Assembly (NCBI RefSeq): GCF_000246985.2
Contig: NC_022084.1
Span: forward strand, 825,246-889,245
Origin: Thermococcus litoralis DSM 5473
GTDB lineage: Archaea; Methanobacteriota_B; Thermococci; Thermococcales; Thermococcaceae
DNA: 64,000 nucleotides
Direction: 5' to 3'
In this document: positions 1 through 64,000 of the stretch, in pieces
How the letters are laid out: each line of letters begins with the position of its first letter
How positions within the stretch are numbered: the stretch's first letter is position 1
Notes under the pieces: generated by a model
Databases searched by the model: none
What the model saw: only the letters and a program-made list of their open reading frames with translations
What the model was told of the DNA's origin: nothing
Position numbers and translations under genes: made by a program

Positions 1-34
1 AGTCCCGCATGCTTGGCCGCTACACCACGGGGCT
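1..34 (-). tRNA. tRNA, 5' half only (probably tRNA-Gln)
   Basis: On the minus strand the sequence begins AGCCCCGTGGTGTAGC and ends at GCGGGACT. This gives a 7-base acceptor strand, a D-arm closing with GCAT, and the 5' side of the anticodon stem (CGGGA) plus C32 and U33. The anticodon lies just outside the window. A first base of A with this D-arm resembles archaeal tRNA-Gln, but tRNA-Glu cannot be excluded. An AT-rich TATA-like stretch (ATTTATAAATA, about 58-70) lies upstream in the right orientation. Confidence 0.8.
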
Positions 35-175
35 GCGCCCGATGTTAAATTAAGCAGGGTATTTATAAATCTTACCCACTTAATAACTTTTCAGAACCAT
101 TTTATTGCCATTTATATGTAAATTTTTTATAGAAATGTTTTTATTTTTGCCATTTAAGTGTACATAGGTGATAAA

Positions 176-2185
176 GTGAAAGTCGTATGTCCTTACTGCG
201 GTTTTGGATGCAAGCTCATCATCGATCCTCAGACACTAACAGTTAGGCCCTACAAGGGAGAACCAAATAAAGGAAGAATATGCCCCAAAGGTCTCTACGC
301 TATGGAATTCGCCCTCTCAAAGGATAGGATCAAAAAGCCTCTGAAACGAGAAAAAAATACCTTAAAGCCTATAACTTGGGGGCAAGCGATCGATGAAATC
401 TCTCATAAACTCCTTGAGATAAGAGAGTTTTATGGCCCCGATGCTGTTGCTTTTATAGCTTCCTCAAAGACTAGCAACGAAGAAAACTATCTTCTACAAA
501 AGATAGCGAGGCTCTTTGGAACCAATAACATAGACAACTGTGCCAGGCTTTGCCATGAAGCCAGTGTTCATGCACTTAAAATGACACTCGGAACAGGAGC
601 CCAAACAAACCCATATGAAGACTTGGAAAAATTTGGGGTCATAATTATCTGGGGTTACAATCCTGCAGAGACACATCCAGTCGTTGTAGACTACATAAGA
701 AAGGCAAAAGAGAGAGGTACAAAGATACTTGTCATCGATGTTCGTGAGACCCTCACAATGCGTTTTGCGGATTACAAACTTATAATAAAGCCTGGAACCG
801 ATGTAGTCCTTGCCAATTCCATTATGCACGTTATAATTAAAGAAGAGCTTTACAACGAAGATTTCATCAAAAAAAGAACAACAGGATTTTCAGAAATTAG
901 AATGGCCACTATGAAATACACCCCCGAATACGCAGAAAGAGTTACTGGAATTGCTGCCTCCCTTATACGAGAAGTTGCAAGAGAATTTGCCCTAGCAGGC
1001 AGTGGAGCAATTATGTGGGGGATGGGGGTAACACAACATGTCTCTGGGGTCGAAAACGTTCTAGCAATAGTAGACCTTGCCCTCCTCTTAGGCTACATAG
1101 GTGAGAGAGGGGGATTATATCCAATGCGAGGGCAGAACAACGTTCAAGGAGCGGCATATATGGGGGCTCTTAGCGAGTTCTTGCCCGGTTATATTCCACT
1201 CGATGATGAAAAGTTCAGAAAAAGGGTTGCTTCTCTTTGGGGCGTCAACGACCTTCCAACAGAAAGAGGGTTATACCTTACGGAACTCTGGGATGCAATT
1301 GAACGGGGAGATTTAATGGCTCTTTACATTGTTGGAGAGAACCCAGCCGTTAGTGAAGCCAACTTCGCTCGGGTTAGGAAGGCCCTTAAAAAGCTAGACT
1401 TATTAGTTGTGCAGGATTTGTTCATGACACAAACAGCCCGTTATGCTCATTATCTCCTCCCTGCCTCGAGTTTCTGTGAAAAGGAAGGCTCGTATATGAA
1501 CAGTGAACGTAGAATTCAATGGAGTGAAAAAGTCATGGAACCCTTGGGAGATTCCAAACCAGATTGGGAGATATTCACAATGCTTGGAAAAGCTTTGGAC
1601 TTGCCTGGGTTCAACTATTCCTCTGTAGAGGAAATAACAGAAGAATATTTTCGTTTGTTTCCTGAACTTGAGGAAAGAGATATAAAAGAACTTAAAGAGA
1701 GCGATGGAATATTCCTCCCAAAGAAAAGACTTCACACATGGGAATTCGCAATGCCCAATGGGAAAGCCCGATTCGTTGCTGTGGAACGGATTTTTCCATG
1801 GGAGAATACCAACAACGATTATCCCTTTGCTCTAACAACAATTAGGCTCATAAATAACTACAACACTGGGGAGATGGCACTGAGAAGTCCTTCCCTGGTC
1901 AAACTTATGGGAGAACCAAAAGCCGTGATAAGCGAGAATGACGCAAGAAGACTGAGAATAAAGGCAGGTGATTTAATAGAAATTGCAACAAGACGTGGGA
2001 AAATTAGAATAAAGGCCGAAATTGGAAAAATTAGGGAAGGAGTTATAGCAATTCCCTTTCACTTTAAAGCAAATAAACTCACCAACAGTGCTCTTAACAA
2101 AGCAGGAACACCGGAACTTAAATTTTCAGCTGCAAGAATAAGAAAACTTAAAACCGAAAGGCCCACTCAGGATAATTACCCGTAA
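176..2185 (+). CDS. Formate dehydrogenase alpha-subunit-like molybdopterin/tungstopterin oxidoreductase
   Basis: Single-subunit member of the molybdopterin oxidoreductase (formate dehydrogenase H) family, about 669 residues. The N-terminus carries the [4Fe-4S] motif CPYCGFGC...CPKG. The segment [12 protein letters not shown] places a cysteine where formate dehydrogenases have Sec/Cys as the Mo/W ligand, followed by the usual His. The C-terminal 120 residues form the dinucleotide-binding domain. A GTG at 158 is in frame, but GTG 176 follows GGTGAT at the usual distance and gives MKVVCPYC, so it is preferred. No beta subunit, accessory hydrogenase or transporter gene is adjacent. The neighbourhood (purT, purP) consumes formate, which suggests but does not prove a role in supplying or handling formate. 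It overlaps the convergent purF by 38 bp. Confidence 0.85.
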
Positions 2186-3479
2186 GGCATGCTAGGCAGA
2201 GATCTCTTTTTCCTACAGCTTTTTTTAGACCCTCAACAGTAAGATAAGACAAACTATCCGCTCCAATTACTTTTCTAACCTTCTCTATGCCCCCAAAAGC
2301 TGCTATCAACTCATGTCTGGTCGGAATGTCTATTCCCATATAGCAAGGATGTTTTATAGGGGGAGAGGCTATTCTTACATGCACTTCTCTTGCACCGGCA
2401 TTCCGTAACATCGCTACTATCCTTTTCATTGTAGTGCCCCTCACTATGGAATCATCTACAATAACAACACGCTTTCCATCAATAATATCCCTAACAGGAG
2501 AAAGTTTGAGCTTTACTTTTAACTCCCTGTAGAATTGGCCAGGCATTATAAAGGTCCTCCCAATATAACGGTTTTTTATCAAGCCTTCAGCATATGGAAT
2601 CCCGCTCACCTGGGAAAAGCCTAATGCAGCTGCTCTTCCCGAATCTGGCACTGGAATGACAACGTCAGCACTTGCAGGACTCTCACGTGCAAGTTCCTGC
2701 CCCATCTTAACCCTTGCTTTATAAACACTCACTCCATCAAGAACACTATCTGGCCTCGCAAAGTAGATGTACTCAAAAACACAATGATAATGGCTCTCAT
2801 TAACTAAAACTTTACTCTCAACATCTTCAGAAATCAAAAACACCTCCCCAGGCTTTATATCCCTAATTTCATCTACAAAAAGCCTCAACGCAGAATCTTC
2901 GGAAGCAAAATAGTGACCATCCCCTATGCCATAGCTGAGGGGTCTAAAGCCGAGGGGGTCTCTAGCAACCAATATTTTGCCATTAAAAAGAAAAGCCACA
3001 GAATAAGCCCCTTTAACCTCATTAAAAACCGCTTTCATGGCTTCGAATTCGTCACCAGTTTCCTTCAGGTGCCAGAGAAAAGATATTCCTAAAAGCTCCG
3101 AATCAACAGAATGCCTGAACTTTACTCCCCTCTTTTCATATTCCCCCTTCAAGGGTATGAAATTCGTGAGAGTCCCATTGTGTGCCACAGCGATTTCTTT
3201 TCCACAACAAAAAGTTTGTAAGGGTTGAGTCTCATTAAGAGAACCTGATGTTGAGTAGCGAACATGAGCTATGGCCATGTTTGACCTAAGCCTTGCAAGC
3301 TCACTGCCCCGAAAAACCTCTGAAACCAATCCTCTACCAGATAGGGTTCTTATTTTATGTTTCCATACGCTTATTCCCGCACTCTCTTGCCCCCTATGCT
3401 GAAGAGCCATGAGAGCATAATACGCTTTTCTAGAAGCGTTCTCTGCCTTGGTTGCAAAGATTCCGCATTTTTCTCTCAT
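2148..3479 (-). CDS. purF: Amidophosphoribosyltransferase (glutamine PRPP amidotransferase)
   Basis: Commits PRPP to purine synthesis by transferring ammonia from glutamine, yielding 5-phosphoribosylamine. The N-terminal Ntn glutaminase domain starts MREKCGIF, so Cys5 should become the nucleophile after removal of a short propeptide. [10 protein letters not shown] and HNGTLTN are recognisable. The C-terminal phosphoribosyltransferase domain has the PRPP loop [13 protein letters not shown]. Cysteines at YHCVF, HPCYMG and LCLACL match the four ligands of the Bacillus-type [4Fe-4S] cluster. Length 443 aa is normal. It is divergent from purC across a 160-bp regulatory region, and its 3' end overlaps the convergent formate dehydrogenase-like gene. 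Confidence 0.95.
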
Positions 3480-3574
3480 AGCCTTCCCCGTGAATCCTTG
3501 ACTTTTAAATGTTAATTAATCGCAAATATTCCAATGTAACTTACCACTCTTAACTTAAAAACTTTGCCCATATA

Positions 3575-3590
3575 TTAACATAAAAATGAC
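3575..3590. promoter_or_regulatory. Purine box between purF and purC
   Basis: TTAACATAAAAATGAC is a copy, in reverse orientation, of the ACATTTTTATGT element found before other purine genes here. It is followed toward purC by AAAATAAAAC and a TATA-like CTTAAATATT. The position just upstream of BRE/TATA suggests binding by a regulator. The regulator is unknown to me. Confidence 0.55.
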
Positions 3591-3639
3591 AAAATAAAAC
3601 TTAAATATTCTAAAATTTTACATAAATATGGTGATGCAA

Positions 3640-4335
3640 ATGGAAGTTTATGAAGGGAAAGCGAAGAAAATGATGCCTATGGATGATGGAAAAATAATAA
3701 TGGAGTTCAAGGACGATGCTACAGCTTTTAATGGAGAAAAAAAGGCACAATTCAAGGGCAAAGGATGGCTTAACGCTCAAATAAGTGCTCTCCTTTTCAA
3801 GATCTTGGAAGAGAAGGGCATAAAAACTCATTTCATAGGTGTTGCTGGCGACAACAGGCTTATCGTAGAAAAACTTCAAATGTTTCCCGTCGAAGTTGTT
3901 GTTAGGAATGTAGTTGCTGGGAGTTTGAAAAAGAGAATCCCCCTAGAAGAGGGCTCTGAACTTCCAGAGCCTATAATAGAACTTTACTACAAAAACGATG
4001 ACCTTGGAGATCCAATGATAAACTATTATCATGCAAAAATTCTCGGTATAGATGAAAAAGAGATTAAAGAGATGGAAAAGATAGCACTCAAAGTTAACGA
4101 GATTTTACAAGAATATTTCAAAGAAAGAGGAATTTTATTGGTAGATTTTAAGCTCGAATTTGGTAAAAACGAGAAAGGCGAGATAATCCTTGCAGACGAG
4201 ATAAGTCCAGATACCTGCCGCTTCTGGGATGCAAAGACAAAAGAAAGTTTAGACAAAGATGTGTTCCGTTTTAACAAGGGAGATTTAATATCGGCGTATG
4301 AGAAGATTTACAGACGCATAACTGGCACTTTCTGA
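3640..4335 (+). CDS. purC: SAICAR synthetase (phosphoribosylaminoimidazole-succinocarboxamide synthase)
   Basis: Joins CAIR and aspartate with ATP to make SAICAR. The 231-aa product begins MEVYEGKAKKM and contains KIIMEFKDDATAFNG, the ATP-binding glycine-rich start of the family, plus VEVVVRNVVAGS and DEISPDTCRFW near the C-terminus, both strongly conserved in PurC. An upstream in-frame ATG (3628) overlaps the GGTGAT ribosome binding site, so 3640 is the better start. A second, diverged purC-like gene lies at 29151-29810; this copy has the standard motifs and a purine box and is probably the housekeeping enzyme. Confidence 0.95.
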   Translation: MEVYEGKAKKMMPMDDGKIIMEFKDDATAFNGEKKAQFKGKGWLNAQISALLFKILEEKGIKTHFIGVAGDNRLIVEKLQMFPVEVVVRNVVAGSLKKRIPLEEGSELPEPIIELYYKNDDLGDPMINYYHAKILGIDEKEIKEMEKIALKVNEILQEYFKERGILLVDFKLEFGKNEKGEIILADEISPDTCRFWDAKTKESLDKDVFRFNKGDLISAYEKIYRRITGTF

Positions 4336-4355
4336 GCTTTCCTACTACTTCCTAA

Positions 4356-6263
4356 CTATTTTTTTATGAAGCTTTGTAGTCTGGTATCTTGCAAATGATC
4401 GTATATCTCATCGATTTTTTCAGGATCAAGACCGATAGTTTTTCCCATTCCAAATTTTTTGACCCATAGGGTTACTATATTAGATTCAAAATCAAATTGA
4501 AGACTGCATTCGAATGTTTCATACAATTCAACAACCTCTTCAATGAGAAACCTTACTAGACCCTCTATATCCTCTGTATAATCGACATTTTCTGGCGGTT
4601 TTAGGAGTGATCTAAAGAATTTTGAGGAATACCCTGCCTCTATGAGAGGTTTCAGATTTTCTTGTAATTGCCTTTGTGCTTCAATGGTGGGTTTTAGTGC
4701 TTCCGTGATTGCTTTTAAATTTTCTTCCAGTTGTCTTTGCATTTTTGTAATTGGTTCTGCAAAGGAGGTTTCTACTTCTTGAGCATGATCAGAAAGTTCC
4801 TCAAAAGACTCAACCGCGGAATCATGACGCCAATCTTGCTTGTCTTGGTCGAACCCAACAATTTTTTCACTTAAAGACAAAATACATTTTGTCCAAGCAT
4901 AAAGCACATTAAATATGGCATTCTTGTCATCGATGTGAATTGGCGCTTTTGTCTCAAAACCAGGGAGGAATAGTGTTGAAGACGTAGTCACAGGTGGAAG
5001 CAATAACCGCTTAATCATCCGTATAATTTCTGTAAAATCTTTCATTGAACTCCTCAATAGCTGGGACAACTCTTCTTCTTTTAGCTCGTCCAAAAGCTCA
5101 AAAATGAAATCTATACCTGAAACTGCAGCCGATGTTCTGGGAGCTTGGAGGAAAGATTCTTTTTGATCGAGATATGTAGAATGCTCAAGATATTTTAGAG
5201 TTTCCTCTACTAGCAATGAAGTGAGCTCTGTTGGCACTTTCTCTTGCCTAAGTATATTCCTAAGAATCCCGTAATATACCTTGTAAAAGTTTTTAGAATA
5301 TATCATGCTTAACCTCGTGATTATGCCGTAAAATATCCTGTGTAACCTGAAAATTCTTTCCACCGTAAAGTTATCCAAGTTTATATCAGACAGCTCTTCC
5401 TGATGTCTTTTAAATAACCCAATGTAGATTTTGCTTAAGCTTTTAACGAGAGTTTCAATTGAATCTTGAGGAAGTACTGGTCCAGTATCTTCTAATGTTC
5501 CTATTATAAGATCTGTCATTTCAAATATCTGGATAAGGGAGTTAATTTCTTCAGAAGGTTCCAAATTTTCCTGAGGATTGTATTCTTCTGTAAGCTTTAA
5601 TAATTGTTTAAGCACTTCCTCCGATTCGTGCTGTAATGTTGTGTCTTTTAGAGACATGATCAGCAAGTTGGATATTGCCTTGAATTTGTTAACTACTTCC
5701 TCAATACGGGGAGAATTACCTTTGTTCTCTTTCTTGTTCTTGTTTATTATCTCTTGGGCAAGTTTTGAGGGGGTGACACTCATGACTTCTATTAAATGAC
5801 GGTAAATTATAGCTAATAACAATGCCGACACAAAAAATTCCGCAAATAGTAATATCCGAAGGAGGATGTAATTATATCTAACTTCAAAATTTGCTATATC
5901 CTGATAATATGGATACATAATAAGCAAAACCGAGAGTATAGAGAGGGATGCAAATAAGGGAAATACGTATTTCCTAACTCTACCCACCGCAAATTGAAGT
6001 CCTGCATGCCCATATTTATTGTGAAGATACGAAGCATAAAATGCAAATGGGATTGCAATCAATGCAGCAAAGGCTTGGATTATGGCGCTTCCTAAATATT
6101 TTAATGTTCCAGATTTCACAAATTCATTGTCAATAGGTATCATTTTAATGAGAATTGCAACTATCAGGAGTATTATGACCACGAATGAAACAGTTGCTCT
6201 ATATCTCCATTTGTTATCGCTCATTATGCTTAGTATGTCTTCTGTGAATAAAAAGATTATCAT
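4356..6263 (-). CDS. Predicted four-helix membrane protein with long cytoplasmic tail
   Basis: About 635 residues, not assigned to a family. Four hydrophobic helices lie in roughly the first 165 residues (near 27-45, 60-81, 104-122 and 136-160). A long, mostly helical, charged region follows. Around residues 510-555 there is an internal repeat, QRQLEENLK...QRQLQENLK, consistent with a coiled coil. There is no obvious catalytic motif. The start is uncertain: TTG 6272, ATG 6263 and a later ATG before SDNKWRYR are possible, and none has a strong ribosome binding site. It sits between purC and purM without a purine box and looks like an insertion into the purine cluster. Confidence 0.7.
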   Translation of the reverse strand: MIIFLFTEDILSIMSDNKWRYRATVSFVVIILLIVAILIKMIPIDNEFVKSGTLKYLGSAIIQAFAALIAIPFAFYASYLHNKYGHAGLQFAVGRVRKYVFPLFASLSILSVLLIMYPYYQDIANFEVRYNYILLRILLFAEFFVSALLLAIIYRHLIEVMSVTPSKLAQEIINKNKKENKGNSPRIEEVVNKFKAISNLLIMSLKDTTLQHESEEVLKQLLKLTEEYNPQENLEPSEEINSLIQIFEMTDLIIGTLEDTGPVLPQDSIETLVKSLSKIYIGLFKRHQEELSDINLDNFTVERIFRLHRIFYGIITRLSMIYSKNFYKVYYGILRNILRQEKVPTELTSLLVEETLKYLEHSTYLDQKESFLQAPRTSAAVSGIDFIFELLDELKEEELSQLLRSSMKDFTEIIRMIKRLLLPPVTTSSTLFLPGFETKAPIHIDDKNAIFNVLYAWTKCILSLSEKIVGFDQDKQDWRHDSAVESFEELSDHAQEVETSFAEPITKMQRQLEENLKAITEALKPTIEAQRQLQENLKPLIEAGYSSKFFRSLLKPPENVDYTEDIEGLVRFLIEEVVELYETFECSLQFDFESNIVTLWVKKFGMGKTIGLDPEKIDEIYDHLQDTRLQSFIKK

Positions 6264-6287
6264 TGAAATCAAAATTTCTAACCCTAA

Positions 6288-7292
6288 TTAAAGCCCCACT
6301 CTGTAGTTCTCCACCCTTATTCCGGGCTCTTCTGTTACAACACCAAGCTCAAAGCTCTCAAAGTGCTTGTTCAAAACATTCAATGCTGCATCCTTCTCTT
6401 CTTGGGAAACAACTACCACCATGCCTACGCCCATGTTAAATACCCTAAACATCTCCTCCAGCGGAACACCATTTTCATAGATCAGTTTGAAAATCCCGCT
6501 GATTGGTGGCATTTCAAGAGAAAAACCATGATTCGTGAGGCGCTTGAGGTTTAATAACCCTCCACCGGTGATGTGAGCTAATCCATGAACTTCCACTTCC
6601 CTCAAAAGCTCCAAAATTGGTTTAACATATATCCTCGTGGGTTCAAGTAAATGTTCCCAAATCTTTTTGCCTTCAAATTCATATTCAAGTCCGTACTTAG
6701 GTATTAGGAGTTTTCTTGCAAGGGTCAGCCCATTAGAATGAATTCCTGAGCTTGAGATACCTATCACCGCATCCCCCGGCTTTATTTCCTTTCCGTTTAT
6801 CACTTTATTTTTCTCGGCAACACCGATAGCCGTACCGGCAAGGTCAAAGCCGTTCACAAGCTCCGGCAAGACTGCGGTTTCGCCACCAACTATAGCTATC
6901 CCCGACTGTTTTGCTCCCTCATAAAGGCCTTTTGCTATCTCCTGAAAAATTTCTCTATTTGGTTCATTAACTGCAAGATAGTCCACCAAAGCCACTGGCT
7001 CCGCCCCAACACATATCAAATCATTCACGTTCATCGCTATCATGTCGATTCCAATGGTATCATATTTTCCAACTGCCTCTGCAACTAAGGTTTTAGTTCC
7101 AACTCCATCCGTTGTCATCGCAAGGTAAAAGTCTCCAAAGTCCATCAACGCAGCATAATGACCTATATCAGCCTTAGGTTCACCCATTTTTCCCTTCCTA
7201 AACTCAAAAGTTGCTTTTGCAAGAGAAATTATTCCTTTTAGAGCCTGTTGAGTCTTTTCATCATCAACACCAGCTTGCGCATAAGTCAACAT
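6288..7292 (-). CDS. purM: Phosphoribosylformylglycinamidine cyclo-ligase (AIR synthetase)
   Basis: Closes FGAM to AIR with ATP. The 334-aa protein begins [10 protein letters not shown] and shows the PurM motifs [41 protein letters not shown] and AHITGGG. The longer frame to 7352 is rejected because GGTGATAATC directly precedes ATG 7292. AIR is the branch point to both IMP and the ThiC reaction encoded at 29810-31099. The gene is divergent from purT and shares a purine box with it. Confidence 0.95.
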
Positions 7293-7335
7293 GATTATCA
7301 CCGGAAGATGTTTGAGAGAAGGATTTAAAAGTTTT

Positions 7336-7351
7336 ATCATTTTTATGTTCA
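7336..7351. promoter_or_regulatory. Shared purine box between purM and purT
   Basis: ATCATTTTTATGTTC is followed on the plus strand by an AAACTCTTAAATATT-type TATA region for purT. Read on the minus strand, the same palindrome (GAACATAAAAATGAT) is followed by an ACTTTTAAATCC TATA region for purM. One site appears to serve both divergent promoters. Confidence 0.6.
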
Positions 7352-7412
7352 AAAACTCTTAAATATTCCCAAAGTTTTAACATACAAACGTCAATAAATT
7401 TAGGTGATACCC

Positions 7413-8702
7413 ATGATAAGCATTAGAGATGAAATTGGAACCCCCCTAACTGATTCTGCTGTTAAAATTCTCCTTCTTGGGAGTGGCGAACTTGGAAAAG
7501 AGATAACCATAGAGGCCCAGAGATTAGGAATCGAGGTTATCGCAGTCGATCGATATCCAAATGCCCCCGCCATGCAGGTTGCTCACAAAAGCTACGTAGG
7601 CAATATGAAAGATAAGGACTTCCTCTGGAGCATTGTGGAGAGGGAAAAACCTGACGCAATAGTGCCGGAAATAGAGGCAATAAACCTTGATGCACTCTTT
7701 GAGATTGAAAAGGAAGGTTATTTTGTAGTACCAAATGCTAAAGCTACCTGGATAGCCATGCATAGAGAAAGAACTCGTGAGACCCTTGCAAAAGAAGCAA
7801 AGGTCCCAACATCTCGTTACGCATATGCAACAACCCTGGATGAGCTCTATGATGCATGTGAAAAGATAGGTTACCCCTGTCACACTAAGGCCATAATGAG
7901 CTCCAGTGGAAAAGGTTCTTACTTCGTTAAAGGGCCCGAAGATGTTCCTAAAGCGTGGGAAGTGGCAAAGAAAAAGGCAAGGGGAAGTGCTGATAAGATA
8001 ATCGTTGAGGAGCATATAGACTTTGATGTTGAGATTACCGAATTAGCGGTTAGGCACTTCGATGAGAACGGAAAAATTGTAACGACCTTCCCAAAGCCTG
8101 TTGGCCATTACCAAATTGAAGGAGATTACCACTCAAGCTGGCAGCCTGCAGAGATAAGTGAAAAGGCCGAGTGTGAGGTGTATAGAATAGCTAAACGCAT
8201 AACTGATGTTCTCGGAGGTCTTGGAATATTTGGTGTCGAGATGTTTGTTAAAGGAGACAAAGTATGGGCCAACGAAGTTTCTCCAAGACCCCACGACACT
8301 GGAATGGTAACCATGGCTTCCCATCCAACTGGTTTTTCTGAATTTGGACTCCACGTTAGAGCTGTGTTGGGCCTCCCGATTCCAGCTGTTGAGGAAAACG
8401 GCATCAGGAAGTTCCCGATTTTAACTCCTGCAGCAACTCACGTAATCCTTTCAAATCAAGAAGGTTATGCCCCAAAGTTTAGGAATATCTTCAAAGGCCT
8501 AAACGTACCAAATACAACAATAAGACTCTTCGGGAAGCCTGAAGCATACAAGGGGAGACGTCTTGGTGTGGCACTAGCATGGGACAAGGATGTAGAGGTT
8601 GCGAAGAGAAAAGCAGAAGCAGTCGCTCACATGATTGAGCTGAGAACAAGAAGCGGTGAATGGCAGAGTCAGGATTATGAAAAAAGAAAACATCTGCTTT
8701 AG
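7413..8702 (+). CDS. purT: Formate-dependent phosphoribosylglycinamide formyltransferase
   Basis: Converts GAR, formate and ATP to FGAR, the folate-free alternative to PurN. The 429-aa ATP-grasp protein has KILLLGSGELGKE, IEVIAVDRY, PEIEAI, MSSSGKGSYFV (ATP-grasp loop), VWANEVSPRPHDTGMVT and a C-terminal EVAKRKAEAVAH segment, all close to bacterial PurT. The start at 7413 follows GGTGATACCC; the in-frame GTG at 7404 lies inside the ribosome binding site. With PurP this makes both formyl-transfer steps of purine synthesis formate-dependent, which fits the lack of any purN or purH in the window. Confidence 0.95.
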   Translation: MISIRDEIGTPLTDSAVKILLLGSGELGKEITIEAQRLGIEVIAVDRYPNAPAMQVAHKSYVGNMKDKDFLWSIVEREKPDAIVPEIEAINLDALFEIEKEGYFVVPNAKATWIAMHRERTRETLAKEAKVPTSRYAYATTLDELYDACEKIGYPCHTKAIMSSSGKGSYFVKGPEDVPKAWEVAKKKARGSADKIIVEEHIDFDVEITELAVRHFDENGKIVTTFPKPVGHYQIEGDYHSSWQPAEISEKAECEVYRIAKRITDVLGGLGIFGVEMFVKGDKVWANEVSPRPHDTGMVTMASHPTGFSEFGLHVRAVLGLPIPAVEENGIRKFPILTPAATHVILSNQEGYAPKFRNIFKGLNVPNTTIRLFGKPEAYKGRRLGVALAWDKDVEVAKRKAEAVAHMIELRTRSGEWQSQDYEKRKHLL

Positions 8703-8726
8703 GCCCTTTAATTTTTAATGAGAATA

Positions 8727-9158
8727 TTAGGCCTTCATTTTCTCCCTGTACTCTTCAAGCTTTCTCCTCAAGCTTTCATCTTTCAATGCTAGGATTTCTA
8801 TCGCTAGCAATGCCGCGTTCTTTCCGTTATCAATTCCAACCGCAGCAACCGGCACGCCCGGAGGCATCTGGGCAATGCTCAGGAGAGCATCCAATCCGCC
8901 AAGCTTTGCCGAAACGGGGACTCCAATAACGGGTTTGGTTGTGTGAGAAGCTATAACGCCGGGTAAAGCAGCGCTTAATCCCGCTATGGCAATGAAAACA
9001 TCGTAGTCCTTCCTCGCAAGCTCCTCAACTTTTTTAGGGTTCCTGTGAGCTGAAGCCACTTCAACATCGTAACTAACTCCAAACTCATCAAACACCTTAG
9101 TGACTTTTTCCGCTATGTGTGAATCACTTTTGCTACCCATTACAACGAGCACCTTCAT
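8727..9158 (-). CDS. purE: N5-carboxyaminoimidazole ribonucleotide mutase (class I or II PurE)
   Basis: Moves the carboxyl group to make CAIR. The compact 143-aa product has the whole family core: [51 protein letters not shown], and [22 protein letters not shown]. No purK is seen in the window (the ATP-grasp gene next door is purT). Without PurK the enzyme could act as a direct AIR carboxylase (class II), but this cannot be settled from the sequence alone. It is divergent from purD across a shared purine box. Confidence 0.95.
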
Positions 9159-9204
9159 GCTATCACCACATTGTTCTCTGACTTTTTCCCTTTATAAATT
9201 TTGC

Positions 9205-9216
9205 CATTTTTATGTT
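9205..9216. promoter_or_regulatory. Shared purine box between purE and purD
   Basis: CATTTTTATGTT precedes AAGCTTAAAAATACC (TATA) toward purD. On the minus strand AACATAAAAATGGC precedes AATTTATAAAGGG (TATA) toward purE. This is the same arrangement as at purM/purT. Confidence 0.6.
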
Positions 9217-9265
9217 AAAACAAAGCTTAAAAATACCAAATTTTAACAAATTTATGGTGAAGCTC

Positions 9266-10561
9266 ATGCGTGTTCTACTCGTTGGTGCCGGTGGAAGGGA
9301 AAGTGCAATCGCCGAAGCTCTTTCAAAGGATGCAGAGCTTTATGTTGTTGCAAAACATAAGAATCCGGGGATTATGAGATTAGCAAAGGATTATGGGCTT
9401 GCAAAAGAGACCGATGTTCAAAAAGTCCTCGATTTTGCCCTGAAATGGGGCGTGGATTTAGCGTTCATCGGTCCGGAAGCCCCTTTGGAGAAGGGAATCG
9501 TGAACGTCCTTGAGGAAAACGGCACCCCAACCGTAGGCCCTACAAAAGAAGCTGCTCAACTCGAAACGAATAAGGCCTTTGCGAGGCAACTGATGGAGAA
9601 ATACAAAATCCCCGGAAGAAAACTCTTCAGGGTTTTTGATGACATTGAAGAGATGAAAGCATGGATTGATGAGTTTGGAAAGCCAGTTGTTGTTAAACCC
9701 CTTGGACTCACCGGCGGCAAAGGAGTCAAAGTTGTCGGATACCAATTGAAGGACAACGAAGAGGCAAAAGGGTATGCAAAGGCTCTCATAGAAAAAGACG
9801 GAAAGGTTCTCATAGAGGAGCGCACAGATGGTGTTGAATTCACATTCCAGGTTTTTACTGATGGAAAGAAAGTTATTCCAATGCCTCTGGCCCAGGATTA
9901 CCCCCATGCTTATGAAGGCGATGTAGGCCCAATAACTGGCGGCATGGGTTCTTATTCCTGCGAAAACCATCTTCTACCCTTTATCCCAAAGGATGACTAC
10001 GAGAAAGCCCTTGAAACGCTTAAAGCCACAATCGATGCTATGAGAAAAAATGGAACACCATACAAAGGCATTCTCTACGGCCAGTTCATGCTTGCAAACG
10101 ATGAGCCGAAGATAATAGAGTTCAATGCCCGCTTTGGTGATCCAGAGGCCATGAATGTTCTACCAATTTTGAAAACTTCCCTTGTGGAGATCGGGGAGGG
10201 AATCATCGATGGTAACTTAAAGAAAGCTGAATTCGAGCAAAAAGCAACAGTTGTGAAGTATGTTGCCCCCAAAGGATACCCCACTAATCCAATAAAAGGA
10301 GTTAAACTTCAAATCAACGAAGATAAAATCAGAGAAGAAGGGGCTAAAGTTTACTATGCATCAATTGATGAGAACTTCACAATGCTCGGCTCAAGGGCTC
10401 TGGCCATTGTGGGAGTAGCTGATTCTTTAGAGGAAGCTGAAAAGATAGCTTCTCATGGGATAAAGCACGTTAATGGAGATATCTTCTACCGCAGAGATGT
10501 AGGAACTAAGGAAAGTATTGCAAAAAGAATCGAGATTATGAAAACAATTAGAGGTGAATGA
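9266..10561 (+). CDS. purD: Phosphoribosylamine-glycine ligase (GAR synthetase)
   Basis: Ligates glycine to phosphoribosylamine with ATP. The 431-aa product begins MRVLLVGAGGRESAIA and contains AFIGPEAPLEKGIV, PTKEAAQLETNKAFA, VVVKPLGLTGGKGVKVV (ATP-grasp loop), EERTDGVEFTFQ, GPITGGMGSY and EFNARFGDPEAMNVLP. Upstream in-frame ATGs at 9212 and 9254 are rejected because GGTGAAGCTC leads directly into ATG 9266. Its last codons contain the ribosome binding site of the next gene, so the two are co-translated. Confidence 0.95.
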   Translation: MRVLLVGAGGRESAIAEALSKDAELYVVAKHKNPGIMRLAKDYGLAKETDVQKVLDFALKWGVDLAFIGPEAPLEKGIVNVLEENGTPTVGPTKEAAQLETNKAFARQLMEKYKIPGRKLFRVFDDIEEMKAWIDEFGKPVVVKPLGLTGGKGVKVVGYQLKDNEEAKGYAKALIEKDGKVLIEERTDGVEFTFQVFTDGKKVIPMPLAQDYPHAYEGDVGPITGGMGSYSCENHLLPFIPKDDYEKALETLKATIDAMRKNGTPYKGILYGQFMLANDEPKIIEFNARFGDPEAMNVLPILKTSLVEIGEGIIDGNLKKAEFEQKATVVKYVAPKGYPTNPIKGVKLQINEDKIREEGAKVYYASIDENFTMLGSRALAIVGVADSLEEAEKIASHGIKHVNGDIFYRRDVGTKESIAKRIEIMKTIRGE

Positions 10562-10562
10562 A

Positions 10563-11705
10563 ATGATAGAAAGAGAGCAGATTCTGGAGGTTTTAAAAAA
10601 CTATGATAAAGAGGGAATAATTATCGGGGCAATCGGAAGTCACTCCGCATTGGATATAGCAGATGGCGCCAAAGCAGAAGGGTTTAAAACGGTTATAGTC
10701 TCTCAAAGGGGAAGGCACAGGACATATGCTGAGTATTTTAAGCAAAAAACAACAAAAGATGGCCTCACAAAAGGCTTTATTGATGAGGTAATTGTGTTGG
10801 AAAAGTTCGGTAAAATTATCGATATCCAAGAGGAACTGAGAAAGAGGAATGTTATCTTTGTCCCCAACCGTTCATTTGTGGTTTATACAGGAATTGATAG
10901 GGTGGAGAATGAGTTCCTGGTACCTCTCTTTGGAAGCAGAAACTTATTAAGGAGCGAAGAGAGAAGTGAAGAGAAGAGCTACTACTGGCTCTTAGAGAAA
11001 GCTGGCTTACCCTATCCTGAGCCCGTCAAACCAGAGGAGATTGACGATGTTGGTCTCGTGATAGTAAAACTCCCTCATGCAAAGAAGAGACTTGAAAGGG
11101 GATTTTTCACTGCCGCAAGCTACAAAGAATTTAGAGAAAAAGCCGAGAAGCTCATGAAGCTTGGCGTAATTACCGAGGAAGATCTAACCAAAGCAAGGAT
11201 TGAGCGTTACATCATTGGCCCAGTCTTCAACTTTGACTTCTTCTACTCCCCAATTGATGAGGAAATTGAGCTCCTTGGAATAGACTGGCGCTTTGAGACA
11301 AGTTTGGACGGACATGTTAGATTACCTGCCCCTCAGCAGATGACCTTACCCGAGCATCAATTTGAACCAGAATACACCGTTTGTGGCCATGCATCCTCAA
11401 CACTAAGGGAGAGCCTCCTTGAGAAGGTCTTCGACATGGCCGAGCGCTATGTGGAAGGCGCAAAGAAATACTATCCACCCGGTGTTATTGGGCCTTTCAC
11501 ACTTCAAACGGCTGTTGATAAAGACCTCAACTTCTACATCTACGATGTCGCCCCAAGAACCGGTGGTGGAACAAACATCCACATGGCGATGGGCCATCCA
11601 TATGGAAACGCTCTCTGGAGAAAGGAGATGAGCACCGGAAGGAGAATTGCTCTTGAGATAAAGCGTGCCATTGAGCTGGATGAGCTTGAGAATGTGGTTA
11701 CATGA
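10563..11705 (+). CDS. PurP-family ATP-grasp ligase (paralogue 1)
   Basis: A 380-aa relative of FAICAR synthetase, which joins AICAR, formate and ATP. It has the PurP N-terminal pattern GAIGSHSALDIADGAKAEGF, the loop NRSFVVYTGI, the C-terminal GVIGPFTLQ and the end signature STGRRIALEIKRAIE. It is longer than the other two copies here (310 and 333 aa), with an inserted segment around residues 60-100. The ATG lies 2 bases after the purD stop, with GGTGA inside purD. The third paralogue at 34164 looks most canonical, so this copy may have a diverged substrate. Which paralogue acts in vivo is unclear. Confidence 0.85.
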   Translation: MIEREQILEVLKNYDKEGIIIGAIGSHSALDIADGAKAEGFKTVIVSQRGRHRTYAEYFKQKTTKDGLTKGFIDEVIVLEKFGKIIDIQEELRKRNVIFVPNRSFVVYTGIDRVENEFLVPLFGSRNLLRSEERSEEKSYYWLLEKAGLPYPEPVKPEEIDDVGLVIVKLPHAKKRLERGFFTAASYKEFREKAEKLMKLGVITEEDLTKARIERYIIGPVFNFDFFYSPIDEEIELLGIDWRFETSLDGHVRLPAPQQMTLPEHQFEPEYTVCGHASSTLRESLLEKVFDMAERYVEGAKKYYPPGVIGPFTLQTAVDKDLNFYIYDVAPRTGGGTNIHMAMGHPYGNALWRKEMSTGRRIALEIKRAIELDELENVVT

Positions 11706-11844
11706 TTTACAATTTCTTGATTACTTTTCAAGAGTTTACTTATTTACAGACTTCGAATTTGGAGAAAGAATCTTTTTGCTAGTTACTTTTTTTTTAGAAA
11801 TTTATCAACTTTAAATTATAAACCACAAGTTTACGAAAGTTTTA

Positions 11845-11856
11845 AGTATAAATATG
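11845..11856 (+). promoter_or_regulatory. Putative promoter (TATA) of the RiPP operon
   Basis: AGTATAAATATG lies about 60 bp before the first precursor peptide in an otherwise featureless AT-rich gap (11706-11914). No purine box is present, so the cassette is unlikely to share the purine control of its neighbours. Confidence 0.4.
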
Positions 11857-11914
11857 TCTTTAGAATAATATGCCGATGTAACGATGAGGCAAAATAAAAA
11901 GGAGGTGGTGTGAA

Positions 11915-12037
11915 ATGTTGAAAGTAGTAGAGACCACCTATGAAAGGGCCTCTAAATTTATTGGGATAACAGCATGTTCTGGTAGGGCAATTTGGTGTGG
12001 AGGAGATGGTTCAGTAGTACTATTGAAGCCATACTGA
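11915..12037 (+). CDS. RiPP precursor peptide 1
   Basis: A 40-residue ORF with a strong GGAGGTGG ribosome binding site, missed by length-limited gene finding. It starts MLKVVETTYERASKFIG and continues ITACSGRAIWCGG, then a variable tail DGSVVLLKPY. It shares the block KFIGITACSG-x-A-x-x-CGG with two further ORFs immediately downstream. The two cysteines (21 and 28) are seven residues apart. It is followed by a radical SAM enzyme and an ABC transporter, so it is best read as a ribosomally made peptide that is modified and exported. The leader/core boundary cannot be placed with certainty. Confidence 0.8.
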   Translation: MLKVVETTYERASKFIGITACSGRAIWCGGDGSVVLLKPY

Positions 12038-12070
12038 AGCTGTACAGATGTGTACAGGGGGTAGGATAGA

Positions 12071-12205
12071 ATGGTTCTAAAAATATTAAACACAACCTAT
12101 ATTAGAGCAAATAAGTTTATCGGAATAACAGCATGTTCTGGAGAAGCTCTCATATGCGGAGGTACAGGACCAAATCCAACTATCAAAAATATAACATTGC
12201 CATAA
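12071..12205 (+). CDS. RiPP precursor peptide 2
   Basis: A 44-residue ORF preceded by GGGGGTAGGATAG. It starts MVLKILNTTYIRANKF, then IGITACSGEALICGG, and ends TGPNPTIKNITLP. Cysteines are at 22 and 29. The DNA is close to that of precursor 3 across the first two thirds, so the pair probably arose by recent tandem duplication; precursor 1 is more diverged. Confidence 0.85.
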   Translation: MVLKILNTTYIRANKFIGITACSGEALICGGTGPNPTIKNITLP

Positions 12206-12229
12206 ATTCCTAATAAGGAGGTGTGTTTG

Positions 12230-12364
12230 ATGATTCTGAAAGTATTAAACACAACCTATATTAGGGCAAATAAATTTATTGGAATAACGGCATGCTCTGG
12301 GGAAGCTATCAGATGTGGAGGTGGAGGACCAAATCCAACCATTAGAAATCCACTATTATCCTGA
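12230..12364 (+). CDS. RiPP precursor peptide 3
   Basis: A 44-residue ORF preceded by AAGGAGGTG. It starts MILKVLNTTYIRANKF, then IGITACSGEAIRCGG, and ends GGPNPTIRNPLLS. Cysteines are at 22 and 29. Compared with precursor 2, differences fall mostly between and after the cysteines (ALI versus AIR; tail ends), the pattern expected of a variable core behind a conserved leader. The maturase gene begins 33 bp after its stop. Confidence 0.85.
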   Translation: MILKVLNTTYIRANKFIGITACSGEAIRCGGGGPNPTIRNPLLS

Positions 12365-12397
12365 TTCATTTAAACAAAAAGATGGAGGGGTGATGTG

Positions 12398-13870
12398 ATG
12401 GAAACACTTAACTTATTTTCTTCTCTTCAATTTTCTTATCATGTTCCCTCATTTAAGTTGGCAGATATCATTCTCGATAATAGAGATAAAGACACATTTA
12501 TCTTGTATCATCCTTGGTCTCAAACGATTTCAGAAATAAATTATGAAGATGCTTTAATATTCAAACTTTATGAACTTGAATATCCAATTAATAAAATATC
12601 AGAAATTACCAATAGACCAGAAGTTGAGATATTGAAGTTACTTAGAGAACTTGAGGAGGAACTAAGTGCTCTAAATCCCACAGAGATACATACTTTTGAT
12701 ACTCCACTAATTCTAATGCTCCTGTCGGATTTGAGATGTAACCTACGATGTAGGTATTGTTATACTGCTTCGGGATCATATTTTACAAAGACACTGTCGG
12801 ATAAGCAAGTTATGGACTTAGAAACTGCTAAAAAGGCTCTTGATATTGGTATAGAACTTGGAATAAATCAAGTTCATTTCTTTGGGGGAGGAGAGGCTTT
12901 ATTAAACTTTGAAATAATTAAGGGACTAGTCAAATATGCTGAAGCACAAAACTATCCGGTAGTTTTTGCAATGATAACAAATGGTACAAAAATTAATAAA
13001 GACTTTATAGAGTTTGTGGAGCAGTATAAGGATATTTTCAATATTACTGTAAGTATAGATGGTCCTAAACTAATTCATGATCTAAATAGAAATTACCCTA
13101 ATGGAAAAGGCTCGTTTGAGGATACTCTGAGAGGCATAGAGATGCTAAAGGAGAGAAAATTAACATTCGAACTTCAAGTTACGTACCCAATAGAAGCTGA
13201 ACAATTTGGATATGGTCCAAAAGAAATTGCTAATTATTTGAGTACCTTATCGCCATTCCTCATTGTAAAAATATGTGATTACCATGAACAGTTTAACACA
13301 GGGGAACGACCATTTCATGGCATGTTGGGATACTTAATGATGGAGTATATTAGTGATGTTTTTGAAAAATTAAAGAGCACAACTCCCCAATATTACGACC
13401 ACAATCTGGCAATTACATTGAGTTATATAGCAAGAAGAGCAACCAAACTATATCCATGTCCATTTTCACATTTTGTGACAGTACTTCCTGATGGGAAGTT
13501 ACTTACATGTCACATGATAGTTGATTACTTGTTAGGTACAGTTAATTCCAGTAAAACTGAGCTATTAAATAAACTTAAAAAGGCAGTTGAGTTTAATAAA
13601 AAATTTTCGACTTTACTAGATTATCATGACTTTTGGCATGCAGGGCTTCAAGATATATGTCCCTCAGAGCTATTTGGTGGATTAACAAATGTGCTCACGA
13701 AAACCGAGAAGCTGAGACTAAGTAAGTTTTCAAAAAGCATGCTAGAAGCATATTGGGATTCAGTATTGTTTAATGTTTACAAAAGTTACAAAGAAAACAC
13801 CTTACAAAAGGTTTATAGTAACTTGGAATACTTCTTTGAGACATTATACAAACAACCAAGAGTTCAATGA
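12398..13870 (+). CDS. Radical SAM peptide-modifying maturase
   Basis: A 490-residue radical SAM protein. The CxxxCxxC cluster motif is CNLRCRYC at about residues 114-121, followed by the SAM-binding GGGEALL motif. The first 95 residues look like a winged-helix, PqqD-like RiPP recognition element (Y-E-D-A-L-I-F-K-L plus a helical pair), which would grip the precursor leader. The C-terminus has extra cysteines (LYPCPF, LLTCHM, DICPSE), suggesting an auxiliary cluster of reduced SPASM/twitch type. Start ATG 12398 follows GGAGGGGTGAT. Likely chemistry is a thioether or other radical crosslink on the conserved Cys region of the precursors, as in sactipeptides or ranthipeptides; the exact reaction is not deducible. 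Confidence 0.85.
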   Translation: METLNLFSSLQFSYHVPSFKLADIILDNRDKDTFILYHPWSQTISEINYEDALIFKLYELEYPINKISEITNRPEVEILKLLRELEEELSALNPTEIHTFDTPLILMLLSDLRCNLRCRYCYTASGSYFTKTLSDKQVMDLETAKKALDIGIELGINQVHFFGGGEALLNFEIIKGLVKYAEAQNYPVVFAMITNGTKINKDFIEFVEQYKDIFNITVSIDGPKLIHDLNRNYPNGKGSFEDTLRGIEMLKERKLTFELQVTYPIEAEQFGYGPKEIANYLSTLSPFLIVKICDYHEQFNTGERPFHGMLGYLMMEYISDVFEKLKSTTPQYYDHNLAITLSYIARRATKLYPCPFSHFVTVLPDGKLLTCHMIVDYLLGTVNSSKTELLNKLKKAVEFNKKFSTLLDYHDFWHAGLQDICPSELFGGLTNVLTKTEKLRLSKFSKSMLEAYWDSVLFNVYKSYKENTLQKVYSNLEYFFETLYKQPRVQ

Positions 13871-13891
13871 ACAATAAAAGGTGCTTAATAT

Positions 13892-15565
13892 ATGTCAGTA
13901 AATATAAGAGATGTCCTTGAGGAATCTATAAAAGTCTCAAAAAATCTAAAAGGAGACATAGTCATAACAATAATTCTTTTCCTTATTCTTTCTATTTTCG
14001 GATACGCCCAAGCAATGCTCATGAAGAATTTTATAGATTCTCTTGTATCATTACAGGAATTTTCAACAATCTCAAAAATTGGATTAGCTCTGCTGGTTCT
14101 CACATTTTTAAGCTACTTAGGAAGTTTTTATGGGGAGTTCATGCTCCAGAGATTGGGAATCAAAGCTTTAAAAATATTTTCTCAAGATTTGGTTTTCTCT
14201 ATTCATAGGGCAAAACTAGGAAAAATAAGCAGTGGAGATGTAATAGCGAGATTCGTTTCGGACTTACCAGAGCTCAGTCTGGGATTAGCAGGTTTAATCC
14301 CTGGATTAAGTGTTCAGTTGATTAATATTGCAGTAGCAACGTTTACCCTATATTCATTATCTCCAACAATGCTTCTTGTAGCTGTCTTAATAATCCCAAT
14401 AAACTATGCTATCTATAAGAAAGCATCAGGAAAATCCATTGAGTATTCAAAACGAGAAAGAGAATCATTGTCAAAAGTAGTTGCTGTTACCAAAACAAGC
14501 ATTGATAATCTTTTCTTTATTAAACGTTTGGATAAGTACGAATATTTTGAAGAGAGATTCTCCATGAGTCTTTCAGAGTGGTTAAAGAATATGACAAGAT
14601 TCCTGCGGGTAAGGATATTCTTCCAGAAATCGTACTATTACACAAGCAGTATAGCTCGACTGATAATGTTGCTTGTTGGTGGTTGGCTGGCAACAAAAGG
14701 ACTCGCCTCAGTGGGAGCAATCGTAGCTTTCACGAACTATTTACCGCAATTCTATGAACCTCTTACTAATCTGGCTAATTCATTCACATATCTCAATGCA
14801 CTTATCCCTTACGTAGAGCGCTATAAGGAGATAGTAAACATTGAAAAAGAAGACCTTGATAAGGGGCATGAGTTAAAATCGGTCAAAAGCATTGAATGTA
14901 AAAATGTAAGTGTTGGCATTTTAAGTAATGTGACTCTAGAACTCAAAAAGAACGAAACAATTGGAATCGTTGGACCCATAGGTTCTGGAAAAACAACCCT
15001 GGCATTAACTTTAATCAGGTTACGTGAGCCAGAGACTGGCCACATTTTAATAAATGGGAAAGATTACCGGGTTTATAGTCTTAGGTCTTTAAGAAAGAGG
15101 ATATATTACCTACCATCTAAAGACTGGATTTTTGATGGAACTTTAAAGGAGAATTTGATGCTTGACGACATGTATCGGGAGGACGAAGTTATTCATGTTC
15201 TCAAGATTGTAGGAATAGATTTTGCCGAACTTGATGATTATATAACTGGTAAAGCTCTTTCTGAAGGACAAAAACAAAAAATAGCATTAGCTAGGGCACT
15301 TTTAAGAAAACCGGAGGTTTTGATACTTGATGAGGCCACAAACAGTCTTGATGTTCAAAATGAAGCTCAAGTCCTCGAAAAGATTCGAGAGTTTTTAAAG
15401 GACTCGACTTTAATTATAATATCGCATCGTTTAACCGCTCTAAAAAATGCCGATAAAATATTTGTTTTAAATAAGGGGAAGATCCTTGACTCTGGCAAAC
15501 ATGAGGAACTCTACGAAAGATGCTCCCTGTATAGAACGCTCGTTGAGAACTCAAGAGTATCTTAG
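13892..15565 (+). CDS. ABC exporter (fused membrane and ATPase domains)
   Basis: A 557-aa half-transporter. An N-terminal domain of about six membrane helices (residues 20-300) is followed by the nucleotide-binding domain with Walker A GPIGSGKTT (361-369), signature LSEGQKQKIALARAL (LSEGQ instead of the common LSGGQ), Walker B VLILDEATNSLD and switch His SHRL. No N-terminal C39 peptidase domain is present, so leader removal, if any, needs a separate protease. It lies 21 bp after the maturase and probably exports the modified peptides; self-protection is an alternative role. Confidence 0.9.
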   Translation: MSVNIRDVLEESIKVSKNLKGDIVITIILFLILSIFGYAQAMLMKNFIDSLVSLQEFSTISKIGLALLVLTFLSYLGSFYGEFMLQRLGIKALKIFSQDLVFSIHRAKLGKISSGDVIARFVSDLPELSLGLAGLIPGLSVQLINIAVATFTLYSLSPTMLLVAVLIIPINYAIYKKASGKSIEYSKRERESLSKVVAVTKTSIDNLFFIKRLDKYEYFEERFSMSLSEWLKNMTRFLRVRIFFQKSYYYTSSIARLIMLLVGGWLATKGLASVGAIVAFTNYLPQFYEPLTNLANSFTYLNALIPYVERYKEIVNIEKEDLDKGHELKSVKSIECKNVSVGILSNVTLELKKNETIGIVGPIGSGKTTLALTLIRLREPETGHILINGKDYRVYSLRSLRKRIYYLPSKDWIFDGTLKENLMLDDMYREDEVIHVLKIVGIDFAELDDYITGKALSEGQKQKIALARALLRKPEVLILDEATNSLDVQNEAQVLEKIREFLKDSTLIIISHRLTALKNADKIFVLNKGKILDSGKHEELYERCSLYRTLVENSRVS

Positions 15566-15771
15566 GGGATATAAATCAAAGCATGTCTTTGGGCTAGTTT
15601 TTAAAATTATGGGAGTCTAGGCATTTAACACAACAGTTTAAGTCATATTCTTGGCAATGACATATTATGTCCTAGATACGGGATTGATATCTTAGTGAAG
15701 ATTGATCTATTGTTGCGATTTCATGGCTTTACTACAATCACTTTTTATGAGAGTGGTGAAAAAAGTTTTAA
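15566..15771. other. Intergenic region downstream of the RiPP cassette
   Basis: About 200 bp with no convincing gene. It contains a perfect 13-base inverted repeat, GACATATTATGTC, at 15659-15671. Otherwise it is AT-rich sequence leading to the purS promoter. Confidence 0.3.
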
Positions 15772-15772
15772 T

Positions 15773-15787
15773 TAACATTTTTATGCA
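15773..15787 (+). promoter_or_regulatory. Purine box upstream of purS
   Basis: TAACATTTTTATGCAT, followed by AAATAAACCTTAAAAACCC (BRE/TATA) and AAATTTTTACATTTTT. This layout is almost base-for-base the same upstream of purL and of the purP at 34164. Confidence 0.65.
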
Positions 15788-15841
15788 TAAATAAACCTTA
15801 AAAACCCTAAATTTTTACATTTTTTTGATAAGGTGATGCTC

Positions 15842-16087
15842 ATGAAGTGGAAAGCTAAGGTTGTAATCCGCTTAAAAGAAGGGCTTAACGATCCCGAGGG
15901 GAGAGTCATTGGAAAGGCCCTCAAAAACTTAGGCTATAAAGTTGAAGAGCTGAAGGTTCCAAAATATTTCGAGCTCATTTTTGAAAGCGAAGCTCCAGAG
16001 AAAGATGTCGAGGAGATGTGCAAACGCCTGCTTGCAAACCCAGTTATCCACACTTATGAATATCAAATCGAGCCTTTAGGTGAGTGA
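15842..16087 (+). CDS. purS: Phosphoribosylformylglycinamidine synthase, PurS subunit
   Basis: The small structural subunit that links PurQ and PurL in the three-part FGAM synthetase. The 81-aa product starts [14 protein letters not shown] and contains the family segment [16 protein letters not shown] and a C-terminal [14 protein letters not shown] at 15833 is in frame but overlaps GGTGAT. The stop codon is 1 base before the purQ ATG, so translation is coupled. Confidence 0.95.
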
Positions 16088-16088
16088 A

Positions 16089-16760
16089 ATGCCAAAGTTC
16101 GCTGTCATAGTATTCCCAGGGACAAACTGCGATTTTGAGACCGTTGAAGCAATTAAAAAAGCTGGTGGAAAAGCGGAGAGAGTCTGGTATAAGCAAAGCC
16201 TCAAAGACTTTGATGGCGTTGTTTTGCCCGGTGGATTCAGCTATGCCGATTATTTGAGAGCTGGCGCAATAAGTGCAAGGGCAGAGGTAATGGAGGAAAT
16301 TAAGGTTCTTGCCAACGAAGGCAAACCCGTTTTAGGCATTTGCAACGGCTTTCAAATCTTAACGGAGTCAGCTCTTCTGCCGGGAGCATTGAGACCAAAT
16401 AAGATTCCAAGCTTCCTATGCAAGTGGGTTTACCTTAAAGTTAGCGACACCTAAACAGCTTTTACCCAACTCTACAAAGAGGGAGAGGTCATTAGAATGC
16501 CAATAGCACATGCTGAAGGGAATTACTACTCCGAGAGCTTAGATAGCGTAAGGATAACCTTCCAGTACAGCGACGAGAAAGGAGAGATAACGGAAGATGC
16601 AAACCCCAACGGCTCTCTCTTGAACATAGCGGGAATAAGCAATGAAAAGGGCAACGTTCTCGGCATGATGCCTCATCCAGAGAGGGCGAGTGATAAATGG
16701 CTGGGAAGCGAGGACGGGTTGAGGATCTTCAAGAGCATGGTGGAATATGCCAAAAGATAG
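16089..16760 (+). pseudogene. purQ: FGAM synthase glutaminase subunit PurQ, interrupted by an in-frame TAA
   Basis: The glutaminase subunit that supplies ammonia to PurL. Reading from ATG 16089, the frame has [21 protein letters not shown] and the nucleophile motif [10 protein letters not shown], then runs into TAA at 16452-16454 after YLKVSDT. The same frame continues without a break as [25 protein letters not shown] and [13 protein letters not shown], so both halves together make one normal PurQ of about 223 residues. The stop occupies a position where relatives appear to carry a lysine codon, so a single A-to-T change (AAA to TAA) would explain it. The upstream piece alone lacks the catalytic His-Glu (HPE). 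Options are a true nonsense mutation, a sequencing error, or stop readthrough. An internal ATG at 16497 could start the second piece. Confidence 0.9.
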
Positions 16761-16984
16761 TTTTTGATTTTATTCATTTTCTTAATTACTTTTCGAAGTT
16801 TTACTTTATTAAACTGCAAATTTGTTAAAAAGAGCCTTTTAATGCCTTACTTTTTTGGAAAATTGAACAATACCACAACAAGGTAGAAAAATTTAAATAT
16901 TAAAAAACTATATGAAGTAGTATGCTAAAGTATCTATGAAGTATTACTAAGATACTCTAGTGAAAAGAAAAAGGAGGATGAAAC
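16761..16984 (+). promoter_or_regulatory. Promoter region of the secreted-protein pair
   Basis: An AT-rich gap of about 220 bp. A TATA-like AAATTTAAATATT lies near 16889-16901. A perfect 7-base inverted repeat AGTATCT/AGATACT sits at 16929-16935 and 16950-16956, between the TATA region and the start codon, where a repressor or an RNA hairpin could act. The part next to purQ (AATTACTTTTCGAAGTTTTAC) resembles the sequence just after the purP paralogue at 11719. Confidence 0.4.
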
Positions 16985-18259
16985 ATGAGGTATAGGGCAA
17001 TATTTGTTTTACTTTTAAGTTTATTAATGTTTGGAGGAGTGTTCAGCAATTCAGCATACGCAAAACCAAGCGTTATATCAAAAATCTCAGTGACTAAGTT
17101 TGTTTTAGGAATTTACGATCCAAATCCAATTATGAGCGATGACTTAAGAGACGCTAGAAATACATTCGCCATTTTGAGGATACAGGGCAATAAGTTGAGT
17201 GGCTTTTTGTTCTATGACTGGAAGCTTAAAAGAATAAGTAAAAACATCAGGATTGTTGAGTCTGAGTACTTTGACGGTTATGTTATTCTATTTGACTCAA
17301 AGGACACAAAAAATAGTATTATAGGACTACAGGGCAATATATACAAGAACGGGACGGTGTGGATATTTCTGCAGGAAATTGGCAAGAAGGATCTTATAGC
17401 ATTGTCTTTTGAGGATAAGCAATTAGTAGAAAAACTCCTAAAAATGAAATTACCAAAAGAGAGAATAGATGATATAAGCTGGTCATTTAAAATTGTACCT
17501 CCCAAGATAAACATTCGTGAAATCGCCTCCAGCAGAGAGATTATCTTAATGGGAGGGGTTCAGCAAAGATGCTCTTATAGCACTAAAGCAGTGTATATAA
17601 CATCTTCATGGCCAACAAACTCACCCACAACGTACTATATTAAAGTACAGGCTAAGTTCTGTGGTCCAACAATTCTAAAAAGTACAGACGAATACAAGGT
17701 AATTGTTAAAAATTTAGATGAGGGAAGGATTGTATCCTACGGTACAAGTTATCGAGAAGTTAGTGGGGATACTGCATTTGAAATTCGGGGATCTTCTTCT
17801 CGGCCAATAGATATAAAGGTAACGGTACCTTACAAGGATAGCCCCAATGAAATACAAGATTTAATAATCAGGGTGTCGGGTAGTATCGTTAACTTTGGAT
17901 ATAATGAAGTTAGTTGGGCCATTAAATGGGCGGCTGATTTAATAACATGGGCACTTAATCTTCCGCCAATACCCACTAAAGCAACACAAGGCCCAACTTT
18001 TCCTCCAATAATTATTGAAGGTGGAGAAGAGAAGAATACCCTAGCCGTAGCATACAATAATTTGAATATTGGTGTTCCTGGACAGTTCTTGCAAATAGAG
18101 GGTATTGTCATCCGATACAATAAGGGCCCTTCATATGACATTACAAAAAAGTTTTATGCACTATACAACATACCGATATACTATGGTTCGTCTTCAAATC
18201 CCAGTCATGTAGCTGATGTAGAGACTCAATGCAGTTTAAGGGTTATCCACACTAACTAA
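16985..18259 (+). CDS. Secreted protein of unknown function
   Basis: A 424-aa protein with a clear signal peptide: a hydrophobic run FVLLLSLLMFGGVF, then a likely cleavage after SAYA (near residue 26). The rest is rich in beta-type, polar segments with four or more cysteines (QQRCSYS, KFCGP, ETQCSL) and no family I recognise. GGAGG lies 9 bases before ATG. It is followed after 14 bp by another envelope protein. The pair sits between purQ and purL, genes that act together, so it looks like an insertion; its base composition is more AT-rich than the flanking pur genes. Confidence 0.7.
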   Translation: MRYRAIFVLLLSLLMFGGVFSNSAYAKPSVISKISVTKFVLGIYDPNPIMSDDLRDARNTFAILRIQGNKLSGFLFYDWKLKRISKNIRIVESEYFDGYVILFDSKDTKNSIIGLQGNIYKNGTVWIFLQEIGKKDLIALSFEDKQLVEKLLKMKLPKERIDDISWSFKIVPPKINIREIASSREIILMGGVQQRCSYSTKAVYITSSWPTNSPTTYYIKVQAKFCGPTILKSTDEYKVIVKNLDEGRIVSYGTSYREVSGDTAFEIRGSSSRPIDIKVTVPYKDSPNEIQDLIIRVSGSIVNFGYNEVSWAIKWAADLITWALNLPPIPTKATQGPTFPPIIIEGGEEKNTLAVAYNNLNIGVPGQFLQIEGIVIRYNKGPSYDITKKFYALYNIPIYYGSSSNPSHVADVETQCSLRVIHTN

Positions 18260-18273
18260 AGGGGTGAGTCTCA

Positions 18274-18852
18274 ATGAATCTCAAAGATTTCCTTCCCATT
18301 CTTGCTCTTTTACTTTTGTTTGGGGTCTTTTATGGAGTAATGGAACATAAATGCACAATTAGAGTATCTGAAGAAGTAAATAAAGCTGTGGAAAAAGTGG
18401 AGAAGGGAGACATTGTTATGGATATTGAGCTCCACACAACCGAGCTCCGAAAGAACTCAGAGCGAGCTCTTGCATGTCTCAACGCTAGCAAGTGTTCAAA
18501 AGCTACACTGATAGGATATCTCATGAAAGCCTCATTTCACATGGAAATGTTGCACTCCTACTACAGTAGAGCTGTCACTTCTATCCTTAGGCCTGGTGAG
18601 GAAATCGAACCCTACATCAATACCACTACACTGGATTGCGCGAAAATGTTAGAGGGGTTTGCTACAATAATAATCGAGGACAACATAACTGAGAGACAGC
18701 TCAAAATTATGAGAAGAGCACTGATAGACGTTAACAAATTTGCGAACAATACACTCAAAATTAACAATATCACCTTAATCCTGCAGGAGAATGGAAAAAT
18801 ACAAGAAAAGTGCCGAGCCTACCTAGTAGCGTTTAACAATACTACAAGGTGA
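18274..18852 (+). CDS. Membrane-anchored extracytoplasmic protein of unknown function
   Basis: A 192-aa product with one N-terminal hydrophobic segment (FLPILALLLLFGVFYGV, residues 6-22), then a polar, mainly helical domain with paired cysteines (ACLNASKCSK) and several N-x-T/S sites that archaeal surface proteins often glycosylate. No family recognised. GGGGTGAG precedes the ATG. It probably forms a unit with the secreted protein upstream. Confidence 0.65.
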   Translation: MNLKDFLPILALLLLFGVFYGVMEHKCTIRVSEEVNKAVEKVEKGDIVMDIELHTTELRKNSERALACLNASKCSKATLIGYLMKASFHMEMLHSYYSRAVTSILRPGEEIEPYINTTTLDCAKMLEGFATIIIEDNITERQLKIMRRALIDVNKFANNTLKINNITLILQENGKIQEKCRAYLVAFNNTTR

Positions 18853-18891
18853 GTGTTTTTCTTTTTCTGAAACTTCTCGCAGAGAGTTTTT

Positions 18892-18905
18892 AACATTTTT
18901 ATGTA
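18892..18905 (+). promoter_or_regulatory. Purine box upstream of purL
   Basis: AACATTTTTATGTAT followed by AAATAAACCTTAAAAACTCC (TATA). This gives purL its own promoter even though it is separated from purSQ by the inserted pair. Confidence 0.65.
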
Positions 18906-18965
18906 TAAATAAACCTTAAAAACTCCAAATTTTTACATTTTTCTGGTAATAAAGGAGGTGTCAGG

Positions 18966-21104
18966 ATGTTTCCTCACGAAGAAGAGATCATCCGTGAAAG
19001 GCTCGGTAGAGAGCCGAACGAAGTTGAAAAATCCATGCTTGAGGTAATGTGGAGCGAGCATGCATCATACAAATCAAGCAGAAAGTGGCTCAAACTTTTA
19101 CCCACGAGGAACGAGCACGTTATTTTAGGCCCTGGGGAAGACGCAGGCGTTGTAAAATTTGATGAGAACACGGCGGTAGTTGTCGGAATAGAAAGTCACA
19201 ACCATCCAAGCGCTGTTGAGCCCTATGGTGGAGCAGCCACAGGCGTTGGAGGGATTGTTAGGGATATACTCTGTATGGGAGCAAGACCTATAGCTCTGCT
19301 CGATCCCATACGCTTTGGCCCCTTAGAGAAGGAGCGCAACAAGTACCTTTTTGAGTACGTGGTTAAGGGAATAGCCGATTATGGCAATAGAATAGGCGTT
19401 CCTACTGTTGGTGGCGAGACAGAGTTCGATGAAAGTCTTGACAGCTACACACTAGTCAACGTTGCCTGTATTGGTTTAATGAGACCCGAAGAGCTGGTGC
19501 ACAGCTATGTTGAGGAGAGCGGCCTTTTGCTTGTTTTGGTTGGTAACAAAACAGGAAGGGATGGGATCCATGGCGTAACATTTGCAAGCGAAGAGCTGAG
19601 TGAGAACGCAGAAGAGGAAGATCGCTCTGCAGTGCAAATTCCCGATCCGTTTACAGAGAAGCTTTTGATTGAAGCAACACTTGAGGCCCTTGCAACCGGA
19701 AAAGTCAAGGCCCTTAAAGACCTCGGTGGTGGGGGCTTAACTTGCGCCTCCTCGGAGATGGCCGGAAAGAAAGGGCTTGGAGCGATAATCTACGCAGACA
19801 GAGTGCCCCAAAGAGAGCCAAATATGACCCCAATGGAAGTTATGATTTCCGAGAGCCAGGAAAGAATGCTCTTCGCTATTAAGAGGGAAGATCTGGAAGA
19901 GATAACAAAGATTTTTGAGAAGTATGAGCTTGAGTGGACTACTGTCGGTGAGATTATAAAAGAGCCTAGGTATATCGTCTACTGGAATGGTGAAAAGGTC
20001 GCCGACCTGCCCATAGATCTCCTCACGGAAGTGCCAACAATAGAGTGGGAAGCAAAGCCCTACAACATTGAGAGAGATGTTGAGACGCCTGAAATAGGGC
20101 TCGAAGAGGCTTTCCTTAAAGTGCTCTCAAGCCCCAACATAGTAAGCAAGGAGTGGATATGGCAGCAGTATGATCATGAGGTTCAAGGAAGGGCGGTTCT
20201 AAAGCCCGGAAAGGACGCAGCGGTGCTAAAAATAAACGACGAATACGGCTTGGCTTTTGTTAGCGATGGAAACCCGTCTCACAGCTACCTGAACCCATAT
20301 CACGGAGCTATGGGTGCTGTTGCCGAAGTCGTTAGGAACTTAGCTAGTGTAGGGGCAAGACCTTTGGCCTTGGTTGACAACCTGAACTTTGCCTCTCCTG
20401 AAAGACCTGAGGTTTATTGGAGCTTCATAGAGACCATTAAAGGATTGGCCGATGCGGCAAAGGCCTTTGGATTAGCATATGTAAGCGGGAATGTGAGTTT
20501 TTACAATGAGGTGGGCAATAAGCCTATAAAACCGACCCCCGTGGTTGCCGGATTGGGAAAAGTAAGGCTCGAAAACATTACAACAATGGATTTCAAAGAT
20601 GAGGGAGACCTTATAGCCATTGTTGGGGTTACGAAGAAAGAGCTTGGAGGGAGCGAGCTCTACCGGGTTTTAAACATTGAAGGTGGGTTTGCGCCAAGAG
20701 TTAAGCTAGAGAGAGAAAAAAGAAATGCTGGGGGAATTTTAAAAGCAATAGAGCTTAGATTGCTAAAGGCTGTTCACGACGTTAGCAAGGGAGGAATAGC
20801 TGTAGCACTTGCGGAAATGGCACTAAGCGGCAACATTGGATTTGAGGTGGACATAAGTAAGGTTCCAGTCGAAGAAAAACTCAATCCAGTGGAGGTTATG
20901 TTCTCGGAGAGCCATGGTAGATTTATAATAAGCTTTGAAGAAAAAGACCTCGAAAAGGTCGAAGCCCTCTTCGATGAATTTGCAGTAATTGGAAGGGTTA
21001 GAGGGGAGAAGCTTGTCTTCAGATGCGGAGAGGAACACATCTCTATTGATTTAGAGAAAGTCAGAGAGCTTTACAACTCACTTCCAAAGCTTCTTGGGGA
21101 ATAG
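18966..21104 (+). CDS. purL: Phosphoribosylformylglycinamidine synthase, PurL subunit
   Basis: The large synthetase subunit: FGAR, ATP and ammonia to FGAM. The 712-aa length is that of the small-PurL type that works with separate PurS and PurQ. Visible motifs are MWSEHASYKSSR, GPGEDAGVVKF, ESHNHPSAVEPYGGAATGVGGI, DLGGGGLTCASSEMA, SDGNPSHSYLNPYHG, VHDVSKGGIAVALAEMA and SESHGRF. The ribosome binding site is AAAGGAGGTG. Since its partner purQ carries a nonsense codon, the complex might have to use free ammonia unless PurQ is made by readthrough. Confidence 0.95.
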   Translation: MFPHEEEIIRERLGREPNEVEKSMLEVMWSEHASYKSSRKWLKLLPTRNEHVILGPGEDAGVVKFDENTAVVVGIESHNHPSAVEPYGGAATGVGGIVRDILCMGARPIALLDPIRFGPLEKERNKYLFEYVVKGIADYGNRIGVPTVGGETEFDESLDSYTLVNVACIGLMRPEELVHSYVEESGLLLVLVGNKTGRDGIHGVTFASEELSENAEEEDRSAVQIPDPFTEKLLIEATLEALATGKVKALKDLGGGGLTCASSEMAGKKGLGAIIYADRVPQREPNMTPMEVMISESQERMLFAIKREDLEEITKIFEKYELEWTTVGEIIKEPRYIVYWNGEKVADLPIDLLTEVPTIEWEAKPYNIERDVETPEIGLEEAFLKVLSSPNIVSKEWIWQQYDHEVQGRAVLKPGKDAAVLKINDEYGLAFVSDGNPSHSYLNPYHGAMGAVAEVVRNLASVGARPLALVDNLNFASPERPEVYWSFIETIKGLADAAKAFGLAYVSGNVSFYNEVGNKPIKPTPVVAGLGKVRLENITTMDFKDEGDLIAIVGVTKKELGGSELYRVLNIEGGFAPRVKLEREKRNAGGILKAIELRLLKAVHDVSKGGIAVALAEMALSGNIGFEVDISKVPVEEKLNPVEVMFSESHGRFIISFEEKDLEKVEALFDEFAVIGRVRGEKLVFRCGEEHISIDLEKVRELYNSLPKLLGE

Positions 21105-21153
21105 AAACTTTCTTTGGGTTTTTAATATTTTACACAAAAACTTTAAAACCTGA

Positions 21154-21176
21154 CTACCGAACATTTGTTCGGGTAG
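21154..21176. promoter_or_regulatory. Palindromic operator upstream of nadB
   Basis: An inverted repeat of half-sites CTACCGAACA and TGTTCGGGTAG, perfect except for one extra base. It lies between the TATA element CTTTAAAACC (21141-21150) and ATG 21181, the position expected for a repressor site. It probably controls the nadBAC operon. The regulator is not encoded nearby. Confidence 0.6.
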
Positions 21177-21180
21177 ACAT

Positions 21181-22578
21181 ATGACAAAAATAGGAATTAT
21201 AGGGGATGGGATAGCGGGCCTTACTGCAGCAATAGGATTGGCAAAAAAGGGCTTCGAAGTCACTCTCATCGGAAAAGGGATAGATAAAACAAATTCCTAC
21301 CTGGCTCAGGCAGGAGTAGCTCTCCCTATTCTTGAAGGAGACTCAATAAGATCACACGTCCTAGATACAATTCGAGTGGGAAGATACCTGAGCGACGAAG
21401 AGGTTGTTTGGGCGGTTATCTCAAAATCCAGTGAGGCTTATGATTTTCTACTCTCTTTGAGCTTGACCTTTGAAGGAAATGAGATCGAAGGAGGACACAG
21501 TTTTCCAAGGGTCTTCACAATCAAAAATGAAACAGGAAAGCACATAACAAAGATTCTTTACTTAAGAGCAAAAGAACTCGGTGTTCACTTCATAGATGGA
21601 ATTGCCTCTTCAATAGGCATAAAAAATGGAAAATGCTACGGGGTATTTCTAAATGGAGAATTCCTGAACTTTGATGCGACTGTTCTAGCAACGGGAGGAT
21701 ACACAGCTCTCTTTAAATACACTGCTGGTTCCCCTCTTAACTTAGGCACTCTCACTGGAGATGCCATAATGAAAGGGGTTTTAGCAAGTGATCTGGAGTT
21801 TGTCCAGTTTCACCCAACAGGTTTTATCGGACGGAATGGAGTAAAGCTCGTAAGTGAGGCCGTGAGGGGAGCTGGGGCAAAGCTTGTCAATGAAAATGGT
21901 GAACGCTTTGTCAGTGAGCTTGAACCAAGAGATGTGGTTGCAAGGGCAATTTACAAACAGATAAAAAGCGGTAGAAGGGTCTATTTAGATGCCACGGGAA
22001 TTGAAAACTTTAAAGAAAAGTTCCCCCAGATTTACAGTTTCTTAGTGGGAGAGGGCATAAACCCAGAAAGAGACTTAATCCCAGTAACTCCAATTGCTCA
22101 CTACTCCATAGGCGGCCTAAAGGTGGATCTTTATTACAGAACCAACATCAAAAACCTCTACGCAATTGGGGAGGCAGCAAACAACGGCTTCCATGGAGCA
22201 AATAGATTGGCGAGCAACTCTCTCCTGGAGTGCATAGTTAGCGGACTTGAAGTTGCTAGGACAATTGTAAGAGACAAGCCTAAAGGGGAAAACGTGGAAG
22301 TTAGGGACACAACTCAAGAGCCTGGGGACATTGAAAGCGTTAAAGAAATTCTCTGGAAATATGCTGGAATTGTGAGGAGCGAGAACAACCTCATAGAAGG
22401 ATTGAAAGAACTGAAAAAAGTAGAGATCGATGAAAGGATTAAGCTTTTGGCAAAAGGTATTTTAGAGTGTGCTTTGGCAAGAAGAGAAAGCCGCGGTGTT
22501 CACTACAGGGAGGATTATCCCTTTATGAGAAAAGAATTTGAACGACACAGCATCTTTAACGGGAGGTGTATGTTATGA
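21181..22578 (+). CDS. nadB: L-aspartate oxidase
   Basis: Oxidises aspartate to iminoaspartate, the first step of de novo NAD synthesis. The 465-aa FAD protein begins with the dinucleotide fold [21 protein letters not shown]. Further family motifs are [61 protein letters not shown] and [21 protein letters not shown]. It is the first gene of nadBAC, and its last codons overlap the nadA start by 4 bases (ATGA). Confidence 0.95.
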
Positions 22579-23477
22579 ACTTAGTGGAAGAGATCATGAG
22601 ACTTAAAGAAGAGAAGAATGCCATAATTTTGGCCCACAACTATCAGCTCCCAGAAATTCAAGATATAGCTGATTTCCTTGGAGATAGTCTTGAACTGGCA
22701 AGAAAGGCAGTGAATGTTGATGCAGATATTATAGTTTTTGCCGGCGTTGATTTTATGGCCGAAACTGCTAAAATTTTAAACCCCACCAAAAAAGTGCTTC
22801 TCCCAACAAGAAGGGCAACATGCGCAATGGCCAATATGCTAAAAGTGGAACACATCCTTGAAGCTAAGAAAAAGTATCCAGACGCCCCGGTAGTCCTCTA
22901 TGTTAACACGACCGCTGAAACTAAGGCATATGCTGATGTAATAGTGACATCGGCCAATGCTGCTAAGATCATTGCAAAACTTGATGCTGACACAATAATC
23001 TTTGGTCCAGATAACAACCTTGCCTACTACGTTGCAGAGCGCACTGGAAAAAATATCATACCAATTCCGGAAGGAGGGCACTGCTACGTCCATAAAAAAT
23101 TCACACCTGAGGATGTTGAGAGAGTCAAAAAGCTCTATCCTAATGCAAAGCTAATGGTTCACCCTGAATGCATACCAAAAGTTCAGAGAAGGGCAGATTT
23201 AATAGTCTCAACGGGTGGGATGGTTAAAAACGCATGCCAGCATGATGAATGGGTCGTGTTTACTGAGAAAGAGATGTGCTATAGGCTGCAAAAGGTCTAT
23301 CCCGGCAAGAGGTTTTATCCTGCAAGGGAAGACACCTTCTGCATCGGAATGAAAGCGGTGACACTCGAACACATTTATGAATCCCTGAGAGATGAAAAAT
23401 ATGAAATCACCGTTCCTGAAGAAATAGCGGAGAGAGCAAGAAGGGCAATTGAAAGAATGCTTGAACTCAGTGATTAG
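22575..23477 (+). CDS. nadA: Quinolinate synthase
   Basis: Condenses iminoaspartate with dihydroxyacetone phosphate to quinolinate using a [4Fe-4S] cluster. The 300-aa product starts [20 protein letters not shown] precedes this ATG, so the in-frame GTG at 22566 is rejected. The three ligand cysteines are recognisable in RRATCAMAN (Cys83), VHPECIP and [29 protein letters not shown] is the family N-terminus. It is translationally coupled to nadB. Confidence 0.95.
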
Positions 23478-23489
23478 GAAGGTGATTTC

Positions 23490-24320
23490 ATGATTTCCCT
23501 TTCATATCTCCTCCGTTTTTTAGAAGAGGATTCCCCTTTTGGAGACATAACAAGTGATGCCATTATTCCAAAGACTTTGAACACTAAGGCAGTTATCATA
23601 GCAAAGCAGAGCGGTGTTGTAGCAGGTCTTGAAGAGGCAAAGATGTTGTTCGAATATTTTGGGGTTAAGGCTAAGCAGAGAGCTCAAGATGGGCAAAAGG
23701 TTGAGAAAGGGCAGATTTTAATGGAACTTGAGGGCAACGCAAGGAAGATATTACTCGTTGAGAGAACAGCATTGAACATTATAGGAAGAATGAGTGGTGT
23801 AGCAACCCAAACAAGAAAGCTCGTTGAGAAGATCAAAGGTATTAATCCAAAGATCAGAGTAGCAGGTACTAGAAAAAGTCTTCTAAGAGATTTAGATAAA
23901 AAAGCAATAATTCTAGGTGGTGGTGAGCCTCATAGATTTTCTTTAAGTGATGCAATTCTTATAAAGGACAACCATCTTGCTTTGGTGTCTTTGGAGGAGG
24001 CCATTAAAAAGGCAAGAGCGTTCAGTGTTTACAAGGTTGTTGAGGTTGAAGTGGAAAGCCTTGAAGATGCTTTAAAAGCCGCTAGAGCAGGTGCAGACGT
24101 TATAATGCTTGACAACATGACACCGGAGCAAATCGAAGAGATTCTCAAGGCTTTAAAGCGCGAAGAATTGAGAGAAAAAGTAAAAATAGAAGTGAGCGGT
24201 GGCATAAGCGAGGAGAACATTGAAAGCTATGCGAAGCTCGATGTCGATATCATAAGCCTTGGAGCTTTAACGCATAGTGTGAAGAACTTTGACGTGAGTC
24301 TGGAGATTGTGAAAGATTAA
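23490..24320 (+). CDS. nadC: Nicotinate-nucleotide pyrophosphorylase (carboxylating)
   Basis: Uses quinolinate and PRPP to make nicotinate mononucleotide, completing the nadBAC pathway operon. The 276-aa type II phosphoribosyltransferase shows EDSPFGDITSDAI, VERTALNIIGRMSGVAT, RVAGTRKSLLRDLDKKAI, GGGEPHRFSLSDAILIKDNHL, EVEVESLEDA and IEVSGGISEENI. It starts 12 bp after nadA with GGTGATTTC before ATG. Confidence 0.95.
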   Translation: MISLSYLLRFLEEDSPFGDITSDAIIPKTLNTKAVIIAKQSGVVAGLEEAKMLFEYFGVKAKQRAQDGQKVEKGQILMELEGNARKILLVERTALNIIGRMSGVATQTRKLVEKIKGINPKIRVAGTRKSLLRDLDKKAIILGGGEPHRFSLSDAILIKDNHLALVSLEEAIKKARAFSVYKVVEVEVESLEDALKAARAGADVIMLDNMTPEQIEEILKALKREELREKVKIEVSGGISEENIESYAKLDVDIISLGALTHSVKNFDVSLEIVKD

Positions 24321-24366
24321 AAGAGGTTAAATGACTAAAGTTTGCCCCGTATTTTATTTTAAACGT

Positions 24367-24405
24367 GTTCCATTTTTGGAACAAAATTTTTTAAATTTGG
24401 AACAA
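24367..24405. promoter_or_regulatory. Operator-like repeats upstream of the riboflavin operon
   Basis: A perfect inverted repeat GTTCC-ATTTTT-GGAAC (24367-24382), plus a second copy of TTTGGAACAA exactly 21 bp further on (24375-24384 and 24396-24405), two turns of the helix. A TATA-like TTTTTTAAATTT lies between them, so a bound protein would cover the core promoter. The archaeal riboflavin regulator RbkR is a candidate, not shown. Confidence 0.5.
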
Positions 24406-24426
24406 CCATTAAAGCAATGATGCCCT

Positions 24427-25470
24427 ATGACAGACGAGCATTTTATGCGACTGGCACTAAAGTTCGCCAAGAAGGGTGAAGGACAAGTAAACCCGAACCC
24501 AATGGTCGGTGCAGTTATAGTCAAAGACGGCAAGATAATTGGCAAAGGTTACCACCAATATTTTGGAGGGAAGCACGCAGAGATTAACGCCATAGAAGAC
24601 GCAAAAAGCAAGGGGTATTCCCCTGAAGGAGCAACAATGTACGTTACTTTGGAGCCCTGCTCTCACTGGGGAAAGCAGCCACCTTGTGCAGATAGAATAA
24701 TAGAAGAGGGCATCTCGAGAGTTGTAGTAGCAATGAAAGATCCCAATCCAATGGTGAATGGAAAAGGCATTGAAAAGCTCGAAAAAGCAGGCATTGATGT
24801 TAAAGTTGGTGTCCTTGAAGAGGATGCAAGAAAGCTAAATGAAGTGTTTCTTAAGTACATAACCACGAAAATACCTTTTGTAGCAATAAAGCTTGCCTTG
24901 ACCTTAGATGGCTTCATAGCAACAAGAAGCTTTTCCTCAAAGTGGATTACCGGTGAAAAAGCAAGGAGGAAAGTGCAAGAGCTTAGAAGAAAGTACATGG
25001 GGATAATGGTTGGAGCTAATACAATCCTCAAGGACGATCCAAGGCTGACTTGCAGAATAGAAGGGTGCAGTGAAAAGGTGAAAGTAATTCTCGATAGGCA
25101 TGGGCTAACTGCCAATGGGAATTTTAGGGTTTTTAAGAAGGGAAAAGTTATAGTCTTCACTGAGAGTGAAAAAGAGTGGAGAAATGCAGAAGTTATTAGA
25201 GAAACGAATCCCGAAAAAATACTAAAGATTCTTGGCGAAAAGGGAATAGACAGCATTTTAATTGAGGGAGGAAAAATAGCATGCCAGTTCTTGCCCTTTG
25301 CAGATAAGCTACATTTATTTTATGGGAACAAGCTCTTTGGAAAAGGAATTTCTCCATTTGAGTGTCTAAAAGTTAACGACGTTAATGACGCCTTTAAGCT
25401 TGAGTTTCTTAAGTTTGAAAGCTTTGGAGACAGCTTTTACGTGGAGGCAATGCCATGTTCTCAGGGATAA
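24427..25470 (+). CDS. ribD: Bifunctional riboflavin deaminase/reductase
   Basis: Deaminates and then reduces the pyrimidine intermediate after GTP ring opening. The 347-aa bacterial-type fusion has an N-terminal deaminase domain with zinc motifs HAEINAIEDA and EPCSHWGKQPPC, and a C-terminal reductase domain with KLALTLDGFIA, WITGEKARRKV and ILIEGG. It opens a four-gene rib operon with overlapping or tightly spaced genes. Confidence 0.95.
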   Translation: MTDEHFMRLALKFAKKGEGQVNPNPMVGAVIVKDGKIIGKGYHQYFGGKHAEINAIEDAKSKGYSPEGATMYVTLEPCSHWGKQPPCADRIIEEGISRVVVAMKDPNPMVNGKGIEKLEKAGIDVKVGVLEEDARKLNEVFLKYITTKIPFVAIKLALTLDGFIATRSFSSKWITGEKARRKVQELRRKYMGIMVGANTILKDDPRLTCRIEGCSEKVKVILDRHGLTANGNFRVFKKGKVIVFTESEKEWRNAEVIRETNPEKILKILGEKGIDSILIEGGKIACQFLPFADKLHLFYGNKLFGKGISPFECLKVNDVNDAFKLEFLKFESFGDSFYVEAMPCSQG

Positions 25471-26024
25471 TAGAAAAAGTTGCAAAGGCACGCTACTCAA
25501 GGGGAAAGCTCTACGTGGAGAAGGTCTTAGATGTGAACCTAGGCGACAGTGTTGCCGTTAATGGAGCATGCCTAACGGTGAGTGAAATTAGAGATCGAAT
25601 AATATTTGACGTTGGTGAGGAAACTCTAAAGAAAACTAATCTTGCGAAAGCAAAGCTCGTTAACCTTGAAAGAGCCCTAAAGTTTGGAGATAGAATTGAT
25701 GGACATTTGGTTACTGGACATGTCGATGGAACCCTAAAGCTGAGGAGAGTTCTAAGGAGGGGGAATACTTACTGGCTGGCCTTTGAAATGCCCAAGGAGA
25801 GGTTCGGCATAGTGGAGAAGGGAAGCATAGCCCTGAATGGGATAAGCTTAACGATTGCCAAAGTTGAGAAGAGCCACTTCTGGGTTCAGGTAATCCCCTA
25901 CACATGGGAAAACACCAACTTGAAGTTCCTCAGAATTGGGGATGAAGTGAATTACGAGATAGACGTTGTTGCAAGATATTTGAGAGATATTTTGGGTGAT
26001 AAATATGGACTTGGAAAAGCTTAG
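25455..26024 (+). CDS. ribE: Riboflavin synthase alpha chain (bacterial type)
   Basis: Dismutates two dimethyl-ribityllumazines to riboflavin. The 189-aa protein has the duplicated lumazine-binding structure: MFSGIIEK...VAVNGACLTV in the first half and VTGHVDGTLK...IALNGISLTI in the second. This is the bacterial trimeric type, not the unrelated archaeal RibC. It overlaps ribD by 16 bp and the next gene by 20 bp. Confidence 0.93.
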   Translation: MFSGIIEKVAKARYSRGKLYVEKVLDVNLGDSVAVNGACLTVSEIRDRIIFDVGEETLKKTNLAKAKLVNLERALKFGDRIDGHLVTGHVDGTLKLRRVLRRGNTYWLAFEMPKERFGIVEKGSIALNGISLTIAKVEKSHFWVQVIPYTWENTNLKFLRIGDEVNYEIDVVARYLRDILGDKYGLGKA

Positions 26025-27177
26025 GAAAAGCATTCTTGAGGGTAAACCAATAGTTCTAATTGACGAAGATAGAGAAGTTGAGGCAGATTTGGTTTATCCC
26101 GCTGAAATAATAACTCCCCAAACATTAAACTTCATGCTCCAAGCTAGAGGGATGCTCTGTCTGGCTATAGATGAAGAGGAAGCTTTAAGGAGAGGCTTCT
26201 TTAAGCTTCCCTCAAAAGACAACGAGACGAATTTTTTAATAACTGTTGATTATAAGGAGACTTTTACAGGAATTAGCGCGGAAGAGAGGGCTTTAACAGC
26301 AAAGAAAATTGCCGAGGGGCTAAGCATAGAGCACTTTCGCTATCCCGGCCATTTGCACCTTTTAGGAGCGGTAGGCATAAATAAAAGGAAGGGACACACA
26401 GAGGCTTCACTTGAGCTCTTGGAAATGCTCGGGTTTAAAAGATACGCGCTAATAATTGAGCTCCTAGATGAAGAAGGAAATTCCCACAACTTTGAGTTCA
26501 TAAGGAGCTTTGCAGAGAAGCATAACCTCCCAATAGTAACAATTAGAGAAGTCTGGAAAGAGGTCGTCAAAAGAAAGAGCTTCGTCAAGATTCATGCGCG
26601 AGCTAGACTCCCCTCTCATCACGGTAATTTTGAGATAATAGCGTTTGATAACGAGCTGGACTTTAAGGATCACATAGCAATAGTTAAGGAGCCTTTGGGA
26701 GAAGCACCTCTTGTTAGGCTCCACTCTGAGTGCTTAACGGGTGATACCTTAGCTTCCTTTAAGTGCGACTGTGGAAGTCAATTAGCCAATGCGCTAAAGA
26801 TGATAGCCAATGAAGGGGGAATTCTGTTCTATTTGCGGCAAGAAGGGAGAGGTATAGGCCTAAAAAACAAAATCAAAGCCTATGAACTCCAAGACAAAGG
26901 TCTTGACACTGTTGAAGCAAACAAAAAGCTCGGCTTTCGGGAAGATGAGAGAGACTTTAGCGTCGCTTACCAGATGCTCAAATCCTTAGGAATCTCAAAA
27001 GTTAAGCTTTTGACGAACAATCCAAGGAAGGTTAGAGCTTTGGAAGAGTTCGGGATAGAGGTTGTTGAGGTTATTCCGATTTTTGGAGAAGTTAACGAGA
27101 TTAACAAACCTTATTTAGAAGCTAAGATGCTCAAGCTTGGACACAATTTAAAGCCTCTTTTGGAGGGGAAAGAATGA
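26005..27177 (+). CDS. ribBA: DHBP synthase / GTP cyclohydrolase II fusion
   Basis: A 390-aa two-domain enzyme. The N-terminal half makes 3,4-dihydroxy-2-butanone 4-phosphate (DEDREVEADLVYPAE, GHLHLLGAV, HTEASLELLEM); the C-terminal half is GTP cyclohydrolase II, with zinc ligands CLTGDTLASFKCDCGSQL and YLRQEGRGIGL. The ATG at 26005 follows GGGTGATAAAT; the in-frame GTG 25996 is part of that site. Most archaea use the separate ArfA enzyme for GTP opening, so this copy points to acquisition from bacteria. Confidence 0.95.
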   Translation: MDLEKLRKSILEGKPIVLIDEDREVEADLVYPAEIITPQTLNFMLQARGMLCLAIDEEEALRRGFFKLPSKDNETNFLITVDYKETFTGISAEERALTAKKIAEGLSIEHFRYPGHLHLLGAVGINKRKGHTEASLELLEMLGFKRYALIIELLDEEGNSHNFEFIRSFAEKHNLPIVTIREVWKEVVKRKSFVKIHARARLPSHHGNFEIIAFDNELDFKDHIAIVKEPLGEAPLVRLHSECLTGDTLASFKCDCGSQLANALKMIANEGGILFYLRQEGRGIGLKNKIKAYELQDKGLDTVEANKKLGFREDERDFSVAYQMLKSLGISKVKLLTNNPRKVRALEEFGIEVVEVIPIFGEVNEINKPYLEAKMLKLGHNLKPLLEGKE

Positions 27178-27635
27178 TTTATGAGGGACACTATACGGGT
27201 GAAGGGTTAAAAATTGGAATAATAGTTAGCAGATTTAACGATTTGCTCACCAGAGAGCTTCTAGAGGGGGCATTAGACTGTTTTAAACGACATGGTGTTG
27301 AGAATATAGATATCTTCAAAGTTCCGGGAGCATTTGAGATCCCATTTGTCGCAAAAGAACTAGCTAAGAAAGGACGCTATGATGCCATTTTAACCCTAGG
27401 AGCCGTTGTCAGAGGGGAAACATATCATTTTGAGCTCGTTGCCAATGAAGTTGCAAAAGGAGTAGCCCATATAAACTTAACCTACGAAATGCCCGTGATA
27501 TTTGGCGTTATAACAGTAGACGATGAAATCCAAGGACTTGACAGGGCAGGAATAAAGTTAAACAAGGGCTTTGAATATGCTCTGACCACTTTGGAAATGG
27601 CAAATTTGAATAAAGAGATAAAAAAGATTTCCTAA
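27174..27635 (+). CDS. ribH: 6,7-dimethyl-8-ribityllumazine synthase
   Basis: Condenses the ribityl-pyrimidine with the four-carbon unit. The 153-aa lumazine synthase shows KIGIIVSRFND, VPGAFEIPFVAKELA, LGAVVRGETYHFELVANEVAKG and VIFGVITVDDEIQ. It overlaps ribBA by 4 bp behind GGAGGGG. Last gene of the rib operon, convergent with purO after a gap of 2 bp. Confidence 0.95.
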   Translation: MIYEGHYTGEGLKIGIIVSRFNDLLTRELLEGALDCFKRHGVENIDIFKVPGAFEIPFVAKELAKKGRYDAILTLGAVVRGETYHFELVANEVAKGVAHINLTYEMPVIFGVITVDDEIQGLDRAGIKLNKGFEYALTTLEMANLNKEIKKIS

Positions 27636-27637
27636 AG

Positions 27638-28225
27638 CTACTTCACTCCAATTCTGAATTTATCTCCACCATCAACGACTCCAATTGCCAGAACCGGGTG
27701 GGCAAACTCTAGTCTAAGCACTTTCTCTGCAAGATCCTTTTCATCTTTAAAGTCTAAGCTCAGCGTTTCAATACCATAAACGTTGTAGGTTGCTATGAAA
27801 AATGTCCTACCTTCTTCGAGCGTAACCCTTTTGACCCAGAACTCATCTTTTCCCGCGAAACCCAAAAATGCCCAATCTTTGTCCCTTTGGATTATCGCAG
27901 CAATCCTTGGCGTATTATATTCATCACGCTCATAATCCATAGCATCTAACACATGAATCAGAGCCTTTTTTGGGCTCTCCCACTCGAGTGCTTGGGCTAT
28001 AAAGGTTGTGTGAGAGCCATTGCTAACAACTGCATAGTCTGGAAGAATTTTTACCACCGGATAGCTCACGTAGGGGTTTTCCGTCTCAGTTAAGTTCACT
28101 ATGTATACCTCATCTCCTTTTATCACAGCTTTCCTATCCGGAAATGAGCGAGAGTTAAGGCGATAAAAGGCAAAGGGCTTACCATCCTTCAGCCCAACCC
28201 CCAACATCCTCCCAACGTACCTCAA
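27638..28225 (-). CDS. purO: IMP cyclohydrolase, archaeal type
   Basis: Closes FAICAR to IMP, the last step of the pathway. The 195-aa PurO has YVGRMLGVGLKDGKPFAFYR, LNSRSFPDRKAV and PRIAAIIQRDKDWAFLG. It begins with TTG, which overlaps the stop of the preceding gene by 4 bases (TTGA) and is preceded by GGAGGTGAT; no ATG lies nearby. It ends the operon thiC-purC2-purP3-purO. Confidence 0.92.
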   Translation of the reverse strand: MRYVGRMLGVGLKDGKPFAFYRLNSRSFPDRKAVIKGDEVYIVNLTETENPYVSYPVVKILPDYAVVSNGSHTTFIAQALEWESPKKALIHVLDAMDYERDEYNTPRIAAIIQRDKDWAFLGFAGKDEFWVKRVTLEEGRTFFIATYNVYGIETLSLDFKDEKDLAEKVLRLEFAHPVLAIGVVDGGDKFRIGVK

Positions 28226-29154
28226 GTTATCACCTCCTCTAAGCGGCCTTCATCCAATGCCAAGCAAAGTTCTTTGGCAATTCTCTGGCCCATCATGACT
28301 TCTTCACCCCAGTAAAGCGAGGAGTACCAGTGTTTGGCGTTGCTTCCACCGTCTATGCGTGAGGCAAAGCCTATGCACCTAAACTCGCCATCGTAAGCAA
28401 AGTGCAAGGCAAATGGCCCTATAACCCCTGGAGGCTCAAGGTCTTTCATGGATTCAACAAACGCCAGACCGTAGTCGTAGAGCTCCGGGAGAAGGGATTC
28501 TCTCAAGGCTATGCTTTTGTTGCCCAGTATCGTGTAGGGCAGAGGTTCGAAGGGTCTCCTCTTGTTTGCATCCGCTATTACCAACCGCTCATCAACGCCA
28601 AAGAGCTCAAGCCTCTCCAAGATTGGGGAGCAGAAGAAATGGACATAAACAAAGACACCATCAATAAAGCGCTCAATTCTGTATGGCTCTTTAACTTCGC
28701 TAAGCCTTTTTTCAAGCTCTCTTCCATAGGCAATAAAATGATCACTTCCTCCTTTGGGGCCCTCAATCCTGACGAAGTAGAGATCATCTTCCCTAACCTC
28801 GCTCAAATCAACTGCTTCGACCTGCGGTATTTTTGCTTTCTTTAGTGCCTTATCTACCAAATTGAACTTTGTCTCCCACTTTAAGAACCTCTTGTTCCCG
28901 AAGAACTTCCCTTTGCTTTTTTCAATTGCCTCAATGCCAAGATAAGCAACAAAAGACCCGTGTGGAACTATTATCCCATCGTCGTCAAGTATTGCTTTCA
29001 TATCCGGCGTTACAATGAGCTCATCAATTATCGGGAGCGAGGAATAGAAGTTCTTCCTCTTTGGGGAAACATATAGGCGAGTTTTGAAGCCTTCTTTCTT
29101 TGCACCCTGGACTATTTGAAGCGAAGAATGAGAGGCTATCGTCGAGACGATCAT
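28222..29154 (-). CDS. PurP-family ATP-grasp ligase (paralogue 2)
   Basis: A 310-aa member of the FAICAR synthetase family, the shortest of three in the window. It keeps the N-terminal [38 protein letters not shown] and GQRIAKELCLALDEGRLEEVIT segments. However, the ATP-grasp loop is IEGPKGGSDHF rather than [12 protein letters not shown], and the C-terminal ARIVAGTN motif is replaced by SRIDGGSN. It overlaps the upstream purC-like gene by 4 bp and purO by 4 bp. Because it sits between a purC-like gene and purO, it may be a specialised or weakly active FAICAR synthetase. Confidence 0.85.
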   Translation of the reverse strand: MIVSTIASHSSLQIVQGAKKEGFKTRLYVSPKRKNFYSSLPIIDELIVTPDMKAILDDDGIIVPHGSFVAYLGIEAIEKSKGKFFGNKRFLKWETKFNLVDKALKKAKIPQVEAVDLSEVREDDLYFVRIEGPKGGSDHFIAYGRELEKRLSEVKEPYRIERFIDGVFVYVHFFCSPILERLELFGVDERLVIADANKRRPFEPLPYTILGNKSIALRESLLPELYDYGLAFVESMKDLEPPGVIGPFALHFAYDGEFRCIGFASRIDGGSNAKHWYSSLYWGEEVMMGQRIAKELCLALDEGRLEEVIT

Positions 29155-29810
29155 CCAATCACCCCCAGAAGTTCTTCCTGCTTCAAAACCCTCCCATCTT
29201 TCTTTACCCTCATCGTATCGCCACTTATTTCATCAATTACTAAGAGCCCTCCTTTCCTCCTCCCAAACTCAAGTTTGAAGTCCAATATCTCCAGCCCCTT
29301 GTTTCTGAAGAATTCCCCCAAAATTTGGGCAACTTTTCTTGTCGTTTTCTTCATTTCCTCAATCTCTTTCCTCGAGGCTATACCAAGCTTTTCAATTGCC
29401 TCCTCGCAGATTAAAGGGTCGCCAAGGGCATCACTTTTCAGTGTGAACTCAACAATGTCAAGCTCCTGAAGAGGTTTGACAATCTCTCCGTAGCGCCTCA
29501 AGAAACTGCCATAGGCTTTGAAGCGATAGATGACCTCAAGGGGGATTCTTTCTGTCTTTAGGAACTTTGCTCTCCTTTTATCGATTCGCTCGACGAAGTG
29601 GGTCTTTATGCCGTTCTTTTCCAACAGTTTGAAGAAAAATTCCGCTTGTTTTAAAACAGCACTTCCCTTGCCTTCTCTTTCTCCAACTACCTCGTTCCCG
29701 CCCGTGTCTTCTTCTCCATTGAAACCTAAGAGGCTGTCCTTGAAGTAAAAAATTAGGAAGTCACCGTCCTCGTAGACATCCTTGGTCTTTCCTCTGTAAA
29801 TTAAACGCAT
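29151..29810 (-). CDS. SAICAR synthetase paralogue
   Basis: A 219-aa PurC-family protein clearly different from the copy at 3640. It retains MRLIYRGKTKDVYEDGD, a variant of the nucleotide-binding N-terminus, and LEVIYRFKAYGSFLRRYG, LDFKLEFGRRKGG and VIDEISGDTMR. The usual E(D)RNVVAGS stretch is changed to YRFKAYGS. Its ATG overlaps the thiC stop by one base (TAATG). Adjacent to ThiC, which competes for AIR, it may be a side-branch enzyme or a backup PurC. Confidence 0.8.
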   Translation of the reverse strand: MRLIYRGKTKDVYEDGDFLIFYFKDSLLGFNGEEDTGGNEVVGEREGKGSAVLKQAEFFFKLLEKNGIKTHFVERIDKRRAKFLKTERIPLEVIYRFKAYGSFLRRYGEIVKPLQELDIVEFTLKSDALGDPLICEEAIEKLGIASRKEIEEMKKTTRKVAQILGEFFRNKGLEILDFKLEFGRRKGGLLVIDEISGDTMRVKKDGRVLKQEELLGVIG

Positions 29811-31099
29811 TAAGCCTCACCCTTTCCCCTAAGCATGCTGTTTATGAGCTTTATCGCACATAAATCCCCGCACATACTACAGGCTTCGGTTGAGGTCGGC
29901 CGTTTGTTCCTAATTTCCAAAAAGCGCTCCTTGTCAACAGCTAGTTCAAACTGCCTTGTCCAGTCTAGGAAGCCTCTTGCAAGGCTCATGAGGTGATCTT
30001 TCATGTAATCTTCGCTAAAGCGGGTTAGGTTCACAGCATGGGCAGCAAGCTTAGTGGCTATTACCCCAAGGCGAACATGTTCCTTATCCGGTAATCCCAA
30101 GTGTTCCGCTGGAGTTACATAGCAGAGAAAGTCTGCTCCGTGCATAGCGGCAATTGCCCCCCCAATCGCTCCAGCGATGTGGTCATAGCCCGGAAAGATG
30201 TCCGTGACAATTGGACCAAGGACGTAGAAGGGAGCGTTATCAGTCGCGACTTTTGCAATCTTTATGTGCATTGGAATCTGGTCTATCGGAACATGGCCTG
30301 GCCCTTCAACCATAGTTTGAACTCCAAAATCCCTTGCCCTCTTCACAAGCTTTCCTATGGTATAGAGTTCGGCTATTTGAAGCTCATCTCCAGCATCTGG
30401 TAAACCACCGGGTCTTAGGCCATCCCCTAAGCTGAGAACAACATCGTATTCTTTGGCAAGTTCCAGAAGGTAGTCGTAGTTCCTGTAGAACGGATTTTCC
30501 TCTCCCCAGTGGAGTATCCACGCTGCCAAAAACGTTCCACCGCGAGAGACCATGCCGACTATTCTCTTCGTGCGCTTCATTTTTTCAACAACTTCTTTGG
30601 TTACGCCCACATGTATGGTGACGTAGTCGACTCCGTCTTTAAAGTGCTTCTCTACTGCATTCCACATATCATCCTCGCTCATCTCTATAATTGCCTTCCC
30701 TTTTGCGAGCATCTCTTCAGCCGCTTGGTAAATTGGAACTGTTCCAACAGGAACGTCAACGGCCCTCATAATTCTCTTCCTTATGGCATCGAGGTCTCCA
30801 CCGGTGGAGAGGTCCATTATTGTGTCAGCACCATACTTCACTGCTATCTTGGCCTTTTCTATTTCCGCCTCAACGTCCACTATATCTCTAGAGGTCCCGA
30901 TGTTGGCGTTTACCTTTACTCTCACGCCCATGCCTACGGCAACGGGCTTTACCCAATCGTGACGCACATTGCGGAAAATTACAGTATAACCTTTTGCAAC
31001 ACTCCTTCTAAGCTTTTCTGGGTCAATACCTTCCTTTTCAGCCACAAACTTCATCTCCTCAGTAATTACACCCTTCCTTGCCTCCTCCATTTGGCTCAT
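29810..31099 (-). CDS. thiC: Phosphomethylpyrimidine synthase
   Basis: A radical SAM enzyme that rearranges AIR into HMP-phosphate, the pyrimidine half of thiamine. The 429-aa product has VNANIGTS, ADTIMDLSTGGDLDAIR, GMVSRGGTF, LSLGDGLRPG, MVEGPGHVPIDQIP, GPIVTDI and the C-terminal non-canonical CxxCxxxxC cluster site CSMCGDLCAIK. ATG 31099 follows GGTGATCAAC; the longer frame is rejected. It heads an operon with a purC-like gene, a purP-like gene and purO, and is divergent from thi4. Confidence 0.95.
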   Translation of the reverse strand: MSQMEEARKGVITEEMKFVAEKEGIDPEKLRRSVAKGYTVIFRNVRHDWVKPVAVGMGVRVKVNANIGTSRDIVDVEAEIEKAKIAVKYGADTIMDLSTGGDLDAIRKRIMRAVDVPVGTVPIYQAAEEMLAKGKAIIEMSEDDMWNAVEKHFKDGVDYVTIHVGVTKEVVEKMKRTKRIVGMVSRGGTFLAAWILHWGEENPFYRNYDYLLELAKEYDVVLSLGDGLRPGGLPDAGDELQIAELYTIGKLVKRARDFGVQTMVEGPGHVPIDQIPMHIKIAKVATDNAPFYVLGPIVTDIFPGYDHIAGAIGGAIAAMHGADFLCYVTPAEHLGLPDKEHVRLGVIATKLAAHAVNLTRFSEDYMKDHLMSLARGFLDWTRQFELAVDKERFLEIRNKRPTSTEACSMCGDLCAIKLINSMLRGKGEA

Positions 31100-31141
31100 G
31101 TTGATCACCATAACTTGGTTATAATAAAGTTTTTAAATTCC

Positions 31142-31166
31142 AAAACTCAGTTTTTACTGGAGTTTT
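31142..31166. promoter_or_regulatory. Palindrome between divergent thiC and thi4
   Basis: Half-sites AAAACTCAG (31142-31150) and CTGGAGTTTT (31157-31166) form an inverted repeat with one extra base. It overlaps the thi4 TATA region (GTTTTAAAAG) and lies upstream of the thiC TATA region. Both genes make thiamine precursors, so a thiamine-responsive regulator such as ThiR is a reasonable candidate. Confidence 0.5.
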
Positions 31167-31190
31167 AAAAGATTTACGGGTGAGGGGAAA

Positions 31191-31949
31191 ATGCTCAAAG
31201 ACGTTGAGATAACCAGGGCCATAGTGGAAAGTTACATGAAGGAGCTCTTGGACAGCCTAACCCTTGATGTTGCCATAGTGGGGGCTGGACCTTCAGGAAT
31301 GGTAGCTGGATATTATCTCGCCAAAGGAGGAGCAAAGGTGGCGATTTTTGAAAAGAAGCTCTCAATTGGCGGTGGCATCTGGGGCGGAGGGATGGGATTC
31401 AATAAGATAGTAGTGCAGGAAGAGGCAAGAGAAATCCTAGATGAGCTTGGAATAAATTACAAACCATTCAGAGAAGGCCTTTATGTCGCAGACGCAGTAG
31501 AAGTGGCCACAACTTTGGCAAGCAGGACCGTTAAAGCGGGTGTTAAGATATTCAACATGGTAGAAGTGGAAGACCTTGTGGTAAAGGAAGGATGGGTCTG
31601 CGGAGTGGTTATCAACTGGACGCCAGTGAAAATGACGAGTCTCCATGTTGATCCATTAACAATAGAGGCAAAGTACGTTATCGACTCCACTGGGCATGGA
31701 GCACAGGTAACACAACACCTCCTAAAAAGAGGACTGATAGAGAAAATACCAGGCGAAGGTGCAATGTGGGCCGAAATGGGAGAGAAGCTGACTGTAGAAA
31801 ACACCAGAGAGATATACCCCGGGCTATACGTCACCGGAATGGCAGCCAACGCAGTAAGTGGAGCTCCGAGAATGGGGCCAATATTCGGGGGAATGTTCCT
31901 AAGTGGAAGAAAAGCTGCCAGAGAGATCCTCAAAAAGCTTAAGGAGTAA
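31191..31949 (+). CDS. thi4: Thiazole synthase, archaeal Thi4 type (sulfide-dependent)
   Basis: Makes the thiazole half of thiamine from NAD, glycine and sulfur. The 252-aa flavoprotein-like fold has VAIVGAGPSGMVAGYYLAKGG and SIGGGIWGGGMGF, and ends AANAVSGAPRMGPIFGGMF. In eukaryotic THI4 a cysteine in the DP-containing loop gives up its sulfur; here the loop reads TSLHVDPL with His152 instead, as in methanogen enzymes that use free sulfide and iron and can turn over repeatedly. Divergent from thiC. Confidence 0.92.
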   Translation: MLKDVEITRAIVESYMKELLDSLTLDVAIVGAGPSGMVAGYYLAKGGAKVAIFEKKLSIGGGIWGGGMGFNKIVVQEEAREILDELGINYKPFREGLYVADAVEVATTLASRTVKAGVKIFNMVEVEDLVVKEGWVCGVVINWTPVKMTSLHVDPLTIEAKYVIDSTGHGAQVTQHLLKRGLIEKIPGEGAMWAEMGEKLTVENTREIYPGLYVTGMAANAVSGAPRMGPIFGGMFLSGRKAAREILKKLKE

Positions 31950-31975
31950 GTTCTCATTACTTTTTTCTTTTGAAA

Positions 31976-32366
31976 GCCTCGTCCTTTAGGGCGGGGATGC
32001 AGTAATTGGAAAACCAGCCCTTGGAAGGACGAAACCCTTAAATGTCTTGGCTTTTTAATAAGGCCTCGGAGAGGCCACTCAAAAAACCCGATGAGACAAG
32101 GTTTTACGTTACCACTCCGCCTTGGAGTGGTTGACGCTGTGAGGCGTCTTCAAAAACTGCCCTATCAAGCAGTCAAAGACTGAAGTTTGACATCCAAACC
32201 ATAACCCCAATCCGCTTTGCGGTAGGGGTAACTGGGGCAAGACCGTCCCCTCGGGCTGAACCGAAAGGTGGTAACGCCGAGTAGGTTATGAGTCGCCCGT
32301 AAACCTTCCCGCACTTGACGAGGGGTTAAAGCTAAATCTCGCCGTTCACGGCGGGGAGGAGGTCAG
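31976..32366 (+). mobile_element. TnpB-less IS200/IS605-like remnant or structured RNA element
   Basis: About 390 bp with no ORF, much more GC-rich than its surroundings and full of hairpins: GGCCTC-GGA-GAGGCC (32062-32076), CCACTCC-GCCTT-GGAGTGG (32112-32130), GACGC...GCGTC (32133-32148), ACCCC...CCGCTTTGCGG...GGGGT (32204-32229) and CTCGCCGTTCACGGCGGGGAG (split stem, 32338-32358). It begins CCTCGTCCTTTAGGGCGGGG and ends GGCGGGGAGGAGGTCAG, which I associate with the subterminal hairpin ends and omega-RNA scaffold of Thermococcales IS605-type elements. The transposase genes are absent. A stand-alone ncRNA gene is the alternative. Confidence 0.5.
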
Positions 32367-32473
32367 TTTCACTTCTCTTATTTATCCCCTGCATTATTCC
32401 CACTTTTAATCGCAAAGCTTATATCAAGTTTTAGCTTGAATATAATTGAAAAACTCAACTTTAGGTGAGGAAG

Positions 32474-33481
32474 ATGGGGAAATTCGAAATTATTGAGCAA
32501 AAGGGAACTGAAAGGCTGAAGAGGGGATTTGCAAAGATGGTAAAAGGCGGCGTTATAATGGATGTTACAAATGCAGAGCAGGCTAGAATAGCCGAAGAAG
32601 CTGGAGCTGTTGCAGTTATGGCTCTTCACAAAGTTCCAGCCGATATTAGAAAAGCCGGTGGAGTCGCAAGGATGGCACCAGTTGAGAAGATTCAGGAAAT
32701 CATGGATGCCGTTACAATCCCAGTTATGGCAAAGATAAGAATAGGACACTATGCCGAAGCTCTCGCCCTTGAAGCTTTAGGTGTTGATATGATTGACGAG
32801 AGTGAAGTTTTGACCCCAGCAGATCCCTACTTCCACGTTGATAAGAGAAAGTTCAAAGTACCTTTCGTATGTGGTGCAAGAAACCTTGGAGAAGCCGTAA
32901 GAAGAATCTGGGAGGGAGCGGCTATGATAAGAACGAAGGGAGAAGCGGGAACAGGGAACATCATTGAAGCGGTAAGGCACGTTAGACTTGTAAATGAAAA
33001 CATAAGACTGCTCCAAAGGATGACAGACGAAGGAATTTACGCAGTTGCAAAGAAGTTCGCAGAACCGTATCTAAGGCTTGCCTTGGAGATAAGGGAGATA
33101 AGCAATCTTGAACCGAGAGTCTTAGAAAACGAACCCGTCTACGAGGAATACACCTACCAGGAGATAGTTGAGGGAATCTACAAGATTCTCCTTGAGGTCA
33201 AAAAACTCGGAAGACTTCCGGTGGTTAACTTTGCCGCTGGAGGCGTTGCTACACCAGCAGATGCCGCTTTGATGATGCAGATGGGAATGGACGGAGTATT
33301 CGTTGGAAGCGGCATATTCAAGAGCTCAAATCCAGAAAAGATGGCAAGGGCAATAGTTGAAGCCGTCAATCACTGGGACGAGCCAGACGTTATTGCGGAA
33401 ATTAGCAGGGAGATAGGTGAGCCAATGAAGGGTCTTGAGATTTCCAAGCTCGACGTTCGCTTAGAAGAAAGAGGAGTCTGA
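32474..33481 (+). CDS. pdxS: Pyridoxal 5'-phosphate synthase, lyase subunit PdxS
   Basis: Builds PLP from a pentose phosphate, a triose phosphate and ammonia from PdxT. The 335-aa TIM barrel has [40 protein letters not shown], the catalytic lysine segments MAKIRIGH and [28 protein letters not shown] and [15 protein letters not shown] 32474 follows GGTGAGGAAG. Transcribed with pdxT, 21 bp downstream. Confidence 0.96.
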
Positions 33482-33502
33482 CATTCCCTTGGAGGAGAGA
33501 GG

Positions 33503-34096
33503 ATGCTCAAAGTGGGAGTAGTGGGAGTCCAAGGGGCTGTAAGTGAACACATAGAGGCAACAAAAAGGGCTATAGGGCAAATGGGGATTAGTGGAAAAGT
33601 TTTCTGGCTCAAAAAGCCGGAGCAGTTGAAAGGGATAGATGCTATAATCATCCCCGGTGGAGAGAGCACAACCATCTCAAGGCTTATGCTTAAAAACGGA
33701 CTCTTCGAAGGGATCAAAAAACTCGGAGAGGGAGGAACTCCAATAATGGGCACCTGTGCTGGCTTGATAATCCTATCCAAAGAGGTTATCGGGGCAACCC
33801 CCGAGCAGAGGTTCTTAGAGCTCCTTGATGTCAAGGTCAATAGAAACGCCTACGGCAGACAGGTTGACAGCTTTGAAGCACCACTAAAGCTGACTTTCAG
33901 CGAGGAACCCTTTGTGGGAGTTTTCATCCGCGCTCCAAGGATTGTAGAGCTTTTAAGCGATAGGGTGAAGCCCATAGCATGGCTTGGGGACAGGATAGTT
34001 GGTGTTGAGCAAGAGAACATCATCGGGCTTGAATTCCATCCGGAGCTAACCGACGATACAAGGCTCCACAAATACTTCCTTAGAAAAGCCTTCTGA
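33503..34096 (+). CDS. pdxT: Pyridoxal 5'-phosphate synthase, glutaminase subunit PdxT
   Basis: A class I glutamine amidotransferase feeding ammonia to PdxS. The 197-aa product shows VGVVGVQGAVSEH, IIPGGESTTISRL, the nucleophile motif MGTCAGLIIL, VFIRAPRI and the catalytic GLEFHPELTDDTRLH. GGAGGAGAGG lies before ATG. Confidence 0.96.
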   Translation: MLKVGVVGVQGAVSEHIEATKRAIGQMGISGKVFWLKKPEQLKGIDAIIIPGGESTTISRLMLKNGLFEGIKKLGEGGTPIMGTCAGLIILSKEVIGATPEQRFLELLDVKVNRNAYGRQVDSFEAPLKLTFSEEPFVGVFIRAPRIVELLSDRVKPIAWLGDRIVGVEQENIIGLEFHPELTDDTRLHKYFLRKAF

Positions 34097-34101
34097 TTTT
34101 T

Positions 34102-35165
<1,064 letters not shown>

Positions 35166-35187
35166 CTTTGCTACTCCAACTAAGGCT

Positions 35188-35829
35188 CTTTCAATTCTTT
35201 TAAAGTCTTATTGGAACTGGAAGGTTTCCAGGTATCCTTATACCGTGATCCTCCCTTTCAATTCTTTTAAAGTCTTATTGGAACTAGACGATGTTAAGAA
35301 GTTTGCTTTTGAAGTTCAAGACTTTCAATTCTTTTAAAGTCTTATTGGAACCCGGCGACTGTCCAAGAGGTAAATGGTCGTTTTGCGGTTCTTAAGCTTT
35401 CAATTCTTTTAAAGTCTTATTGGAACTTACTCCACCGATAACCGCACCGGCTATTGTTCCAACTCCCTTTCAATTCTTTTAAAGTCTTATTGGAACATCC
35501 TGACGCCTTAAGAACATAATGCCAGTCTGTGCTCTTTCAATTCTTTTAAAGTCTTATTGGAACGTTCTAATAGGCGTTGGAGTACTCTACATGTTGCTGA
35601 GCTTTCAATTCTTTTAAAGTCTTATTGGAACGCCCAGAACAACTCGCTGACCAAGTCGCCGGAACACTCTTTCAATTCTTTTAAAGTCTTATTGGAACCA
35701 GCTAAGGAAGGTGACTATTCTACAGCCATAGTCGGCTTTCAATTCTTTTAAAGTCTTATTGGAACCGGGAGCCTCGCTTACTCTCTTCAAGAACTCCCTC
35801 TTTCAATTCTTTTAAAGTCTTATTGGAAC
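35188..35829 (-). CRISPR. CRISPR array, distal (old) block: 10 repeats
   Basis: Ten identical 30-bp repeats (CTTTCAATTC...TATTGGAAC as written) with 9 complete spacers of about 36-45 bp; starts at 35188, 35255, 35322, 35397, 35467, 35534, 35602, 35669, 35736 and 35800. The reverse complement ends ATTGAAAG, the 8-base 5' handle of Thermococcales crRNAs, so the array is transcribed leftward and this is its leader-distal end. The tenth spacer is cut by an insertion sequence. No cas genes lie in the window. Confidence 0.98.
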
Positions 35830-35832
35830 AAT

Positions 35833-36702
35833 GGGCGTGTTTATAGTAACCTTTATTAGGGTTTTTGCTGAATTCTTTCAGGTGGTTGTCGTGATCCCCA
35901 GATGGGATCACAGACTCAAAGACCCTGAAAGCGTGGCATTCATAATCCTCGACGTTTTAGCAGACTTCGAATCAGAAGGAAAGCTGAAGAACCTACCAAA
36001 ATCCAAAAAATTTCCAGTAAAAACAATACTGGCAATACTCCTCTTTAAACAATACTACAACCTACCCCTCAGAGACGCCCAGCACTACGGCAGAAAATTC
36101 TTCGGAGCAAACATTCACTACTCAACCCTCCACAACTGGGAGAAAAAGCTGAACCTCGAAGAACTGACAAACCACCTCCTGAAAAAACTCCAGAAATTAC
36201 CCTACGCCAGCACTCAAGCAGACTCAACCATTATCACAAATAAAAAAAGGACAGGATAGAAGTTCAGGCAATAACGAGAATCCTGCCGGGTTTACTGTAT
36301 CCGGTTGCTGTGAAGATCACGACTTCTGAGAACGAGCTGATTGAACTCCTGCCGGAGGGTTCTGGGAATTTTTATGCTGATGGGGCTTATGATTCAAAGA
36401 AAGTTCTGAACACTGTGGTGGAAAAGGGTTATCGGCCGATTGTTAAGAAAACTAAGAACCCTCCAGGTGGTTTTGGTAGTAAGAAGAGAGATAGAGTGTT
36501 TTCTGAAGAAGAGTACAGGTATAGGAATCCTCATGAGGGGTTCTGGGGTGCGTTTACAACTTGGTTTGGCAGTAGAATCCCCCTGTTTTCTGAAAAAGAC
36601 TACTGTAACCCGAATTTTGCTTGGGGTAATGTGTTATGGTCTGAAAATCCTCCTCAGAGTCAAATACTGTTTAAATAACAGGGGGTGAAACTAAACACGC
36701 CC
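35833..36702 (+). mobile_element. Insertion sequence inside a CRISPR spacer
   Basis: An 870-bp element bounded by terminal inverted repeats GGGCGTGTTTA (35833) and TAAACACGCCC (ending 36702). A perfect 10-bp target duplication TTGGAACAAT flanks it (35823-35832 and 36703-36712). The target is the end of a repeat plus the first three bases of the next spacer; removing the element and one duplication restores a 38-bp spacer. It carries one DDE transposase in two frames. I cannot name the IS family; a 10-bp duplication and a PF01609-like transposase point toward IS4/IS5-type elements. Confidence 0.93.
35891..36678 (+). CDS. DDE transposase in two frames (possible -1 frameshift)
   Basis: The first part (from GTG 35891, or from an ATG at 35831 that overlaps the inverted repeat) runs through LPLRDAQHYGRKFFGANIHY and ends at TAG 36257-36259 just after QADSTIITNKK. 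A second frame continues from 36244 with DRIEVQAITRILPGLLYP, NFYADGAYDSKKV and NPHEGFWGAF. The putative catalytic D, D and E are in ADST, ADGAYD and PHEG. The frames meet at a run of seven A followed by GG (36242-36250), a slippery A-AAA-AAG site, so a -1 shift would fuse them. A one-base indel inactivating the gene is the alternative. Confidence 0.8.
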
Positions 36703-36747
36703 TTGGAACAATTTCAAGAGTTTTGACAATTTGCCCACCATAATAAT

Positions 36748-39700
36748 CTTTCAATTCTTTTAAAGTCTTATTGGAACTTGCCGTAATACATCCTTATGTT
36801 TGCGCTCCCGTTCCCTTGGATAACTTTCAATTCTTTTAAAGTCTTATTGGAACGCGAAAGCGTTATTAAGATGTAGTGTCTTACCCTTCATCTTTCAATT
36901 CTTTTAAAGTCTTATTGGAACGACAAAGTTTAGGGACACGGGAACAGTAGATATAATGGTCTTTCAATTCTTTTAAAGTCTTATTGGAACAGCATGGGTA
37001 AAGTCTGGAGTTGTAAAATACAAACAACTTTCAATTCTTTTAAAGTCTTATTGGAACGCTTCAATTGTTATATCATCTTTTGAGCATGAAATTGACTTTC
37101 AATTCTTTTAAAGTCTTATTGGAACTTGTTCTGGGCTTATCTTGTCAGTGACAAACTCCCAGATCTTTCAATTCTTTTAAAGTCTTATTGGAACAGCATT
37201 AATGTACCACCCGGAGTAACGGAGTCAAAGAGCTTTCAATTCTTTTAAAGTCTTATTGGAACTCAAAAGTCTTAAACAATTATTTACCTATTCAATTTTC
37301 TTTCAATTCTTTTAAAGTCTTATTGGAACACGCTGAAAGCGACATTCGCACGTGCAGACGGGCAATATTCTTTCAATTCTTTTAAAGTCTTATTGGAACA
37401 GGTGGTTTCGTCCCGATATCGTACACTTTCGACTACCTTTCAATTCTTTTAAAGTCTTATTGGAACTCCGAGTTTTTCTGCAACAATAAGTGTAGTCCCA
37501 GCCCCTTTCAATTCTTTTAAAGTCTTATTGGAACTGGGAGGTTAAACATAGCAGGGACAAACTTTGATATTCTTTCAATTCTTTTAAAGTCTTATTGGAA
37601 CCTTCCAGCCATCCTGAGTTTCAACAAAATCAAAAACTTTCTTTCAATTCTTTTAAAGTCTTATTGGAACTCCCGCTAAGGGACAGTTACCAGTACGAAA
37701 TCTACTTGCTTTCAATTCTTTTAAAGTCTTATTGGAACGTACATTAATGCTGTTTGTTTCTGTACTGCTTGTATTTACTTTCAATTCTTTTAAAGTCTTA
37801 TTGGAACTTAGGGGAGATACGGATAGGGTGTTCGCCGAGTTTACTTTCAATTCTTTTAAAGTCTTATTGGAACATAGTCGAATATGAGGGATACCAAGTT
37901 GGAGCTATTGCTTCCTTTCAATTCTTTTAAAGTCTTATTGGAACCCTTTATCGTCAAATACGGGCGTATTCCTATAAAATCCTTTCAATTCTTTTAAAGT
38001 CTTATTGGAACCCAGAGTTCAGCAACAATTATCGATGAGTTCAAGCTCCTTTCAATTCTTTTAAAGTCTTATTGGAACTACGAAAGACACTTTAGCACAG
38101 CTTTTAATATAACCGACTTTCAATTCTTTTAAAGTCTTATTGGAACTTAGTTGCGCTCACGTTCAAGGTGATGGTCTCGTTGTACTTTCAATTCTTTTAA
38201 AGTCTTATTGGAACCTCGAAGTGATCAAGAAGTTGAAAGTGCGCTATGCAACTTTCAATTCTTTTAAAGTCTTATTGGAACCGCTAACCACTACGTAAAC
38301 TCTTGATGGTTCTACTGATCTTTCAATTCTTTTAAAGTCTTATTGGAACGAAATAGCCCATACGGCTAAACCAAAAACGGAAACTGTCTTTCAATTCTTT
38401 TAAAGTCTTATTGGAACGGAATTCCTAAAAATCCGCGACCACCAAAAGGTAAATGAACTTTCAATTCTTTTAAAGTCTTATTGGAACCTCTAAATTAAGC
38501 GTTTTGTCTGGGGGGGTTTTAGAAACTTTCAATTCTTTTAAAGTCTTATTGGAACTTCAAGAAAAACGGAAATAACTACGATATTTATATAAACTTTCAA
38601 TTCTTTTAAAGTCTTATTGGAACTCACTACCAGCTGGTTATTCTCAAATAACCGGGTTTTATCTTTCAATTCTTTTAAAGTCTTATTGGAACGTTTCGGG
38701 GTTCATTATGTCCCTTAGCTTAAAGTATAGCCTTTCAATTCTTTTAAAGTCTTATTGGAACGTCCGAGCTTAACGCATGGGCTAAAGCACTAGAAAAGAC
38801 TTTCAATTCTTTTAAAGTCTTATTGGAACATACGGGGGCGGGTACGAATGAGCGAAAAGCTAGCGAACTTTCAATTCTTTTAAAGTCTTATTGGAACAAA
38901 CCTTGAAGGTTTTCGGGCTTATCGGCCGTTCTGGCTTTCAATTCTTTTAAAGTCTTATTGGAACTTACCACCTAGAGAAATAGCCGAAGAAAGAAAAGAA
39001 TACTTTCAATTCTTTTAAAGTCTTATTGGAACACGATTCCTTGGGCTTTTAATTCGTGTTCGAAAATTCTACTTTCAATTCTTTTAAAGTCTTATTGGAA
39101 CCATTTATTAAAGTCTACGGCGCGGATAGGGTTACAATAGCTTTCAATTCTTTTAAAGTCTTATTGGAACTTGAAAGCCGGTATATAGAGACGGTTAGGG
39201 TCATCCGGGGCGCTTTCAATTCTTTTAAAGTCTTATTGGAACACTACCCCCAATTATTTAATTAAAGGAGATGGTGATAAACTTTCAATTCTTTTAAAGT
39301 CTTATTGGAACCGGACTTAGACGGTGAACGCGTCCCTTTAGACCGCTTTCAATTCTTTTAAAGTCTTATTGGAACTTTCTGCACGGTTTAACACCTTTTC
39401 GAAGGCCTTAATAGCTTTCAATTCTTTTAAAGTCTTATTGGAACTAACGAAGCGAATACTACAAAATAAGCCGTACCATTTTCTAGCGACTTTCAATTCT
39501 TTTAAAGTCTTATTGGAACCGGTGTTTATGGCTTTAGCTAGGCCGTCGACGATATTACTTTCAATTCTTTTAAAGTCTTATTGGAACATAACACTTGGGT
39601 TCATACTAACATTTCATGAAGCAGCTTTCAATTCTTTTAAAGTCTTATTGGAACGTTGAAGACTTTGTTGATGTAGTGCTTGCTGTTTGTTCTTTCAATT

Positions 39701-39928
39701 CTTTTAAAGTCTTATTGGAACATTGGGAAGCTCTACTTAGGTCGCACTAGATTTATTTGCTTTCAATTCTTTTAAAGTCTTATTGGAACGGGCGCCGAAG
39801 GCGCCCACTTTGTTGATTTTCCCCTAAAGCGTCTTTCAATTCTTTTAAAGTCTTATTGGAACTCTTCGATGATTTAAAATCAGTTTTTCATTTTATTTCT
39901 TTCAATTCTTTTAAAGTCTTATTGGAAC
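36748..39928 (-). CRISPR. CRISPR array, leader-proximal block: 47 repeats
   Basis: Continues the same array to the right of the insertion sequence: 47 copies of the 30-bp repeat by hand count (first 36748, last 39899), with 46 spacers of about 36-46 bp; no degenerate repeat noticed. Together with the left block this makes 57 repeats and 56 spacers, one of which is split. The handle sequence and an AT-rich leader on the right show leftward transcription, so the newest spacers are near 39899. Open frames across the array that repeat NSFKVLLE are translations of the repeat, not genes. Confidence 0.98.
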
Positions 39929-40450
39929 AGGGACGAATTTTCCTCTAAACTCCCTATAAAGTAATTAGAGAGCTTGAAATTTATAAGCCTTTCCACAAAG
40001 GGTCAATAAAACAGCCATAAGAAGGCTCGAATCCAAGCCACTAGAAAAGACTTCAAAGCACTCACTTGCCCGAATTTACTACTTTTCTTTCATGCACAAA
40101 AATGTTCACGAGACTTCCAGAGACAAAACAAAAGGTAAAATCAAAAATAAAGCCTTAAAACATCCTTAAATCCAAAAAGGTTAAATTTCCACGAGGAGAG
40201 GATATCAAAGGATTTCTAATAAGCCTCCGCTCAAAATTCCGAAAAAATTTCGTTACAAAAACCTCAAAATATCATAACCTCCTGTTTGATAGTAACTTCC
40301 AGTTACTAAAGACTTCCAGACTGCTGCAAGGGGTTTGATTTGAAAATAAGACCACTAGAATGGGAAAAATTGGAAAATCAAGACCCACAACGAGAGCCGA
40401 GAACACCTCGCTTCACCCCTTAACCTCAATTTTTAACAAAAATTTGATCA
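39929..40450 (-). promoter_or_regulatory. CRISPR leader
   Basis: About 520 bp without a gene between the newest repeat and the guaB promoter. On the minus strand a TATA-like GGCTTATAAATTTC lies at about 39976-39990, some 50-60 bp before the first repeat, suitable for driving the array. The sequence is AT-rich with short A runs as expected for a leader; the outer boundary is arbitrary. Confidence 0.7.
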
Positions 40451-40486
40451 TTCATGGGGTTTCGAGCATAAATTTTGGCACAGTAA

Positions 40487-41992
<1,506 letters not shown>

Positions 41993-41997
41993 TTTTT

Positions 41998-42010
41998 ACA
42001 TTTTTATGTT
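41998..42010 (+). promoter_or_regulatory. Purine box upstream of guaA
   Basis: TACATTTTTATGTT follows guaB directly and is followed by AAAATAGCAAAATTTTTAAACG (TATA, split by several bases). It suggests that GMP synthetase is controlled with the purine genes, but its spacing differs slightly from the pur promoters. Confidence 0.5.
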
Positions 42011-42066
42011 CAAAATAGCAAAATTTTTAAACGCATATTTACAATTTTATGTCGAAGGTGACGCTC

Positions 42067-42990
42067 ATGTGGGAGAAATTTATTGAAGAGAAAGTTAACG
42101 AAATTAGAGAGACCGTTGGAGATGGAAAGGCAATAATAGCACTAAGCGGTGGAGTGGATAGCTCAACAGCGGCAATATTAGCTCACAAAGCCATTGGTGA
42201 TAGGCTCTATGCGGTCTTCGTGAATACCGGGTTTTTGAGGAAAGGAGAGCCCGAGTTCGTTATAAAAACTTTCAGAGATGAGTTTGGTCTAAACCTAATC
42301 TATGTAGATGCCCAAGAGAGGTTTTTTGAGGCACTTAAAGGTGTAACTGATCCAGAGAAAAAGAGAAAAATCATAGGAAAAACGTTCATAGATGTCTTTG
42401 AGGAAGTGGCGAGAGAAATCAACGCCGATTTCTTAATTCAGGGCACTATAGCTCCAGACTGGATCGAAAGCCAAGGGAAGATAAAGAGCCACCACAATGT
42501 TGGCGGCTTGCCAGAGAGATTGAACCTAAAGCTCATAGAGCCCCTAAGGGACCTCTACAAAGACGAGGTGAGAGAAGTTGCAAGGGAACTCGGTTTGCCG
42601 GAGAAGATATACAAGCGCATGCCATTTCCGGGCCCAGGATTGGCAGTAAGGGTTATTGGGGAAGTGACACCGGAGAAAATAGCCATAGTAAGGGAAGCTA
42701 ATGCAATAGTGGAGGAAGAGATTGAAAAAGCTGGTCTAAAGCCATGGCAGGCTTTTGCCGTGCTTTTAGGAGTTAAGACAGTTGGTGTGCAGGGAGATAT
42801 AAGGGCATACAAAGAAACAATAGCCGTCAGAGTTGTCGAGAGCCTAGACGGCATGACAGCAAATGCAATGGACGTTCCCTTTGAGGTGCTCCAGAGGATA
42901 GCTTTCAGGATAACGAGCGAAATTCCACAAGTAGGAAGGGTTCTCTATGACATAACTAACAAACCTCCAGCTACAATTGAGTTTGAGTGA
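42067..42990 (+). CDS. guaAB: GMP synthase, ATP pyrophosphatase subunit
   Basis: Activates XMP with ATP and aminates it with ammonia from the separate glutaminase subunit. The 307-aa protein has the PP-loop [30 protein letters not shown], the [19 protein letters not shown] block and the C-terminal dimerisation domain ending [14 protein letters not shown]. The start at 42067 follows AAGGTGACGCTC; ATG 42049 is in frame but lies upstream of that site. As in other euryarchaea the glutaminase is a separate gene, here 7 bp downstream. Confidence 0.95.
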
Positions 42991-42996
42991 TGCGAA

Positions 42997-43563
42997 ATGA
43001 TCGTCATAATGGACAACCACGGGCAGTACGTGCACAGGATTTGGAGAACCCTACGCTACCTCGGCGTTGAGGCGAAAATAATCCCAAACACAACACCGCT
43101 TGAAGAGATAAAGGCGATGAACCCCAAAGGAATCATCTTCTCAGGTGGGCCGGATTTGGAAAGAACTGGAAATTGTGAAGCTATCTTAGAGAACTACGAA
43201 GACTTCAACGTGCCTATACTTGGGATATGTTTGGGACATCAGCTCATAGCAAAGCACTTTGGCGGCAAAGTTGGTAGGGGAGAAAAAGCAGAATACAGCC
43301 TTGTTGAGGTCGAGATAATCAAGGAAAACGATATCTTCAAGGGGCTCCCAAAGAGGCTTAAAGTCTGGGAGAGCCACATGGATGAGGTTAAAGAACTCCC
43401 AAAAGAGTTTGAACTCCTAGCTAAGAGCGAGTTCTGCCCTGTTGAAGCAATGAAGCACAAAGAACTTCCAATTTATGGGGTTCAGTTCCATCCGGAGGTT
43501 GCACACACAGAGATGGGAAGCGAGATTTACAGAAACTTTGCCAGGCTCTGTAGGGAGCTTTGA
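42997..43563 (+). CDS. guaAA: GMP synthase, glutamine amidotransferase subunit
   Basis: The 188-aa class I glutaminase partner of GuaAB. It shows [29 protein letters not shown], the nucleophile site [24 protein letters not shown] and the catalytic [14 protein letters not shown]. Co-transcribed with the pyrophosphatase subunit. Confidence 0.95.
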
Positions 43564-43584
43564 TTTTTATTACGGTGGAAATAG

Positions 43585-43798
43585 ATGTTCTCAAAAATAG
43601 ATCCTAGGGGCAGGCTATAAATTCCAAAAAAGATGAGGGAGGAAACCTCCCAAACAAAACAATTGAAAACTCAAGAAGAATATACTAAACCAAGCACTGG
43701 AGGAGTTGAAATGATTTATGCAGACACAGGCAACATGGAGGATAAAAGTACTCGAAACTGCTTTTTATATCAAAGATATTAGGGAGTTTGAAGAATAA
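43585..43798 (+). pseudogene. Decayed VapBC-type toxin-antitoxin pair
   Basis: From ATG 43585 the reading MFSKIDPRGRL-stop-IPKKMREE matches the start of AbrB-type VapB antitoxins (K-x-D-x-x-G-R-x-x-I-P-K-x-x-R-E-x), interrupted by TAA at 43618. In the same frame GGVE precedes MIYADTGN at 43711, the usual N-terminus of PIN-domain VapC toxins (MIYADTDFF). This stops after 23 codons, while another frame ends IKVLETAFYIKDI. Both genes are therefore remnants. A GGGAGG-AAA-CCTCCC hairpin lies at 43637-43651 inside the remnant. Confidence 0.5.
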
Positions 43799-43898
43799 TC
43801 GTCCTTTGTTTTTTGTCTGAAGTAAACTCTCAATCATAAAAACAAAACTTTTTTAAATTTTGTTTTCTTACTATTTTAAAATGTAAAGGGTGAGAAAC

Positions 43899-44186
43899 AT
43901 GGGGTATACTATTTACTACCACATACACATTAGAAAGCCTAAAAAAGCCGCAGAGTTTATTGAGATAGTTTGCAAAGGGCTTGGGTGGGATTTTGATGTC
44001 AGAGAGGGGGAAATAATCATATTCCCCCCAGAAGAGAAAGTAGAGCCCCTTGTGATTAAAGATGGAAAGGGGTCCGCGAAAACTTACAAAAAAGAACCTT
44101 ACACAACGATTTATTTACTGCTACTGCTCTCACTCTCGGCCTTTGGCTCCGTTGATGTTTCCGATGATGGGGGCTTTGCTTTATGA
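43899..44186 (+). CDS. Small conserved protein of unknown function, perhaps truncated
   Basis: A 95-aa product starting MGYTIYYHIHIRKPKKA behind GGGTGAGAAAC. It contains EIVCKGLGWDF and a C-terminal YLLLLLSLSAFGSVDVSDD. I associate this layout with a small Thermococcales protein family of unknown role, whose members may be longer. Its last 76 bp overlap the convergent DUF2101 gene, so the 3' end may be truncated or fused by a deletion. Confidence 0.55.
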   Translation: MGYTIYYHIHIRKPKKAAEFIEIVCKGLGWDFDVREGEIIIFPPEEKVEPLVIKDGKGSAKTYKKEPYTTIYLLLLLSLSAFGSVDVSDDGGFAL

Positions 44187-44897
44187 ACCTCTAGGATCCT
44201 TTTTGGGATAGAGCTCCTGAATATCCTCTCCTCCACGAGGACTTTCACTATATCGCCCACTTCAACATCTTCCGCGCTTTCGACCCAGTACTTACCGGGC
44301 TTAACGTTGGCCCTTATGTCATCGTGGACATCTATCCTTACAAGTTCGCCTTTGACTTCTTCCACAACCCCATAAGTCCAGTCTCTGGTGAACTTTGATT
44401 TATAGAGGTATCTAAACCCCAGCACAGCTATAAAGATAATCACCAGGTAGGCATAAAAATAGTAGACGTTCTTTGCGAGCTTTCTCACCAAGAGATATCC
44501 AAGAAAGGACAAAAAGCCGATTACCGTTAGTCCGTAATAAAAGAACCTGTAAGGCTCGACCTCAATAAAGAATTCTCGATTTTTTAAGATGATGTATCTC
44601 AGATAAGCGAAATAAAGGGCAAAAAGCAGAGCAAGGTAAAGCTCACTTCCAAAGAGGACTAGGAGGAAGGACAATATGAGATAATACGATAAAGGAAAGC
44701 TGAATGCTCAAGCTTAAGAGCTCATGGGCTGTGAGTTCCCTCTTTATTAGCTTCCTGAGGAGTTTGAACTTGGGTGGAGTTTTTGATGGAGTGGGTTTGA
44801 TTATCTCATCTAGGATTCTTTTTGTCCACTTTGCTGATTTCACGGCGAAGGATTCGGCTGCTTCACCCAATTTGTAGAGGATTTCATCAAGGCTCAT
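44111..44897 (-). pseudogene. DUF2101-like membrane protein gene, frameshifted
   Basis: Two frames make one protein. The N-terminal part (ATG 44897 behind GGTGAAAATC) encodes MSLDEILYKLGEAAESF... to LSIQLSFIVLSHIVL, then switches to a dead frame. The second frame picks up at about 44674 with SFLLVLFGSELYLALLFALYF, three more membrane segments and a C-terminal beta-rich domain (YGVVEEVKGELVRIDVHDDI) with a Ser/Glu-rich tail. The frames overlap at 44643-44674, so a single-base indel near there explains the break. The intact length would be about 260 aa, typical of the Thermococcales membrane family DUF2101. It is the last gene of the pilin/CetZ operon. A sequencing error is possible. Confidence 0.75.
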
Positions 44898-44907
44898 GAT
44901 TTTCACC

Positions 44908-47418
44908 TCAACTACATGGGTAGTTCACAAGCAGGTCACATGCCGCCTCTTTGCCTAATATTGAAAGTGCTGTCTGATTGTCAAGGAAGAAGGGAATGAA
45001 AGATAAATCACCAGGTGGACTGAAAATGAAGTAGGGAGTGTCAAATGTTCCATATGAAACCCCCCACATTCTGTAGCCATTCGTCTCATTCCCATTACCA
45101 AAGTAATATTGAAGGAAATAGTAGTCAGCACTGCTCTGACCTTCTTTTAACGGTCTAGCCGTTAGGCCTGAAGTAAAGAGCGTAGAGAGCTTGCTGTCAA
45201 AGGAATCGTGTGGAATCAAGAAGCTCACCAAACCAATTGGATAATGTTTATTTTCATAACTTATTCCAAGCTCATCTTGGGTTTTATTTGCCAGCTCTTC
45301 GTAGTTTTCGTGGTTCTTATAGCTCCCTTCAAGTCTCTCAAATATAGACCATCCGTTGTATACCCCAAAGTACATCTGCTCCAAGAGGCAGCTGAGGAAG
45401 GGCTGAAGATCGTAGGCTTTTGCAGAGGAGGGTTTTATACCGACAGATTCTGCAGGTTTGGTTTCTATTGTGTCCGAAACACTGGCACTTGGCATTTGAT
45501 CGGCGTATTTGCGAATTCTCAGAGAATCAACGTAGTACTCATAACCGCCATGTATGACTACGCGATCAAAGGAGTTGTAAGTAGAGTCACTAGCCAAAAC
45601 TTGGGCATATGGCGTTGAAGTAGTGAAGTACCTAAGTGCCCAACCGGCGCTTCCTTGCGTGTAGATCTGGAAGGTAAGTTGAAGATCATCGAGTATCATC
45701 CTGAAGAAGTACCATTCATCTTCGGGAACACGAATATACGTATATCCAATCCTTTGAACGCTTGGATCGCTTGGATCCCTTCTGTCTATCTTTATCTGCT
45801 CGTTGTTTGGATTGTTAATGTTGTGGACAACTCCCATAGTGTAGCCTTTGTATTCTGAACCCTCCTTTTCCTCCAATCCAAGCCTGTCCTGATTTCCTCC
45901 CCCCCAGTTGCTTGGTCTGTAAATGTATCCTTCTAATATGTATCCCCTTCCAATGGTTTTACCAATGAGCTTTTCCCCACCGTTGGGATCATTGTTTTGA
46001 TCCTTTTTAAGGCTATAATCTCCTTCATAAGCCTGTTCACTTGATTGCTCTACGACACCATTTCCATAATCTTGCCAACCTTCCCATGACTCAAAGTCAT
46101 CGTAGAAGTCGAATACTTTGCTTGCATTTCCCCAATTCTCAACTGCATTGCTATCAAAGTATATGCTTATTGTTTTTTCACCCTTTGCAGGAAGAGTCAC
46201 GTTAACCCATATTAACGCATCAACATTGTCCCAAGCTCCTTGAGAACTGAACTGCCATTCCTCAACCCAGAAATTAATTGGATTGCAGTCTTCATCGTAA
46301 ACCATGATATTTGGAGTTTGAGGCAAGGAAATTTTATTGGAAGAAAGCTCCAGAGTTATTGGAACTTGAAAGTTCGTTAGAGTTGTTGAGCTGGGGTTAT
46401 TTATGGTGATGTTAACTCTGTAGTTGTAGCTCAAAGCACACCATCCTCCCTTTTCACTCCCAGCACTAAGGTTTTTGAAGACTAAAACCCCCGCATCGCT
46501 CTCATTGAATACATTCACCGGAGAGATCGAGATTCCACCTATGCTAGTATTCACAATTATTGGGCGATCCGTTTCTTCAAGAGAGCCATTTAAAAGCACG
46601 TAAGCGAGGGCGCCATCACCAGGATAAAAGTCACCAAAGTAAATGTAAGTTTTATTAACGTTTCTCGAGAAGTTCCCAAGTAAATATTGCTTATCACTGC
46701 TACCATTTCCTTCGAGTACCTTTATTGGCTTTCCTATCAGCTCGGGATATGGGTAAAGGCAAGCCCTAATAGATCTCGAATATCTTCCTCCCGTCATTGG
46801 AGGGAATAGTGGATCCTCGAGGTTTCTAATGTCTATAAACGCATAAGTGTAGTTGCCGCTCTTTGGGATGGAGCCGCTGTAAACTATCTTGCCGTTAAAA
46901 TCCCTCACCGTTATGTTGGGAATTCTTGCCTTCACGAAAATGGTGAAGGAATCAAGAACACCGACGGTGAGGTTTATGTTGTTCAATATCTCCTCGTCGC
47001 TCTGCTCTATCAAAAATCCCTGCTCAAGGAGATAGTCCCTTGTTAAAGCGAGCCATCTTGCAATGGTCTGGTTTTGCATAATCGTCTCCAAATTCTCATA
47101 GCCAGAAAGCTCCTCACTGGTTCCAAAGAGAATTAAATCTTTCAAGGTTTCGTTAGCCATTTTCTGTTTTATAAATTCCCCAGTGACTGTAACATAGTCT
47201 ATAGCGGCTATTAATGCTCTTTTTCCGGAAATTTCAAGTGCCTTTTGAAAATCAGAGTCAAAGTATGCAATTCCTCTAAAGCTCCTTTCCACAAGAACTC
47301 TTTCGCTCTGTGCCTGGAATATCTGAGAAGAAACATCTTCGTAAGTCGCTAAAAGAAGTAGCATAGGAATGAGAAGGACTAAAACGGCAGAATTTAAAAT
47401 AAAACCTCTCCTCTTCAT
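44908..47418 (-). CDS. Large secreted protein with type IV pilin-like N-terminus and DUF2341 domain
   Basis: An 836-aa protein beginning MKRRGFILNSAVLVLLIPMLLLLA, a short basic stretch then one hydrophobic helix as in archaeal pilin-like proteins. Around residues 340-450 is a DUF2341-like segment (FQVPITLEL, NFWVEEW, WVNVTLPAKGEKTISIYFD), followed by a concanavalin-like region (FYDDFESWEGWQDYGNG). Many N-x-S/T sites indicate an extracellular, glycosylated protein. ATG 47418 overlaps the stop of the upstream gene behind GGAGGGAGGA. Possibly a surface adhesin or pilus-tip component. Confidence 0.7.
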   Translation of the reverse strand: MKRRGFILNSAVLVLLIPMLLLLATYEDVSSQIFQAQSERVLVERSFRGIAYFDSDFQKALEISGKRALIAAIDYVTVTGEFIKQKMANETLKDLILFGTSEELSGYENLETIMQNQTIARWLALTRDYLLEQGFLIEQSDEEILNNINLTVGVLDSFTIFVKARIPNITVRDFNGKIVYSGSIPKSGNYTYAFIDIRNLEDPLFPPMTGGRYSRSIRACLYPYPELIGKPIKVLEGNGSSDKQYLLGNFSRNVNKTYIYFGDFYPGDGALAYVLLNGSLEETDRPIIVNTSIGGISISPVNVFNESDAGVLVFKNLSAGSEKGGWCALSYNYRVNITINNPSSTTLTNFQVPITLELSSNKISLPQTPNIMVYDEDCNPINFWVEEWQFSSQGAWDNVDALIWVNVTLPAKGEKTISIYFDSNAVENWGNASKVFDFYDDFESWEGWQDYGNGVVEQSSEQAYEGDYSLKKDQNNDPNGGEKLIGKTIGRGYILEGYIYRPSNWGGGNQDRLGLEEKEGSEYKGYTMGVVHNINNPNNEQIKIDRRDPSDPSVQRIGYTYIRVPEDEWYFFRMILDDLQLTFQIYTQGSAGWALRYFTTSTPYAQVLASDSTYNSFDRVVIHGGYEYYVDSLRIRKYADQMPSASVSDTIETKPAESVGIKPSSAKAYDLQPFLSCLLEQMYFGVYNGWSIFERLEGSYKNHENYEELANKTQDELGISYENKHYPIGLVSFLIPHDSFDSKLSTLFTSGLTARPLKEGQSSADYYFLQYYFGNGNETNGYRMWGVSYGTFDTPYFIFSPPGDLSFIPFFLDNQTALSILGKEAACDLLVNYPCS

Positions 47419-49511
47419 CAGTCCTCCCTCCATACTCTCAGGGTAATCTGTACAGGCTCAAAAAGTCCCGGAATTTCCCCCATATCAACGAAAGAAATTT
47501 TAACCTCTTCTGAAAGATCAACGTCTATCGGATTACTCTGAGAGCCATCGAAGGGCGTTTCTCTCCATTCTCCGGGATTTGAGTCCTCCCTATAGTTGAG
47601 TTTATCGAAGAGTCTCAAGATTGCATCATCAACAGCATAACCTCTCTCTGTATCAGGGTTGAGGTCGTCAATTGATATAGACCTATATGGAGGATCCCCA
47701 ACAAGTATATTCTTTTCCACAATTCTGGAGGAACCGTTGTAGTAGTAAGTTAGATTGTATCCTCTGTATGTCGAATAACCCTGGAGCAAGTAGGGAAATA
47801 CGTCTCCATACCCAGCATATCCCTGGATGAAGTATTTTATGATACCCCTTGTTTCTCCATCTCTAACATAGGAGCTTCCACCAGTCATTCTGATTTCAAA
47901 AGTGTTCTCCTGCCCTGGAACCATCATCCAGTCGTAGAGCCTTGTATACGCTACTCTAATGGCATATCTCCCTAAAGGTCCCCGATAGAACATTTGGTCG
48001 TTTTCCCAGAGCTCCTGATAAGTTGAATAGCCTACAAATCTATACCCCACCCAGAAATCAGCGTACCATGCGGTAGTATTTTCTGGCAAGGAATACCTTA
48101 CCTGAAGCCCACTCCCATCGTATGTGACCCTTGGATCGCCGTAGGGGAAGTAAACTGATAAGGGAATGCTGTACTGGGTTGTTAAGATTTTTGGAATATA
48201 GTCAATTTTGACGTAAGAGTCTGGATAACCATAAATCCTCCGCTCCCTATTTGCTCCATCATTGTAATCGTCACCTTCGTAGTACCAGTTTCCATCATCA
48301 TAATAGGCATCAAATCCAACGACGAAATCAAAAACCATCTTGCTGAGGTTCTCATAAGTTACACCAATGTTGCTCAATGCACTCTTTATTTCGCTGTCTG
48401 TAAACTCTATTGTAGCATTTCCATTTGTGTTTCCATCTTTTTCATAAAGAAGCGTTAAATCTCCTCCAAACCCATAGTAGAGACGAACTTTCCCTATGTT
48501 GTAGATTTCAAATTTCATGTTTATTGATGTTATATTTCCAGGCACAAAAGTTTCAAATAAATACATTATTCCTGTTCTATCCGAGGTAACATCATACACC
48601 TTTACCATCCCCGGATCTTCCACACTGAAACTGCTGCTGTTATATTTAATGTACAGCGTAGTGCCACTCGCGGAACCTATTTCATCAGATCCTCTAGAAA
48701 ATACTAGGGATATAATATTGTCCCCTTTTCCGAGATAATCCTCTAGGTTGTTTAGGTTAACTTGGCCATAGCTCCTACTGATCCAACTGTTATTTATATA
48801 GACATCGATGCGTTCCTCCCGCCTTGAGACAAACTTTCCATCAGCACTAATTGGAGTTGCATCCATAGGAAGAGATATAACTCTAGTTATATTGAGCACG
48901 TTGTATCCATCATCAGCACCCGCAAGGACTCTAAACCACCCATAAAGCTCCTCTCTCTCAACAGTTGCTCTCGTCAAATACGCTCTCGCCATGTATCCCC
49001 TCGGCGTCTGGTTGTACTTGTATCCGCTCAAGGTGAGCGTTGCGGGAGAAACCTCAAAAGCCTTTGAGTAATCCCCGCCGACCTTTCTAAGATAAGAGCT
49101 CGTGTAGTTGTTTATAAGCAGTTCATAGTAGTAGCCCTCAAGAGTCTTGTTCAAAAGGTATCCCAGAATCAGCTCCGCCTTATGGGTGAGGTTTTTCTCG
49201 GGGAAAAGATCCCTAGTTGCCCAGTAAGTGGCGATTATATCAAGGGGACTCATGTCTGGGGTCACAAGAGGCTCATCGAGAACACCACTATTGCTCCAGT
49301 TTTCCAAAATTTCTGGAGGAACAAGCTCCTTAAGAGGAACATTTCTTAGGGTTGTGAGAACATCTTCAGCTTTGTACTTGCTCCCCTCTCTTAATGAAGT
49401 CGTGTAAACATTTGTATTATCTATAATAGCAACCATGCCACTAACAAACACCACAACCAAAATCAACGACAGCAGAGCATCAAGCGTGAATACAAACCCT
49501 CTCCTCCTCAT
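47418..49511 (-). CDS. Large extracellular protein with pilin-like N-terminus
   Basis: A 697-aa protein starting MRRRGFVFTLDALLSLILVV, a basic tip and a hydrophobic helix with an acidic residue near its start, as in type IV pilin-like proteins. The remainder is beta-rich, full of Tyr, Gly, Asn and N-glycosylation sites, with no named domain. It overlaps both neighbours by a few bases. Likely an outer component assembled with the smaller pilins upstream. Confidence 0.65.
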   Translation of the reverse strand: MRRRGFVFTLDALLSLILVVVFVSGMVAIIDNTNVYTTSLREGSKYKAEDVLTTLRNVPLKELVPPEILENWSNSGVLDEPLVTPDMSPLDIIATYWATRDLFPEKNLTHKAELILGYLLNKTLEGYYYELLINNYTSSYLRKVGGDYSKAFEVSPATLTLSGYKYNQTPRGYMARAYLTRATVEREELYGWFRVLAGADDGYNVLNITRVISLPMDATPISADGKFVSRREERIDVYINNSWISRSYGQVNLNNLEDYLGKGDNIISLVFSRGSDEIGSASGTTLYIKYNSSSFSVEDPGMVKVYDVTSDRTGIMYLFETFVPGNITSINMKFEIYNIGKVRLYYGFGGDLTLLYEKDGNTNGNATIEFTDSEIKSALSNIGVTYENLSKMVFDFVVGFDAYYDDGNWYYEGDDYNDGANRERRIYGYPDSYVKIDYIPKILTTQYSIPLSVYFPYGDPRVTYDGSGLQVRYSLPENTTAWYADFWVGYRFVGYSTYQELWENDQMFYRGPLGRYAIRVAYTRLYDWMMVPGQENTFEIRMTGGSSYVRDGETRGIIKYFIQGYAGYGDVFPYLLQGYSTYRGYNLTYYYNGSSRIVEKNILVGDPPYRSISIDDLNPDTERGYAVDDAILRLFDKLNYREDSNPGEWRETPFDGSQSNPIDVDLSEEVKISFVDMGEIPGLFEPVQITLRVWRED

Positions 49512-50986
49512 CTGTCATCCCACACGAGAAGTTTTATTATAGCATCGTCAAACTTGGGCTCAAGCATGTACCTTATCTCCGGAATAAACTCGATCTCAAC
49601 CTCATCCCTTGACCAGCCTTCTAAGGAGTAAAGCCATAAAAGGAGTATCTTGTTCTGAGTATCCGTCGATCCAAAGAGCTCCTTAAAGGGAACTGTTATT
49701 GTCCCGTTGAAGCCCTTGTATGACTTCAACTTCTGGGTTCTGGTTTCGTTTTCATATTCGTACCATACAAGCGTTGCATTTAAATCGCTTTGATTCCCAT
49801 AAACGAAGAATCCTCTTATCTCGGTGCCAAGCTGGCTTATTAAAGTTAGGTTTCCATAACTTGATGAGTTAACTTTGATCCTGACCACTTCCCCATCCAT
49901 GACCTTGTACTTCATAAACCCGTAAACGAGAGGCTCTTCGTCTGAAGGTCCAGCAGAAAGATTGTATACTGGTCTTAAAAATACAAAAGTCCTCTCAACA
50001 GGCTCAATCCAAGGTGATCTTTGCATAGATGCTTTTATCGTCGCTTCATCCTCTACAAAGGTCTTGTTTATGAATGCAATAGTGTAGAGAGGTTCACTCA
50101 AGTCATAAAAGTCTCTGGAGCGGTTGTAGGTGGAGGTAAGGTTGGGGAAGGTGTTATCATATGAGGAAACTGTTATTATTAGTGAGCCATGGCCAGTTAT
50201 GCTGAATCTTATGTCCCCTTCTTCACAGTTCCCTCTTCCAAAATTCATTTGAAACCCCTTGCTTACCTCTATATCTATATAAATTTCAATAATCGAGTTA
50301 CTGGGGATTAAATATTTCTCTTGTTCAGCCCTTCTAGCCAATACATAAACAGGTTCTGCAACTACAAACTTTAGGTAATCACCTTGATGGAGGTCTATCC
50401 TGTTGCCACTAATTAAATCACAAATTTCTTCATTGATGAAGATATTCCCACTATGTCGAAGGTATATATAACTGACCGAAAAGGGGTCTGGATCCATGCC
50501 GGGGTTATCATCAGTGGATATTACAAAATTTACAGTTTCTGCTCCAGGCCCTAATCCCTTAAAAGTCTTGTTATATAGATAAACCCTCGGGAACCTCCCT
50601 TTAACACTCACGTTAAACTTTGAAACGTAAAATTCAAACATAAAATCTTTTCCTCTCGCCAACTGGTCAAATATCTCCGTTAAGTTCCCCTTTGACCTAT
50701 TAAGAGCAAGTATCTTTTCATAATCCAAGGCGTAAGAGTAATTTCCATGCCTTAATCCAATCATTTTAACACCGCTCACATTCTCCTCCCAATCCTCTGG
50801 ATATCCGGGATTTTTGGTCAAAACATCGAGCATGTTATTGGCTATGTTTGCCCTATCATACCAGTCCAAAAGGTTGGTTATCTCAGCCCTAATCATATCG
50901 TTCGTGTTCATCACTACCCCAACGACCATTACAACGATAACCAATGAAAGCAGGGCATCTATCGAAAGCAACTGACCTTTTCTCAT
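49508..50986 (-). CDS. Extracellular protein with pilin-like N-terminus
   Basis: A 492-aa protein starting MRKGQLLSIDALLSLVIVVM; the KGQ before the helix resembles the class III (pilin) signal cleaved by archaeal prepilin peptidases. The rest is polar and beta-rich with N-x-S/T sites. It overlaps the upstream pilin-like gene by 4 bp (ATGA). Confidence 0.68.
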   Translation of the reverse strand: MRKGQLLSIDALLSLVIVVMVVGVVMNTNDMIRAEITNLLDWYDRANIANNMLDVLTKNPGYPEDWEENVSGVKMIGLRHGNYSYALDYEKILALNRSKGNLTEIFDQLARGKDFMFEFYVSKFNVSVKGRFPRVYLYNKTFKGLGPGAETVNFVISTDDNPGMDPDPFSVSYIYLRHSGNIFINEEICDLISGNRIDLHQGDYLKFVVAEPVYVLARRAEQEKYLIPSNSIIEIYIDIEVSKGFQMNFGRGNCEEGDIRFSITGHGSLIITVSSYDNTFPNLTSTYNRSRDFYDLSEPLYTIAFINKTFVEDEATIKASMQRSPWIEPVERTFVFLRPVYNLSAGPSDEEPLVYGFMKYKVMDGEVVRIKVNSSSYGNLTLISQLGTEIRGFFVYGNQSDLNATLVWYEYENETRTQKLKSYKGFNGTITVPFKELFGSTDTQNKILLLWLYSLEGWSRDEVEIEFIPEIRYMLEPKFDDAIIKLLVWDDR

Positions 50987-51459
50987 CCTCTCTCCACCCT
51001 CACCTTTATCCTCACGACCTTTCCGCCATACTTTAGGGTTCCCGAGGAGTTTGTAAACCTAAAGCTCTGAAGTAAATCTTTCTCAATAAAGTCCTTTATC
51101 GTTTCATTTAAGTTAGCGATGCTTGCCACGGAGGAAAATGGGGTGCTTATGGTTATGGTTATATTGGCATCTCTTTCACTTTCTTCGGATTCTAGGGTTT
51201 TGATTGCCAGGTGAGGATTCCCCTCAGCATTATGAATCTCCTCCATCACCGAGTTTAGCAGAGTGTAGGGCTCCTCGTCGCTCATTACGCCCGTGTTTAG
51301 GTAGGTAATAGCCTTGGATGTTGAACTCCTAACAGCACTAACTATCGCCATGTTCGTACTGTTGTCTGTGTAGGATGGGATAATAAGGATCAATCCGATG
51401 AAAATGATCGAGAGGATAAACACCATCTCAATTGCTGTCTGAGCTCGTGATGTTCGCAT
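50983..51459 (-). CDS. Type IV pilin-like protein
   Basis: About 158 aa, starting MRTSRAQTAIEMVFILSIIF. Q-T-A-I-E-M is a class III signal peptide pattern with the conserved glutamate inside the helix. GGTGAT lies before the ATG; the longer frame to 51471 is not needed. It overlaps the next pilin gene upstream by 32 bp in another frame, which means strong translational coupling. Confidence 0.7.
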   Translation of the reverse strand: MRTSRAQTAIEMVFILSIIFIGLILIIPSYTDNSTNMAIVSAVRSSTSKAITYLNTGVMSDEEPYTLLNSVMEEIHNAEGNPHLAIKTLESEESERDANITITISTPFSSVASIANLNETIKDFIEKDLLQSFRFTNSSGTLKYGGKVVRIKVRVERG

Positions 51460-51862
51460 AGAGCATATCACCTACTTTCACGGTTTTTATCCAAAATGTA
51501 TCGTTGCTCTCAACAACTATCGATGCGTTAGCTATGGGAACTGTTGAGTTCTTAACAACCCAGTAGCTCTTTCCGCTTACCGTTACGTTTACTATTATTT
51601 TGTTTTCTGCTCCATTGAAGGTTATATTAAACTCTGCACCCTCTATTTGCGGGGGCTCCTCCTTAAGGCTGTAGCCTTCACCCACAGCATAGAGTTTTGC
51701 GGTATGATCAACTATCTCAGCTGAGAATACCCTAACCTTTGCCATTACATCAAAGCTCTCAGCATGGGCTATCTCACTGTTTGAGAGATAAATGAGATTT
51801 AACACTGTTAAGGTTACCAGCACAAACGCAAAAAGCAAGTCCAAGCTTATCTGAGCCCTCAT
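51428..51862 (-). CDS. Type IV pilin-like protein
   Basis: About 144 aa, starting MRAQISLDLLFAFVLVTL, a class III signal of the Q-x-S-x-D/E type. The exposed domain is small and beta-rich with several N-x-S/T sites (NITF, NVTV, NSTV). The ATG follows GGTGGTTAGC. Confidence 0.72.
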   Translation of the reverse strand: MRAQISLDLLFAFVLVTLTVLNLIYLSNSEIAHAESFDVMAKVRVFSAEIVDHTAKLYAVGEGYSLKEEPPQIEGAEFNITFNGAENKIIVNVTVSGKSYWVVKNSTVPIANASIVVESNDTFWIKTVKVGDMLYANITSSDSN

Positions 51863-51863
51863 G

Positions 51864-52565
51864 CTAACCACCGGGCTTAATGTTTATCTTGAGCTCTCCA
51901 CTTGTGGAGTTAAACACCCAGGTTTCGTTCTTATCGGGATTCCACTCCACAACTATCTTCAGAGTCGTTGGGGTTACATCAGGGAAAAGCAATACACCAT
52001 TGTAGGGAGTTAGATTCAGGGTTAAGATACTTGGCGAATAGAGGGTTCCGTTGTATTGAATGCTAACTAAAGCGTCTCCATACACCGTGAGATTGCTCAA
52101 ATCCTTGTGATACAAAGATTGAGCAAAGAAAAAGTTTTTCTTAGTTGTTTCACTCTCGTCTTGCTTACTTACAATTCCAGAAAGCACACTTGTGGAGGTA
52201 TCGTACTTAGTAAAGTTCAGGGTGTTGTTCAGCTCCAGTATTATAACATACGTCCCATTCTGGTATCCAACCACAAGATAGGGATCTTCATCCATCCCAA
52301 AGGCCTTCTGGAGAAAGTACTTATCCCTCAGATATTTGAACGTGAAGTACTCCGTTGCTTTTGCTCCCGGCCCTTGGGCGTAAACTTGGGAAATTGCATT
52401 GGAAATGGTGTTCGCGAACAGCTTTGCCTCTTCACTAACCTGAATTCTCAACATATCCGAAGACTGTTCGCTTGAGAAAGTTATATTCCTAATTGAGAAG
52501 GTTAGAAGTACCATAAACAGCACGAAGATAAAGAGAAACTCAAGCGAGATTTGGCCTTTTTTCAT
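51864..52565 (-). CDS. Type IV pilin with canonical class III signal
   Basis: About 233 aa, starting MKKGQISLEFLFIFVLFMVL. KGQ-I-S-L-E-F-L-F matches the Q-x-S-x-E-x-x-x-L rule for archaeal type IV pilins exactly. The C-terminal domain has beta strands and glycosylation sites. It is the first pilin of the operon and the best candidate for the major subunit. No assembly ATPase or prepilin peptidase gene is present in the window. Confidence 0.75.
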   Translation of the reverse strand: MKKGQISLEFLFIFVLFMVLLTFSIRNITFSSEQSSDMLRIQVSEEAKLFANTISNAISQVYAQGPGAKATEYFTFKYLRDKYFLQKAFGMDEDPYLVVGYQNGTYVIILELNNTLNFTKYDTSTSVLSGIVSKQDESETTKKNFFFAQSLYHKDLSNLTVYGDALVSIQYNGTLYSPSILTLNLTPYNGVLLFPDVTPTTLKIVVEWNPDKNETWVFNSTSGELKINIKPGG

Positions 52566-52601
52566 ATTTCTCACCACTTACTAATAATAAACACCGTCAA
52601 G

Positions 52602-53219
52602 TTATTTAACACTTTCTTTGTTCTCCCCCTTTACAACTCCAAAAACATTCCCTCCGAGCTTTTTAATTGAGACTCCAAAGTAGTCGTGATTGAAGATCTT
52701 AAATTTATACTGCTCCGCATTCAGCTCATGCTTCTTCAAGAGCTCCCTTAACTCATCGATGAAAAGCTGGGTGAGCTGGTAGTAGCTTATATCTAGGGCG
52801 TGCCTCTTGTAGTCAATTAAGAATACTACAATTGGAAGGGCGCTTAATGGTATAAGAAGCCATGGCTCAGAGTAGATTATCGTAAGACTAATTCCCAAAG
52901 CTATGAAAGCGCCAATTAAAGCTAAGCCGAGCTTGAAAGTGTTCTTAACCCTTTTCATATCTTTAACTTTGTTCTCCCATATCGTGAGAAGAGAAGGATT
53001 GTAAAAGTCAAATGCCGTGTGCCTTTTTCCCTTTGCGATCCTCTGCCTTATTAAATCGTCCCAATCGTCTTCATAGTATATCACTTCTCCCCTGTTCTTT
53101 GCCCTCTCAGCGTCTATTGAGGAGATTATTCTTATCATGTCCTCCGCACTTTCCTTGGCTATATGCGCATAAACCTCCTTCTCATTGAGCTCTAAAGCTA
53201 CTTCAACCGAGTCTTTCAT
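52602..53219 (-). CDS. Membrane protein of unknown function
   Basis: About 205 aa. A charged N-terminal domain (residues 1-90) is followed by two hydrophobic helices (LGLALIGAFIALGISLTIIY and LLIPLSALPIVVFLI) and a charged C-terminal domain (LTQLFIDELRELLKKHELNA). ATG follows GGTGAGGTTG. Its start overlaps the cetZ 3' end by 17 bp. It may tether the CetZ protein to the membrane next to the pilins, a guess based only on position. Confidence 0.65.
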   Translation of the reverse strand: MKDSVEVALELNEKEVYAHIAKESAEDMIRIISSIDAERAKNRGEVIYYEDDWDDLIRQRIAKGKRHTAFDFYNPSLLTIWENKVKDMKRVKNTFKLGLALIGAFIALGISLTIIYSEPWLLIPLSALPIVVFLIDYKRHALDISYYQLTQLFIDELRELLKKHELNAEQYKFKIFNHDYFGVSIKKLGGNVFGVVKGENKESVK

Positions 53220-54306
53220 CAACCTCACCTGGATAGATGTCGTCAAAGTCCGGCAATCCAGTTAAAAGTTCTTTTTTCTTTGTTTCGGCTTCTTCCTTTG
53301 CCTTCATAAATGCATGGGCGTATTTTTTGGCAGTAACCACTATATCCTCTATGCTCTTGCTCTCGTATATACCGCTCAAAAGTGTCACAACTTCTATCTC
53401 CTTCTCCCTTGGATCTGGATAAAAGCCGCGGAAAATCTGCTTGCCCTTTATTTTTCTTGTTAGATATTCAAGGGCTTCAAAGATGTCCTTTGCCTTTAGG
53501 AGCTCTGGTGGGCCATGGATGGCAACCAATCCATAAAGGGCTGACTCTATGTTAGCCTCAAGGTAGAGCCCTTCATTTTCAAAGGACTTTAAGATTAGGC
53601 GAGAGAGGTTTTTAACTTTATTAGCCTCAGCTTTCGCATAGCCCACTGTGGCAAAGCTTCCAAAGGCGTTGAGAACGAACTTTAAGTCACTTGCGTCAAG
53701 CGTCTGCTCACCTGGAACATCTATTAAAGCCAAAAGGGAGGCTATTCTCTCAACTATCGTGTAGTTTATCTTTTCATAAGCTTTGGATATATCCTCTGCA
53801 CTTTCCTTCAGCTTGTTGTTGTCTATCGCTATTATCGAGTCAACTACCTTAGAGAGCTTGTCTATGGTTATTGCCGCGTTTATTGTGGGCCTTATGCCCT
53901 CTTCCTTCAGGGGCAGAGCACCTATGGCAACTACAAGAGAATCAGGGTATTCTTCCTTTAGTGCCTCTGCCAAGACTGGAGCCCCACCTGCTCCAGTCCC
54001 TCCTCCGAAGCCAAATGTTAGAAAGAAGATATCAACGTCGCTGTAGCCGACCATGGAGCTTATTTTTTTCATTACCAATGGCAGATCCCTCTTAATAGCC
54101 TCCCTTCCCAGTACTGGATTGGCGTTTACCCCTTTTCCACCAGTTAAGCTTTCCCCAACGAGTATTCTCCTCTCCTCTGGAATGTGCTTTAAATACTCTA
54201 GATCGCTCTTGGAAGTGTTTATGGCTAGTGCCTCAAAATCAACTAAAGCGAATAGGTCAGCTATCTTCGTTCCGCACTGACCAACTCCAATGATTAAAGC
54301 CCTCAC
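53203..54306 (-). CDS. cetZ: CetZ-family tubulin-like GTPase
   Basis: A 367-aa tubulin-superfamily protein. The N-terminus RALIIGVGQCGTKIADLF and the tubulin signature FLTFGFGGGTGAGGAPVLAEAL mark the GTP-binding core; ALPLKEEGIRPTINAAI follows. It lacks the FtsZ-typical C-terminal tail and reads closer to CetZ, a family linked to cell shape and motility in haloarchaea. It starts with GTG behind GGTGAAATT. It is embedded among surface-protein genes rather than division genes, so a role in positioning or assembling the surface structure is plausible. Confidence 0.85.
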   Translation of the reverse strand: MRALIIGVGQCGTKIADLFALVDFEALAINTSKSDLEYLKHIPEERRILVGESLTGGKGVNANPVLGREAIKRDLPLVMKKISSMVGYSDVDIFFLTFGFGGGTGAGGAPVLAEALKEEYPDSLVVAIGALPLKEEGIRPTINAAITIDKLSKVVDSIIAIDNNKLKESAEDISKAYEKINYTIVERIASLLALIDVPGEQTLDASDLKFVLNAFGSFATVGYAKAEANKVKNLSRLILKSFENEGLYLEANIESALYGLVAIHGPPELLKAKDIFEALEYLTRKIKGKQIFRGFYPDPREKEIEVVTLLSGIYESKSIEDIVVTAKKYAHAFMKAKEEAETKKKELLTGLPDFDDIYPGEVDERLG

Positions 54307-54313
54307 AGTAATT

Positions 54314-56536
54314 TCACCTCACGAATTCTCCCATTAATTCTGGAGTCCAAGGAGTATCGTACCGGTACCATGCAACAACAGCAGGCCCTTTGAAATACTT
54401 GAACATACCTAAATCAAATATCTCCCTAACCACTCTAGAGCTTCCATTGTAAAGAACAAAGAGCATGTAATTTTGTTCATGTTTTCCAGCAACGATTACC
54501 CCTGAATCTTTAAGAGGATAATAATGCCCGTTTACAATTAGTTTGGAATTCTCTACTTCCATTGAGACTGCTGGATTATATTCACTTATGTTAAAATCAT
54601 CTAAACCTCCTATAATTACATAGTTTGAGTTCTTAAATCCCTCAAACTCTGACAGTGGAAGTGTTCTATTAAGGTGTTTTTCTAGTGCGTTCCGGACAAA
54701 GCTAGCGGTGTAGTACTTTCCGGAGGTGTAAACAACTTTAAAGTCTTCTTTTTCCAAAACTCTGTTAACCCACCAGATGTCTATCCCATACGTTGGGGTG
54801 TAGAGAACATTCAATATAAGTGGAATTTCAACCAAGTTTCCTCTGCTTGTTATTTCATTTCTGTGATCCATGACCCAACTGATGAACTCATCACGATAGT
54901 TGTAGCCAAGAGAACTCAGAAGAGCAATTGCCCTAGCAGTTAAATCTGTTCTAGGTTCCCCTTCGTATATCAAGACATTATAGATATGTAATTCCTTTAC
55001 ATTAGCCCACCTTCCATCAGTTCCCCTTTGGTCTATTAACCACTCTATGTTACGTTGCAACTCATCTTTGCTGGAAATGGGGAGTAATGCTTCAAGAACT
55101 TCAAGAGTGGTTTCTACTTCTGGAGTAATCATGTACGGGTAGTATTCTGTTTGGACATAAGTCCCCCACCCGCCTTCCGAGATTGAAAGCAACCATCTTT
55201 TGGCTTCTTGAATGTCTTGGTCACTAGGAGGCACGCCTAGAGCTAAGAGAGCCTTTACTGCCAATGCCGTATCTTTGGGCTGTGGGCCTAGAACATTTCC
55301 CCATAACCCATCCTTAAGCTTTAGGCTTTTTATAATCTCTATATTTTCCTTTTTCTCGTTTCCGTCAAGCATATTGAACCTAGCCAAGAGCAAAATATTA
55401 TACACGTACCTTGGAGAAAGCTCTCTTTTCCTTAGAACTTCTTTTTTGTTTACTGATAATTTTTCTCTCGCCCATTCCAGAGCTTTGTCTACTCCTTCAC
55501 GAGAGAAACAGTACTCAATGTTTGAAAGAACATAATACGTTGCAATCTCGTTTGAGGGGTATCCCTCAAGATAACTCCATCCTCCATCTGGATTTTGAGA
55601 TGAAAGTATAACGGAGCATAACTCTCTAGAAAAACTCGCTAATGCTGGAGGCAGACCCAGTTCTGCATATCCAATATCTAATGTTGCCAGAGCTGAAGTT
55701 GTTATAACGTCTCTTTCGACTAATCCCTCAGGTTTATTTGCCCAATAAACAAAACTATCTTCATCCTTTAGATTCTCAAGTTCGGCAAGAAGAACCGCAG
55801 TTTTAAAACTCAACCCTTCATAGTTCAGCAGAGCATATGTAAGTAGAGCTTTTTCTTCTATAGTGATATCCTTGGAGTTGACGAGCTCCCATGCTTTTTC
55901 TATTAATGAGGAGTCTATTTTATAACCGACACTTTTATATGCCAGGATTCTTAAAGCCAGAGCTTTTCCCTCTCTCAGTTCAGTCTTTTCGACATTTTCT
56001 AAGAATTCAACTGCATTTTTTATGTTCTCATTTTCTGCGGAGTATCCATTCTCACCAAGTGCCCAGATAGCCATAACTGTTGGATAAAACTCAGGTAGTG
56101 TGTTTGGAACGTATCCCCATCCATTCACACTGTAAGAATTCAGCAAGAATCTTATTCCAGAGGTAACAGCATTAGAGATGTCCCTATATGGGGAAGTCCC
56201 TCTTTCGTACAATGAAATTGCCGATTTTAACGCTATAATAGCATAGGACGTATCCACAACATTGCTTGTGCTCCCTTCATAATATCCCCATCCTCCGTCT
56301 TCATTTTGTCTGTAAAGCAAAGAATATGCTATGGAAGTGATATTGTCAATGGACAAATTACTGGCCATTCCATAGCTCATAGTCAAAGCAAGTAAAGACA
56401 AGCTCATTTCTTCTGTAGTCTCTGCATATTCTTCCCCTTGAAGAAGGAATCTAACTGATGAGTCTAAAATAGGCACTGCCCCGGCATAAGGAAGTATCAT
56501 CATCACAACAAGCAAGACAGGAACAACTCTCTTCAT
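54314..56536 (-). CDS. Secreted prenyltransferase/squalene-cyclase-fold protein
   Basis: A 740-aa protein with an N-terminal signal or anchor (MKRVVPVLLVVMMILPYAGA). Residues 60-520 contain repeated helices with QW-like motifs (DGGWGYYEG, NGWGYVPN, DGGWSYLEG, DGLWGN, GGWGTYV, DGRWANV), the alpha-alpha toroid of prenyltransferases and terpenoid cyclases. No DxDD or DDxxD catalytic motif was seen, so it may be a binding scaffold as in other surface proteins of this fold. First gene of the CetZ-pilin operon, 7 bp before cetZ. Confidence 0.75.
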   Translation of the reverse strand: MKRVVPVLLVVMMILPYAGAVPILDSSVRFLLQGEEYAETTEEMSLSLLALTMSYGMASNLSIDNITSIAYSLLYRQNEDGGWGYYEGSTSNVVDTSYAIIALKSAISLYERGTSPYRDISNAVTSGIRFLLNSYSVNGWGYVPNTLPEFYPTVMAIWALGENGYSAENENIKNAVEFLENVEKTELREGKALALRILAYKSVGYKIDSSLIEKAWELVNSKDITIEEKALLTYALLNYEGLSFKTAVLLAELENLKDEDSFVYWANKPEGLVERDVITTSALATLDIGYAELGLPPALASFSRELCSVILSSQNPDGGWSYLEGYPSNEIATYYVLSNIEYCFSREGVDKALEWAREKLSVNKKEVLRKRELSPRYVYNILLLARFNMLDGNEKKENIEIIKSLKLKDGLWGNVLGPQPKDTALAVKALLALGVPPSDQDIQEAKRWLLSISEGGWGTYVQTEYYPYMITPEVETTLEVLEALLPISSKDELQRNIEWLIDQRGTDGRWANVKELHIYNVLIYEGEPRTDLTARAIALLSSLGYNYRDEFISWVMDHRNEITSRGNLVEIPLILNVLYTPTYGIDIWWVNRVLEKEDFKVVYTSGKYYTASFVRNALEKHLNRTLPLSEFEGFKNSNYVIIGGLDDFNISEYNPAVSMEVENSKLIVNGHYYPLKDSGVIVAGKHEQNYMLFVLYNGSSRVVREIFDLGMFKYFKGPAVVAWYRYDTPWTPELMGEFVR

Positions 56537-56619
56537 TCTCGGCACCTCTAAACCAGCTTTTACCAATTACCTAATTAAGTATTACTCACTCAAAACAAAT
56601 AAAGGTTGCGGAAGAAGAG

Positions 56620-57597
56620 CTAGTGTTTTATAAAGCGATCCTTTTTGCTGATGTCATCCCTCATTATCAAAACAACCCTGCTTGGGGGGTACTCATCTTC
56701 TATGTGGTATCCGGGGAGGTATTTCACAAGTTCCTCGGCAAATGCCTTTATGTCCCCATGGCTTGGCATGTTGTTGATCGTTAACCTGTTCCTTGAGAAG
56801 CCCACGAACATGTAAGCCTTAGCTTCGAGGAACATTGGCTTAGCTTTCATTATGAGCTTTGCATAGCCCTCTGGATTGTGCATGTTTTCGCCCTTAACAA
56901 GGGTAAGCCTTATGACCGTCCTTATTGGAAGATCGCGCATAAGCTCAAGCGTTCTGTTTATCCTCTCCCATCCATCTGGAATCATTGGCACGTTTACCCT
57001 CTGGTAGGTTTCTTCATCTGGAGCCGTTAAAGAGACGTAGAGCTGTGTAGGGAGTTTATTCTCCTTTATCATCTTCTCCAAAACCTCTGGCTCCGTGCCG
57101 TTGGTAACTATGAAGGTAGTGAACCCTCTTCTGTGAAACTCCTCGACGAGGTCTCCTATCATTGGGTAAAGCATGGGCTCACCGGATAGGCTTATTGCTG
57201 CATGTTTGGGCTCCATGGCCTCTTCAAGCTTTTTGACGTTTATTTGGTCTTTTATTCCCCAGTAGCCGCTTAAAAGTTTTCTTTGAGCTTCAATGCTCTT
57301 CTCAACTATGTAACTTGGCTCATCCCAAGGCTGTGGAAGCTCAACTCCCAGAAAGCCTTCCATTGGGCGCCAGCAGAAGATGCAGTTGTGCGTGCACCAT
57401 GCCGTTACCGGAGTCATCTGCAGACAGCGGTGGGATTGAATTCCATAAAACTTCTGCTTGTAGCAAAAGCGATCATGTTTTATACTCTCCTTTAACCAAT
57501 GACAGAGCTTAACCGAACTGTGATGACCTATGAGAGCGTAATGTTGCTTTTTAAAAAGATTTGCAATCTCTTCAGGCATGTTTGGTTTTACATCCAT
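56620..57597 (-). CDS. taw1: tRNA 4-demethylwyosine synthase (Taw1/TYW1 type)
   Basis: A radical SAM enzyme that makes the tricyclic wyosine base at position 37 of tRNA-Phe from m1G and pyruvate. The 325-aa product has the CxxxCxxC motif WCTHNCIFCWRP, upstream cysteines (LCHWLK, DRFCYKQKFYGIQSHRCLQM) for the second cluster, SLSGEPMLYP and FIVTNGTEPE. ATG 57597 follows GGTGAGGCTA; three residues of the longer frame are dropped. Confidence 0.94.
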   Translation of the reverse strand: MDVKPNMPEEIANLFKKQHYALIGHHSSVKLCHWLKESIKHDRFCYKQKFYGIQSHRCLQMTPVTAWCTHNCIFCWRPMEGFLGVELPQPWDEPSYIVEKSIEAQRKLLSGYWGIKDQINVKKLEEAMEPKHAAISLSGEPMLYPMIGDLVEEFHRRGFTTFIVTNGTEPEVLEKMIKENKLPTQLYVSLTAPDEETYQRVNVPMIPDGWERINRTLELMRDLPIRTVIRLTLVKGENMHNPEGYAKLIMKAKPMFLEAKAYMFVGFSRNRLTINNMPSHGDIKAFAEELVKYLPGYHIEDEYPPSRVVLIMRDDISKKDRFIKH

Positions 57598-57710
57598 TAG
57601 CCTCACCTAACTGTGCTTCAAGAGAGAGTTTAAAAATTTTTGCAACATATTTCACTGTCGAAAAATATTTCGGCGAAAGACTTAAATACTATTGTGTCCA
57701 CTCAATTCCC

Positions 57711-57851
57711 ATGCACGAACTAAAACCAAGGATTACAATCAAAACACGGGAGAGGGTTTTTGAAAAGGGATTCTTTGAGGAAGAGAGCGAGATAGAATCA
57801 AAGCCTAAAGTCAGGTTTATCCAAGAGCTCCCGAGAATCAGGCTCGCCTAG
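57711..57851 (+). CDS. Small basic protein of unknown function
   Basis: A 46-aa ORF starting MHELKPRITIKTRERVF and ending IQELPRIRLA. A TATA-like CTTAAATACT at about 57681 is some 30 bp upstream and there is no ribosome binding site, fitting a leaderless mRNA. It overlaps the 3' end of the convergent methyltransferase by 14 bp. No family recognised; the charged, beta-prone sequence looks coding, but it is short. Confidence 0.5.
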   Translation: MHELKPRITIKTRERVFEKGFFEEESEIESKPKVRFIQELPRIRLA

Positions 57852-58413
57852 CCGTGATAACCACAATATCCTCAAAGAAATATCTCTCCTTAGCCGTTAT
57901 TTCTGCAATGAAGCCCTTGGATTCAAGCTTTTTTAGGGTCTCCTCTATGCCGGTTATTGAAGACTGAACTATCTGAACGACTCCATTTTCTTTGAGATAA
58001 TTAGGAAACTCCTCAAGAAACCTGTCAAGGACTTCTCTCCCGCTCTCTCCTCCAACCAAGGCAAGATCTATAGGTTCTTCCGGCTCGCCCGGGAGATATG
58101 GGGCGTTGAATGTTATTATGTCAAACTCCCCTTCAACGTTTTCAAAAAGGTCGCTCTGCCGGAACTCGACATTGGTTATACCGTTTAGCCTTGCGTTTTC
58201 CTTTGCAAGTTCAACTGCAATTGGATTGATATCCACTCCAAGAACGAACTTGGCTTTTTTGGCCATTAAAAGGGCTATTATCCCGGTTCCAGTGCCTACA
58301 TCAAGGGCAACGTCCCCTTCTTTAACCTTCAGATTCTCAGCTAGCAAAAAAGTGTCCTCAGCGGGCTCATAAACCTGAGGATGGAGCTTAATTTTGAGAC
58401 CGCGATAAATCAT
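57838..58413 (-). CDS. HemK/PrmC-type protein methyltransferase (archaeal Mtq2-like)
   Basis: A 191-aa SAM-dependent methyltransferase: VYEPAEDTFLLAENL, the SAM loop ALDVGTGTGIIALLMA, GVDINPIAVELAKENA and the catalytic motif NAPYLPGE (NAPY in place of NPPY). Small archaeal members modify the Gln of the GGQ motif in release factor aRF1, usually with Trm112. It lies just downstream of ribosomal protein genes, which fits a translation role. Confidence 0.88.
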   Translation of the reverse strand: MIYRGLKIKLHPQVYEPAEDTFLLAENLKVKEGDVALDVGTGTGIIALLMAKKAKFVLGVDINPIAVELAKENARLNGITNVEFRQSDLFENVEGEFDIITFNAPYLPGEPEEPIDLALVGGESGREVLDRFLEEFPNYLKENGVVQIVQSSITGIEETLKKLESKGFIAEITAKERYFFEDIVVITARRA

Positions 58414-58437
58414 AAAAACACCGAAAAAGAAAAGAGA

Positions 58438-58602
58438 TCACTTCTTCCACTCTGTGTATCCGCATCTACCGCAGGTCCATCTGTCCTTGTGGTTTGCCAT
58501 GAAAACACCGGGACCGCATCTTGGGCAGAACCTGTTCTTTCTTGTAACTTTTCCATCCTTGACTTCGTAAAGCTTCCATTTTTGGGAGGGCTTCTTGGCC
58601 AT
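58438..58602 (-). CDS. rps27ae: Ribosomal protein S27ae
   Basis: A 54-aa zinc-ribbon protein of the small subunit, too short for ordinary ORF lists. It starts [17 protein letters not shown]; the zinc ligands are CPRCG and CGRCG, and it ends YTEWKK. It follows rps24e after 5 bp, the usual archaeal pairing. Confidence 0.95.
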
Positions 58603-58607
58603 TTACA

Positions 58608-58907
58608 TCACTCCCCTTCTCCTTCTTGTATTATCCCATCTCTCCTCAGGATGTACTCGGGCTCTATGTAAAGCATCCTCTCCTTGCTTTCATAAGCCTT
58701 AGCATAGCCCTTGCTGACTCTACTTCCGAAGTAGCTTCTTATGTACTGAATAACCGTTGTTTCTGGGTTTAGGTCGAGCATTGCAACGAGCTTTCCTTTA
58801 ACATCTTTCCTTGAAGGAGTTGGCTCACCTTCGTGGATGATCTCGAAGTATATTTCCTTTCTTCCGAGGAGCTTGTTTTCTTTAGTCTCGATAACCCTAA
58901 TCTCCAT
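58608..58907 (-). CDS. rps24e: Ribosomal protein S24e
   Basis: A 99-aa small-subunit protein: [55 protein letters not shown]. It overlaps the dephospho-CoA kinase gene by 11 bp and is followed by rps27ae. Confidence 0.95.
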
Positions 58908-59439
58908 CGTAAACCACCTCCATTTTTCTAAGCAGTTGAGCGCATCTGCGCTTACATTCGGGTGTGACCTTTATAAGTACTATCCCCTCATCCGGCTGCC
59001 CGTAAACCACCAACGTCCCCTCAGGGGCATAGAGGACGGCCGGAATGGCGGCTAAATCCTCCTCACCGTTTACCTTTATGTAGACCCTTCTTCCCCTTTT
59101 GGCAAGTTCAAAGGACTTTTTGATAGCATTTAATAAAGCTTTCGTTATTGTTCCAGGCGGATTTTTTGTAGTTAGCACAACCGCTCCAAGCTCAATGTCG
59201 GGTTCATATTCTCTTCTCTTAGTTTTGTGATCGTAGATAGCGATAGAGGGCTTTATACCGAGCCTGAGGACATTTTCAGTAACCACATCTCCAACTGTAA
59301 CTAAATAAGGTGCATTCTCAAGTTCTCTCCGGGAGATTAAGTAAGGCTGCGGCATTTCTCCCTTGATTAACCTACCTATAGGGTTTTTAAGCTCCTTCCT
59401 GAGATCTTCTGTGAGTTTAAAGTAAAATTCCCGGGACAT
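58897..59439 (-). CDS. GTP-dependent dephospho-CoA kinase (DUF359)
   Basis: A 180-aa member of the archaeal DUF359 family, shown in Thermococcus kodakarensis to phosphorylate dephospho-CoA with GTP, the last step of CoA synthesis. Conserved stretches are [65 protein letters not shown] (split for length: [22 protein letters not shown]) and [11 protein letters not shown]. It lies between spt4 and rps24e, a frequent archaeal arrangement. Confidence 0.92.
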
Positions 59440-59440
59440 T

Positions 59441-59626
59441 CTACCTGACCCTTATGGCGTATTTCCCTGGAACCTTCACTCCGAGCCTTTGAGCTATTTT
59501 GGAATTTTCGGGATCAAGGATTATGACGAGGTCAAACCATTCATCACTCAAATCCCTACTTCCGCAAACGGGACATCGATCTTCGTTAGTTATGTAGTGA
59601 CAGTGCCTGCAGGCCTTTTCGGTCAT
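59441..59626 (-). CDS. spt4: Transcription elongation factor Spt4 (RpoE'')
   Basis: A 61-aa zinc protein starting MTEKACRHCHYI, with CPVCGSRDLSDEW supplying the second zinc pair and ENSKIAQRLGVKVPGKYAIRV at the end (two conserved pieces). It pairs with Spt5 to keep RNA polymerase processive. The ATG at 59626 is chosen over GTG 59632. It overlaps the end of the rpo7 ribosome-binding region, so the two are coupled. Confidence 0.93.
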   Translation of the reverse strand: MTEKACRHCHYITNEDRCPVCGSRDLSDEWFDLVIILDPENSKIAQRLGVKVPGKYAIRVR

Positions 59627-59628
59627 TC

Positions 59629-60192
59629 TCACTCACCACTTTGGGCTTTTCTCTTCTCTTTTTGTATCCAATCGAACTTTCCTAATCCGGGCTGTCTCAT
59701 GGTAAGGCCTATCTTGTTCTCTCTGATTATCTTGCTCTTCTCGCTGACGGCTATTATCCTAGCCCTTACAGCATCGCCAAGCTTCAGGATGTAGCCCTTC
59801 TCCTTTCCAACGAATTGAGCATTCTTCTCGTCAAAGACAACGTAATCATCCATAAGCTGGGATATGTGAACCAAACCATCCATAGGGCCGATCCTTATGA
59901 AAGCACCGTAGGGAACAACATCAATAACCTCTCCCTCAACAACCTCGTGCATCTCGGGCTTCCACACAAGGACGTCAAAGACGGCCTCATGATACGTAGC
60001 ACCATCTCCATGGATTATTACTCCCTCGCTAATTTCGTGAACGTCAAGAATTGCCAAAATAACACCCTCATCTTTATCATAAATCCCCTCATAAGCCTCT
60101 CGCAGAACTATCTTAGCGGCTTCTTTTGGATCCATTGTGAACATTTTCGGAGGGATTCTCACAACGTCTTTGACCTGAATGAGCTTGTACAT
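59629..60192 (-). CDS. rpoE: DNA-directed RNA polymerase subunit Rpo7 (E')
   Basis: A 187-aa stalk subunit that works with Rpo4. The N-terminal domain MYKLIQVKDVVRIPP is followed by an S1 RNA-binding domain at about residues 80-160 (EGEVIDVVPYGAFIRIGPMDGLVHISQ in pieces: VVPYGAFIRIGPMDG, LVHISQL) and LTMRQPGLGKFDWI. The rpoE-spt4 pair is standard in archaea. Confidence 0.95.
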   Translation of the reverse strand: MYKLIQVKDVVRIPPKMFTMDPKEAAKIVLREAYEGIYDKDEGVILAILDVHEISEGVIIHGDGATYHEAVFDVLVWKPEMHEVVEGEVIDVVPYGAFIRIGPMDGLVHISQLMDDYVVFDEKNAQFVGKEKGYILKLGDAVRARIIAVSEKSKIIRENKIGLTMRQPGLGKFDWIQKEKRKAQSGE

Positions 60193-60224
60193 TTTCTTAC
60201 CTCCAAAATTTTAAAAGAGGAGAA

Positions 60225-60755
60225 TCACTTCTTGAATTTCTCCTTGTAAAGTTCTATTGCCCTAAGTATTTCTTGCTTTGCCTTCTCTGCGTTTTCCCAG
60301 CCCTCAACAATGATTTCCTTACCTTGGAGCTCTTTGTATCTCTGGAAGAAGTGCGCAATCTCGTCAAGGAAAGCCTTCGGAACGTCGCTTATGTCCTTCC
60401 AGTCATTAAAGTAGGGATCTTCCACTGGAACTGCCAATACCTTGTAGTCCTTGTCGCCGCTGTCTATCATCTTGAAGAGGCCTATTGGTCTTGCCTCAAT
60501 AAGAACTCCCGGATATGTTGGCTCCCTCATTATGACCATGATGTCAAACGGGTCGTCATCATCGTACCATGTTTGTGGGATGATTCCATAGTCGACCGGG
60601 TAGTGGAATGGGCTGTAAAGAACTCTATCGAGCTTTATAAGGCCGGTCTTTTTGTCAAGCTCATACTTGTTTCTGCTCCCCTTTGGAATCTCTATTAAGG
60701 CGTAAACAACTTCCGGTACTTCCGGTCCAGGCTCTAAATCGTGGAATGGATTCAT
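60225..60755 (-). CDS. ppa: Inorganic pyrophosphatase
   Basis: A 176-aa family I soluble pyrophosphatase. It shows [38 protein letters not shown] (in two pieces: [23 protein letters not shown]), which hold metal-binding aspartates, and [15 protein letters not shown] 60755 follows GAGGTGATT. It pulls PRPP- and nucleotide-forming reactions, abundant in this window, to completion. Confidence 0.95.
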
Positions 60756-60764
60756 CTCAATCAC

Positions 60765-61070
60765 CTCTTTGGTTTTCAGAAGATTTAGTTATAAACCTAA
60801 CCCAAAAGTTGGCTTCTGCTTTTAGCTTTTAAAGTTGGTTTTTAAAGTTGTCGCTTAGGTTGGGTAGAAGAGTTGTATGATGGTTTCTGGTTCTGGTATT
60901 TTGACAGTCTTGTTGGTGTGATGTTTGTCAAGGAGGAATATATCATGTAGCACTTAAAGTGGGAGCAAGAGGACTTGCACGTCTTTGCCCATATGTTGGA
61001 GCGGCTTTGGTGCCATAAGGACATACGGTGGGAACAATGAACTTTTATACTTACTTTAGGGAGGCACAAA
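60765..61070. other. Intergenic region with possible gene remnant
   Basis: About 300 bp with no supportable gene. A 38-codon open stretch at 60905-61018 lacks a start codon. A TATA-like CTTTTATAC at about 61042 and a GGGAGG at 61059-61064 precede the decayed SpoIIM-family gene. Confidence 0.3.
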
Positions 61071-61590
61071 ATAACTCCGAAGGAATTTGCATTAAGCATT
61101 ATTTCAGGGATTGTTATCAGTCTAACGATTTTGTTTTGGCAAATTGTTGGAGTACACATCCATTTTTAAGGGAATTTGACAATATATCATTTAGTTTTAT
61201 TTTCATGACCAATCTCCAGACTATTCTGCTACTGTCTTTTGGAGGAACTCTTACTTTAGGAGGGATGAGTTTTTTGAATTTAGTCATTAATGGCATGAAT
61301 TTGGGAACTATCTTTTATGAAGCTTGATTCTAAACGATGTTACAACTTTCCTCCTTCTAATTCTCCCCTACGGCATCTTTGAGATTCCAGCGTTGATCAT
61401 TGCCGGAGCTGCGGGCTTTAAAATCCCTTACGAGCTGTTGAGGTTTGCCTTAGGCAAAAAGGAGGAAATAATAACTGAAGAAGACACCAAAGAGTTTTTC
61501 AAGCTCGTTGGGATTTCAATAGCATTAATTTTCATTGCGGCAGTAATTGAGGCAGAAATAACGTTAAAATTAGCTGTACACATGGCTTGA
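61071..61590 (+). pseudogene. SpoIIM/DUF95-family membrane protein, decayed
   Basis: Three frames assemble one membrane protein. Frame 1 (61071-61169) reads TPKEFALSIISGIVISLTIL, a first membrane helix, from ATA where an ATG would be expected after GGGAGGCACAAA. Frame 2 carries REFDNISFSFIFMTNLQTI, LLLSFGGTLTLGG and NLVINGMNLGTIF to about 61327. Frame 3 continues LLLILPYGIFEIPALIIAG and a C-terminal helix to 61590. The order fits the SpoIIM-like (DUF95) family. At least two frameshifts and a lost start codon mean it is not a functional gene. Confidence 0.65.
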
Positions 61591-61644
61591 TAGCACTCAC
61601 TACTTTAAGGTTGGACCATTTACGGTACAAATCTTTATAAATCA

Positions 61645-61663
61645 CTAGTACTATATCTAGTAC
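61645..61663 (+). promoter_or_regulatory. Direct repeat next to the DUF4143 ATPase start
   Basis: Two copies of CTAGTAC, at 61645-61651 and 61657-61663, separated by TATAT and ending immediately before the ATG. A TATA-like CTTTATAAATC lies upstream at about 61633. The transcript is probably nearly leaderless, and a protein bound here would block it. Confidence 0.4.
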
Positions 61664-62953
61664 ATGATATCAAAGGAGACTTGGGGCAAAATTATAAGGG
61701 ATTATTTGGAATGGGATGTCGAGCTTATTGAAAGGGATGTAAACTACACCCTGCCTAAAATTCAGAGAGCATTAGTCATTATTGGGCCCAGGAGAGCCGG
61801 TAAAACTTACTTCATGTTTCAGATAATCAAAGAACTTTTAAAACAGGGGATCAGAAAAGACGAGACGCTCTATATCAATTTGGAGGATCCAAGGACAATA
61901 GGCACCACACTTGAAGATCTGCTGAATCTTTTGGACGTTTACTACTCTCTATTTCCTGAAAACGCAAAGAAGCGCAACTATTTTTTCTTGGATGAAGTTC
62001 AAACAGTAGACAACTGGGAAAAGTTTGTGAGATTCCTACTTGATAAAAATCAGCAGGTAGTAGTCTCGGGTTCTTCCTCCAGACTTTTATCTAAGGAAAT
62101 TGCAACCGAACTGAGGGGGAGAAGTATATCTCTAAAAATTTATCCCTTTTCATTCAAAGAAGTATTGAAATCACGGAATATAAGACCTGCTCCCTTTTAC
62201 TCCACGTATGAAGAGGCAAAAATCAAAAAGCTGCTCAGGGAGTATCTCCTTTGGGGAGGCTATCCCGAGGTCGTGTTAGATTTTTCCCTCAGAAGGGAAA
62301 TCCTCCGAGAGATAATCGACCTAACGATTTACAAAGATATCATTGAAAGATGGGGAATTGCTAATATCAGGGCATTGAAGCTCCTCTTCAGGATGCTCGC
62401 ATTTTCCACCCATCTTTCAATTTCCAAAGCATATAAAAACTTGAAGGGCATTGGCATTAACGTGGGAAAGACAACGGTTGCAAACTATCTGGAATACTTG
62501 GAAGATTCGCTTGTGTTCTATCCTCTCAGACCTCTGATAAAGTCATACAAACTTCAGGAGCTGTATGGATTTAAGCCCTATTTAGTGGACAATGGACTTT
62601 TAACGATCCTGGGTGTTGAAGATAAGGGAAGATTGTTGGAAAACTTAGTCTTTACCGAACTTTTAAAATCAGGCTTGGAGCCGAATAGAAACATATTCTA
62701 CTATAGAACAAAGAATGGAAAGGAAGCAGATTTTGTTGTACGAGAGAACGGGACAGTCAAACAAATAATTCAGGTTACTCACGAGCTTAATCACAGTAAC
62801 TATGAAAGAGAAATCTCAGCTCTAATCGAAGCTTCAAAAGAGCTCAAATGTGGGAATCTGCTCCTCATAACATGGGATCAAGAGGAACTAATTAGAGAAA
62901 AGGGTAAGGAAATCAGGGTTGTGCCCCTGTGGAAGTGGCTCTTATCACTCTAG
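61664..62953 (+). CDS. AAA ATPase of the DUF4143 family
   Basis: A 429-aa protein common and multi-copy in Thermococcales. Walker A is GPRRAGKT (residues 41-48), Walker B is FFLDEVQ near 105, with VSGSSSRLL and LRGRSISLKIYPFSFKE typical of this group. The C-terminal DUF4143 part ends with a nuclease-like FYYRTKNGKEADFVV...IQVTHEL pattern. The exact function is unknown; such genes behave like mobile or accessory ATPases. It follows a pseudogene and stands alone. Confidence 0.85.
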   Translation: MISKETWGKIIRDYLEWDVELIERDVNYTLPKIQRALVIIGPRRAGKTYFMFQIIKELLKQGIRKDETLYINLEDPRTIGTTLEDLLNLLDVYYSLFPENAKKRNYFFLDEVQTVDNWEKFVRFLLDKNQQVVVSGSSSRLLSKEIATELRGRSISLKIYPFSFKEVLKSRNIRPAPFYSTYEEAKIKKLLREYLLWGGYPEVVLDFSLRREILREIIDLTIYKDIIERWGIANIRALKLLFRMLAFSTHLSISKAYKNLKGIGINVGKTTVANYLEYLEDSLVFYPLRPLIKSYKLQELYGFKPYLVDNGLLTILGVEDKGRLLENLVFTELLKSGLEPNRNIFYYRTKNGKEADFVVRENGTVKQIIQVTHELNHSNYEREISALIEASKELKCGNLLLITWDQEELIREKGKEIRVVPLWKWLLSL

Positions 62954-63061
62954 ACATTTTTTCTTCTGAGGAAGTCAGAGGTTAGTCAATTTTTACCATA
63001 TTGTTCGTGATTATTCTCCTGACTTTAACCGCGATATTTTTATTGTGGAGAGACTAAAGGA

Positions 63062-64000
63062 TTATTCCTTTCCCAAAAGCTCCCTTACAGTCTTTTCAAC
63101 GGCCTCTCTGCTGTTCATCTTTGGCTTCCAGCCCCTAGCTTTTGCTTTCTCAATGCTCAGGAGCATTACCTTAACATCGCCCTTCCATCCTCTCCCACCA
63201 TCGACGCCACCAGTAAAGTAGAACTCTGGGTTTAATCCCATCTCCCTGCTCACAATCTCCGCTATTTCCTTCACGGTAATCCAGTCCTCACTTCCAACGT
63301 TGTAGACGTCGTAAGTTTTATCTTCCTTGAGGAATTCATTGAAGAGGTGCAGCATCGCCTCGACGGTGTCGCTCACGTGGAGGTAGCTCTTCCTCTGCGT
63401 CCCATCTCCAAGGATTTCCAGCCCCTTCGGGTTCTTCTTGAGCTTGTTTATGAAGTCATAGATGACCCCGTGGTTTGAGCGCTTTCCAATTATGTTGGCA
63501 AGCCTAAAAACTATAGCCTTCATGTCAAAAGTGTGAGCATAGCCAGAAATCAGGGCTTCAGCAGCTAGCTTAGCCCCACCGTAAACGCTTATCGGTTCCA
63601 TCGGGCCATAATCCTCTGGCGTTGGAATCTTTTTGGCCTCCCCGTAAACCGTTGACGATGAGGTAAAAGCGAGAAGTCTAACATTTTCATTTCTCATCGC
63701 CTCGAGGAGGTTGTATGTGATTAAGACATTGGTCTCATAGAGGAGCTCTGGACTTTGGGCTCCTATCCTCACCTCAGGGTTTGCAGCAAGGTGGAAGACT
63801 GTCTCAACTCCTTTCACGGCTTCTCTTACGACCTCTACGTCTCGCATGTCGCCCTTGATGAACTCAAACCTTTCATGACCAAGCCACTGCTCGATGTTCT
63901 TCAAATCCCCAGCGCTTAAGTCGTCGAGGACTCTAACCTCATGCCCCTCTTCCATGAGCTTATCAACCAGATGAGAGCCTATGAACCCAGCACCACCAGT
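63062..64000 (-). CDS. NAD-dependent sugar-nucleotide epimerase (UDP-glucose 4-epimerase-like), 5' end cut off
   Basis: An extended short-chain dehydrogenase running off the window. The visible part begins TGGAGFIGSHLVDKL (remainder of the Rossmann GxxGxxG), then VRVLDDLSAGDLKN, KGDMRDVEVV, VFHLAANPEV, AFTSSSTVYGEA, the catalytic SVYGGAKLAAE (YxxxK), FRLANIIGKRSNHG and GDGTQRKSYLHVSDTV. These fit GalE-like or related epimerases. The start codon lies beyond base 64000, probably only a few residues away. Substrate is uncertain. Confidence 0.9.
   Translation of the reverse strand, partial: TGGAGFIGSHLVDKLMEEGHEVRVLDDLSAGDLKNIEQWLGHERFEFIKGDMRDVEVVREAVKGVETVFHLAANPEVRIGAQSPELLYETNVLITYNLLEAMRNENVRLLAFTSSSTVYGEAKKIPTPEDYGPMEPISVYGGAKLAAEALISGYAHTFDMKAIVFRLANIIGKRSNHGVIYDFINKLKKNPKGLEILGDGTQRKSYLHVSDTVEAMLHLFNEFLKEDKTYDVYNVGSEDWITVKEIAEIVSREMGLNPEFYFTGGVDGGRGWKGDVKVMLLSIEKAKARGWKPKMNSREAVEKTVRELLGKE

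Follow-up and report, generated by a model that had tools for sequence, protein, structure and literature searches.

The segment inserted between purP and purS in Thermococcus litoralis DSM 5473 carries three small precursor genes together with genes for a radical SAM maturase and for an ABC exporter. Judged from its sequence, this cassette very probably serves to produce a peptide with chemical cross-links and to export it. Our favored explanation as a whole, to which we give a probability of about 0.6, is a radical SAM RiPP cassette whose peptide would receive thioether bonds with the assistance of an Aux I cluster, whose exporter would also provide immunity, and whose product would be antagonistic. 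The first-pass annotation had already recognized the logic of precursor, maturase and exporter as that of a RiPP pathway, and this held, since an RRE was predicted in the maturase, CteB was its nearest solved relative, and the precursors were under selection. Radical SAM RiPP clusters are known in archaea as a class, having been counted by genome mining, and few archaeal RiPP products are known (PMC12144867). What is new is that an intact exporter is kept at the same site in non-producers (genomes G101 and G107; in a sister family, G037 and G044).

The inserted segment and its genes

The window, i.e., the whole stretch of DNA analyzed, comprises 64,000 nucleotides of the T. litoralis genome (G000; 2,215,172 bases in a single contig). 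All cassette genes lie on the + strand, between purP (10554-11705) and purS (15833-), and every element initially described at 11915-15565, including three consecutive precursor ORFs of 40-44 aa, was present there:

11706..15830, no strand assigned: whole inserted segment, missing at the empty purP-purS junction of congeners
11830..11870, + strand: A/T-rich promoter-like region TTTTAAGTATAAATATG, 5' of precursor 1, read from the sequence
11915..12037, + strand: precursor peptide 1, 40 aa (shared block; dN/dS; Shine-Dalgarno 9/10)
12071..12205, + strand: precursor peptide 2, 44 aa (shared block; dN/dS; Shine-Dalgarno 6/10)
12230..12364, + strand: precursor peptide 3, 44 aa from ATG (shared block; dN/dS; Shine-Dalgarno 8/10)
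12398..13870, + strand: radical SAM maturase, 490 aa from ATG (Pfam Radical_SAM 2.5e-18; AlphaFold2; Foldseek)
12446..12691, + strand: RRE-like N-terminal domain of the maturase, ~residues 17-95 (profile against CteB; AlphaFold2; Foldseek)
13892..15565, + strand: ABC exporter, 557 aa, transmembrane and ATPase parts in one chain (Pfam), the proposed immunity determinant

In six congeners (G096, G095, G097, G099, G100, and G105) purP is joined directly to purS, so that the cassette represents a derived insertion of ~4.1 kb; by blastn, window positions 10208-11705 and 15831-16756 are contiguous in G096, where they match at 98.3% and 96.2% identity, respectively. No transposase was found within the inserted segment. 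A different insertion occupies the same purP-purS place in G103. Scans for bacterial-type promoters and terminators yielded no useful signal, the host being an archaeon, and a defense-system reading was discarded, as the PADLOC matches reflected merely generic viperin and ABC similarity.

Precursor peptides and their distribution

The three precursors share 22 invariant alignment columns. These include the block KFIGITACSG-x-A-x-x-CGG, previously noted as common to them and invariant in all three, and Y9 and R11 (Y-x-R, as YER or YIR); each peptide has two Cys spaced C-x6-C. Pairwise dN/dS values (Nei-Gojobori) were 0.23, 0.32, and 0.26, with smaller ratios in the core, which identifies them as selected coding genes, and the same protein sequence was found for all three precursors in two other genomes. 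Chance small ORFs are ruled out by these ratios together with the conservation, and, as a RiPP locus calls for, short selected precursor ORFs lie beside a modifying enzyme. For precursor 3, an alternative listed GTG start at 12221 would add 3 aa. The ribosome binding sites, initially described as strong, were so for precursors 1 and 3 (9/10 and 8/10 matches to AGGAGGTGAT) but modest for precursor 2 (6/10).

The precursor family had no match among Pfam or NCBIfam models, and of 115 Thermococci genomes only four contained it, all of the window's genus (G000, G098, G102, and G104), in keeping with the suspicion that it may be undescribed. The cassette is intact in G000 and G098; G102 keeps the three precursors and the exporter and has 1.3 kb of the maturase deleted, and in G104 a remnant is left where a contig ends, next to a transposase; its reading frame is broken, and it includes a diverged relative of precursor 2. 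Identity to the window is 100% over ~5 kb including the cassette in G098 and, deletion aside, over ~3.5 kb in G102, whereas the flanks of both differ by several per cent, which points to recent recombination.

Nothing of the family was found in plasmids, and a pattern scan of viral contigs returned two matches that resemble chance hits judging by their translations. When genome contigs were scanned with the maturase alignment, only generic radical SAM relatives appeared among the matches listed (best 42% over 146 aa), and a precursor HMM run on the loci of matched maturase relatives, flanks included, found nothing significant outside the genus. The expectation of homologous peptides beside related maturases was borne out for the same maturase within one genus only; maturases 28-30% identical overall to that of T. 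litoralis adjoin a different Cys peptide. In the libraries and literature searched, which covered few subscription papers, no description was found of the precursor family, of a maturase with the reduced Aux set or of exporter-only alleles.

These more distant maturases define a sister Thermococcales family, in which a peptide ORF of 31-35 aa with the motif PPVxPSxGGxGxxCCC is followed by the maturase and then by an ABC exporter. A class-wide search found the sister peptide in five genomes, all with a related maturase. Gene order, architecture, and the reduced Aux Cys set are shared with the T. litoralis locus, and the architecture is thus not peculiar to it, although the sister family has a single precursor in each cassette, a CCC in place of C-x6-C, and other genomic sites. 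In G098 the sister maturase and exporter are present and a transposase copy replaces the precursor; the sister maturases of G059 and G039 are each split by a frameshift, possibly a sequencing error.

Maturase

The maturase, which would reach 491 aa from an alternative GTG start at 12395, carries CNLRCRYC at residues 114-121 of its radical SAM core, the only domain that Pfam recognized in it. It had been annotated as a radical SAM protein with a recognition-like N-terminal domain, for which an RRE fold prediction was suggested, and both the description and the prediction were upheld. The first 100 residues had no match in Pfam; a profile of the N-terminal region with its homologues matched CteB residues 6-83 (E 1.2e-17), and AlphaFold2 predicted a beta-beta-beta-alpha-alpha-alpha order (strands 8-12, 17-22, and 27-31, then helices 33-43, 48-55, and 59-75) in a model of medium confidence (mean pLDDT 68; Twitch region low). 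With the isolated domain, the top seven Foldseek matches were all RRE-bearing proteins, among them TbiB1, CteB, and another lasso-peptide B1 protein, at weak E-values of 0.06-0.7. The predicted RRE is therefore well supported, strongly by sequence profile and weakly by fold E-values.

CteB was also the best solved relative of the maturase, by profile (7.4e-38) and by fold (Foldseek 4.9e-17). The best NCBIfam relatives were the peptide maturases CcpM, PapB, nif11-type, and SCIFF, all far below the cut-offs, which rules out membership in SCIFF, nif11, and PapB. In a 28-sequence alignment, the only SPASM Cys remaining were C354, C371, and C421, with C354 and C371 spaced as C-x11-G-x4-C; the other four are absent, and the full seven-Cys motif CX9-15GX4C-gap-CX2CX5CX3C-gap-C is not present. 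By position, we take these three to be SPASM Cys 1, 2, and 6, and presumably Aux I ligands. Of the Aux II Cys none is left, here or in the sister family. On this Cys set the C-terminal domain is Twitch-like, not a full SPASM, and the architecture of sactipeptide maturases (radical SAM core, SPASM or Twitch, and RRE) is present with a Twitch-like set.

Exporter and exporter-only alleles

The exporter, annotated as a one-piece protein, indeed has ABC_membrane (25-291) and ABC_tran (344-484) in one chain, and belongs to a broad ABC superfamily (MsbA, TIGR01193). Pfam found in it no C39 peptidase domain of the kind that peptidase-containing exporters for double-Gly leaders carry at the N-terminus.

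In G101 the precursors and maturase are lost (junction 11867|13823) and an intact exporter is kept at the purP-purS site. In G107, a member of another genus, the exporter stands alone between purP and purQ, with 91.7% aa identity, dS of 0.401, and dN of 0.042. Sister exporter-only alleles occur in G037 and G044, where their neighbors are the genes that also border the G059 and G039 cassettes, and further orphan sister exporters were found in G064, G039, and G073; orphan-versus-orphan dN/dS was 0.09-0.10. At the exporter-only loci of G107, G037, G044, and G064 and at the second G039 copy, tblastn with the sister maturase detected no maturase remnant. G039 holds both orphan and cassette exporters, and the G073 exporter runs off its contig end. 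Exporter DNA is identical in G101, G098, and G102, so that survival there may reflect recency alone, and the weight of the retention argument rests on G107 and the sister-family orphans.

Among non-producing relatives, the proposed immunity gene is thus retained. Since purifying selection acts on exporter-only alleles, the exporter probably also confers immunity, and its retention in non-producers would favor an antagonistic peptide over a private signal as the product. The first-pass annotation had left the choice between natural product and signaling system unsettled; the retained exporters lean to the antagonistic product, the signal side being less favored.

Discussion

A seven-Cys SPASM motif, and a Twitch variant with one cluster in the sactisynthase SkfB, have been described, and the Aux I site of CteB is open and binds a substrate Cys (PMC6231123). 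Given the retained Aux I-type Cys and these two precedents, a thioether on the two precursor Cys is the best inference, and cross-linking of both would be the likeliest chemistry by analogy, at a homology of about 20-30%; were it the sactipeptide bond, from Cys sulfur to an alpha-carbon, conserved small residues and T around the precursor Cys would be candidates for the acceptor. Like the T. litoralis maturase, CteB, the enzyme of the SCIFF system, joins its RRE and radical SAM core to a C-terminal Fe-S domain within a single polypeptide, and the substrate in both systems is a Cys peptide. However, the SPASM domain of CteB is complete, holding both Aux I and Aux II, whereas the T. litoralis maturase has three Aux I Cys only, and the SCIFF precursor has six Cys against two, with TIGR03974 at 95.7 bits versus a cut-off of 425. 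SkfB, the sporulation killing factor sactisynthase, likewise has an RRE and a radical SAM core, and its Twitch domain holds just one auxiliary cluster (PMC6231123); its product is antagonistic, as proposed here; it is a distant sequence match (4.4e-05), its precursor is unrelated, and its Aux ligand pattern is CxC, the Thermococcus lineage being nearer CteB. The PapB family (NF047865) is a further thioether-forming radical SAM relative (2.3e-34 over 109-385), with 119 bits versus a cut-off of 340; its known acceptor pattern, C-x3-[D/E], is not conserved in our precursors, in which the third residue past Cys21 is R or E. Ranthipeptides, whose thioethers link Cys to a beta- or gamma-carbon, typically show this pattern or a Cys/Thr one.

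Predicting function from sequence is difficult among radical SAM peptide enzymes, and those of the superfamily catalyze many reactions (PMC6231123). The maturase might thus form a bond other than a Cys thioether, e.g., an aromatic cyclophane at Y-x-R, or an epimerization, leaving the Cys as disulfide or metal ligands, for which the invariant Y9 and R11 and a C-x6-C with CGG that could bind metal would be suitable. We regard this as improbable, since the enzymes nearest to the maturase form thioethers or are related to those that do (CteB, PapB, SCIFF) and cyclophane formers score lower, the Y-x-R falls in the likely leader half of the precursor, and the sister family does not have it, yet conserves its Cys (CCC).

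The role of the product depends largely on how the exporter is understood. It is unlikely, although slightly less so than a different bond, that the same RiPP pathway makes a quorum or kin signal, with exporter-only strains being signal-blind or reusing the exporter. Modified peptides that are short and exported may act as signals, a set of three that are nearly identical would suit a graded one, and the insertion has no dedicated immunity gene besides the exporter; but neither does it hold a receptor or regulator gene, a signal offers no obvious reason for purifying selection on a lone exporter in two families, and patchy presence, absence, and decay are more typical of conflict genes. General efflux is a possible role of the exporter-only alleles, and the breadth of the ABC superfamily and the recent identical copies in G101, G102, and G098 would suit a general multidrug or peptide exporter placed by chance beside RiPP genes, in which case these alleles would be uninformative on immunity. 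This, too, we consider improbable, a shade more so than the other two: an exporter at least 91.7% identical occurs only at the cassette site, another genus included, and most congeners have none. Moreover, exporter type tracks precursor type, as the sister exporters are 61-67% identical to the G101 exporter and ~30% to that of T. litoralis. Finally, the truncated maturase of G102, the precursors lost in G101, the remnant in G104, and the frameshifted sister maturases of G059 and G039 would fit a selfish or relic island that is decaying and no longer yields a product; this is very unlikely, considering that all genes are intact in G000 and G098, that the precursors are under purifying selection, and that the cassette was recently swept by recombination (100% identity over ~5 kb between diverged flanks).

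In the preferred explanation of a thioether-forming, antagonistic RiPP cassette, the RRE would bind the conserved N-terminal half of the precursor (LK-x-x-x-TTY-x-RA-x-KF), and an acceptor residue within the IGITACSG-x-A-x-x-CGG core would lose a hydrogen to the radical SAM cluster. The two Cys (C-x6-C) would then form thermostable thioethers, aided by the open site of an Aux I cluster, and the exporter would secrete the peptide and also protect the producing cell. The product would be an archaeocin, antagonistic, narrow-spectrum, and active on related cells.

In brief, somewhat short of an even chance is what we give to a wider picture of peptide warfare among Thermococcales, in which two or more families of archaeocins are cross-linked by radical SAM enzymes, the exporter also provides immunity, natural populations comprise producers, immune non-producers with an exporter-only allele at the same site, and presumably sensitive strains with an empty site, and cassettes spread into a purine operon through homologous recombination. 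A CteB-lineage maturase without Aux II provides a natural test of the role of the Aux II cluster. The locus also unites three precursors and their partner genes, all intact and in little space, in a hyperthermophile. With producer, exporter-only, and empty alleles occurring naturally among close relatives, it can be tested directly whether hyperthermophilic archaea antagonize one another with thioether peptides and whether resistance comes from the exporter by itself.

Conservation of the cassette and the sister-family locus in a second genome

Between window positions 10000 and 15000, 5 kb are identical to locus L064 of G098, a genome with an intact main cassette; the flanks are diverged and the two genomes differ at the species level. 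Contamination of the G098 assembly, put at 4%, may account for the identical stretch. The sister family is made up of a PPVxPSxGGxGxxCCC precursor, a radical SAM maturase and an ABC exporter; its G098 locus shows the following element, beside which maturase and exporter are intact.

L094, about 6545-7460: transposase copy, at the expected position of the sister-family precursor

Other radical SAM loci with small peptides

Three further arrangements were identified.

L091 (contig C1 of G000, the window's own genome, about 117.5-123.5 kb): radical SAM protein and adjoining 75 aa Cys-rich ORF
L075, L076, L084, L085, L088: C- and D-rich peptide family with DICG repeats, 42-61 aa, mostly with MFKKLN start
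L078 4144-4239, L087 4207-4335: small ORFs, 31-42 aa, pattern MRAL-x-K..PK..L..C..I.DI.CE

The L091 locus, whose Cys-rich ORF reads MIEVEFEII..SCTCYGGSSLCGDDC.., has relatives in L089 and L092; a search of NCBIfam returned no match for it. The MFKKLN/DICG peptides, numbering one to three per locus, have as neighbours a radical SAM protein of 483-492 aa as well as ABC-2 type genes, and the two members tested had no match in NCBIfam. The MRAL-x-K ORFs lie directly behind a radical SAM protein, adjoining an MFS-like transporter.

Purine gene surroundings

Window 16080-16760: purQ, in-frame TAA at 16452-16454, near codon 125
L198 2617-3777 (G103): single gene, 386 aa archaeal ATPase-like, inserted at the purP-purS junction

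Downstream of the cassette, the TAA breaks purQ into a 124 aa piece and a same-frame 3' ORF, for which a purine defect, readthrough or a sequence error are possible explanations; full-length purQ (226 aa) is present in G101 (exporter only), G102 (maturase deletion) and G103. Since G103 carries at the purP-purS junction a gene different from the cassette inserted there in the window, this junction is suggested to be a shared insertion spot.

Follow-up and report, generated by a model that had tools for sequence, protein, structure and literature searches.

The purQ gene of Thermococcus litoralis DSM 5473 is divided by a stop codon, and this raises the question of whether the stop is a true mutation of the strain, an error of the public sequence, or a codon that the cell circumvents in some way. 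The locus lies in the window, the whole stretch of 64,000 nucleotides that was analysed (825,246–889,245 of NC_022084.1, a single contig of 2,215,172 bases). We put the probability at roughly 0.6 that the stop is a genuine and recent nonsense mutation of DSM 5473, a C-to-T change that converts Gln122 of its single purQ to a stop. The mechanism would be an ordinary one, a known type of event rather than a new one. The relevant features, all on the + strand and in window coordinates, are as follows.

15772..15831, +, 60-bp element upstream of purS, also found upstream of other pur genes (shared sequence)
15848..16087, +, purS, the upstream partner, intact (family match)
16089..16454, +, 5′ part of purQ up to the premature TAA, residues 1–121 including the nucleophile Cys85 (translation, family matches, alignment)
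16452..16454, +, premature stop TAA, codon 122 (the three closest relatives have CAA, Gln; the others read have CAA, GAA, GAG, AAC, AAT or GGG)
16455..16760, +, remainder of the purQ frame, residues 123–223 with His196 and Glu198, and the natural stop (translation, relatives)
16480..16492, +, Shine-Dalgarno-like stretch preceding ATG 16497 (duplex of −10.0 kcal/mol over the 20 upstream bases, calculated with an assumed anti-Shine-Dalgarno sequence)
16497..16760, +, 87-aa ORF from Met137, a possible restart product with His196 and Glu198 (ORF, family match)
18966..21104, +, purL, the synthetase subunit, intact (family match)

The purQ frame and its relatives

Positions 16089–16760 constitute one 224-codon frame: 121 residues, TAA, 101 residues and the natural stop. 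In translation, the TAA at 16452–16454 is codon 122 of an otherwise open 223-codon purQ. Three residues, Cys85 (the nucleophile) and His196 and Glu198 (the rest of the catalytic triad), are invariant across the intact PurQ relatives in the alignment, and the stop sits between the first and the other two, so that the triad does not occur in one chain. An earlier note, made from the sequence alone, had described just this arrangement, with the Cys upstream of the TAA and the His-Glu downstream within a single frame, and translation and alignment bear it out. Residues 1–121 and residues 137–223 both hit the PurQ families NF002957 and TIGR01737 without reaching the cut-offs set for the whole protein: the first piece scores 170.3 bits (cut-off 212) and 167.7 bits (cut-off 177.8), respectively, and the second piece 93.2 and 108.5 bits. 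Accordingly, no single protein reaches the curated family cut-off by which a functional PurQ would be recognized.

The locus resembles the known PurS-PurQ-PurL type of FGAM synthetase (TIGR01737/NF002957; Thermotoga maritima PurLQS, PDB 3D54) in that both pieces match the family, the triad residues are present in the frame, and purQ is linked to its partners, purS lying just upstream and purL 2.2 kb downstream. The PurQ of an intact relative (L004) matches chain D of 3D54 by sequence and by predicted fold. The difference is that the T. litoralis frame is broken by one stop at codon 122. A search of the DSM 5473 genome with the first piece found no second purQ; the two other matches were rejected as such, one being PdxT and the other a PfpI-type deglycase.

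For comparison, we used 30 other Thermococcaceae purQ copies (L004–L033) from 29 genomes, L033 being identical to L007. All 30 are open across codon 122, with a frame length of 222–223 codons, and the codon there is CAA in 15, GAA in 6, AAC in 4, AAT in 2, GAG in 2 and GGG in 1. The three closest copies (L004–L006) have 223 codons and CAA at this position, and are 98% identical in the first piece. Since these relatives have CAA, the smallest change giving the stop is, judging from the alignment, C to T (CAA to TAA). The proposal that reads might show an A/T mixture, with AAA as the intact codon, is thus wrong in detail: a C/T alternative is the one to look for. An uninterrupted, CAA-bearing purQ is found in the genomes G075, G077 and G081, and in G075 and G081 it is flanked by purS and purL, as in T. 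litoralis.

We also searched 94 genomes of the family with the C-terminal purQ piece (E ≤ 1e-10), purL (E ≤ 1e-100) and purD (E ≤ 1e-60). The purQ piece was matched in 77 of the 94 genomes and purL in the same 77, the same 17 being without both. In the good-quality subset (74 genomes with completeness of 90% or more and contamination of no more than 5%), purL, purQ and purD occur together in the same 69 genomes, and all three are absent in the same 5 (G020, G026, G058, G059 and G087). Among the less complete genomes, purD was found without purL and purQ in G003, G036 and G051, and was missing in the presence of purL and purQ in G064; these mismatches are what incomplete assemblies would give. 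The other C-terminal piece matches listed lie in open frames of at least 224 codons, except that G010 has, close to the start of a contig, a second match of 96 codons. None of the other family genomes among the 77 with purL keeps purL together with an interrupted purQ. Hence, purQ is retained whenever purL is, and among the genomes searched, the lone interrupted purQ is seen only in T. litoralis DSM 5473. FGAM synthesis on ammonia alone as a habit of the family was rejected: none of the 94 genomes has purL without purQ, and no relative offers a parallel for a strain that lives on ammonia.

Absence of purine synthesis itself has been described in the Thermococcales: according to an excerpt of PMC3261824, the whole pathway is absent in Thermococcus onnurineus. 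A loss of purQ in T. litoralis would be similar in that it, too, would give dependence on salvage. It differs in that the genes are lost there as a set (5 of the 74 good genomes), whereas in T. litoralis one gene is hit by one stop.

Age of the stop and standing of the called base

Relative to all three sisters, the changes private to T. litoralis are few: 5 synonymous and 1 nonsynonymous codons before the stop, and 7 synonymous and 2 nonsynonymous codons after it. If changes were free of constraint, about 79% of those after the stop would be expected to be nonsynonymous, and the probability of finding two or fewer among nine is about 4e-4. One of the two nonsynonymous changes is Val154, the commonest residue in the outgroups, which may be ancestral rather than private. 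Relative to L004 and L006, the region after the stop gives dN of 0.008 and dS of 0.22–0.24, and relative to L005, 0.034 and 0.381, respectively; relaxed evolution is not seen in this region. The post-stop part of purQ was thus under purifying constraint until recently, and the 2:7 ratio means either that the stop arose a short time ago or that the sequence beyond it still has a use. These constrained changes led us to reject an old stop that has drifted ever since T. litoralis diverged from the sisters; a recent stop is compatible with them. Nonsense pseudogenes specific to type or laboratory strains are a familiar kind of event, and the present case is like them in being a single substitution in a gene whose remainder was constrained until recently and whose close relatives are intact. 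It differs in that the stop hits a single step of a pathway of which the other examined genes are open.

The chief rival of a young nonsense mutation is that the public genome has a wrong T here, through base calling, cloning or assembly, and that purQ is intact in the living strain; we regard this as a serious but clearly less probable explanation. It would account for the apparent constraint on the remainder of purQ and on the other pur genes, and for the lack of a broken purQ in every other searched family genome with purL. The published sequence also has unresolved bases, as stated in an excerpt of PMC9897764, which lists tRNA genes of DSM 5473 (NC_022084.1) with an N, two of them at 648,439–648,526 and 825,204–825,279. 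We confirmed an N in the assembly at both places, and counted nine single Ns in 384 kb around the window. None of them lies within the window, which contains no ambiguous bases at all; the T of codon 122 is called as a plain base and is outside any long homopolymer, which speaks against an error. If an N marks a position of mixed reads, the purQ T was called without ambiguity. Furthermore, purQ is a single-copy gene, so that a mix-up of paralogues, as inferred for the tRNA genes with N, is impossible here.

The frequency of comparable interruptions also bears on this rival. When 231 ORFs (at least 100 aa) of the relative G077 were mapped to the 384 kb, 165 were mapped and 66 were not. Thirteen of the 165 were flagged as interrupted and were still counted among the 165. 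A repeated 125-aa ORF, four copies of which share a single target, accounts for four of the 13; six more are disrupted only in about the first 50 residues, one of them (80% identity) with stops at residues 39 and 41, and these six, two of which were inspected, were taken for over-extended starts. In the remaining three, the interruption is in mid-gene: purQ has a lone stop, the orthologue of a 504-aa protein lacks a base in an A run, and that of a 264-aa protein has a frameshift. The second lies at about 680,470–681,970 of the genome (L114), and the third at 44111–44906 of the window, where the frameshift leaves ORFs of 87 and 187 aa. Thus, mid-gene frameshifts were found in 2 of the 164 other mapped orthologues, one of them in an A run, which is in favor of an error; a lone mid-gene stop was found in none of the 164, which argues against it, since errors or decay of this type must then be rare in the 384 kb. 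In the reverse control, 163 of 351 ORFs of the T. litoralis genome found a place in G077. Eight of the 163 were flagged; in one of these, the G077 sequence has an apparent lone stop at residue 76 of 675. Lone stops are therefore rare, but may not be unique to the T. litoralis genome. Taken together, the mapping and the N pattern favor a real base, short of proof.

Possible restart, split enzyme or readthrough

A second alternative, which we consider improbable, is a two-piece PurQ, in which translation stops at 16452 and restarts at ATG 16497, and the resulting pieces of 121 and 87 residues form a working glutaminase. The ATG is 42 bases past the stop, and its predicted Shine-Dalgarno duplex (−10.0 kcal/mol) is stronger than that at purQ's own start (−8.3 kcal/mol). 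A pattern for the 16S tail had no match in the T. litoralis genome, and an anti-Shine-Dalgarno sequence was therefore assumed for these scores. Only 4.4% of 1810 internal in-frame ATGs have a duplex as good or better, while an equally strong or stronger duplex is found at 35% of 293 ORF starts, taken mechanically as first ATGs. In the predicted L004 PurQ structure (mean pLDDT 92.0), residues 119–133 form the loop between the strands 110–118 and 134–141, and the post-stop part is conserved, both of which are consistent with a restart. However, the same score is obtained in three sisters with an unbroken purQ, and better ones in six further relatives with an unbroken purQ (L021, L022, L026, L029, L031 and L032), which indicates that the site is not selected for restart. 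In addition, a start at Met137 would remove three residues of the strand 134–141, and no further interrupted purQ was seen in the family. On this reading, PurQ would be a split class I glutamine amidotransferase, divided within the loop that separates strands 110–118 and 134–141, with extreme protein stability and PurL/PurS keeping the two parts together; we give it little credence. On the structural model, a split PurQ is mechanically conceivable yet unlikely.

The weakest alternative, and a highly improbable one, is readthrough of the stop, for example by a glutamine tRNA yielding full-length PurQ: the constraint downstream and the glutamine codon of the nearest relatives would suit it, but UAA is a tight stop, the known cases of archaeal recoding use UAG or UGA, purQ has the sole lone mid-gene stop among the 165 mapped orthologues (on which basis stop-codon reassignment and habitual readthrough were rejected), and the one odd tRNA-Gln looks like an assembly ambiguity. 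This tRNA-Gln gene (genome 825,204–825,279, ending in window positions 1–34) has an N at the anticodon and an extra loop base relative to two sisters; these oddities probably reflect ambiguity between glutamine isoacceptors in the assembly, and a suppressor tRNA-Gln was rejected on this reading. Of the three options that the earlier note had left side by side, a recent true loss is thus favored by the comparison, error stays beside it, and readthrough finds little support.

The purine pathway and its setting

If the nonsense mutation is real and recent, the truncated product would keep the cysteine of the glutaminase triad but lose its histidine and glutamate, and without these it would be unable to pass glutamine-derived ammonia to PurL/PurS. 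The strain would then depend on salvaged purines, or on high free ammonia if PurL-PurS can use ammonia. The mutation would be young and would have arisen in a type strain grown on purine-containing media.

The other examined genes of the pathway are open in T. litoralis: purF, purC, purM, purB, purT, purD, purS and purL, together with purE and the second purP, which score above their family cut-offs, and the first purP, which scores below those of its families. The claim that all other IMP synthesis genes appear intact holds for these. Several of them (purS, purL, purD, purT, purF and others) look constrained in comparison with the relatives. This counts against a loss, since such constraint is what would be expected if the pathway works.

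As for the supply of purines, the genome encodes two members of the xanthine/uracil permease family and has seven places with a phosphoribosyltransferase domain, one of which is purF and six of which are others; from these candidates, purine uptake and salvage are plausible. The work of Rinker and Kelly in 1996 reportedly had adenine and uracil in its defined medium, which is not part of the evidence used here. An excerpt of PMC2432063 states that the strain is kept in complex medium and that its defined medium contains 10 mg/l adenine. Adenine in the medium shows that purine is supplied, not that it is needed. Among the literature matches listed, none described a stop in purQ or a purine-auxotrophic T. 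litoralis, as judged from titles and the beginnings of abstracts.

Several observations concern the surroundings of purQ. A conserved element of about 30–70 bp (TTAACATTTTTATG...AAATAAACCTTAAAAA...CCAAATTTTTACA) is shared by the regions upstream of purC, purT, purD, purS, purL and the second purP (window 3592–3623, 7332–7383, 9199–9258, 15772–15831, 18890–18949 and 34097–34169). It is a candidate for a shared promoter/operator of a purine regulon, and its copy at 15772..15831 is likely to be the promoter of the purS-purQ unit; purL carries its own copy of this purS upstream element. A literature search on the purine regulon found no description of the element in titles and the beginnings of abstracts.

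The gap between purQ and purL is an insertion hot spot (window 16985–18852; L156 13079–13799; L157 9318–10038; L139 758–2417). In T. litoralis, it contains genes for proteins of 424 and 192 aa without a Pfam match; in G075, a pair of ribbon-helix-helix and PemK/MazF-like genes according to Pfam; in G081 and G077, the same pair by sequence likeness, with apparent insertion-sequence ORFs inside in G077; and in G074, nothing. The purL frame of G075 (L156 13969–16062 and beyond) diverges near its end, with a TAG after residue 695, as compared with 712 residues in T. litoralis. A second FGAM synthetase gene would thus be altered in a close relative; this assembly is a draft, and the change may be an error. 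Finally, at window 7404–9158, purE has a dS of 0.01 to G081 and the adjacent purT a dS of 1.07, and this mosaic relatedness suggests recombination between strains within the pur cluster.

What the stop means for the organism depends on the base at codon 122. An error would call for a correction of the reference genome. With a real stop, a hyperthermophile in wide use can be expected to have a type strain that is covertly auxotrophic for purines or dependent on ammonia, and the design of media and metabolic models would be affected.
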